The notes under the pieces are model-generated. The model was not told the origin of the DNA, did no database searches, and worked only from the letters and a program-made list of their open reading frames with translations. DNA of 35,285 nt, taken from positions 1-35,285 of the forward strand of contig JAPLFP010000324.1 of NCBI GenBank assembly GCA_026390585.1, written 5' to 3'. The position numbers and the translations under genes were made by a program. This document shows, in pieces, positions 1-35,285 of the stretch. Numbering within the stretch: the stretch's first letter is position 1; each line of letters opens with the position of its first letter. This DNA is from Ignavibacteriales bacterium (GTDB lineage Bacteria > Bacteroidota > Ignavibacteria > UBA10030).

Positions 1-41
1 ATCTCGAAGAGACCCGTGACGATGCAGTCAAGAAATTCTAG
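1..41 (+). CDS. C-terminal end of an upstream gene (partial)
   Basis: Reading frame 3 is open from the window edge to a TAG at 39-41 and ends in LEETRDDAVKKF, a charged, helix-like C-terminus typical of a real protein end. Only 12 residues are visible, so no function can be given. The stop lies 53 nt before the exbB start, so it may belong to the same transcript. It could also be a chance open frame. Confidence 0.4.
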   Translation, partial: LEETRDDAVKKF

Positions 42-94
42 TTAGCGTGCTGTTGCAGTCGTTCTCCAATCACCACATAATTAAAGGAGTACAT

Positions 95-835
95 ATGAAA
101 CAATCTGTCTTCATTTCGTCTGTTTTGGTTGTCGCGTTGATCGCGTCGTATTTCATCTACGATTATATGTTGCCCGACTACATCCGGGACGGCGGTCCGT
201 TGGTGGTCGGTTTGATCGCCATGACGATCATGGTCTTCACGTTCATTTTTGAGCGTATCTTCTCCCTCCGCAAGGCACAGGGACGCGGTTCCCTCGCCGT
301 CTTTTTGAAGAACGTCACCCAGGAAATCAACAAGGGTAACATCGAAGGTGCTATCGCCGCATGCGACAAGCAGCGTGGGTCATGCGCCAACATCATTCGC
401 ACGGGCCTGGACAAGTACAAGCAGCTCACGCACGATGGTGAGGTCAAGGGTCAAAAGGAAATGATGGCCGAAGTGCAGCGCGCTATTGAAGAAGCCATGT
501 TGCTTGAAGTCCCGTTGCTCGAGAAGAACCTCGTTGCGTTATCCACGATCGCTTCGGTCGCAACCATGTGGGGTCTGCTCGGTACAGTGTTGGGGATGAT
601 TCGTTCCTTCCGTGCCATGTCGAAGGCCGGTTCACCGGACGCAGTTGCGCTTGCGTTGGGTATTTCTGAAGCTCTGATTAACACGGCGGGTGGTCTGATT
701 GCAGCGATCACCGGTATTCTTGCGTACAACTTCTTCACGACGAAGGTCGATAACTTCACTTATATGATTGATGAAGCCAGCTACTCGATCGTCCAATCGC
801 TGGCAGAAAAATTTCCTGCTGGTAAATCCAAATAA
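95..835 (+). CDS. exbB: ExbB/TolQ/MotA-family proton channel subunit
   Basis: 246-aa inner-membrane protein of the ExbB/TolQ/MotA family, which with ExbD forms the proton-driven motor that energises TonB. An N-terminal membrane segment (about residues 6-26) is followed by a second (about 35-55), a long cytoplasmic stretch with conserved-looking charged helices, and two more membrane segments around ASVATMWGLLGTVLGMI and the NTAGGLIAAITGILAY region, both family hallmarks. The ATG at 95 is preferred over the ATG at 47 because AAGGAG lies just upstream and the protein then begins with a normal membrane helix. It is the first gene of an exbB-exbD-exbD-tonB-tonB cluster. The substrate of the system cannot be inferred because no TonB-dependent receptor is in view. 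Confidence 0.93.
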   Translation: MKQSVFISSVLVVALIASYFIYDYMLPDYIRDGGPLVVGLIAMTIMVFTFIFERIFSLRKAQGRGSLAVFLKNVTQEINKGNIEGAIAACDKQRGSCANIIRTGLDKYKQLTHDGEVKGQKEMMAEVQRAIEEAMLLEVPLLEKNLVALSTIASVATMWGLLGTVLGMIRSFRAMSKAGSPDAVALALGISEALINTAGGLIAAITGILAYNFFTTKVDNFTYMIDEASYSIVQSLAEKFPAGKSK

Positions 836-849
836 TGTGAGGTCCGACT

Positions 850-1317
850 ATGCCGAAAATCAAGAAAAAACGCCTCGGGTATGCTCTTGATATGACACCG
901 ATGGTGGACGTGGCTATGCTGTTGCTCACGTTCTTCATGATGACGACGCAGTTCCGACCTGAAGAGGCAACGGCAATTGAAATGCCGTCCTCTCATGCCC
1001 CCTTCAAGATGCCCGAAACGGATATTATGGTCGTTACGGTCAATAAAGCAGGGACAACGTACTTGTGGGTCGATGCTCAAAATCTGCGAGCGCAGTTGTT
1101 TGGCGAGGCCAACAAACTGAAGGCGAGCATACCGGTTACCAACGATCAGCTTCGTCAGTTGTTGGTCCAGGCCCGTATTTCGAATCCAAAATTGCGGACA
1201 CTGGTCAAAGGGGACAAAGACGCGCCGTATGGTCCGATTGAGGACGTGCTCGGAATTCTGCGTCAGGTGAAGATCACCCGATTTAATCTCGTTACGGAAC
1301 TTGAAAAGAACAATTAA
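850..1317 (+). CDS. exbD: ExbD/TolR-family protein, first copy
   Basis: 155-aa biopolymer transport protein. A short basic cytoplasmic N-terminus leads into one membrane helix with the family motif DMTPMVDVAMLLLTFF (residues 14-29). Asp20 occupies the position of the proton-carrying Asp of ExbD. The rest is a periplasmic domain of the usual size. The start is 14 nt after the exbB stop, with GTGAGG as a modest ribosome site. Two different ExbD genes follow one ExbB here, a common arrangement in Bacteroidota and Chlorobiota; the two probably form a heteromeric stator, which is an inference. Confidence 0.93.
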   Translation: MPKIKKKRLGYALDMTPMVDVAMLLLTFFMMTTQFRPEEATAIEMPSSHAPFKMPETDIMVVTVNKAGTTYLWVDAQNLRAQLFGEANKLKASIPVTNDQLRQLLVQARISNPKLRTLVKGDKDAPYGPIEDVLGILRQVKITRFNLVTELEKNN

Positions 1318-1328
1318 GGAGTCTACCC

Positions 1329-1835
1329 ATGGGAGCAATTGAAGGTGGTGGTGAATCGAAGAGTCATGCTCGTGGGGGAAAGAAGCACAAGAAGAAACGA
1401 CGCCTTCGGATTCGTATTGATATGACCCCGATGGTGGACGTCGCGTTCTTGCTGCTGACGTTCTTCATGCTGACGACATACTTCAGCAAGCCTCAGACGA
1501 TGGAGCTCAACCTTCCACCCGATGAGAGAGCACAGGTCGAGGTCGCAGAGTCCAACCTGCTGACAATTCGCGTAGCCTCAGACGGCGTTGTATTCTGGAA
1601 CACGGGCACCGACCCGGCGAACAGGATCGAAATGAAAGAGCTGCGGAAGTTCCTGAAGGACAAGAATAAAGAGAACCCGAAGCTCATCACACTGCTCAAG
1701 ATCGATCGTGACGGCAAGTATGAGATGCTGGTCAAGGCGATGGATGAAGTTGCCCTCGCCAAGGTCGAACGGTTCAGCCTGGCGCAGATGAATGAGTACG
1801 ACAAGCGCCAGATTCAAAAAGCACGAGGTTCATAA
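1329..1835 (+). CDS. exbD: ExbD/TolR-family protein, second copy
   Basis: 168-aa ExbD paralogue. The N-terminus is longer and very basic (a Lys/Arg run at residues 18-28), followed by the single membrane helix with DMTPMVDVAFLLLTFF at 31-46. Asp37 is the expected proton-relay residue. The periplasmic part (about 55-168) is family-like but clearly divergent from the first copy, so this is an old duplication. A good AAGGAG ribosome site precedes the ATG, and the gap to the first exbD is 11 nt, so the two are almost certainly co-transcribed. Confidence 0.92.
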   Translation: MGAIEGGGESKSHARGGKKHKKKRRLRIRIDMTPMVDVAFLLLTFFMLTTYFSKPQTMELNLPPDERAQVEVAESNLLTIRVASDGVVFWNTGTDPANRIEMKELRKFLKDKNKENPKLITLLKIDRDGKYEMLVKAMDEVALAKVERFSLAQMNEYDKRQIQKARGS

Positions 1836-1847
1836 AGGAGCACACCT

Positions 1848-2567
1848 ATGGAACAGTTTGAAGTGAAATATAAGACGGACTACGGTGCGCCCGAACTCAA
1901 GAAGAATTACAGGAAGTATTTGACCATCGCTTTGGTGATCGGAATGGGCATCGATTTCTTAGGCGCAGGCGCCTACTGGGGGGTTTTATATGCCACCCGG
2001 GAAGACGCACCAACCGGTACGGTAAGGCTGATCGTCAAATACAGTGATCTGGGTCCCCCCCCGTCGTTGACACAAGCGATGGCTGCATCGGTACAGGCTG
2101 CTAATGCCGGCGTGAAGCCAAGCGTTGGTATTCCGGTTCCTGTGCCTGATGCTGAAGTCAGCCCGGAAGCAACCATTGCAACGCAGACTGAAATGAGTCA
2201 GCAGACGGCAGTGATCGATCAGGGCCCGGGTGGCGGCGAGAAAGAAATTAAGATCGAAGAAGATGAAGCGCCGCCCGCAGACTACGTCCCGTACGAAAAA
2301 GCCCCCGAGGCCGTGAAACAGGTTCAGCCGAAGTATCCTGACCTGGCGACACGCGCTGGCCTCGAAGGAACTGTATGGATAAAGATCTGGGTCGACAAAG
2401 AGGGCAAGCCGAAGAAGGCAGTCGTGCAAAAGAGCGATGCGGAAATCTTCAATCAGCCGGCCACCGAAGCGGCAATGGGGTGGATCTTCACACCGGCGAT
2501 GATGAAGAATGGACCGGTTTCGGTGTGGGTTTCGATCCCGTTCCGGTTCAAACTGCAGGGGAAGTAA
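1848..2567 (+). CDS. tonB: TonB-like energy transducer, copy 1
   Basis: 239-aa protein with a short cytoplasmic N-terminus, one membrane anchor (about residues 25-48), a short acidic/proline linker (PPADYVPYEKAPE) and a C-terminal TonB domain (about 155-239) beginning at QVQPKYPDLATRAG and ending in VSIPFRFKLQGK. TonB spans the periplasm and passes ExbBD-derived energy to outer-membrane receptors. The Pro/Glu/Lys-rich spacer is much shorter than in E. coli TonB, so reach across the periplasm would be limited. The gene starts 12 nt after exbD2 behind AAAGGAG. The C-terminal third is nearly identical to that of the next gene. Confidence 0.88.
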   Translation: MEQFEVKYKTDYGAPELKKNYRKYLTIALVIGMGIDFLGAGAYWGVLYATREDAPTGTVRLIVKYSDLGPPPSLTQAMAASVQAANAGVKPSVGIPVPVPDAEVSPEATIATQTEMSQQTAVIDQGPGGGEKEIKIEEDEAPPADYVPYEKAPEAVKQVQPKYPDLATRAGLEGTVWIKIWVDKEGKPKKAVVQKSDAEIFNQPATEAAMGWIFTPAMMKNGPVSVWVSIPFRFKLQGK

Positions 2568-3412
2568 CATTAGAATAACGCTCTGTGTTCTTTGATCGGT
2601 CTGATGGTTCAGGTTGATGCATCGTGTTGCGAGTTCGCTCTCTTCACCTTGACAGTTTATCTTTCATTGAAAGTATTGTCAGGAAGGAGTAGACCTATGG
2701 AACCGCTCGAAGTGCCATCCAAAACAGGATATGGTGCAGCTGAGTTAGAGAAGTGCCATAGAAGGTATTCAGCGATCGCAGTGATGATTGCACTGGGGCT
2801 ACACTTCTCGGGTGCTGGCCTTTTCTGGGAGCCTGCGCATTCCACCAAAAAAGATGGCAATGTGGTCTTGGGACAGCTAAATCACGCTGCCCGAATCTTG
2901 CCACCTGTATTCTGGGGTCCAAGGATCGCGACGGTGATTCGTGGCGGAATGCAGCCGCACTTTGGTATCCCCGTTCCGGTGCCGGAGTCCAAACTAGCTC
3001 CCGATACAACCGTTTCTCCGAACGATGGATACAAGGGGGGTGACCCAACGCTTGAACCGGGAGCTCCGGGACCTGGTGAGCCTGGAGCTGGATGGGCTGA
3101 GGGTCCAGAGAATGAACCGCCAGATCCGTTCGTCCCGTACGAAAAAGCCCCCGAGGCCGTGAAGCAGGTTCAGCCAAAGTATCCTGACCTGGCGACACGC
3201 GCTGGCCTCGAAGGAACCGTGTGGGTGAAGATCTGGGTCGACAAAGCGGGCAAGCCAAAGAAGGCAGTTGTGATAAAGAGCGAAGCGGAAATCTTCGATC
3301 AGCCGGCGACCGAAGCAGCGATGCAGTGGATCTTCACGCCTGCGCTGATGAAGAATGGACCGGTTTCGGTGTGGGTTTCGGTCCCGTTCCGGTTCAAACT
3401 GCAAGGAAAGTG
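2286..3412 (+). repeat. Direct duplication of the TonB C-terminal coding segment
   Basis: Nucleotides 2286-2566 recur at 3132-3412 with only scattered substitutions, while the 5' halves of the two genes have diverged strongly. The sharp boundary (near the VPYEKAPE codons) points to a recent duplication followed by selective divergence, or to gene conversion limited to the 3' part. Near-identity at the DNA level across about 280 nt makes this a possible site of homologous deletion. Confidence 0.85.
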
Positions 3413-3413
3413 A
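2697..3413 (+). CDS. TonB-like energy transducer, copy 2 (tandem paralogue)
   Basis: 238-aa paralogue of the preceding gene. The ATG at 2697 is chosen over the in-frame ATG at 2592 because AGGAAGGAGT lies directly before it and the N-terminus then matches copy 1 (EVPSKTGYGAAELEK against EVKYKTDYGAPELKK). The membrane segment (about 25-44) is less hydrophobic and contains a Glu-Pro break near its end. The linker is rewritten as Gly/Pro/Glu-rich, yet the last 93 residues are almost unchanged. A TTGACA-like -35 box at 2649-2654 in the 129-nt gap suggests a possible separate promoter, but its -10 is weak. It may serve a different partner, or be a decaying copy kept similar by gene conversion. Confidence 0.82.
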   Translation: MEPLEVPSKTGYGAAELEKCHRRYSAIAVMIALGLHFSGAGLFWEPAHSTKKDGNVVLGQLNHAARILPPVFWGPRIATVIRGGMQPHFGIPVPVPESKLAPDTTVSPNDGYKGGDPTLEPGAPGPGEPGAGWAEGPENEPPDPFVPYEKAPEAVKQVQPKYPDLATRAGLEGTVWVKIWVDKAGKPKKAVVIKSEAEIFDQPATEAAMQWIFTPALMKNGPVSVWVSVPFRFKLQGK

Positions 3414-3416
3414 CCG

Positions 3417-3629
3417 TTGAAGTCAGTCGATCTTTCGACGTTCGTTGGATACGGCATATCGGGCTTGATGGGCATCATCGGGGTTTTGGTCCTGACAGGT
3501 GTCCTCGCAAAAGAAGGTACGCCGGTGCAGTTTCGAATACTCTTTGGCATCGTGCTAATCCTGTATAGTGTGTATCGTTTTACAATGACACGAGCACGCC
3601 ACAAACAGGTAGAAGGATCGGAAGAATGA
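3417..3629 (+). CDS. Small membrane protein, two predicted helices
   Basis: 70-aa protein starting at TTG, 3 nt after the TonB copy 2 stop, with AAGGAAAG upstream. Two hydrophobic segments (about residues 12-30 and 41-55) and a basic tail suggest a two-pass inner-membrane protein. The stop overlaps the ATG of the next gene (ATGA at 3626), indicating translational coupling to the binding lipoprotein. I do not recognise a family. Its position between TonB and a periplasmic binding protein makes a role in that envelope system plausible, but this is context only. Confidence 0.7.
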   Translation: MKSVDLSTFVGYGISGLMGIIGVLVLTGVLAKEGTPVQFRILFGIVLILYSVYRFTMTRARHKQVEGSEE

Positions 3630-4552
3630 AACCTGCAGTCTTGTTCTCCATCCTTGTCATGCTGAGCGTCATAGGCTGTACAAAGCGGCAGGGGTCTGAT
3701 ATCCGGAGCGGAATGCTAACCGTTCTTGCAACGGAATCGCACCTGCCGCTCGTTCAGCAGTTGGTGGCGGATTACCACAGTGTCTTTCCGGAAGTCGTGG
3801 TGACCCCGCAAGGAACGACAACCCGTGCCGCAATTGTTGACATGGTTAACGACAGCGTGCACTGCGTGGTCGTGGATCGCAGGCTCAACGAAGAAGAGCG
3901 AAGCGCCATTGAGAGCGCCAAACTCAAAGTCATCGAAACAGAGATTGCCAGTGATGGGCTGGCCGTTCTCGTGCATCCATCGAATAGACTCTCAGTGATC
4001 TCCATGGAGACACTGAAAGCGATCCTTGTTGGGAAAACGGCACTCTGGAACACCGTGCCCGAGTCAAAACTTCATGGAGTCATTGAACTCTGTCTTACCG
4101 GGAAGAACTCGGGTCTGTACGAATTGTTGACACGTCACTTTTTCAAATTGAAGAACGATGTGAGCCTCGCTGCGATGGCCTCTTCGCAGCAAGAAATTAT
4201 TGAGTACGTTGCTACTCACCCCGAAGCGCTCGGGGTTGTTTCATTTGCTGCGTGGAAAGACACGACTCATCCGGCGAACGCGAGCGCCAAGAAGAATGTT
4301 CGGCCGCTGGACCTTCTGATAACCAGTTCAGAAGGAGTGCAAACAGCTGTGAGATTGAACCAAAGGAACATTTACGATCAGACGTACCCGTTGACATATT
4401 CGCTCTATATCTACACATCAGAACAAAGGCCGGGGCCGGCATATGGATTCAGCGCTTTCGTTGCAGGAGAAACCGGACAACGGGTGTTCTTGTATGCTGG
4501 ACTTGTTCCCAAAACCATGCCATATCGGACTATCCAACTCACACAGGAGTAG
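3626..4552 (+). CDS. PstS-like phosphate/substrate-binding lipoprotein
   Basis: 308-aa lipoprotein. The signal peptide ends in lipobox VIGC with the lipidated Cys at residue 18. The mature part resembles the PBP-like domain of PstS family proteins: an N-terminal SGMLTVLATESHLPLVQQL strand-helix, a GTTTRAAI turn, then LAVLVHPSNRLSVISMETLK and GVVSFAAW elements typical of phosphate-binding relatives. No PstCAB genes are nearby, so it is unlikely to feed a classic Pst transporter. Similar ExbBD-TonB-PstS-like-TPR layouts occur in Bacteroidota. A role in ligand sensing or in the envelope TonB system is an inference. It is translationally coupled to the 70-aa gene. Confidence 0.8.
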   Translation: MKPAVLFSILVMLSVIGCTKRQGSDIRSGMLTVLATESHLPLVQQLVADYHSVFPEVVVTPQGTTTRAAIVDMVNDSVHCVVVDRRLNEEERSAIESAKLKVIETEIASDGLAVLVHPSNRLSVISMETLKAILVGKTALWNTVPESKLHGVIELCLTGKNSGLYELLTRHFFKLKNDVSLAAMASSQQEIIEYVATHPEALGVVSFAAWKDTTHPANASAKKNVRPLDLLITSSEGVQTAVRLNQRNIYDQTYPLTYSLYIYTSEQRPGPAYGFSAFVAGETGQRVFLYAGLVPKTMPYRTIQLTQE

Positions 4553-4558
4553 ATGTAA

Positions 4559-6238
4559 ATGAAAAACCTCGGAGCTGTTGTCATCTTGTGCGCAGTGCTC
4601 GTGTCAGGACTCCTGGCGCAGACAAAAATCGACAGGGCGAAGGATTTCCTGAATCAAGGAAAGGCAAGAGAAGCTCTTGCCCTTCTTCGCGAGATCGTTG
4701 CTGCTCCAGAGAAGAATTCGGAGGCATGGAGACTCTACGGGCAGGCATTCTTCGATCTCTCCGTGCCCGATTCTGCCAAGATCGCGGGTCAAAAAGCCAT
4801 TTCCATCGACGAGAAGAATGTCAAAGCGTACATTCTTGTCGCAACGGTTGAAGAGAGGCAGAAAGACGTCAAGGCGGCGCTCGGTACGCTCAATAGCGGT
4901 TTGGTGGAGAAAAAGAACGACTGGGAGCTTCTCACGGCGAAGGGGTTCATGCTTCTTCGTGCCGATTCAGTTGATCGTTCGATCGTGGAGCTCACAAAGG
5001 CCAAGGAAGCCAATCCGAGCGCGGCAACAATCTACGATGGACTTGGCGACGCGTACAACAAGCAGGGAGTGCCAATGTTCGCGATTACTCAATACGAGAA
5101 ATCGGTAGAGCTGGATTCCATGGATGCCGACGTGTACAACAAGCTGGGGAAACTTTACTACAAAGAACGCCGTTACAATGATGCGGCGAAAGCGTATGCC
5201 CGCGTGGTGGTTCTTGACCCATCCAACAAAACAGTGTTGCTGGATCTCGCGAAAATGTATATGAGGTCGTACCCGAAGCAATATGAAAATGCAGCAAGGT
5301 ACCTCAAGCTCTATATTGATCGGTTCCCGAAATCGGACGAAGCATGGGGAATGTACGCCGAGGCTCTCTTCTACCTGAAAAAATACCCTGAAGCTCTCGA
5401 TGCAGCCCAACATGTACTCAAAATCGATCCGAAAAGCGGCAAGGCGTGGCGATATCAGGCCATAGCCCAGTTTGAGTTGAAGAAGTACAAGGAAAGCATC
5501 GAGTCATTCACGAAGTTACAGCAGGTCGATACGATGAAGGTTGAGGATTTACTCAGACTTGGCGATGCAAATGTGGAATTGAAACAACACTCGCTGGCTC
5601 TTGAAGCATATGAAAGCGCTCTGAAGCTCGATCCGAACCAGAAAGAAGTGTTCAACAAGGCTGGAGCGCTCTACATGGGAGAGTCAAAGTATGACAAGGC
5701 TGCCGCGATGTACCAGAGGCGATTCACGACGGATTCGTCAGCCCGAGCTCTTGGCGCTTATGTGAACTACGGCAACTGCAAGATGATCCTGAAAGAATAT
5801 GACTCGGCTCGCATTGCTTATCGGACCTTTATTAGTAAGCGCGCGGATTATCCATCGGCCTGGTTGGGTCTTGCTCAAGCGTTGATGCTGACATCACCCG
5901 ATTCGTTGCAACGGGCGAGAGTCGCATATGAAGAATGGTTGAAACTGATTCCGCCCGCCGAAGAGACCAAATACAAGAAAGCTCTCGCAGAAGCACACAA
6001 GAATATCGGCGTCGCATTCTTCGCGGATAAGAAACCCGAGCTGGCTATAGCACCGCTGAAGAAATCGTTGCAATACAATGATGCTGATGATGATACGCAC
6101 TTCCGCCTCGGTTTGGCATATTCCCTGACAAACAACAAGGAGGAGACCATCAAGGAATACCAAAAGGCATTCAAATTGAACCCGAAAAACAAGGATGCAA
6201 AGAAGGGCCTCGAATATCTGGGCATACCGGTTGACTGA
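4559..6238 (+). CDS. Exported tetratricopeptide-repeat protein
   Basis: 559-aa protein with a signal peptide (residues 1-20, cleavage after LLA) and TPR-type helical pairs over almost its whole length. At least ten units are visible through the W/L-G-A-P spacing, for example AWRLYGQAFFDL, VYNKLGKLYYKERRYNDAA and THFRLGLAYSLTNNKEETI. TPR superhelices bind other proteins, so a periplasmic scaffold is the natural reading. The start has AGGAG 9 nt upstream and lies 6 nt after the binding-protein stop, so it is in the same operon. The partner is unknown; the TonB/ExbD periplasmic domains or the binding lipoprotein are candidates. Confidence 0.88.
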   Translation: MKNLGAVVILCAVLVSGLLAQTKIDRAKDFLNQGKAREALALLREIVAAPEKNSEAWRLYGQAFFDLSVPDSAKIAGQKAISIDEKNVKAYILVATVEERQKDVKAALGTLNSGLVEKKNDWELLTAKGFMLLRADSVDRSIVELTKAKEANPSAATIYDGLGDAYNKQGVPMFAITQYEKSVELDSMDADVYNKLGKLYYKERRYNDAAKAYARVVVLDPSNKTVLLDLAKMYMRSYPKQYENAARYLKLYIDRFPKSDEAWGMYAEALFYLKKYPEALDAAQHVLKIDPKSGKAWRYQAIAQFELKKYKESIESFTKLQQVDTMKVEDLLRLGDANVELKQHSLALEAYESALKLDPNQKEVFNKAGALYMGESKYDKAAAMYQRRFTTDSSARALGAYVNYGNCKMILKEYDSARIAYRTFISKRADYPSAWLGLAQALMLTSPDSLQRARVAYEEWLKLIPPAEETKYKKALAEAHKNIGVAFFADKKPELAIAPLKKSLQYNDADDDTHFRLGLAYSLTNNKEETIKEYQKAFKLNPKNKDAKKGLEYLGIPVD

Positions 6239-6310
6239 GCGGCGAGTGCTTGTGGTACAATAACTACAGTTGTATTACTTTCGCGGTGAACAAAACACGA
6301 GGAATTTTGT

Positions 6311-6442
6311 ATGGCAGATCAGCAAGGTGAACAGAAGAAGCAAGAGAACCCGGCACGTGGATTCTATGTGTTTATGGGCCTGGTGATTGTGACGCTGGTG
6401 ATTATCATAGGATACGTTGTTCGATCGTACTTCGGAATTTAA
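6311..6442 (+). CDS. 43-aa single-span membrane peptide
   Basis: Short open frame with an AGGAATTTTGT-ATG start context. The encoded peptide has a hydrophilic, Gln/Lys-rich N-terminus (about residues 1-17), one strongly hydrophobic helix (about 18-36, FYVFMGLVIVTLVIIIGYVV) and a short RSYFGI tail. The composition and clean helix argue for a real small membrane protein, not noise. It lies 72 nt after the TPR gene and 46 nt before the lipoprotein gene, on the same strand before the shared terminator. No family is recognised. Confidence 0.6.
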   Translation: MADQQGEQKKQENPARGFYVFMGLVIVTLVIIIGYVVRSYFGI

Positions 6443-6488
6443 GCGAATAAACGAACCACACTAACTTCACAAAGAAAGGGTGTACGCG

Positions 6489-7496
6489 ATGAAGCAGAAA
6501 CTGCTGGGGATTGCCTTGATCGTGTTGATTGGGCTGACGGGATGCGCAAAGAAAGAACCTCTCCCAGCAATTGCCAGTTGGGACAAGAACCAGGATCCGT
6601 ATTTCAAGGTCCGGTTCGACTATCCGAAGGGATGGTTCAAAGGCGGAGAGTCGGGAAAAATCAGCTTCACGTCTTCTGAAGGTGCGGTTGGGAAGTTCTT
6701 TGATCCAACATCAAAGGAAGCCCCTGATGGTGCGCAAATCCTCGTAAGCTATGAAAAACAAGACACCTTGAAGACGCTGGAGGCGTTCGTCGACGATGAT
6801 CGCACCGACCTGAACGCGTCCGGCTTCAACCTAAAGCCCATCGAGCCGGCGACAGTTGACGGCACACCGGCGTTGAAGTTCAGTTACAGCGGACGGTACA
6901 GCAACACGGTGACAATCGAAGCCACCCGAGTATTCATCTTAAAAGATTCGGTTCTATACAAAGCGGTCTTCTGGGCATTCAACGACTACTTCATGCCCTA
7001 CCGGGCCGCGATCGATACCTTCATCGCAACAGCGGAGTTGCCAAGAGCAAAAGCTGCCAAGGTTGATGAGTCACTCCCCTCAACAACCTATGACACATAC
7101 AAGAATGATGATTATCTTTCGATTCAATATCCGAACAATTTCAACCCGACAACTCCCGCTCCCAAGGGGAAAGTCCAGTTCATGCTGATGCTCCAGGGGT
7201 ATCGCAATGACTCGAACATCCTCATCGATGTTCGTCCCGCGGAGAAACTCACTCTCGAAAAAGTCGTCGATCAGAATGCAAAATCCTACAAGGCGACCTC
7301 AAGCGGAGAAACCACCATCGACGGTCAGAAGGCACATTACTTGAACTACTCGATGTCGAAGGGTGTTGCGAGCAGAGTGTACTTTGTTGTCAAAAACGAC
7401 AAATTCTACCGCATTATTGTCAATTATTACGAGCCCGCCAAGAAAGACTTCCTGCCGGCCTTTGAAAAATCGATTGCGTCACTCCGTATTAAGTAG
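6489..7496 (+). CDS. Lipoprotein with two PsbP-like domains
   Basis: 335-aa lipoprotein: signal peptide with lipobox LTGC (Cys at residue 19), then two related domains. The first begins YFKVRFDYPKGWF and the second YLSIQYPNNFNP. Each opens with a strand-YP-turn followed by alternating strands and a closing helix, a pattern seen in PsbP/Mog1-like folds. The ATG at 6489 is preferred over the in-frame GTG at 6480 because AAAGGG then sits 8 nt upstream. Function is unknown; the family includes many envelope lipoproteins. It is the last gene before the terminator at 7522. Confidence 0.75.
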   Translation: MKQKLLGIALIVLIGLTGCAKKEPLPAIASWDKNQDPYFKVRFDYPKGWFKGGESGKISFTSSEGAVGKFFDPTSKEAPDGAQILVSYEKQDTLKTLEAFVDDDRTDLNASGFNLKPIEPATVDGTPALKFSYSGRYSNTVTIEATRVFILKDSVLYKAVFWAFNDYFMPYRAAIDTFIATAELPRAKAAKVDESLPSTTYDTYKNDDYLSIQYPNNFNPTTPAPKGKVQFMLMLQGYRNDSNILIDVRPAEKLTLEKVVDQNAKSYKATSSGETTIDGQKAHYLNYSMSKGVASRVYFVVKNDKFYRIIVNYYEPAKKDFLPAFEKSIASLRIK

Positions 7497-7521
7497 TATG
7501 ATAAACGGAAATTGCTAAGGA

Positions 7522-7555
7522 AAGCCGGGGCAGCAATGCCCCGGCTTCCGCTTTT
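7522..7555 (+). terminator. Rho-independent terminator closing the TonB/TPR gene cluster
   Basis: Perfect 10-bp GC-rich stem AAGCCGGGGC / GCCCCGGCTT with a 6-nt loop, followed by CCGCTTTT. It starts 26 nt after the lipoprotein stop and separates that cluster from the permease island. Confidence 0.88.
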
Positions 7556-7573
7556 CAGAGCTGAAACCCTACG

Positions 7574-9331
7574 TTGTCCTACGACATCGCCGAAATCGCA
7601 CACTCTCCTTCGAGAGTAACCAGACTCGCAACCAGCCGCCCCCGCGTATTGGGTTGGATGCGCAGCGCCGCTATCCTCGATGGCGATTGGGGAACGAGCG
7701 TTGCCTATGTATTGGGGATCGGGTTCGCCTTAGCCGGCTACAGCAGCTTCTGGCATCTCTCTGCCATGATGGTGCTGACCACTCTCGTTGCAGTCAATTA
7801 TATCACGATTTGCCGGCTCTATCCCAATGGTGGCGGCGTCTATGGTTCCGTCTACCATCGATCTCCATTGCTCGCAGTCGTAGGCGCCCTTCTCCTCGCG
7901 GCAGACTATATAGTTACAATGGCGTTGTCCGTGCTCGATGGTTGCCACTACTTCGGACTGGAACATCCCGCGCTGTGGGCAATCATGATCATTCTCGCAA
8001 TCGGCGCAATCAACTGGTTTGGACCCAAGCACTCAGGAGGCTTGGCGCTCGTCATTACAGCATTCACGCTTGTAACCATCTTCGTTATCGTTGTTGCGTC
8101 CGCTCCGACCGCCCTCACCTCTGCAACGATTGCCCCACCAGACGGAGGGTTCTTCCACAATTGGGGAATTTTTACAGGCTTTGTCCTTAGCCTTTCCGGT
8201 ATCGAGGCGATCTCGAATATGACGGGCCTGATGAAAGATCCGACCCGCGATTCCCGCAGAGCGATCTTGGCTATTCTCGCAAAGGTTTTGGTCGTAAATG
8301 CTTTTTTGGGTCTTGCCATGCTTGCCGTGCAAGGACTGAAACCTGGTGATTACCTCGAAGATATGGTTCGTTTCCTTGGTGAACATTATGTTGGTCAATG
8401 GTTTGGATTGCTGGTGGCATTGTCGCTCGGCGTTCTTCTCATCTCCGCCGGCAACACCGCTCTCAATGGTCTGATTTCTGTCCAGTTCCTGATGTCTGTC
8501 GATCGGGAACTTCCGTCCTCCCTCCGGATTCTGAATCGCCACGGAGTTCCGATCATTCCGCTCGCCGTTGCCACGGGTGTGCCTATCCTCGTTTTGATGC
8601 TGATCGGAAACGTGGAGATGCTCTCTCATCTGTACGCGATCGGGCTGGTAGGCGCGATGACAATTAACCTCGGGTCGACAGCAACCGACAAGACCATTCA
8701 TCTGAAGTCAGTGGTCCGTTGGTTCATGGTGGTTTCGGCAACCGTGCTTCTTGCCATAGAGATATCCATCGCGGTGAACAAAACACAGGCAGCAATCTTC
8801 GCATCGAGTATTCTCATAGCGGGGCTCAGCGCGCGGGCCTTGGCGAAGCGTCCTGTCAAACTACCACCCGCGGTGCCTGAAGTTGCACTCGCCCCGGTGG
8901 TTCAACCCCGACGGCGGCCGAAGGCCATACCAAGCACGAAGTACCTTCTTGCGCTGAAAATCAGAAACGAAAGACTCCTCCGCTTCGCGATAGAAGAAGC
9001 AAAGGCCCGGAATGCCTTCTTGTTCGTCCTGCGGGTCAAGGAGATTGCCGTCGGGTCGTTGCCAGCCCAGTTGGACATGCCCACCAATGGTGAACAGAAG
9101 TGGATCGAAGACACGTGCGCTGAAAGCGGGCTGGGGTTCCAGACGATCCAAATCCCGAGCTACGACGTGGGCTACACGATCGCGGAGCAGGCTGCGACAT
9201 TCGGCGTCGAGAGAGTGATCATAGGTGCAGAACAACGAAGTCGACTGGAGTATGTTCTGAAGGGGAGCGTCATGAAAGCTCTGAGCAGCTTGCTGCCCGA
9301 AGAGGTCCAGCTCGTCATCTACGGAGGTTAG
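7574..9331 (+). CDS. APC-superfamily permease with C-terminal UspA-like domain
   Basis: 585-aa membrane protein. About residues 25-445 form an APC-type amino acid permease core: ILDGDWGTSVAYVLGIGFAL replaces the usual G-x-I-G-S-G-I-F first helix, followed by some eleven more hydrophobic segments. Residues about 452-585 form a soluble alpha/beta domain like universal stress protein UspA (STKYLLALKI start; IIGAEQRSRLEYVLKGSV near the end). The UspA G-x2-G-x9-GS loop is degenerate, with Gln at the second Gly, so nucleotide binding is uncertain. TTG at 7574 is used as start because a TGA lies 12 nt upstream in frame and the next Met (7658) would remove the residues before helix 1. The substrate is unknown. 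Confidence 0.82.
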   Translation: MSYDIAEIAHSPSRVTRLATSRPRVLGWMRSAAILDGDWGTSVAYVLGIGFALAGYSSFWHLSAMMVLTTLVAVNYITICRLYPNGGGVYGSVYHRSPLLAVVGALLLAADYIVTMALSVLDGCHYFGLEHPALWAIMIILAIGAINWFGPKHSGGLALVITAFTLVTIFVIVVASAPTALTSATIAPPDGGFFHNWGIFTGFVLSLSGIEAISNMTGLMKDPTRDSRRAILAILAKVLVVNAFLGLAMLAVQGLKPGDYLEDMVRFLGEHYVGQWFGLLVALSLGVLLISAGNTALNGLISVQFLMSVDRELPSSLRILNRHGVPIIPLAVATGVPILVLMLIGNVEMLSHLYAIGLVGAMTINLGSTATDKTIHLKSVVRWFMVVSATVLLAIEISIAVNKTQAAIFASSILIAGLSARALAKRPVKLPPAVPEVALAPVVQPRRRPKAIPSTKYLLALKIRNERLLRFAIEEAKARNAFLFVLRVKEIAVGSLPAQLDMPTNGEQKWIEDTCAESGLGFQTIQIPSYDVGYTIAEQAATFGVERVIIGAEQRSRLEYVLKGSVMKALSSLLPEEVQLVIYGG

Positions 9332-9659
9332 AAGCATGGACGAAAATCACTTGTTAGCCACAAAGACTCCAAGGCACAAAGAGAAAGAAGAGAAACAATG
9401 AGGTCGTCACTCTCACTCCTTGGTGTCTTCGTGACATTGTGGCGACGCTTTTCGAAGGGTCAATTCTCCTGGATGACCCTGGTTGCGCCTTCCGCAAAAT
9501 CAGTTTGGACATTCACACAATAATTACTATCGTTTCCATTGATTTGACGTTGCCGCACGCGTTGTTTCCTGGCCAGGTCCTGACGCACTCCGGGACAGAA
9601 TCTCTTTACCTCACACGATGTAGAGACCTTTTACCCTTACGAGGAGGACCGAATAACGA
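9332..9659. other. Gene-free interval with a large imperfect palindrome
   Basis: No convincing coding region is seen in these 328 nt. The first part holds a long inverted repeat (listed separately). The second part (about 9500-9659) should carry the promoter of the following permease gene: a TTGGAC / TATCGT pair with a 17-nt spacer at 9505-9533 is the best candidate but is weak. AGGAGG at 9642-9647 is the ribosome site of the gene starting at 9660. Confidence 0.6.
9357..9443. repeat. Imperfect inverted repeat of the CCACAAAGAC-type extragenic family
   Basis: Left arm 9357-9383 (GCCACAAAGACTCCAAGG...) and right arm 9410-9443 (...TTCGTGACATTGTGGC) are reverse complements at about 20 of 27 positions, spaced by a purine-rich 26-nt centre. 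Arms built from repeated CAC-AAG words of this kind are widespread extragenic repeats in environmental bacterial genomes. The long hairpin may also terminate or protect the upstream transcript. No transposase is present. Confidence 0.7.
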
Positions 9660-11189
9660 ATGGCACTGCACATCTTCCGCCGCAAAGATCTCGACCTCAT
9701 CAAAGAAGATGCTGAGAGTTCATCTGAGACGCATCTCAAACGTTCTCTCGGTGCTATCGATCTCGTATCGCTCGGTATCGGGGCGATCATTGGAACGGGC
9801 ATTTTCGCTGTCATCGGCACGGCTGCCGCCGGAGGTCCAAGCCACCTTGGAGCCGGGCCTGGCGTGATGCTGTCGTTCATCATTACTGCCGTCGCGTGCG
9901 GGTTCTGTGCTCTTTGCTACGCGGAATTCGCCGCTCTTGTCCCGATCTCCGGCAGTGCCTACACCTATTCGTATGCAACGCTCGGCGAACTCGTTGCGTG
10001 GATCATCGGCTGGGACTTGATTATCGAGTATGCTGTCGGCAATGTCGCTGTGGCAATTGCATGGGCGGCGTACTTCCATCAACTCTTCTTCGGTTTGGGG
10101 ATTCACATTCCCGAATGGCTGGCCGTGGACTACCGATCAGCTCATCAGGCTGCAGAGGCTGTTGTGGCGGCGGGCGGGACCGTCTCCCCCGATATTGTGC
10201 TCCCCTATGAAGCCTGGCAGACAGCTCCAACGGTTTTTGGTTTCCATCTCATCTTCAATTTCCTCGCCATTGCTATCGTAGCAGCGGTGACCTGGATCCT
10301 GGTCATCGGCATCAAAGAATCGTCCCGGGCAAACAACATCATGGTTGCCCTGAAACTTGTCATTCTCTGTTTCTTCATCGGCGTCGGGGCTTTTTACGTC
10401 AAACCGGATAATTGGTCCCCCTTTATGCCGAATGGTTTCGCCGGCGTTTGGACCGGAGCCAGCCTCATCTTTTTTGCATTCATCGGCTTCGACGCAATTT
10501 CCACGGCTGCAGAAGAGTGTAAGAATCCCGGCCGCGATATGCCGATCGGTATCATTGGATCACTCCTCGTCTGCACTGTAATCTATATTGCGACAGCTGC
10601 CGTGCTGACAGGAATTGAACCATGGAATAAGCTGGGTGTCGCGGATCCGCTGGCCGCGGTCTTTGCCCGACTTGGCCTGAACTGGGCTGCGGGAATCGTT
10701 TCCCTTGGCGCGGTGATTTCCATGACCGCCGTGTTGCTCGTCTTTCAGCTCGGACAACCGAGGATTTTCTTTTCCATGTCGCGCGACGGTCTTCTGCCAA
10801 AATACTTCGCACGGGTTCACCCGAAATATCAGACTCCCCATGTGACCACCATCTGGACAGGGGTTGCCGTTGCCATTGTCGCGTCTCTCGCGAACATCAA
10901 TGAGATTGTTGAACTCACCAACATCGGAACGCTGTTCGCATTCGTTCTCGTCTGCGCCGGTGTCATCATCCTTCGGCGCACTGATCCCGATCGCCACAGA
11001 GTTTTCAGAACGCCACTCGTGCCGTTGGTGCCGTTGCTTGGCATCGCCATGTGTTTCTATCTGATGCTCGGTCTCCCGACGATCACCTGGATCCGGTTTG
11101 GAGTCTGGTTGCTGATCGGCCTGGTGTTTTACTTCACGTATGGTTTCTGGAAGAGCCGGTTGCGGGGAAGGGGAGGAGTAAAGGCATGA
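9660..11189 (+). CDS. APC-superfamily amino acid permease, CAT-type, copy 1
   Basis: 509-aa inner-membrane amino acid transporter of the cationic amino acid transporter (CAT/YfnA-like) branch of the APC superfamily. The first helix carries GAIIGTGIF (41-49), the substrate-backbone-binding motif. AFIGFDAISTAAEECKNPGR in the middle and MSRDGLLPKYFARVHPKYQT further on are CAT signatures. About 12-14 hydrophobic segments fit the usual size. The ribosome site AGGAGG is 12 nt upstream. Its stop overlaps the next start (ATGA at 11186), so it is coupled to the LAT-type permease. It is closely similar to the gene at 16395, which also heads a CAT-LAT pair. Substrate specificity cannot be read from sequence. 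Confidence 0.9.
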   Translation: MALHIFRRKDLDLIKEDAESSSETHLKRSLGAIDLVSLGIGAIIGTGIFAVIGTAAAGGPSHLGAGPGVMLSFIITAVACGFCALCYAEFAALVPISGSAYTYSYATLGELVAWIIGWDLIIEYAVGNVAVAIAWAAYFHQLFFGLGIHIPEWLAVDYRSAHQAAEAVVAAGGTVSPDIVLPYEAWQTAPTVFGFHLIFNFLAIAIVAAVTWILVIGIKESSRANNIMVALKLVILCFFIGVGAFYVKPDNWSPFMPNGFAGVWTGASLIFFAFIGFDAISTAAEECKNPGRDMPIGIIGSLLVCTVIYIATAAVLTGIEPWNKLGVADPLAAVFARLGLNWAAGIVSLGAVISMTAVLLVFQLGQPRIFFSMSRDGLLPKYFARVHPKYQTPHVTTIWTGVAVAIVASLANINEIVELTNIGTLFAFVLVCAGVIILRRTDPDRHRVFRTPLVPLVPLLGIAMCFYLMLGLPTITWIRFGVWLLIGLVFYFTYGFWKSRLRGRGGVKA

Positions 11190-12625
11190 ACAACGCGCTC
11201 CCTTCTGAACCCAGTGCTGAGCAACCATCGGGTGGTCCTCAACTCCTGCGCGCGCTTGGACTTCGCGAAGGAATCGCGATTCACATGGGTGTTATCATCG
11301 GCTCGGGTATTTTCATCGTGCCGGCAACAATCGCCGGCCATCTTCAGGCAATGGGTCCGATTATTCTCGTTTGGGTCGTTGCTGGTCTCCTGACGCTGTT
11401 CGGTGCGCTCACACTCGCTGAACTCAGCTCGGTGTTGCCCCAGGCCGGTGGACCATATGTCTATCTTCGGCACAGCTTCGGGAGAGTGTGGGGATTTCTC
11501 TTTAGCTGGAACGATTACTTCATCAACAAAGCAGGTTCCGCTGCTGCTATCGCGGTTGCGTTTGCCACCTATCTGGGATATTTCATCCCCGCCCTCAATC
11601 CGGCGAATACCATGCTCAAAGGGGAGTGGTCGCTCTTCGGGCACCCGATGGAATTCTCCTTTGGCTGGATTCAGATCGTTGCCATTGCGACGATTGCTTT
11701 GGTAACTTTTATTAATGTCCGCGGAGTGAAGTTCGGTGGATGGGTAATGGATATCTTCACCACGGCAAAGGTCGTTGCACTGGTTGGATTGATTCTGGCC
11801 GTCCTCTTCTCCGGAAAGGGAAGTAGTGCAAACTTCCTTCCTTGGTGGCCGGATCATTGGACAGATCAGATGACTTCGGCGTTCGGACTTGCCATGATCT
11901 CGGCACTATGGGCATATGACGGATGGATTGACGTAACGCTTACAGCAGGGGAATTCAAAAATGCACGACGTACAGTCCCGCTGTCGCTCCTCTTTGGAAC
12001 GCTGGCTGTGATTGTCCTCTATCTTTCGGCGAACCTCGCGTTCGCTTATGTTATTCCGATTCAATCGATGTCGGGTTCTCCCCGTATCGCGGCTGATGTC
12101 GCACAGACTGTCCTGGGCCCAATCGGTGCGTCTCTCATCGTTGTTGGAATTATGTGCTCGACGTTCGGAACGACAAATGGTATGTTGCTCGGAGGTCCGC
12201 GCTCCATCTATGCGGCCGGGGCAGATGGGACTTTCTCAAAATCGTTTGGTAAAGTGCATCCTCAGTATCACAGTCCCTACATCGCCATCATCTCGCTCGG
12301 GGTCTGGGGATCGCTGCTCACGTTCAGCGGGACATACGACCAGATCATATCCTATGTCGTGTTCGGATCGTGGGGATTCTATGCTTTGACAGCCGTCAGC
12401 GTGATTGTGTTGCGGAGGAAAATGCCAAACGCAGAAAGACCATACAAAGCGTGGGGTTATCCCTATGCGACATTGCTGTTTGTCGCCATCGCTACGTGGT
12501 TCATCTATAATACACTGGTGGAAGACACGCGTAACGCGGTGATCGGCATCGTGCTTCTGCTTGCTTCCCTGCCATTCTATTATTACTGGACCCGGAAACG
12601 GGCTTCATCATCCGGCACACAGTAG
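11186..12625 (+). CDS. APC-superfamily amino acid permease, LAT-type, copy 1
   Basis: 479-aa permease of the LAT/SteT-like branch (exchangers and symporters of neutral amino acids). GVIIGSGIF at 35-43 is the helix-1 motif; LPQAGGPYVYLRHSFG follows helix 3, and ALWAYDGWIDVTLTAGEFKN marks the helix-6 region. The ATG at 11186 is chosen over the open frame start at 11051 because it gives the ATGA overlap with the previous gene, has GGGGAGGAG upstream, and yields a family-like N-terminus. Bacterial LAT proteins do not need the SLC3 heavy chain. The pairing with a CAT-type permease is repeated at 16395-19456. Confidence 0.9.
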   Translation: MNNALPSEPSAEQPSGGPQLLRALGLREGIAIHMGVIIGSGIFIVPATIAGHLQAMGPIILVWVVAGLLTLFGALTLAELSSVLPQAGGPYVYLRHSFGRVWGFLFSWNDYFINKAGSAAAIAVAFATYLGYFIPALNPANTMLKGEWSLFGHPMEFSFGWIQIVAIATIALVTFINVRGVKFGGWVMDIFTTAKVVALVGLILAVLFSGKGSSANFLPWWPDHWTDQMTSAFGLAMISALWAYDGWIDVTLTAGEFKNARRTVPLSLLFGTLAVIVLYLSANLAFAYVIPIQSMSGSPRIAADVAQTVLGPIGASLIVVGIMCSTFGTTNGMLLGGPRSIYAAGADGTFSKSFGKVHPQYHSPYIAIISLGVWGSLLTFSGTYDQIISYVVFGSWGFYALTAVSVIVLRRKMPNAERPYKAWGYPYATLLFVAIATWFIYNTLVEDTRNAVIGIVLLLASLPFYYYWTRKRASSSGTQ

Positions 12626-12665
12626 TGTCACGATCGTTGGATATCATGACGGGTACAATATCGGT

Positions 12666-13880
12666 ATGAAAATTCCGCGACCATCATTGACGCAATGGAT
12701 TTTTGTTGGAATGGGAGTCGGTCTCATCATTGGCTGGCTCGCGCCTGATTTTGCTGTCGAACTGAAACCCTTCAGCACCATCTTTCTCCGGCTCATCAAA
12801 TCGATTGTCGCCCCGTTGATCTTTGCTACACTCGTCGTTGGGATTGCGGGGCATGGCGATTTGAAACAGGTCGGAAGAATGGGGGTCAAAGCGCTGGTGT
12901 ACTTTGAGGTCGTGACAACCATCGCACTTGTCATCGGGCTCACCGTCGTCAACATCATGAAACCCGGCGTTGGAGTGAGCCTTCAGGCGGTGACGAATGT
13001 GGGAGAACTGGTCGCGAAGAAACAGACGTTTGGCGATGTGCTGGTTCACGTGTTCCCTCAGAGCTTCTTCCAGGCGGCTGCCGAGGGGGAAGTGCTTCAG
13101 GTCGTTGTGTTCACCCTGATTTTCAGTTTTGCGCTTGCGATGATCGCGAAAGAAAAACGCGTAGTGATTCTCTCGTTTTGTGAATCCCTCGCCGAGACCA
13201 TGTTCAAATTTACCAACATTGTCATGAAATATGCTCCCGTCGGAGTTGCCGCGGCTATTGCCGTGACCGTCGGGAACAAAGGCCTCTCGGTACTCATCAA
13301 CCTCGGCCTGCTCATTGTGTGCCTCTACATTTCCCTCGTTGTGTTCGTGGTGTTTGTCTTCGGGACGGTTGCCGTGATCGCACGAGTCCCAATCCGGCAG
13401 TTCATCAATGCAGTGAAGGAACCTGCGTTGATTGCATTTTCCACCACCAGTTCGGAAGCAGCGCTTCCAAAAGCGATGCTGGCGATGGAGGCGATGGGAG
13501 TGCCGCGGAGGATCGTTTCATTCGTCATACCGACAGGGTACAGTTTCAACCTCGACGGAACATCGCTCTATCTTTCACTGGCAGCCATCTTTGTTGCGCA
13601 GGCCGCGGGAGTTGATCTCTCCCTCGGTCAGCAAATTGTCATCGTGCTGACCCTGATGCTGACAAGCAAGGGGGTTGCAGGAGTCTCTCGCGCCGCGCTC
13701 GTTGTCCTCGCGGGAACTCTCTCGAGCTTTGGCCTGCCATTGGAAGGGGTTGCAGTTCTCCTGGGTGTCGACCAGCTGATGGACATGGGGAGAACCATGG
13801 TGAACGTTATCGGTAACTGCCTTGCCACCGTGGTCATTGCCCGATGGGAAGGGGAGTTCAAACCGGTCACCTCGCAATAG
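12666..13880 (+). CDS. Dicarboxylate/amino acid:cation symporter (GltP/DctA family)
   Basis: 404-aa transporter of the DAACS family. The serine-rich hairpin-1 loop is AFSTTSSEAALPKAM (258-271), the helix-7 signature is NLDGTSLY (295-302), hairpin 2 carries SKGVAGVSRAAL, and helix 8 has DMGRTMVNVIGN (373-384). Asp373 and Arg376 match the residues that bind the substrate amino and side-chain carboxyl groups in GltPh, so an acidic amino acid or dicarboxylate is likely. The position of the Na1 aspartate (GltPh Asp405) is Asn384, as I recall for proton-coupled GltP and DctA, which suggests H+ coupling. ATG at 12666 is the only sensible in-frame start; the ribosome site is weak and the gap to the LAT gene is 40 nt. 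Confidence 0.9.
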   Translation: MKIPRPSLTQWIFVGMGVGLIIGWLAPDFAVELKPFSTIFLRLIKSIVAPLIFATLVVGIAGHGDLKQVGRMGVKALVYFEVVTTIALVIGLTVVNIMKPGVGVSLQAVTNVGELVAKKQTFGDVLVHVFPQSFFQAAAEGEVLQVVVFTLIFSFALAMIAKEKRVVILSFCESLAETMFKFTNIVMKYAPVGVAAAIAVTVGNKGLSVLINLGLLIVCLYISLVVFVVFVFGTVAVIARVPIRQFINAVKEPALIAFSTTSSEAALPKAMLAMEAMGVPRRIVSFVIPTGYSFNLDGTSLYLSLAAIFVAQAAGVDLSLGQQIVIVLTLMLTSKGVAGVSRAALVVLAGTLSSFGLPLEGVAVLLGVDQLMDMGRTMVNVIGNCLATVVIARWEGEFKPVTSQ

Positions 13881-14020
13881 TTGCAGCGCCGCCTCTCATT
13901 CTTACGATTCCCACGAATTAGAATTCCAATTTTCGAAAGAATTCGTTAGATTATTGCCCCCTATTTCAGGTTCAGTCCCCCGAACGTTAGGTTTCGTTAG
14001 AAAGGATTAGAGAGAGACTT
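13881..14020 (+). promoter_or_regulatory. hppA upstream region with inverted and direct repeats
   Basis: This AT-rich 140-nt gap holds an inverted repeat ACGAATT (13913-13919) / AATTCGT (13940-13946) and three CGTTAG words at about 13943, 13985 and 13995. It probably contains the hppA promoter and possibly a regulator site, but no clear -35/-10 pair stands out. Confidence 0.3.
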
Positions 14021-16186
14021 ATGGAATTGTATCTTGTCTTAGGCATCAGTGTCATTGGACTTCTGTTTGCTGTCTACCTCCTCCGCGATGTCCTGCGCCG
14101 AGACGTTGGTACGCCGCAAATGAGGGAAATCTCCGATGCAATCAAGACCGGTGCAGAAGCATTCCTGCGACGCCAAAATCGGACCATCGCTACTATGGCC
14201 ATCGCGCTCGCAGCACTCATCTACATCCTCTATGCTTTTGTGCGAACTCCCACCGTTCATGATCCTTCAGGACCGGCGGCCCTGGCGTTTTGGACAACGC
14301 TCTCGTTTATTCTTGGAGCGGCATGTTCCGTCGCAGCGGGTTACATGGGTATGTGGATCTCCATTCGCAGCAACATTCGGACAGCCTCTGAGGCTACGAA
14401 GGGAATGAACGGAGCGCTTCAAACTGCGCTTCGCGGTGGTGCGGTTTCGGGATTTTTTGTCGTTGCCATGAGCCTTCTTGGTGTGGCCGGCTTGTTCGGA
14501 ATCGTGGACGCCATGGGTATCACAAAAGACGTATCCAAGATTCCTCTTCTCATTGTCGGTTATGGATTTGGGGCGAGCTTTGTGGCCCTCTTTGCCCAGT
14601 TGGGCGGCGGGATCTATACAAAGGCTGCCGATGTCGGCGCAGACCTTGTTGGAAAAATCGAGGCCGGAATTCCGGAAGATGATCCGCGCAATCCGGCGGT
14701 GATCGCAGACCTTGTTGGCGACAATGTTGGCGATTGTGCAGGAAGAGGTGCCGACCTTTTTGAATCCACCGCGGCTGAAAACATCGGCGCGATGATTCTG
14801 GCAGCTGGACTCTATATGTCCAATACCGCGTATTTTGAAAGCATCGGCATGTCGATGGTCGGTGTCCTCTTGTTTCCTCTTGTCGCGAGGGCATTTGGAA
14901 TCATCGCATCGGCGATCGGCATTCTGGTTGTCAGAACGACTGACCAGGAAGATCCCATGAAGGCGTTGAATCGCGGCTATTATGTCGCGGCGACGCTTGC
15001 CATGATCGGTTTCTTCTTCGCGTCGCATTGGCTTCTCGGCACTGAACACTATTTCAACTTCTTCCTCTGCGGCGTCATTGGGGTCTTGACGTCGGTAGCA
15101 TTCGTTTACATCACTCAATACTACACGGACTATCAGCACCGGCCAGCAATCTTCATCGCTGAAGCATCTCAGACCGGACCGGCAACGACCATCATCGCCG
15201 GTCTCGCCGTGGGGATGGAGTCGACGGGACTTCCCGTCCTGGTCATTGGAGCCGCCATTGTGTCAACGTATCTTCTTGGTCAATCCTCCGGTTTGGAGCA
15301 TGCAGGATTGTTTGGGACCGCCGTGGGGACAATGGGTATGCTCGGAACGGCCGCGTACATCCTCGCGATGGATACGTTTGGCCCGATTACGGACAATGCC
15401 GGCGGTATCATCGAGATGAGCCGTCAACCTGAAGAGGTGAGAAAGAGAACGGATCGATTGGATGCGGTGGGTAACACAACGAAGGCATTGACAAAAGGCT
15501 ATGCGGTTGGCTCTGCCGGACTTGCAGCCTTTCTGCTCTTCAGCGCGTTCTTCGATGAGGTGCGAAACTACGGGTTCGACCTCCGCAGCATAGACCTGTC
15601 AAAGCCAGCCGTTTTCGTGGGCGCTATGTTCGGCGCAATGCTGGTAATGGTATTCTCGTCGCTTGCCATTCGCGCCGTTGGACGCGCTGCCTATGCCGTG
15701 ATCAACAATGTTCGTGAACAATTCCGCCTGAACCCCGGGATCATGCTGGGCACCTCCAAGCCCGACTACGGACAGTGCGTGGACATCGTGACGAAATCTG
15801 CCCTGCGCGAAATGGTGCTTCCAGGTCTGCTCGTTGTGTTCATGACGCTCGCGGTGGGAATCGGGTTCCGGTGGCTGTACGTTCTGACCGGAAGCCCCGT
15901 TGACGGTGCCACGGGTGCGGAAGTTGTCGGAGGATACCTGATGGTCGCAACAATTACAGGAATCCTTATGGCGTTGTTCATGAACAATGGCGGAGGGGCG
16001 TGGGACAACGCAAAGAAGCTCATTGAAACCGGCATGTTTGGAGGAAAACGATCTGAGGCTCACAGAGCCGCTGTGGTTGGGGATACGGTCGGCGATCCCT
16101 TCAAAGACACCGCAGGTCCGTCGCTGCACGTCCTCATCAAACTTTTGAGCACCATTACTCTTGTTCTTGCACCGCTTTTCATTTGA
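14021..16186 (+). CDS. hppA: K+-independent H+-translocating membrane pyrophosphatase
   Basis: 721-aa integral membrane pump that hydrolyses pyrophosphate and exports protons. It is of normal length with about 16 membrane segments. Catalytic motifs are intact: DVGADLVGKIE (204-214), DNVGDCAGRGADLFES (234-249) and, near the C-terminus, DTVGDPFKDTAGPSLH. The subtype switch reads GNTTKALTKGYAVGSAG (484-500): Lys488 and Thr491 occupy the positions that are Ala and Gly/Ala in K+-dependent enzymes. This is therefore the K+-independent class, which pumps H+ and not Na+. An AGAGAG ribosome site precedes the ATG and a strong terminator follows. It would let PPi from biosynthesis energise the neighbouring proton-linked carriers. 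Confidence 0.97.
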   Translation: MELYLVLGISVIGLLFAVYLLRDVLRRDVGTPQMREISDAIKTGAEAFLRRQNRTIATMAIALAALIYILYAFVRTPTVHDPSGPAALAFWTTLSFILGAACSVAAGYMGMWISIRSNIRTASEATKGMNGALQTALRGGAVSGFFVVAMSLLGVAGLFGIVDAMGITKDVSKIPLLIVGYGFGASFVALFAQLGGGIYTKAADVGADLVGKIEAGIPEDDPRNPAVIADLVGDNVGDCAGRGADLFESTAAENIGAMILAAGLYMSNTAYFESIGMSMVGVLLFPLVARAFGIIASAIGILVVRTTDQEDPMKALNRGYYVAATLAMIGFFFASHWLLGTEHYFNFFLCGVIGVLTSVAFVYITQYYTDYQHRPAIFIAEASQTGPATTIIAGLAVGMESTGLPVLVIGAAIVSTYLLGQSSGLEHAGLFGTAVGTMGMLGTAAYILAMDTFGPITDNAGGIIEMSRQPEEVRKRTDRLDAVGNTTKALTKGYAVGSAGLAAFLLFSAFFDEVRNYGFDLRSIDLSKPAVFVGAMFGAMLVMVFSSLAIRAVGRAAYAVINNVREQFRLNPGIMLGTSKPDYGQCVDIVTKSALREMVLPGLLVVFMTLAVGIGFRWLYVLTGSPVDGATGAEVVGGYLMVATITGILMALFMNNGGGAWDNAKKLIETGMFGGKRSEAHRAAVVGDTVGDPFKDTAGPSLHVLIKLLSTITLVLAPLFI

Positions 16187-16243
16187 TGGGACGAGAACAC
16201 GCTGAACGGTGAGTTCCGCACAATCAAATCGAATTCAATACTA

Positions 16244-16285
16244 CGAAGCCGTCCCTTTTTGAATACGGGACGGCTTCGCTTTTTC
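16244..16285 (+). terminator. Rho-independent terminator of hppA
   Basis: Perfect 12-bp stem CGAAGCCGTCCC / GGGACGGCTTCG with an 11-nt loop, followed by CTTTTTC, 57 nt after the hppA stop. It ends the hppA transcript and gives the following CAT-LAT pair its own transcription unit. Confidence 0.92.
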
Positions 16286-16394
16286 TGAGGGGCACTATTC
16301 GCTTGTTTCCGACAGCAAAATCAATTAGAATTGACAACATCATACCCTGAAATTCTGCAGCATCCCATTTCCATCATCGAAGGAGGTCCACCGC

Positions 16395-17963
16395 ATGAGT
16401 AAAGAGCAATCTGCGTTGTCGCGGCTCCTGGTTACAAAGCCGCTTGATGTTCTCCTGAACGAGTCGCAAGAAACCGGAGAGCATAGTCTGAAACGCGCGC
16501 TCGGCCCTGTTAATCTTATCACACTTGGCATCGGTGCAATCATCGGCGCCGGTATCTTCGTTCTGACAGGAGCAGCTGCTGCCAACTATGCGGGACCCGC
16601 AATCATGCTGTCGTTCGTGCTTGCCGGTATTGCATGCGTTTTCGCGGGATTATGCTACGCTGAGTTTGCCTCGCTTATTCCCATTGCAGGCTCAGCATAC
16701 ACGTACGGTTATGCGACTCTCGGCGAGCTCTTTGCATGGATTATCGGCTGGGACCTCATCCTCGAGTACGCCTTTGGAGCTGCAACGGTTTCCTCCGGAT
16801 GGAGCGGATACTTCCTCAGTCTAATGAACGATATCGGAATTCATATTCCTCCAGCACTCACCGCTGCGCCGGGGACAATGCTTGTCCAAATGCCAAACGG
16901 CAACTGGGAACATCTCTCAAGGATGTTGAAGACCATCACGGGAATGGGTATCGATCCGACTTCTCTTCCGCAAATGGCTGCCTCTTTTAATTTGGTCGCT
17001 TTCCTGGCGATTCTCGCCGTTACAGGGATACTCGTCATTGGAATCAAAGAGTCAGCGAATTTCAATTCGACGATCGTGATAGTAAAAGTTGGTATCGTGT
17101 TGGTGTTTATTGCCATCGTGGGATGGTATGTGATACAGAATCCCGAAAAAACCATTTCCCTCAATTGGAAGAACTTCATTCCAGACAATACTGGAGAATG
17201 GGGATATTTTGGGTGGTCTGGAATTGCGCGTGCCGCGGGCGTCATCTTCTTTGCCTACATCGGTTTTGATGCTGTTTCTACAGCAGCTCAGGAAGCGAAA
17301 AATCCACAGAAAGATATGCCGATCGGTATCTTGGGTTCGCTGGCGATCTGCACCGTTCTGTATATTGTCGTATCAGGATTGGCCACGGCTGTCGTTCCAT
17401 ACTCAAGCCTCAACGTCGCCGAACCCATCGCGGTTGCGATCGATGCGACTGGAGTGAAATGGGGAAGCTACCTCGTTAAAACTGGTGCGGTCTTTGGTTT
17501 GGGCACGGTCATGCTCGTCATGCTCCTCGGTCAATCACGCGTATTCTATTCGATGTCGCGCGATGGATTGCTGCCGAAATGGGCCGGCAAAGTGCATCCG
17601 AAGTTTCGGACTCCATACATCTCGACGATTACCGTTGGCATCTTCGTTGCATTCTTTGGAGCCCTCCTGCCCATCAATATTCTCGGTGAGCTGGTAAGTA
17701 TTGGAACACTTCTCGCTTTTGTTATCGTTTGCGCCGGAGTTTGGATTCTCAGGCGGCGGCGACCAGATCTGAATCGTCCGTTCAAAACCCCCTGGGTACC
17801 ATTTGTTCCGATCATGGGAATCATCGTATCGGGATTGTTGATGGCGAGTCTACCGTTTGATACCTGGTTGCGGCTGATTGTGTGGCTCGTCATCGGCCTC
17901 GTCATCTACTTCACGTATGGCCGTTATCACAGCGCATTCAGAAACAAAGAGCTCTTTCCCTGA
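16395..17963 (+). CDS. APC-superfamily amino acid permease, CAT-type, copy 2
   Basis: 522-aa paralogue of the permease at 9660. It has the same signatures: KRALGPVNLITLGIGAIIGA at 34-52 (helix 1), a central AYIGFDAVSTAAQEAKNPQK, and SMSRDGLLPKWAGKVHPKFR. It differs mainly in the loop between helices 3 and 5 (about 140-190). The ribosome site is nearly ideal (AGGAGGT, 7-nt spacing), the best in the window, so high expression is plausible. A TTGACA box lies at 16331-16336 but has no good -10 partner. The next gene begins 14 nt after its stop. The substrate is unknown; CAT relatives move basic, branched or other amino acids. Confidence 0.9.
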   Translation: MSKEQSALSRLLVTKPLDVLLNESQETGEHSLKRALGPVNLITLGIGAIIGAGIFVLTGAAAANYAGPAIMLSFVLAGIACVFAGLCYAEFASLIPIAGSAYTYGYATLGELFAWIIGWDLILEYAFGAATVSSGWSGYFLSLMNDIGIHIPPALTAAPGTMLVQMPNGNWEHLSRMLKTITGMGIDPTSLPQMAASFNLVAFLAILAVTGILVIGIKESANFNSTIVIVKVGIVLVFIAIVGWYVIQNPEKTISLNWKNFIPDNTGEWGYFGWSGIARAAGVIFFAYIGFDAVSTAAQEAKNPQKDMPIGILGSLAICTVLYIVVSGLATAVVPYSSLNVAEPIAVAIDATGVKWGSYLVKTGAVFGLGTVMLVMLLGQSRVFYSMSRDGLLPKWAGKVHPKFRTPYISTITVGIFVAFFGALLPINILGELVSIGTLLAFVIVCAGVWILRRRRPDLNRPFKTPWVPFVPIMGIIVSGLLMASLPFDTWLRLIVWLVIGLVIYFTYGRYHSAFRNKELFP

Positions 17964-17977
17964 TACTGGATCGCTCC

Positions 17978-19456
17978 ATGACTGAACAACAGCCGACGAG
18001 GGAATTCAAGCACGGCCTCGGGCTTCTGGACTCGACGATGATCGTCATCGGATCCATGATCGGATCCGGGATCTTCATCGTCAGCGCAGATATCGCCCGA
18101 ACGGTCGGATCTCCGGGAATGCTGTTGCTCGTGTGGCTCATCACCGGTCTCATTACGGTGACCGGTGCGCTGAGCTATGGTGAACTGGCCGGCATGATGC
18201 CTCATGCTGGTGGTCAGTACGTCTATCTGCGCGAAGCCTACAATCCCCTCGTGGGTTTTCTCTACGGCTGGACATCATTTCTTGTCATTCAAACCGGGAC
18301 GATCGCGGCAGTTGCCGTCGCGTTTGCGAGATTCACCGCTGTCCTCGTCCCGGGTCTCAGCGAGCAACACATCCTCCTCGAAGTCTTTGGTCTCAGGATC
18401 TCTGCTGCCCAGATCCTTGCGATCTTCAGCGTTGCAGTGTTGACGTTCATCAACGCGCGCGGTCTGCGCGAAGGTAAGATTGTACAAAACATCTTCACGA
18501 CGGCGAAGACCGCCGCGCTCATCGGGCTGATCCTTCTCGGTATTTTCATCGGGCGCAACGCCCACGCAATCGATGTCAACCTCTCAAATTTCTGGACTGC
18601 AACCTGGACGCATGTCGCTGACGGCAAGATCGTTTCTGTTGAATCTCTTTCCGGCATGATGCTTCTCGCCGCCATCGCCACCTCGATGGTCGGGTCGTTG
18701 TTCTCAAGTGACGCGTGGAACAACATTACTTTCACCGCCGGCGAAGTGATCAATCCAAGGCGAAACATCCCTCTGAGCCTCGCTCTCGGTACGGGGGTTG
18801 TGACGGTGCTGTATTTGCTTGCGAACATTGCGTACATTTTGATGCTGCCCGTGGTCGGGACTCCCGGTGCGGCGGATCTGATGGGGAAAGGAATTCAGTT
18901 TGCGAGCTCGGATCGGGTGGGAACGGCGGCGGCGACGATGATTTTCGGAGATCCGGCAGCAGTTATCATGGCGGTCCTTATTATGATATCGACCTTTGGC
19001 TGCAACAATGGTCTGATTTTGGCCGGCGCCCGCGTTTACTATGCGATGGCAAAAGACGGCCTGTTCTTCAAGAAGGTGGGAACTCTCAGCACGAGATCCG
19101 TTCCAACAACAGCGCTGGTCGTCCAGGGTGTTTGGGCAAGTCTCTTGTGCCTTTCCGGGACTTATGGCGATCTGCTTGACTACGTTATCTTTGCGGTGCT
19201 GGTGTTCTATGTTCTGACGGTCATCGGGATTTTCATCCTCCGGAGAAAGCGTCCGGATGCAGACCGACCGTATAAGGCATTCGGCTATCCCATCGTGCCG
19301 GGCCTCTATGTGCTGTGTGCATCGGCGATAGCGATTGACCTCTTGATTTTCAAAACGCAGTACTCTGGATCCGGCCTGGCCATCGTGTTGCTCGGTATCC
19401 CAGTGTTCTATCTCTGGAAACTGTTTTCTGGTTCGAAGCAAGAGGCTCCACATTGA
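17978..19456 (+). CDS. APC-superfamily amino acid permease, LAT-type, copy 2
   Basis: 492-aa LAT/SteT-like permease. GSMIGSGIF (25-33) is the helix-1 motif, followed by MMPHAGGQYVYLREAYNPLV; SLFSSDAWNNITFTAGEVIN marks helix 6. The ATG at 17978 is taken instead of the open-frame start at 17882 because that would overlap the upstream gene by 80 nt and add a non-family extension; the ribosome site is weak. Its TGA overlaps the TTG start of ppa (TTGA at 19453), so transporter and pyrophosphatase are translationally linked. It mirrors the gene at 11186. Confidence 0.9.
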   Translation: MTEQQPTREFKHGLGLLDSTMIVIGSMIGSGIFIVSADIARTVGSPGMLLLVWLITGLITVTGALSYGELAGMMPHAGGQYVYLREAYNPLVGFLYGWTSFLVIQTGTIAAVAVAFARFTAVLVPGLSEQHILLEVFGLRISAAQILAIFSVAVLTFINARGLREGKIVQNIFTTAKTAALIGLILLGIFIGRNAHAIDVNLSNFWTATWTHVADGKIVSVESLSGMMLLAAIATSMVGSLFSSDAWNNITFTAGEVINPRRNIPLSLALGTGVVTVLYLLANIAYILMLPVVGTPGAADLMGKGIQFASSDRVGTAAATMIFGDPAAVIMAVLIMISTFGCNNGLILAGARVYYAMAKDGLFFKKVGTLSTRSVPTTALVVQGVWASLLCLSGTYGDLLDYVIFAVLVFYVLTVIGIFILRRKRPDADRPYKAFGYPIVPGLYVLCASAIAIDLLIFKTQYSGSGLAIVLLGIPVFYLWKLFSGSKQEAPH

Positions 19457-20007
19457 ACCTCAAGTACCTGCCAATCGGTAACGACGCTCCCACCGTTGTC
19501 AACGCTATCGTTGAGATCCCCAAAGGAAGTCGAAACAAATATGAGTACAACATCGAGCTCGGTGTATTTCAGCTCGATCGGGTGCTTTACTCCTCCATGC
19601 ACTATCCCGAGGCGTATGGATTCATCCCAAGCACCCTCTACGACGACGGTGACCCGGTTGACGTGCTGATCGTGATCGATCAGCCACTTCAAACGGGAAT
19701 CATGATTGAAGTGCGGCCAATCGGTATTCTGAAAATGGCTGACGAAAAGGGAACAGACGACAAAATCATTTCTGTTGCCAAACACGATCCGACGTATTCA
19801 GCAATCAGGGATGTAAAAGAACTACCGAAGCACACACTCATCGAAATCGAACATTTCTTCACGAGCTACAAAGAACTCGAAGGAAAACATGTGAGGAGCT
19901 TCGGCTGGCATGGTGTGAGGGAAGCGCGGCGTGCCATTCAACGGGCGTCAAAGGTCTTCGCGCAAACTGTACAATTGAAGTACAGAGACTTGGAGGAAGA
20001 CCGATGA
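19453..20007 (+). CDS. ppa: Family I soluble inorganic pyrophosphatase
   Basis: 184-aa cytoplasmic enzyme hydrolysing PPi to two phosphates. Conserved elements are EIPKGSRNKYEY (21-32), MHYPEAYGFIP (49-59) and the metal-binding DGDPVDVL (65-72) with Asp65, Asp67 and Asp70. The C-terminal half has FGWHGVREARRAI, slightly longer than in compact bacterial enzymes but within the family. The TTG start overlaps the previous stop and is supported by AAGAGG upstream and by the position of the first conserved strand. A soluble and a membrane PPase in the same island are expected to compete for PPi, so differential expression is likely. Confidence 0.95.
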   Translation: MNLKYLPIGNDAPTVVNAIVEIPKGSRNKYEYNIELGVFQLDRVLYSSMHYPEAYGFIPSTLYDDGDPVDVLIVIDQPLQTGIMIEVRPIGILKMADEKGTDDKIISVAKHDPTYSAIRDVKELPKHTLIEIEHFFTSYKELEGKHVRSFGWHGVREARRAIQRASKVFAQTVQLKYRDLEEDR

Positions 20008-20106
20008 AGTCACCGAAGGGTCCGTTTGCCTGAACTGGACGCGGCTGCCTCAAACGAATCGCATCGCGCAGTCGTACGCTTATTCCGCAGAAAATGAGAT
20101 CGAGTC

Positions 20107-21033
20107 ATGGTTCCGAATGAAGCGTTGTCATTGCTGCTATTCAACATCTTCGTTGTTGCGATGCTTGTGCTTGACCTTGGCGTGTTTCAGCGGCGGGCAC
20201 ATGTAATCGGCATCAAGGAAGCGCTCGGGTGGAGCGCGTTCTGGATTGCCCTTTCAATGATCTTCAACATCGGTCTCTATTTCTGGCAGGGAAGGGAAGC
20301 GGCGCTTCTGTTTTTCACAGGCTATCTCATCGAGAAGTCGCTGAGTGTTGATAACCTGTTCGTCTTCCTCATGCTCTTCATGTATTTCAAAGTTCCAGGA
20401 AAGTACCAGCACAAGGTGCTATTCTGGGGAATTCTCGGGGCTCTCGTGTTGCGGGGAGCTCTCATCGCGACAGGTGTTGTGCTCATTTCGAAGTTCCATT
20501 GGATCCTCTATCTGTTCGGCGCCTTCCTTGTGTTCGCCGGGATCAAGATGGGCTTTCAAAAGGAAACGGCAGAAGTACATCCGGAGCGGAACGTTGCCGT
20601 ACGGATGTTCAAGAAACTCATGCCAGTGACATCGGAGTATCATGAAGCAAAGTTCTTCATAAAGATTGATGGCCGCCGCCATGCAACGCTGTTGGTGATC
20701 GTCTTGATCGTTGTGGAAACGACAGATCTGGTTTTTGCACTTGACTCCATCCCCGCGATTTTCGCGATAACGACCGATCCGTTCATTGTCTATACGTCGA
20801 ATGTTTTCGCTATTCTGGGTCTGCGGGCTCTCTACTTCGCGCTCGCCGGCATGATGAACCTGTTTCACTATCTCAAAATTGGTCTGTCGGTGGTCTTGGC
20901 ATTCGTGGGATTAAAGATGTTGCTGGCAGAAGTCTATCCGATCCCGATTGCAGTTGCCCTCGGAGTGATCGGAGTGGTTCTGCTCCTGTCTGTTCTCGCC
21001 TCAATCCTCTGGCCAAAGCAAGAAAAGGCCTGA
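20107..21033 (+). CDS. TerC/Alx-family integral membrane protein
   Basis: 308-aa polytopic protein with about nine hydrophobic segments. The TerC signatures are EKSLSVDNLFVFLMLF and VETTDLVFALDSIPAIFAIT; each carries an intramembrane Asp in the D-N-L-F / A-L-D-S contexts linked to metal transport. Members such as E. coli Alx act in Mn2+ export, and TerC is linked to tellurite resistance and to metal loading of exported enzymes. The 99-nt gap to ppa holds no recognisable Mn riboswitch (yybP-ykoY). The ion moved here is not determinable. Confidence 0.9.
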   Translation: MVPNEALSLLLFNIFVVAMLVLDLGVFQRRAHVIGIKEALGWSAFWIALSMIFNIGLYFWQGREAALLFFTGYLIEKSLSVDNLFVFLMLFMYFKVPGKYQHKVLFWGILGALVLRGALIATGVVLISKFHWILYLFGAFLVFAGIKMGFQKETAEVHPERNVAVRMFKKLMPVTSEYHEAKFFIKIDGRRHATLLVIVLIVVETTDLVFALDSIPAIFAITTDPFIVYTSNVFAILGLRALYFALAGMMNLFHYLKIGLSVVLAFVGLKMLLAEVYPIPIAVALGVIGVVLLLSVLASILWPKQEKA

Positions 21034-21054
21034 AAAACAAGCTCTCTGGAAGAG

Positions 21055-21071
21055 CCCGGACGCCGTCCGGG
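21055..21071 (+). terminator. Hairpin after the TerC-family gene, possible terminator
   Basis: A 7-bp GC stem CCCGGAC / GTCCGGG with a 3-nt loop lies 22 nt after the stop. It is followed by AGAATCTTT, not a proper T-run, so intrinsic termination is uncertain. The next 50 nt are also GC-rich and self-complementary (GGGAG/CTCCC, GCCCGG/CCGGGC). Confidence 0.35.
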
Positions 21072-21262
21072 AGAATCTTTGGAGGAGGGGCTCCCGACCC
21101 CCGGGCGCAGAATTCACTGCCCCCTTGGCAACCACTGCGCAAAACACTTCCCTTTCAGACTTTTTTGTCATAAATTCGTGCATGTTTTTCTGCGGTGTGC
21201 GCCCCAGTGTAACGGCGGCAAGTGACTCGGTTATCCCCCAGTATACTCGTACGTATTGGTGA

Positions 21263-22243
21263 ATGAGAAACTTCGGCTTCACGTGGTTGGTGTTGGATTG
21301 TATCATAGTATGTTCTCTGACATTTGTGATGCAAGGCACGGCGTTTGGAAGAACGCGAGCAACGCTGTTGGTGATGCAAGATGCCGATTCGCTCGCGACG
21401 TCACGCACTGATTCGCTTATGTCGGCTGCAAAGGACTCAACAAGTGATTCTACGGTACAACGATCTTCGCTGAAATGGTACAGCATGATCACCAATATCC
21501 CCGGTGATTGGGTGACGTACTACAAGCAGAAGACACAGCGAACAAGCATTCCGGAATTTCTGGGTCTCGGTGTGCTGACAGCGGGTCTGATCATCACCGA
21601 CGATGCGACCTACGAGGTCTCTGATAGGTGGTACAAGAATTCAAAGACCGTCAGCGATGTTAGTGATTTCTTCGTCAGCCTGGGTGATGGAAAGTCGCAG
21701 TTTGCGCTCGCAGGGGCATTTGCAGCGTATGGATTGATCGGCGGTGATCAGAGGGCGCTGCGCACGGGCAGTCAGATTGTGCAGGCTGTTCTCGCCTCGG
21801 GTTCCGTCGTGCAACTGCTCAAGCACATCACGGGGAGGGAGAGTCCATTTGTCCGGTCATCAGCAACGGGGATCTGGAGATTCTTCCCGAACCAACTTGA
21901 TTATCTCAAGCACGTTCCGGCGTATGATGCGTTTCCGTCGGGGCACATATGCACGGCATTGGCAACTGTCATTGTGATTGCTGAAAACTATCCGGACACC
22001 AAGTGGATACGGCCTGTGGGCTATGTGGTGAGTGGGCTCGTCGGTGTCGGGATGGTGAACAGGGGAATTCATTGGTATAGCGATTACCCGCTCGGACTGG
22101 CTCTCGGGTACGCTTTCGGAATGATCGCGGCTCATCCTGATGGCATCATAGCAAGTGCTTCAGATGCGAGCAAAACACATGTGAGCGTTGCGCCAACGAT
22201 GGGCGAACAAGGCGTAGGACTTTCGATGTCGATAGTTTTCTAA
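21263..22243 (+). CDS. PAP2-superfamily phosphatase, exported, copy 1
   Basis: 326-aa protein with an N-terminal signal or anchor segment (about 7-24), then a PAP2 acid-phosphatase-like core. Motif C2 is PSGH (225-228) and C3 has the nucleophile His in RGIHWYSD (267-274). C1 reads KHITGRESP (187-195): the Lys is present, but the Arg expected before Pro is Ser194. C3 is compressed, with only two residues between Arg267 and His270. PAP2 enzymes dephosphorylate lipid phosphates or undecaprenyl pyrophosphate at the periplasmic face. The altered arginines leave activity plausible but unproven. It is followed 58 nt later by a paralogue. Confidence 0.8.
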   Translation: MRNFGFTWLVLDCIIVCSLTFVMQGTAFGRTRATLLVMQDADSLATSRTDSLMSAAKDSTSDSTVQRSSLKWYSMITNIPGDWVTYYKQKTQRTSIPEFLGLGVLTAGLIITDDATYEVSDRWYKNSKTVSDVSDFFVSLGDGKSQFALAGAFAAYGLIGGDQRALRTGSQIVQAVLASGSVVQLLKHITGRESPFVRSSATGIWRFFPNQLDYLKHVPAYDAFPSGHICTALATVIVIAENYPDTKWIRPVGYVVSGLVGVGMVNRGIHWYSDYPLGLALGYAFGMIAAHPDGIIASASDASKTHVSVAPTMGEQGVGLSMSIVF

Positions 22244-22272
22244 GGGCGGAGCGAAACCGGAGAGAGGAATCC

Positions 22273-22305
22273 ATGAACTCTTTGCGTTTGCCAAAACCTG
22301 CATGA
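22273..22305 (+). CDS. Possible 10-aa leader peptide before the second PAP2 gene
   Basis: The mini-frame MNSLRLPKPA starts at an ATG with a strong AGAGAGGA ribosome site 4 nt upstream. It ends in TGA overlapping the ATG of the second PAP2 gene (ATGA at 22302), which itself has no ribosome site. Translation of the downstream gene is therefore likely coupled to this leader. An alternative is a frameshift that separated an original N-terminus. Confidence 0.4.
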   Translation: MNSLRLPKPA

Positions 22306-23279
22306 AACTGACTACCATTTCTGTTATTGTCTTCAGAACGTTCTGTGTCGTTTTCGCTGTCTCGGCAATATCGAGCTCCAGCCTTAGCCAGAACAGGGAG
22401 CTGGAACCCGTGCTCTTTGATAACGACTTTCGCCCGATAGCATTACCATTGAACATGGAGCCTGGCCTGAACATCGATATTCTCCGGCAGCAGATTGGTC
22501 CTCGTTGGCATACTATGTTCAGCCAGATTCCCAACGACTTCGCTCGGTTTGGTAACCTTACGGTAAGTACACAGAGTATCCCGACCGTTGCAAGTCTAGG
22601 GCTGCTTACAATCTCCCTTATGGAAACAGATCATCATTCTTATCGCTCAACTCGCGTGCTTTACAGAAGGTCTGCTACGTTTCACGAGTTCAGCGATTAT
22701 GCTGTCACGTTAGGAGATGGCAGGTTGCACGCAGGAATTGCTGTAGCGTTCGCGGGATATGGATTGATTGCCGATGATTCAAGGGCTCTGAGGACAGCAA
22801 GCCAGACAGTCGAAGCGTTTCTTGCAACAGGCATAACGGTTCAAATCCTGAAGCGTATTAGTGGAAGAGAAAGCCCAATTTGCGCGACACGCAATAGCGG
22901 GCGCTGGAAATTCATGCCTCATCCAGGCACGTACGAAAAGAATCAGCCAAGTTACTATGCATATCCGTCCGGTCATATATCCACAGCGATGGCGACGTTG
23001 ACAGTCATTGCCGAGAACTATCCCCGGCAAAGCTGGATCAAACCCGTTGGATACACGTTGATCGGAGCACTTGGCGTTGGACTGGTAGCCAAGGGGATGC
23101 ATTGGTACAGTGACCTGCCGTTGGGTATTGCACTCGGCTACGTTTTTGGAAAAACCATTGCAAATCCTGAATCGTCAGAAATTGCTGAAGTCTCCAACGA
23201 TGGAGGCATAAAGGTCTCTGTCACTCCTTCCTTCGATCCACAAGGGGGAAGCGGCGTTCGCCTTGCAGTGAATTTCTAG
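22302..23279 (+). CDS. PAP2-superfamily phosphatase, exported, copy 2
   Basis: 325-aa tandem paralogue of the preceding gene, alike from about residue 70 to the end (QIPNDF against NIPGDW, then ADDSRALRTASQTVEAFLAT against GDQRALRTGSQIVQAVLAS). It has a signal peptide (about 1-29). Motifs are KRISGRESP (184-192, again Ser in place of Arg before Pro), PSGH (222-225) and KGMHWYSD (264-271), where the C3 Arg is Lys. It keeps the C2 and C3 histidines. The start has no ribosome site of its own and overlaps a 10-codon leader frame. A lipid-phosphate phosphatase role is the default reading, moderately supported. Confidence 0.8.
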   Translation: MKLTTISVIVFRTFCVVFAVSAISSSSLSQNRELEPVLFDNDFRPIALPLNMEPGLNIDILRQQIGPRWHTMFSQIPNDFARFGNLTVSTQSIPTVASLGLLTISLMETDHHSYRSTRVLYRRSATFHEFSDYAVTLGDGRLHAGIAVAFAGYGLIADDSRALRTASQTVEAFLATGITVQILKRISGRESPICATRNSGRWKFMPHPGTYEKNQPSYYAYPSGHISTAMATLTVIAENYPRQSWIKPVGYTLIGALGVGLVAKGMHWYSDLPLGIALGYVFGKTIANPESSEIAEVSNDGGIKVSVTPSFDPQGGSGVRLAVNF

Positions 23280-23530
23280 GTCTCGTCCATCGAATCTGCT
23301 CCCCTCAGTTCCACGCTCGTACTAACGATGTGCGCCTCCCCAACACACTGTAGTGCCGTTTTCTTCTCGCCCTCGGGGCAAACCTCCTGTTCCCCCCACT
23401 GAGCCAAGTATGTCGTCCCAGAAAAGTGCATTGTGGTAAACCGTTGAAGAGCAACAACGTGAGCTGCAGGAATTGAATCTTGCGCATGTTCTTGCTACTT
23501 TGCTCAAAGATAATGAAGTGAAAAAGGACC
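23280..23530. other. Gene-poor interval with a coding-like remnant
   Basis: No complete gene is seen. From about 23433 to 23542, however, a plus-strand frame reads TVEEQQRELQELNLAHVL and on to KKDHGR before TAG. It is an amphipathic helix-like segment with no start codon (an in-frame TAA lies just before it), overlapping the following ATG in another frame. It may be the decayed C-terminus of a lost gene. A direct repeat copy lies at 23409-23427 (see findings). Confidence 0.35.
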
Positions 23531-24517
23531 ATGGCAGATAGGAAAATCGGCACAGTAGTCTACAGGAGAAGCCTCTCACCGATCCTGGCGATTTTTCGTC
23601 TGGTGCCGGAAGATGGCATGAACTTTCCAACGTATCGGGCCGGGCAGTATATAGCTCTCCGTCGCGAAAACTGTCGATTGACAAAAAAAATAGTCAGAAG
23701 CGACGGACGGATCGAGTACATTCCTGACCTGGATGAACAAGGAAAGCAGAAGCGAGGACCCGTTAGCCATTCCTATTCGATTGCTTCCGCCCCGTTCGAG
23801 ACCCTGCTTCACCGCTATCTGGAATTCTACGTCATCATGCATCTCGATGACAAAGGCCAGCCCGGGAGGTTCACGGAGTCCCTTTTTCATGTGAATCCCG
23901 ACGGGGACAATGCGATTACCTATGTCTTTAAGATCGCGGGAGATTTCACTCTCGACAAACATGCAGCGGGCTTTTCAAGCGTCGTCATGGTGGGCACAGG
24001 AAGCGGGCTTGCTCCCTTTGCTTCGATGATGAAACAACTGCACTACGAAGCATCACAGGGAAAGACGACGGATGTTCGATACACGCTGATCCATGGAAAC
24101 AGGGGATACCAGGAGCTTGGGTATCATGACGAGCTGGTGGCTATCGAGGCATCTGAAAAACTCGACTTCGTGTATGTTCCTACGATCAGTCGCCCATCAA
24201 AAGATGATCACGATCCTCTGACAGTTGGAAAAGGGCGGGCGAACAATATGCTAAGGCACATCGTTGGCATGCCGTGCAAGGAGGAAGAGGATCTTCAGCG
24301 GGAGAGAGCCAGCGGCGCGAATACATCGCACGCGGAGACATCGCTTGCCCGGCTTGTGCGCTCGGCATTACCTCATCATATTTCCCGTGAATCGATACGC
24401 GAGAGAATACAACCTGGAAACACCATCATCATTACCTGCGGAAATCCGGAGGGAATGGCTGACATCAAGCATGTCGCCGATGTGCAGGGGATACACTTCG
24501 ATATGGAAGAGTGGTGA
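23531..24517 (+). CDS. Ferredoxin-NADP+ reductase-like flavoprotein
   Basis: 328-aa FAD/NAD(P)-binding reductase. The FAD domain (about 1-140) has YRAGQYIAL and the FAD-contact motif HSYSIASAP (80-88; usual R-x-Y-S changed to H-S-Y-S). The NAD(P) domain has VGTGSGLAPF (154-163), IHGNRGYQELGYHDEL and CGNPEGM (303-309). It is longer than typical bacterial FNR because of a 30-residue insertion before the FAD motif (about 46-77) and a charged insertion before CGNPEGM (about 222-290). AAAAAGGA precedes the ATG. It would exchange electrons between NADPH and ferredoxin or flavodoxin. It lies convergent to a redox operon that also encodes a ferredoxin, which suggests but does not prove shared electron pools. 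Confidence 0.87.
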   Translation: MADRKIGTVVYRRSLSPILAIFRLVPEDGMNFPTYRAGQYIALRRENCRLTKKIVRSDGRIEYIPDLDEQGKQKRGPVSHSYSIASAPFETLLHRYLEFYVIMHLDDKGQPGRFTESLFHVNPDGDNAITYVFKIAGDFTLDKHAAGFSSVVMVGTGSGLAPFASMMKQLHYEASQGKTTDVRYTLIHGNRGYQELGYHDELVAIEASEKLDFVYVPTISRPSKDDHDPLTVGKGRANNMLRHIVGMPCKEEEDLQRERASGANTSHAETSLARLVRSALPHHISRESIRERIQPGNTIIITCGNPEGMADIKHVADVQGIHFDMEEW

Positions 24518-24558
24518 AGCCGGCTCTGCTAAGAGGAGCGGACAGAAACGACTATGTC

Positions 24559-24592
24559 GTCCCGAAAAGTTTCTATTCGGGACCTTGCTTTT
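24559..24592 (+). terminator. Probable terminator of the FNR-like gene, first of three hairpins
   Basis: 8-bp stem GTCCCGAA / TTCGGGAC with a 9-nt loop, then CTTGCTTTT. Two further perfect stems follow before the convergent gene ends: ACCCCGAG/CTCGGGGT (24595-24619) and CGGTGG/CCACCG (24631-24649). Together they form a hairpin array that can stop transcription from both sides; only the first has a T-rich tail, and on the plus strand. Confidence 0.65.
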
Positions 24593-24654
24593 GGACCCCG
24601 AGCAGAAGCCTCTCGGGGTGACATGATTTGCGGTGGTGATTTGCCACCGGCCTT

Positions 24655-27600
24655 TCAAGCTCGAATGAGTTTCAGCTGTGTCGCCATCCGTGCATCAATC
24701 TCAATGGTCGTTGGTGTTTCAGCGCTCGTCGAGAGAGACTGATCCGAGTAAAGGGCAAAATGAGCTTTGCCATCATCCGTTGGGAATGAACCATTCACAC
24801 GATGAGCGACTCCATCCGCATGAAGAAGTGACTGAAACTCCGACACAAGTTCGTCGAATGACCCGCCGATCGGCGAATTGCCCATCAACCCCGCCAGCCT
24901 CTTGATGATCTCCACCGTTTGAATCCCGTTTGCAGCATCTCCGATGGCGTGAGTCCTTTGTTGGAGTCCGAACCAGTTGGTGAAGTGCCCATCTGTTTCC
25001 ATGAACGCCGAAAGTGGCAAGAAAACGTCGGCAGCCTGAGCAGTTTCCGTCAGGAACAAGTCCGCAACAACAAGAAACTCCAGGTTGTTGACAAACTGAT
25101 GGTACTCCGGTGCCACGGAGGGATTCTCGCCGAAAATGACCGCCGCCCGGATCTTATCCTCGCGTATCTTTCGGCTGATATTCGTGCCGGATGTCTCAAA
25201 GAGTTTCTTCAGATCAGTGTTCCAGAGTTTTCCAGCGCTGTCCGCGCGGTGGGAATTTGAAATCGGCACTCCTCCGGGGAGGAGACGATTATCAAATCCT
25301 GCCAGACGCATCCCCTCGTTGTTGCACTGATTGGTCATCAAGGCAATGCCTGAGCCGTCAACACCAATCTTGCCGAGACAGAGCATTAATGTTGTTAACG
25401 CCCGAAGGTCGTTGGCTGCCCTGTCGATGCGGCTTTCGAGATTGTAATAGGCGACGATCTTCTTCGACGGATCGGCCAAGAGTTCCACCATTTTCCGTAT
25501 GGCATCGACAGCCACGCCGGTCACAGCAGAAACCTCTGTCAGTTCGTTTTTGGCGAGGCTTGCAAGGACCTGGTCGGCATTGACTGTACGTTCTGCAACA
25601 AACTGCTTGTTGATCTTATTCTGACGGATGAGTTCAGCGATCACACCATTCAACAATGTTGTTGCGGTGCCGCGGCGAGAATCTGCCCAAACAGTCGCGT
25701 ACGGTGCCATGTCAATCTCGCCGGAATTGATGACGATAGCTTTCGTCCCCTTCTTCATATTCCTCTTCATCTGCCATCCGAGCACCGGGTTCTCAGAGGT
25801 CGGATTCCCACCGAGGATGATGAGCAGGTCGGCGGAATCAAGTTCGTTTGCACCGACGGTCGAGGCTGTCGTTCCAATCATCGAATCCACGGCGTGATAG
25901 TCCGCTTCGTTGACCATCCGGTAGAATGACGCAATGTTATTCGTTTTGATGGCAGAACGTGCATATTTGCCTGCGAGGTACAGCTCTTCGTTCGTCAGCT
26001 TTGGTGATGCGGCGACGAGGATGTGGTCAGGGCTGTGGTCCTCGATGACCTTCGCAAGCCCTTTTTGCACGGCTGCAAACGCTTCCTCCCATGAAGCGTC
26101 TCTCAGGCGTCCATCTCTGCGGACCATCGGGCGGGTCCACCGAGTGCCGTCAAGGTGATGTTCATACCCGAAACGACCCTTGACGCAGAGTTCTCCGCGA
26201 TTCGGACCAAGATCAGGTGGCGCTCCGGTAACGTAGAAGAGGTCCGGAGTTTTCACCATGAAGGTGATATTGCAGCCCACCGAGCAGTAATTGCAGACGT
26301 TATAGACAGGATCCATCTTCCAGGGGCCGGAACGTCGGAACGGCATTTTCTCGACGAGAGCACCCGTCGGACAAACGTCGATACAGTTGCCGCAGGAAAC
26401 ACAGTTCGTTTCGTGTAACGGCTTTTCCATCGCCGGTTTCACGATGGTGCGGAATCCGCGGTTGACAAATCCCAGTGCCGAAACATTCAGAATCTCGGCG
26501 CAGGTGTTCACGCATCGTCCGCAGCGTATGCACTTATTTAAATCGATTTTCACAAATGGATGACGCGTATCGACTTTGTATCGATTGAAAGCGCCTTTGA
26601 ATCGTTTCTGGTCAACTCCATATTCCGTGCAATAATCCTGAAGTGCGCAGGCGAGTCCGACATCGCATCCGCATTCTGCGCAACGCAGAGCTTCAATTCT
26701 TGCTGCCTCATCACCGTAGGCGTGTTCGACTTCATTGAAACCGAGTATACGCTCTAAGACAGGTACCTCATCGGGCTGATTTCGTTTGATTGGCTCAAGA
26801 GGCGGAATGTCCTGTGGAGCGAGCTTGTGGAAATTGTCTCTCTTGCTTTCAAAGCGGGGAGTCAACGGCTCAACGATACCTGTCTGGATGTACTTGTCAA
26901 TGGCCAGGGCTGCCTTGCGTCCGGCAGCAATAGCATCGATAGCATCGGCTGGTCCTGTCACAACGTCTCCGCCTGCGAAGACGCCCGGCCGTGCGGTGTC
27001 AAATGTGCCTGATTTCGCTTCGATCGTTTTCCATTTCGATACTTTGATCTTGCCGTCGCCTTCAACACCGCCGAGATCCGCCTCCTGACCGATGGCTGAG
27101 ATCACCCAATCGCACGTCAATGAGTATTCAGATCCTTTTTGAGGTACGGGTCGACGTCGCCCGCTTGAGTCGGGTTCACCAAGTTCCATCTTGATGCATT
27201 CGATGGAACTCATGCGCCCGTTCTCGATATTCACTCGGACAGGGGCGGCTAGAAACTGCATTTCGATCCCTTCGTGCTCAGCCGCTTCAATCTCGATGTG
27301 GTTCGCCGGCATCTCATTTCGCGATCGCCGATACAGTAGAATTACTTTATCTGCTCCAAGTCGCAGAGACGTACGCGCCGCATCAATAGCAGTGTTTCCT
27401 CCTCCGACGACCACCACCCGACCTTTCACGGGAGGGTTGGTCTTCATCTCAACTTGCTTAAGGAACTCAACGCCGCTGAGGACACCTTCTGCCTCTTCAT
27501 TTTCGACCTGCATGGGCTTTCCAACCTGTGCTCCCAATCCCACAAAAACAGCTTTGAATCCCTGGTTGAACAAGTCGTCGATCGAAAAGTCTTTCCCAAG

Positions 27601-28389
27601 CGTCCGGTTTGCGTGAATATCCACACCGAGGTCTGTGATCCACTTGACTTCCTTGTCGAGCACTTCCTTCGGCAGACGATATTCGGGAATACCGTATCGC
27701 AGCATGCCGCCCATTGCCGGCAAGGCTTCGAAAATTGTCGGTTGGTACCCCTCAACGACGAGATAGTACGCGCATGTCAGCCCTGCTGGTCCACCACCGA
27801 TAATTGCGATGCGATTACCGTTTACAGGCTTTACCTCCGGCTGCCACATTTCGCCGATCATGTCCTGGTCGGCGGCGTACCGTTTCAGGAAATCGATGCC
27901 GACGGGTTCGTCGATCATCGAACGCCGACAGTTCAGTTCACACTTGCGCGTACACACACGTCCGCAGACTGACGGTAGGGGATTTTTCTCCTTGATGAGA
28001 GCAATTGCTTCCTTGAATTTCCCGAGCTGAATGAGGGACATGTATCCCTGTATATCAACGTCGGCGGGGCAATTCAAGCGGCAGGGTCCGAAGCAGTCTG
28101 CATAGTGATCAGAAAGCAGGAGTTCGAGACATGTTTTCCGAGCCCGCTTGACCTTCTCCGAGCGGGTATGAATTTTCATTCCCTCACCGACCTTGGAGGA
28201 GCAGGCGGGAAACAATCTGCTTTGACCTTCAACTTCGACGACACAAAGGAAGCAGGAACCGAAAGGATGGAGCTTCTCATCGTAACAGAGTGTTGGGATG
28301 GTGTCGATCTTCAGGTCCTTGCAGACCTGAAGAATGGTTTTGTCGGGTGATGCAGTGACCTGTTGCCCGTTGACCGTCAGGGTGACCAT
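24655..28389 (-). CDS. Fused ferredoxin / GltD-like / formate-dehydrogenase-like oxidoreductase
   Basis: 1244-aa multidomain redox protein. In order: a NuoG/HydA-type [2Fe-2S] ferredoxin (Cys35, 46, 49, 63); a GltD/NfnB-like region with N-terminal Cys clusters (99-107, 142-154), FAD site IIGGGPAG (196-203), NAD(P) site VVGGGNTAID (327-336) and LYRRSRNEMPA, whose paired Arg suggest NADPH; two [4Fe-4S] ferredoxin motifs (620-630, 663-673); then a molybdopterin-oxidoreductase domain with its own [4Fe-4S] cluster (Cys699, 702, 706, 735). Aligned by eye to E. coli FdhF, the catalytic Sec/Cys position is Val (about 826), the neighbouring His is Asn, and the D-P-R-R-T motif is missing, so formate oxidation is unlikely. 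It resembles a fusion of Geobacter SfrB- and SfrA-like parts. ATG at 28389 has GAGGAA upstream, 8 nt after the NuoF-like stop. Confidence 0.88.
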   Translation of the reverse strand: MVTLTVNGQQVTASPDKTILQVCKDLKIDTIPTLCYDEKLHPFGSCFLCVVEVEGQSRLFPACSSKVGEGMKIHTRSEKVKRARKTCLELLLSDHYADCFGPCRLNCPADVDIQGYMSLIQLGKFKEAIALIKEKNPLPSVCGRVCTRKCELNCRRSMIDEPVGIDFLKRYAADQDMIGEMWQPEVKPVNGNRIAIIGGGPAGLTCAYYLVVEGYQPTIFEALPAMGGMLRYGIPEYRLPKEVLDKEVKWITDLGVDIHANRTLGKDFSIDDLFNQGFKAVFVGLGAQVGKPMQVENEEAEGVLSGVEFLKQVEMKTNPPVKGRVVVVGGGNTAIDAARTSLRLGADKVILLYRRSRNEMPANHIEIEAAEHEGIEMQFLAAPVRVNIENGRMSSIECIKMELGEPDSSGRRRPVPQKGSEYSLTCDWVISAIGQEADLGGVEGDGKIKVSKWKTIEAKSGTFDTARPGVFAGGDVVTGPADAIDAIAAGRKAALAIDKYIQTGIVEPLTPRFESKRDNFHKLAPQDIPPLEPIKRNQPDEVPVLERILGFNEVEHAYGDEAARIEALRCAECGCDVGLACALQDYCTEYGVDQKRFKGAFNRYKVDTRHPFVKIDLNKCIRCGRCVNTCAEILNVSALGFVNRGFRTIVKPAMEKPLHETNCVSCGNCIDVCPTGALVEKMPFRRSGPWKMDPVYNVCNYCSVGCNITFMVKTPDLFYVTGAPPDLGPNRGELCVKGRFGYEHHLDGTRWTRPMVRRDGRLRDASWEEAFAAVQKGLAKVIEDHSPDHILVAASPKLTNEELYLAGKYARSAIKTNNIASFYRMVNEADYHAVDSMIGTTASTVGANELDSADLLIILGGNPTSENPVLGWQMKRNMKKGTKAIVINSGEIDMAPYATVWADSRRGTATTLLNGVIAELIRQNKINKQFVAERTVNADQVLASLAKNELTEVSAVTGVAVDAIRKMVELLADPSKKIVAYYNLESRIDRAANDLRALTTLMLCLGKIGVDGSGIALMTNQCNNEGMRLAGFDNRLLPGGVPISNSHRADSAGKLWNTDLKKLFETSGTNISRKIREDKIRAAVIFGENPSVAPEYHQFVNNLEFLVVADLFLTETAQAADVFLPLSAFMETDGHFTNWFGLQQRTHAIGDAANGIQTVEIIKRLAGLMGNSPIGGSFDELVSEFQSLLHADGVAHRVNGSFPTDDGKAHFALYSDQSLSTSAETPTTIEIDARMATQLKLIRA

Positions 28390-28397
28390 TGCGTTCC

Positions 28398-30155
28398 TCA
28401 ATCTTTTGTTACGGCATCAAACCGACATACCGTGAAACATTTGCCGCATTTCGTACACTTGTCCTGATCAATGACATGGATTTCGCGTTTCTTCCCGGTG
28501 ATAGCAACCACTGGGCAGGCGCGGGCGCAGACCATGCACCCGGGGCACTTGTCATTGATCGTGAATGTCAGGAGTGCTGCGCAGACATGAGCGGAACATT
28601 TCTTTTGTTCGATATGTGTCACGTACTCATCGCGGAAGTACTTGAGCGTTGTCACCACCGGATTCGGAGCGCTGGTGCCGAGTCCGCAGAGGGATGCTGC
28701 TTTGATCTGCTCGCTGAGTTCTGTCAGGTTCTCGAGATCCGCCATTGTTCCTTCGCCCATCGTGATGCGCTCGAGGATTTCCAGCATCCGTTTCGTACCG
28801 ATGCGACAGAACGTGCATTTCCCGCACGATTCCGCCTGCGTGAAGGTTAGGAAGTACTTCGCGACGTCCACCATGCAGGTGGTTTCGTCCATCGCGATCA
28901 AACCGCCGGATCCCATGATGGCGCCTGTCTTTGGAATCTGCTGGTAGTCGATCGATGTATCGCTCATCGTCGCTGGTATGCATCCACCTGACGGGCCGCC
29001 CATCTGAACTGCTTTGAATTCCTTATCATTGACGATTCCGCCACAGACATCGAAGATGAGCGATTTGATGGAGATGCCCATGGGGACTTCGACAAGCCCG
29101 GTGCGCTTGACCTTGCCGGCCATCGCAAACACTTTGGTCCCTTTGCTGTCGGCCGTTCCGTAGGCCGCGAACGCAGCGCCGCCATGGTTGATGATCCATG
29201 GGACGTTCGCGAAGGTCTCAACATTGTTGATGTTTGTCGGTTTTCCCCAGAGTCCGGAATTAGCAGGGAAGGGAGGGCGGATCCGAGGCATGCCGCGTCG
29301 TCCCTCGATGGAGGCCATCAGAGCGGTCTCCTCGCCGCAAACGAATGCTCCAGCACCCTCCTTCACGGTGAGGTCAAAGTTGAATCCTGAACCAAGGATG
29401 TTCAGTCCAAGGAACCCTTTCTTTCGTGCCTGGCCAATCGCTTGCCGCAAACGGGTGACGGCTTTTGGATACTCAGCACGGCAGTAGATGTAGCCTTGAT
29501 CAGCGCCAATCGCAAAGCCGGCAATGATCATTCCCTCGAGAACAGCATGAGGGTCGCTTTCGAGGACGGACCTGTCCATGAATGCTCCCGGGTCCCCTTC
29601 ATCCGCGTTGCAAACGATATATTTCTTTGTCCCGGCCGCGGCGCGTGTCAATTTCCACTTTGTTCCCGTAGGGAATCCTGCTCCTCCGCGACCTCGCAAG
29701 CCGGAAGTGATAATCTCGTTTACGACGACGTCTGGAGTCATCTCGGTCAGGACCTTCTTCAGCGCCACGTATCCTTCGTGCTCGATATATTCTTCAATGG
29801 AACCGGGGTCGATTTTGCCGCAGTTTCGCAGCACGATCCGGACCTGATTTTCAAAGAAACCGACTTCTTTGTTTTCACCGGAAACCAGCCATTCGTCGAT
29901 GGGCTGATTGTTCATGACGTCCTGTTCGACGATCTTCCCAACGCGGTCCGGAGTGACGTCACCATAAAGACGAGCCGTATCATTGCCATTGGAGATCTCA
30001 ACGAGAACTTCTCGATAACACATTCCGATGCAGCCGGTTTCCTTCAGAAGGAATGCATCGGGGCGTTCTTTGAGCTCGTCCTGGAATGCTCTGTAGACTT
30101 TCTCTCCGCCTGCAGAGATGCCACACGTTCCTAATCCTACCGATACCGTTTTCAT
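28398..30155 (-). CDS. NuoF/HydB-like NADH-binding flavoprotein with C-terminal ferredoxin domain
   Basis: 585-aa subunit. Residues 1-90 are a thioredoxin-like domain with only three Cys (TCGISAGG, TGCIGMC) where four are usual. Next comes the NuoF core: GLRGRGGAGFPTGTKW (153-168) and CNADEGDPGAF for FMN and NADH, GAFVCGEETALMASIEGRRG, a SLBB region, and the N3-type [4Fe-4S] site ESCGKCTFC plus the later Cys490. The C-terminus (about 515-585) adds HIEQKKCSAHVC and two [4Fe-4S] motifs (CPGCMVCARACP, CTKCGKCFTVC). That extension is the mark of HydB-type subunits of electron-bifurcating complexes and is absent from complex I NuoF. ATG at 30155 is preferred over TTG at 30158; GAGG lies upstream and the gap to the NuoE-like gene is 7 nt. 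Confidence 0.92.
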   Translation of the reverse strand: MKTVSVGLGTCGISAGGEKVYRAFQDELKERPDAFLLKETGCIGMCYREVLVEISNGNDTARLYGDVTPDRVGKIVEQDVMNNQPIDEWLVSGENKEVGFFENQVRIVLRNCGKIDPGSIEEYIEHEGYVALKKVLTEMTPDVVVNEIITSGLRGRGGAGFPTGTKWKLTRAAAGTKKYIVCNADEGDPGAFMDRSVLESDPHAVLEGMIIAGFAIGADQGYIYCRAEYPKAVTRLRQAIGQARKKGFLGLNILGSGFNFDLTVKEGAGAFVCGEETALMASIEGRRGMPRIRPPFPANSGLWGKPTNINNVETFANVPWIINHGGAAFAAYGTADSKGTKVFAMAGKVKRTGLVEVPMGISIKSLIFDVCGGIVNDKEFKAVQMGGPSGGCIPATMSDTSIDYQQIPKTGAIMGSGGLIAMDETTCMVDVAKYFLTFTQAESCGKCTFCRIGTKRMLEILERITMGEGTMADLENLTELSEQIKAASLCGLGTSAPNPVVTTLKYFRDEYVTHIEQKKCSAHVCAALLTFTINDKCPGCMVCARACPVVAITGKKREIHVIDQDKCTKCGKCFTVCRFDAVTKD

Positions 30156-30162
30156 CAAGGCC

Positions 30163-30669
30163 TCATTCTTCGGTTGCTTTTGAGACAGAGCCTACACGGC
30201 GTTTCTCTTCCCGAACGACCTTCCGGACTTTGTTCGATTCCAGTCGACCGTGCGTTTGGCCATTGACGGTCATGACCGGAGCGAGCGAGCAGCATCCAAG
30301 ACAGGCAACCGATAGCAAACTGAAATTTCCGTCATCCGTGGTTTCGTCGTATGTGATCTGCAGCTCATCCTGAACGATATCGTACACGCCTGTTGCTCCG
30401 TTCACGTGGCAGGCTGTACCGTTGCAGATCTTAATGATGTTCTTTCCAAGCGGTTTGGTGCGGAACTGCGCGTAGAATGTGACGACGCCGTAGATCTCCG
30501 CAGCAGGAATGCCGGTCACATGGCTGATGTGATCGATGACCTTCTCTGAAACGTAGCCATACGTATTTTGCGCTGATTGCAGCAGAGGAATGAGGGCGCC
30601 GGCGTGACCGTCATACTTCCACAGGTCAACGTTGAAGGGCTTGAATTCATCCGTGAGTTGTTCTGCCAT
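30163..30669 (-). CDS. NuoE/HydC-like [2Fe-2S] subunit
   Basis: 168-aa thioredoxin-like [2Fe-2S] protein of the 24-kDa complex I subunit family. A four-helix N-terminal part (LIPLLQSAQNTYGYVSEKVI, then GIPAAEIYGVVTFYAQFRT) precedes the cluster domain with CNGTAC and CLGCC, giving the C-x4-C and C-x3-C pairs. In HydABC, Nuo and related enzymes it pairs with the NuoF/HydB subunit and hosts a side cluster near FMN. It lies 9 nt after the RAM-like gene and 7 nt before the NuoF-like gene. The last 25 residues are charged and probably disordered. Confidence 0.93.
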   Translation of the reverse strand: MAEQLTDEFKPFNVDLWKYDGHAGALIPLLQSAQNTYGYVSEKVIDHISHVTGIPAAEIYGVVTFYAQFRTKPLGKNIIKICNGTACHVNGATGVYDIVQDELQITYDETTDDGNFSLLSVACLGCCSLAPVMTVNGQTHGRLESNKVRKVVREEKRRVGSVSKATEE

Positions 30670-30678
30670 GATCGGGAC

Positions 30679-31170
30679 TCAGATTTGTTTCAGATTGATG
30701 ACGCGGTCTTGCTTCACACGGAGAACGCCATCGATTGGTCGAATCTGGTTGTTGACCATGCGATCGATGGATTGAAAGTTGTCGCCGCTGATGACGGCAA
30801 CGAGTTCATTGCGGTCTTGCATCCGCGAACAGAAAATGACCTGCGCCAACGCTTTGATTCTGGATTGGACGTCCGCCAGTTTGTCAGCTTCCACCTCAAG
30901 AAACAGAAAAGAATGGGAAAGGGCGAGCTCGCACACAAGCTTTGCGCCGTCGTCGGTGAGATCGAACACATACAATTCATCGATACCGGGGAGATTGCGA
31001 AATTGCGCGGGCAGCGCTGACGCCGGGGTTTTGATCAATGCCACGAGGTCAACATGGCCGTCGACAGCATTCCAGCAATCGACGAATTCCGAGTGCTCGA
31101 ACACTTCAGCGGTAGGGATAAGTCGCTCAGGATCAGAGAGACGAGCAAGAAGAAGAGCTCCGCTGCTCAT
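30679..31170 (-). CDS. Protein with two RAM/AsnC-like ligand-binding units
   Basis: 163-aa protein without a DNA-binding helix-turn-helix. The ATG at 31170 is used (AAAGGAAAC upstream); the frame upstream of it overlaps the ferredoxin gene and looks non-coding. Two segments align by eye: 28-70 (CWNAVDGHVDLVALI, then LPGIDELYVFDL) and 108-160 (CSRMQDRNELVAVI, then IRPIDGVLRVKQ). Both show the strand-helix-strand pattern with D-LVA-I and a Gly/Asp-rich turn seen in the RAM (AsnC/Lrp C-terminal) domain, which binds amino acids and forms dimers. A small-molecule sensor or assembly factor for the redox complex is a guess. Its fixed place between ferredoxin and NuoE suggests functional linkage. Confidence 0.6.
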   Translation of the reverse strand: MSSGALLLARLSDPERLIPTAEVFEHSEFVDCWNAVDGHVDLVALIKTPASALPAQFRNLPGIDELYVFDLTDDGAKLVCELALSHSFLFLEVEADKLADVQSRIKALAQVIFCSRMQDRNELVAVISGDNFQSIDRMVNNQIRPIDGVLRVKQDRVINLKQI

Positions 31171-31262
31171 GACAAGTTTCCTTTCAGAAGAATGCTGACT
31201 CGGTAGTCCTGCTCCCGACGAATGGACACGGGGATGGCGTGGAAAAAGGGATTGGGCCGAGT

Positions 31263-31502
31263 CTACAGAAGCTCTCCGTCGTCTCTGATGCAATTCATCG
31301 GACAAATATCCATAGCCCGACGGACGTCATCTTCCTCCCGCGCGTCGGCAGGTTGCTGATAGACGTAATAATAGGAGGAGTCGTTGCTATACATAAAATT
31401 CTGCAAAGCATAGGAGAAGCAAATGCCACATCCATTGCACGCGCTCGTCACATAGTACCTGCCTATGATATTTTCCTGAAGCCTGACTGAGACTGAGGAC
31501 AT
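31263..31502 (-). CDS. Small [4Fe-4S] ferredoxin
   Basis: 79-aa acidic protein. Cys22-x2-Cys25-x2-Cys28 and Cys67-Pro make a single [4Fe-4S] site, with Cys71 as an extra cysteine (DICPMNC). The long 38-residue spacer between the Cys triplet and the last Cys fits single-cluster ferredoxins in which the second cluster site was lost. It is the first gene of the redox operon, behind GGGAGA and the sigma-54-type promoter about 60 nt upstream, and is likely the dedicated electron carrier of the encoded complex and perhaps of the FNR-like enzyme. The 92-nt gap to the next gene holds no clear feature. Confidence 0.88.
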   Translation of the reverse strand: MSSVSVRLQENIIGRYYVTSACNGCGICFSYALQNFMYSNDSSYYYVYQQPADAREEDDVRRAMDICPMNCIRDDGELL

Positions 31503-31539
31503 AGAGAGTCTCCCTGTGCTTGAAAGTCAAAAAGCCTTA

Positions 31540-31569
31540 TGGCACAATAACTTGGCAAGGATTGTGCCA
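31540..31569. promoter_or_regulatory. Perfect 9-bp inverted repeat overlapping the sigma-54 promoter
   Basis: TGGCACAAT (31540-31548) and ATTGTGCCA (31561-31569) are exact reverse complements with a 12-nt spacer. One arm is the -24 element; the other falls across the predicted start site. It could be a repressor or IHF-like operator, a 5' RNA hairpin, or a by-product of the promoter motif. Confidence 0.5.
31555..31569 (-). promoter_or_regulatory. Sigma-54 (-24/-12) promoter of the redox operon
   Basis: On the minus strand the sequence reads TGGCAC-AATCC-TTGC, matching the RpoN consensus TGGCAC-N5-TTGC in every conserved position, including the GG and GC pairs at the right 12-nt distance. It lies about 53 nt upstream of the ferredoxin ATG, giving a leader of roughly 40 nt. 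It implies control by an enhancer-binding activator that responds to some metabolic signal. The same stretch is half of a perfect inverted repeat (31540-31569). Confidence 0.78.
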
Positions 31570-31683
31570 CGGAAAAGGGGCGTACACGGATGGATTTTGC
31601 AAATCTCTTGGCTCCCAATCGGGCAAAAAGGGGGTATGTTCTCATTCCTGACAACGATGTTCCAGAATATGAAAGCATTAGGG

Positions 31684-31702
31684 TTGTTGAGGAATTCAAC
31701 AA
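31684..31702. promoter_or_regulatory. Candidate enhancer site (7-bp inverted repeat)
   Basis: TTGTTGA-ggaat-TCAACAA is a perfect 7-bp inverted repeat about 140-160 nt upstream of the predicted sigma-54 start, a normal distance for an enhancer-binding activator. A shorter dyad GATTT-TGC-AAATC lies at 31593-31605. Both are suggestive only. Confidence 0.25.
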
Positions 31703-31736
31703 AAACGCCGGTCTCCCTTTTGCAGGAGGACCGGCG
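31701..31736 (-). terminator. Rho-independent terminator of the OAT/cPGS-like/Cys-Met operon
   Basis: Minus-strand stem CGCCGGTC / GACCGGCG (31729-31736 with 31706-31713), extended by partial pairing, followed by TTTTTG. It begins 27 nt after the stop of the PLP enzyme gene and insulates that operon from the sigma-54 promoter region. Confidence 0.9.
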
Positions 31737-31762
31737 CGCAGAACGGTGTCGGTGGGGCGGAG

Positions 31763-33091
31763 CTACATAGCCGCGAGAGCCTGTTGGAGGTCGCGGATAA
31801 TGTCTTTGGGTTTCTCCAAGCCGATGGAGAGCCGGATTCCGCCCGGATCGATTCCGCGTTTCAACTGTTCATCGGGAGGTATGCTCGAGTGCGTCATGGA
31901 TCCCGGATGTTCAATCAACGTCCGTATGTTCCCCAGGCTCACAGCCAGCGTCATCGTGTAGGAGTTGTCAGCGATGTAGTTGACCATGCGGTCGGCTTTT
32001 CGATGGCGTTCAGCAGGAGTTTTTCCCTTTGGAATGAAGTACAACAATACACCCGGTGTAAACTCTCCGTCGTAGTTTCGCATCTGTTGTTTGGCGATGC
32101 TACGTTGCTTGAATGAATCCAGGCCGGGATAGTTCACCACGCCGATCCGCTTGTCCCGCTCAAGAAACTCTGCCACCAGTTGGGCGGTTTGAATCTGCTG
32201 CCTGAAACGCACGGCGAGCGATGGCAACCCGTAGACCAGAATGGGCCAAGCACTTTTCGAACTGAGGACGCCGCCGAAATCCTTTCGGTACAGCAGCAGT
32301 TGATCATAGCTCCATGAAGGTCCGACAACTACCCCGCCCATATCTGTACCAAATCCGAGGATTCCTTTTGTGAGTGATTCGACGACAAAATCAACCCCAT
32401 GCTCCAGAGGTCGCTGACAAAACGGGGTGGCGAACGTATTGTCAACTGCCACGAACATCCGATTTGCCCGCGCCCGGTTCCGATTGTACTGTCTCGCGAT
32501 CCCGACGACGGTTTCGATATCAATGAGCTCCATCGTGGGGTTGACGGGGGTTTCAAAGTACAGAAGACGCGTGCGCGGTGAGATTGAGTTCACAAGAACC
32601 TTCTTGTCATTGAAATCGACCCACTTCACTTTAATGTTGTATCGGGGAAGCCAGTTCTTGAAAAGTGAGTACGTGCAGCCGTACAGCATCCGATGGGCGA
32701 CGATTTCGCTGCCGCTGCCGAGAAGAATGCCACACAACGCTGATTCGGCGGCCATGCCTGTGGAAAACGTCACTGCACATTCGCCATGCTCGGCTGTTGT
32801 GAGATTCTGTTCAAGGAGATCCTTATTCGGTTCTCCCAAGCGGTCGTAGATGTAGATTGGTGCTTTCGACTGGACCTGGAAATCTCCAGCGTGATGAGCG
32901 AACTCGATAAATCCTTTAGCTCCACGCTTTGTCGTCGACAGCCGGAACGTTGATGATGAAGAGATAGGGGGAATAACATGGTGACTGTAATCCCATTTTG
33001 GGGTGAACGATTCTCCCCAGATGAGACGAGTCTCGGGGGCATACGTACCTTTTGCAACCCGTCGACTCTTAGGTGATGCTTTCTTCTTCAT
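31763..33091 (-). CDS. Cys/Met-metabolism PLP-dependent enzyme (trans-sulfuration family)
   Basis: 442-aa fold-type I PLP enzyme of the family that includes cystathionine gamma-synthase, cystathionine gamma-lyase and methionine gamma-lyase. Visible are IYDRLGEPN (81-89, the family Y-x-R-x2-N-P element in altered form), TFSTGMAAESALC, AVDNTFATP with the PLP-pyridine Asp217, and the Schiff-base Lys242 in ESLTKGILGFGTD. A basic 20-residue N-terminal extension and non-canonical motif residues prevent assigning one of the family activities. The ATG has AAAAGG upstream; the gap to the previous gene is 13 nt. It is last in an operon with ornithine aminotransferase and a cPGS-like protein. Confidence 0.88.
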   Translation of the reverse strand: MKKKASPKSRRVAKGTYAPETRLIWGESFTPKWDYSHHVIPPISSSSTFRLSTTKRGAKGFIEFAHHAGDFQVQSKAPIYIYDRLGEPNKDLLEQNLTTAEHGECAVTFSTGMAAESALCGILLGSGSEIVAHRMLYGCTYSLFKNWLPRYNIKVKWVDFNDKKVLVNSISPRTRLLYFETPVNPTMELIDIETVVGIARQYNRNRARANRMFVAVDNTFATPFCQRPLEHGVDFVVESLTKGILGFGTDMGGVVVGPSWSYDQLLLYRKDFGGVLSSKSAWPILVYGLPSLAVRFRQQIQTAQLVAEFLERDKRIGVVNYPGLDSFKQRSIAKQQMRNYDGEFTPGVLLYFIPKGKTPAERHRKADRMVNYIADNSYTMTLAVSLGNIRTLIEHPGSMTHSSIPPDEQLKRGIDPGGIRLSIGLEKPKDIIRDLQQALAAM

Positions 33092-33104
33092 CGCAATAGC
33101 CTTT

Positions 33105-34445
33105 TCAGGATGTTTTCAATGATGAAGCAAAGTCGCGGAGGATTGCCGACAAATCGGGGGAGCCTATCTCCTCCAATTCATAGAAAACCCTGACCGCTGG
33201 TTTATTCATCTTTATGATACGCTTCAAGTTGATGGGTGTACCGATGATGACGGTGTCGCAGGGTACTTTATTGATCGTCTCTTCGAGATCCTTCACCTGT
33301 TTGTCGCTGTACCCCATGGCTGGAAGCAGGACGCCGATTTCCGGGTAGGTTTCAAACGTTTTCTGGATCTCGCCCGTGCAATAGGGCCTTGGGTCGACAA
33401 TCTCGCTGGCCCCAAATTTTCTGGCTGCGACCGTACCGGCGCCGAATTTCATTTCGCCGTGGGTCAAGGTCGGTCCATCCTCAATCACGAGAACTCTCTT
33501 GCCGGTAATGAGTTCGCTCTGTTCGGTATCGACCGGCGAAGCGGCCTCCATAATATGCGCTTTTTTGTTCACTTTTCGAATATTTTCGCGAAGTGCAAAG
33601 ACTGACTGTGAATCGGCTGAATCGACCTTGTTAATGATGACGAGGTCCGCCATCCGAAGATTGGTTTCACTGGGGTAGTATGATAGTTCGTTGCCCACGC
33701 GTAGGGGATCTGCGACGACGATGGAGAGATCGGGTGTGTAGAAGGGCGTATCGTTGTTGCCGCCATCCCAGAGAATGATGTCAGCCTCCTTCTCGGCCTG
33801 GTCGAGTATAGCCTTGTAGTCGACCCCTGCGTAGATGATGGTGCCGTTGACGATGTGAGGCTCGTACTCTTCCATTTCCTCAATGGTGCAACGGTTCTTC
33901 TGAAGGTCCTCAATCGAAGCAAAACGCTGAACTTTCTGAGCTTCGAGATCCCCGTATGGCATGGGGTGTCGGATCGCCGCGACCTTGAATCCCATGTTTT
34001 GCATCAAGCGGGCGACTTTCCGGCAGGTTTGGCTCTTTCCGCTGCCGGTACGGACTGCGCAGACTGAGATGACGGGCTTGGTGCTCTTGATCATCGTTCG
34101 GCTTGCGCTCAAAAGCTTGAAATGTGCTCCTGCTTTCGACGCGCGTGAACCGAGGCTCATCACATGTTGATAGGTAACATCACTGTACGAAAACACGACT
34201 TCCTCAACCTGATGTTTCTGAATCAGGTCTTCTATCTCCCTCTCCTCATAGATTGGGATTCCGTTCGGATACAGCTTGCCGGCAAGCGCAGCAGGATACT
34301 TTCTTCCTGCGATGTTGGGAATTTGTGTTGCGGTGAATGCGACGATGTCGTAACTCTCATTGTCGCGATAGATGACATTGAAATTGTGAAAATCACGTCC
34401 TGCGGCACCGATGATAATTGTTTTGATGCGTTTCAATTCTGCCAT
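33105..34445 (-). CDS. Cyclic 2,3-diphosphoglycerate synthetase-like P-loop protein
   Basis: 446-aa protein related to archaeal cyclic 2,3-diphosphoglycerate synthetase. It has an N-terminal Rossmann-like part (KTIIIGAAGRDFHNFNVIY), a P-loop AVRTGSGKSQTCRK at 130-143, the LWDGGNNDTPFY element, a GTPase-like NKVD motif (LVIINKVDSAD) and a C-terminal part with VLLPAMGYSDKQVKDLEETI. Archaeal enzymes make an osmolyte and thermoprotectant from 2,3-bisphosphoglycerate with ATP. Bacterial relatives lack a proven role, and the GTPase-like motif suggests another reaction. The start has AGAAGGAAC and overlaps the end of the ornithine aminotransferase gene by 13 nt. Context with ornithine and sulfur amino acid enzymes hints at amino acid metabolism. 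Confidence 0.78.
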   Translation of the reverse strand: MAELKRIKTIIIGAAGRDFHNFNVIYRDNESYDIVAFTATQIPNIAGRKYPAALAGKLYPNGIPIYEEREIEDLIQKHQVEEVVFSYSDVTYQHVMSLGSRASKAGAHFKLLSASRTMIKSTKPVISVCAVRTGSGKSQTCRKVARLMQNMGFKVAAIRHPMPYGDLEAQKVQRFASIEDLQKNRCTIEEMEEYEPHIVNGTIIYAGVDYKAILDQAEKEADIILWDGGNNDTPFYTPDLSIVVADPLRVGNELSYYPSETNLRMADLVIINKVDSADSQSVFALRENIRKVNKKAHIMEAASPVDTEQSELITGKRVLVIEDGPTLTHGEMKFGAGTVAARKFGASEIVDPRPYCTGEIQKTFETYPEIGVLLPAMGYSDKQVKDLEETINKVPCDTVIIGTPINLKRIIKMNKPAVRVFYELEEIGSPDLSAILRDFASSLKTS

Positions 34446-35285
34446 ACAAGTTCCTTCTCAGCGATCGATGTGCGTGTGTTCGTGGTTGAGGATGTCAATA
34501 CACTGTTGATTTGTTCAAACGCCCAATCGATTTCGTCCTTCGTGATGACAAGCGGCGGGGCGATACGAATGACGCACTCATGCGTTTCTTTGCAGAGCAC
34601 ACCGCGGTCCTTGAGCGCCTCGCAGTACGGGCGTGCGGGTTCGTCGAGCACGAGACCAATCCAAAGCCCACGGCCACGTACGTGTTTGAGATGTGAGCTG
34701 CTGATCGTGCGCAGCCTTTCCATGAAGTAGTGCCCAAGTTCGTACGAACGTTGGACAAGATTTTCCTCGACGATGACACGGAGCGCGGCGCGTGCAGTCG
34801 CAGCTGCAAGAGGATTTCCACCAAAGGTGGAACCATGGTCGCCGGGCTGGAAGACGCTGAGAATGTCGCGATTCGAAAGCACAGCAGAAACCGGATAGAA
34901 GCCGCCCCCGAGCGCCTTGCCGATGATGACAACATCTGGTCGGATATTCTCGTACTCGAATGCAAAGAGCTTTCCGCTTCGCCCGAGTCCGGACTGGATT
35001 TCGTCGGCGACAAGGAGGACATTTTTCTCCTTGCATAAACGGGCTGCCTCGTGCAGATATCCTTCCGGCGGCACAATAATGCCGGCTTCACCCTGGATGG
35101 GTTCTACGAGAAAGGCGGCTGTATTGCGGTTGATCTTCGATTTCAGATCTGCGATGTCTCCATAGCGCACGATCGGGAAGCCCGGCGTGTATGGGCCGAA
35201 ACCGAAGCGGTATTGATGATCGGTGGAAAAACTGATGATCGTTGTGGTGCGGCCATGAAAATTTCCCGCAGCGCAGATGATCTCT
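34433..35285 (-). CDS. rocD: Ornithine aminotransferase (partial, N-terminus outside window)
   Basis: 284 C-terminal residues of a class III aminotransferase, open to the right edge of the window. Visible are AAGNFHGRTTTIISFSTD and FGPYTPGF, both typical of ornithine-oxo-acid aminotransferase; EPIQGEAGI; VADEIQSGLGRSG with the PLP-binding Asp; and IGKALGGGFYPVSAVL with the Schiff-base Lys. The enzyme converts ornithine plus 2-oxoglutarate to glutamate semialdehyde and glutamate, linking arginine and proline metabolism. Its last codons overlap the next gene by 13 nt, so the two are translationally coupled. Confidence 0.92.
   Translation of the reverse strand, partial: EIICAAGNFHGRTTTIISFSTDHQYRFGFGPYTPGFPIVRYGDIADLKSKINRNTAAFLVEPIQGEAGIIVPPEGYLHEAARLCKEKNVLLVADEIQSGLGRSGKLFAFEYENIRPDVVIIGKALGGGFYPVSAVLSNRDILSVFQPGDHGSTFGGNPLAAATARAALRVIVEENLVQRSYELGHYFMERLRTISSSHLKHVRGRGLWIGLVLDEPARPYCEALKDRGVLCKETHECVIRIAPPLVITKDEIDWAFEQINSVLTSSTTNTRTSIAEKELVWQN

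Follow-up and report, generated by a model that had tools for sequence, protein, structure and literature searches.

Upstream regulatory elements of a ferredoxin operon

The 35,285-nt stretch of Ignavibacteriales DNA analysed here (the window) carries, on its minus strand, a ferredoxin gene followed by genes for a predicted multisubunit redox enzyme. The region upstream of the ferredoxin gene contains a sequence resembling a sigma-54 (-24/-12) promoter and two inverted repeats, and a first-pass annotation had assigned a regulatory role to all three. The question raised by this locus is which sequence elements are likely to control the operon.

TGGCAC-N5-TTGC has a single exact match in the window, TGGCACAATCCTTGC, which is located at 31569–31555 on the minus strand, with the -24 box TGGCAC at 31569–31564 and the -12 box TTGC at 31558–31555; the element claimed by the first-pass annotation therefore exists. 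The ferredoxin ATG (31502) lies 52 nt downstream, and transcription from the predicted start at about 31543 would give a leader of roughly 42 nt in which AGGGAGA is the Shine–Dalgarno sequence. Allowing up to two mismatches, the window contains 37 matches compared with 34.8 expected, and in the whole 4.7 Mb genome TGGCAY-N5-TTGC occurs 27 times compared with 23 occurrences of the reversed control pattern. Most of these genomic sites are intragenic and a few others are intergenic. By itself, the core motif occurs at chance frequency across the genome.

What distinguishes the promoter from chance is its conservation among orthologues and not the rarity of the motif. We compared the regions upstream of the ferredoxin gene in the 14 genomes of the family that carry a close orthologue. 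They represent several genera and include all six congeners, and the relatives with names are assemblies of uncultured Ignavibacteria or Bacteroidetes. The pattern [CT]GGCA[CT]-N5-TTG[CTA] is found 54–76 nt upstream of the start codon in all 14 orthologues, compared with 0.037 expected from dinucleotide-preserving shuffles of the same 120-nt upstream regions. The two outcomes that the first-pass annotation had named as contradicting sigma-54 control, loss of the motif from orthologous upstream regions and absence of rpoN, are both excluded, as the genome also contains one intact rpoN gene (E = 3e-54). Together, the rpoN gene and the conserved motif strongly support sigma-54 control of the redox operon, and on this comparative evidence the TGGCAC-N5-TTGC element almost certainly functions as a sigma-54 promoter. 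The promoter is absent from the more distant ferredoxin orthologues L035/L064, L062, and L065, which sit behind other genes, indicating that the arrangement characterizes this family. In the more distant relative L065, inspection by eye showed butyrate kinase-like and phosphate butyryltransferase-like genes after the ferredoxin gene.

Inverted repeats around the promoter

The promoter overlaps a perfect 9-bp inverted repeat, TGGCACAAT-N12-ATTGTGCCA (31540–31569, minus strand), with arms at 31569–31561 and 31548–31540 that cover the -24 box and the predicted start. A 7-bp dyad, TTGTTGA-N5-TCAACAA, is located further upstream (31684–31702, minus strand). Following the first-pass annotation, one may read the 9-bp dyad as the target of a regulator and the 7-bp dyad as the enhancer site. 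This proposal has some support, in that both dyads exist, the 9-bp dyad is intact in three of the six congeners, and L023/L025 have one paired substitution in the 7-bp dyad, from TTGTTGA/TCAACAA to GTGTTGA/TCAACAC.

The pattern of conservation among the relatives nevertheless argues against it. In the 9-bp repeat, the left arm consists of the -24 box and adjacent bases and is invariant across the genus, whereas the right arm drifts: three of the six congeners have an altered version (ATTATGCCA in L024, ATGATGCCA in L026, and ATTGTACCA in L027) that the left arm does not compensate, and the right arm is missing in the family genomes outside the genus. The spacer between the arms is conserved at least as well as the right arm, which indicates that the congeners preserve the core promoter and the start region rather than the dyad. 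Three congeners carry the 7-bp dyad without a mismatch and a fourth with one; the remaining two (L026 and L027) have lost it but retain the promoter. This dyad adjoins an intrinsic terminator predicted for the Cys/Met PLP-enzyme gene upstream (31698–31740, minus strand; GCGCCGGTC...GACCGGCG followed by TTTTTG). The terminator, formed by 31736–31706 and a U tract, is also an inverted repeat, and its RNA folds at -23.6 kcal/mol (z = -3.7). Dyads of both sizes are frequent in the window, where searches for perfect repeats with spacers of 3–20 bp yielded 11 raw matches (about five places) for 9-bp arms and 72 raw matches for 7-bp arms. Both dyads are thus real features of the sequence, but the regulatory roles proposed for them find no support, given the uncompensated and genus-limited second arm in one case and the inconsistent conservation and proximity to a terminator in the other. 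We consider it improbable that the two dyads serve as the regulatory sites.

Still less probable is that the 9-bp repeat functions as an RNA hairpin, either an attenuator or a leader element. The repeat folds at -13.2 kcal/mol (z = -2.6), as such an element might, but the pairing of the arms is not kept in the congeners, and a sigma-54 start near 31543 would leave the left arm out of the RNA, which speaks against a hairpin.

A pair of conserved upstream boxes

Alignment of the upstream regions from the genus and the family revealed a second conserved block, TTTCATATTCTGGAA-N6-TGTCAGGAATGAGAA (31639–31674, minus strand), located between the 9-bp and the 7-bp dyads. It consists of two boxes, at 31674–31660 and 31653–31639, each approximating the imperfect palindrome TTCCA-N5-TGGAA (TTYCA-N5-TGGAA-like). 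The boxes are 21 bp apart, a distance of two helical turns. Judging from its conservation, this pair of boxes is likely an activator site that the first-pass annotation overlooked, namely the upstream activating sequence of an enhancer-binding protein (bEBP).

When the six congeneric genomes were searched with the genus consensus, allowing up to three mismatches, the top match in each genome was the site before this ferredoxin gene, and all matches elsewhere had two or three mismatches; the consensus was derived from the same six genomes, and the other genera provide a fairer test. The centre of the box pair is located at -112 to -115 relative to the predicted start in 12 of the 14 genomes, six of them outside the genus. 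In L033 the centre is at -103, and in L032, where the fitted consensus took a shifted match, the pair was found by eye 21 bp further upstream, at about -96. None of 1000 shuffles scored as high as the actual boxes in nine genomes (three outside the genus), and between 5 and 49 of 1000 did so in four others; the boxes are weak in L034, L036, L029, and L033. The stretch between the boxes and the -24 element is conserved in length and not in sequence. The constant distance from boxes to promoter is best explained by a requirement for the activator to face the polymerase.

The least likely alternative, that the -24/-12 element is a chance match and transcription comes from a housekeeping promoter, accords with the chance density of the motif in the genome but is contradicted by its presence in 14 of 14 orthologues against 0.037 expected, by the phased upstream boxes, and by a scan for sigma-70-type promoters that gave only one weak site, on the opposite strand.

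The upstream Cys/Met PLP-enzyme gene has a TGGCACACCTCTTGC or TGGCACAGAACTTGA motif of its own 67–86 nt before the start codon in three relatives, L056, L060, and L057, and its upstream region contains no strong copy of the ferredoxin activator boxes.

Genes of the operon

The genes of the operon are all on the minus strand. The first gene of the operon (31263–31502) encodes a ferredoxin of the single 4Fe-4S type (Pfam Fer4_13, E = 2e-14). It is followed by a gene for a stand-alone AsnC/Lrp ligand-binding-domain protein (30679–31170; Pfam AsnC_trans_reg, E = 2e-6) without a recognised DNA-binding part. This gene lies between the ferredoxin gene and the genes of a Stn-like complex, and among the congeners it is present only in those with Stn. 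The remaining genes encode a StnA-like (NuoE/HydC-like) subunit (30163–30669; Pfam 2Fe-2S_thioredx, E = 7e-49; NuoE), a StnB-like (HydB/NuoF-like) subunit with a C-terminal 4Fe-4S domain (28398–30158; PDB 9bov_B, E = 4e-256; Stn complex 8oh5_B, E = 3e-253), and a StnC-like subunit combining a 2Fe-2S domain, a GltD-like NADPH domain, and a NuoG/formate-dehydrogenase-like domain (24655–28401; PDB 9bov_A, E = 2e-249; 8oh5_C, E = 8e-231).

In the StnABC complex as described, StnA contains a thioredoxin-like [2Fe-2S] domain, StnB resembles HydB, and StnC is a GltD-NuoG-FdhF fusion (PMC10482914). The proteins in the window have the same Stn-type make-up, with a NuoE-like protein, a HydB/NuoF-like protein with a C-terminal Fe-S domain, and a fusion of GltD with NuoG/FdhF. 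They share the three-subunit composition and domain order of the StnABC transhydrogenase of Sporomusa ovata (PMC10482914, PMC7483475), and 9bov and 8oh5 are the top PDB matches. Unlike the Sporomusa ovata genes, the set in the window is part of a ferredoxin operon with a sigma-54 promoter and an additional AsnC-domain gene, and it belongs to an Ignavibacteria-related bacterium. The operon encodes a ferredoxin, an AsnC-type domain protein, and a Stn-like transhydrogenase with predicted electron-bifurcating activity. Gene order and spacing suggest that these genes are co-transcribed.

In the StnC-like protein, the segment corresponding to the active-site region of formate dehydrogenases (FYRMVNEADYHAVD) shows, on inspection by eye, neither Cys nor selenocysteine, and the protein is therefore probably not a formate dehydrogenase.

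Exchange of the downstream transhydrogenase

The genes that follow the ferredoxin gene differ among relatives. Within the genus, this position is taken by the AsnC-domain gene and the Stn genes in G000, G002, and G003, and by NfnA and a GltD-like NfnB in G001, G004, and G005. In other genera, the ferredoxin gene is followed by NfnAB in G007, G011, G022, and G024; in G008, G010, G021, and G027, the search found no transhydrogenase immediately behind it. NfnA was not found anywhere in the window's genome, G002, or G003 at a threshold of E = 1e-50. NfnAB (PMC6405883) occupies in relatives the position after the ferredoxin gene behind the same promoter, although its architecture is unlike that of Stn and it is absent from the window's genome. 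Nfn copies unlinked to ferredoxin mostly lack both the promoter and the activator boxes, which indicates that the promoter goes with the ferredoxin gene. As judged by homology, two unrelated bifurcating transhydrogenases are placed behind one promoter, and the ferredoxin gene and the promoter form the stable unit.

Proposed mechanism

Sigma-54 (RpoN) promoters with upstream activating sequences for bEBPs include targets of NtrC, NifA, and FhlA. The present locus resembles these systems in the -24/-12 spacing, in the paired boxes roughly 100–130 bp upstream, and in the presence of rpoN and bEBPs in the genome. It differs in that the TTYCA-N5-TGGAA box was matched to no named bEBP and in that the target is a ferredoxin with a bifurcating transhydrogenase.

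Considering the promoter, the activator boxes at a fixed spacing, and the downstream enzyme exchange brought out by the genome comparisons, we find it very probable that a sigma-54-dependent promoter and a bEBP acting at the two boxes drive the ferredoxin/transhydrogenase operon. RNA polymerase with sigma-54 would bind the -24/-12 element at 31569–31555 and start near 31543. A bEBP bound to the boxes at 31674–31639, about 113 bp upstream, would reach the polymerase by DNA looping, and its ATP hydrolysis would drive formation of the open complex. The products would be the ferredoxin, the AsnC-domain protein, and the Stn-like transhydrogenase, or, in the relatives, the ferredoxin and NfnAB. Ferredoxin would thereby increase in step with the cell's capacity for NADH/NADPH/ferredoxin exchange. 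The nature of the enzymes makes a redox or fermentation cue a plausible signal.

Electron-bifurcating transhydrogenases set the ferredoxin/NADH/NADPH balance in anaerobes. A sigma-54 promoter with phased sites that is kept through the swap of two unrelated enzyme types points to ferredoxin as the constant partner. We speculate, with somewhat less than even confidence, that a dedicated bEBP reads pairs of TTCCA-N5-TGGAA sites at about one operon per genome and couples the ferredoxin supply to whichever of Nfn or Stn the lineage possesses, constituting an undescribed sigma-54 redox-balance switch. Among the open-licence papers listed in our searches, none describes Nfn or Stn as being under sigma-54 control, and the regulation described in a review is by Rex, not sigma-54 (PMC6405883).

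Candidate activators

The activator boxes offer a precisely located sequence with which the activator, and the signal it responds to, can be sought. Enhancer-binding proteins, which the first-pass annotation had suggested looking for, are well represented: the sigma-54 activator domain has 20 matches in the genome, about 14 of them strong, and eight of the bEBP proteins that were read contain a G[AS]FTGA loop (GAFTGA or GSFTGA). To look for the cognate bEBP, we compared how the candidates L002, L012, L006, L007, L003, and L008 are distributed among 32 genomes of the family, and the role could be assigned to none of them. L002 and L012 are excluded because orthologues of theirs are lacking in congeners with both operon and boxes, and L006 and L007 fit poorly, being missing from some promoter-bearing genomes. 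L003 (NtrX-like) and L008 are nearly universal in the family, a distribution that is consistent with the role but uninformative. No bEBP gene is consistently adjacent to the operon in the other genomes. One intergenic TGGCACGTTCCTTGC (L091, G000:C361:14420-14434) is flanked by L008, which is a bEBP gene, and by a small reading frame with a Fis-like HTH.
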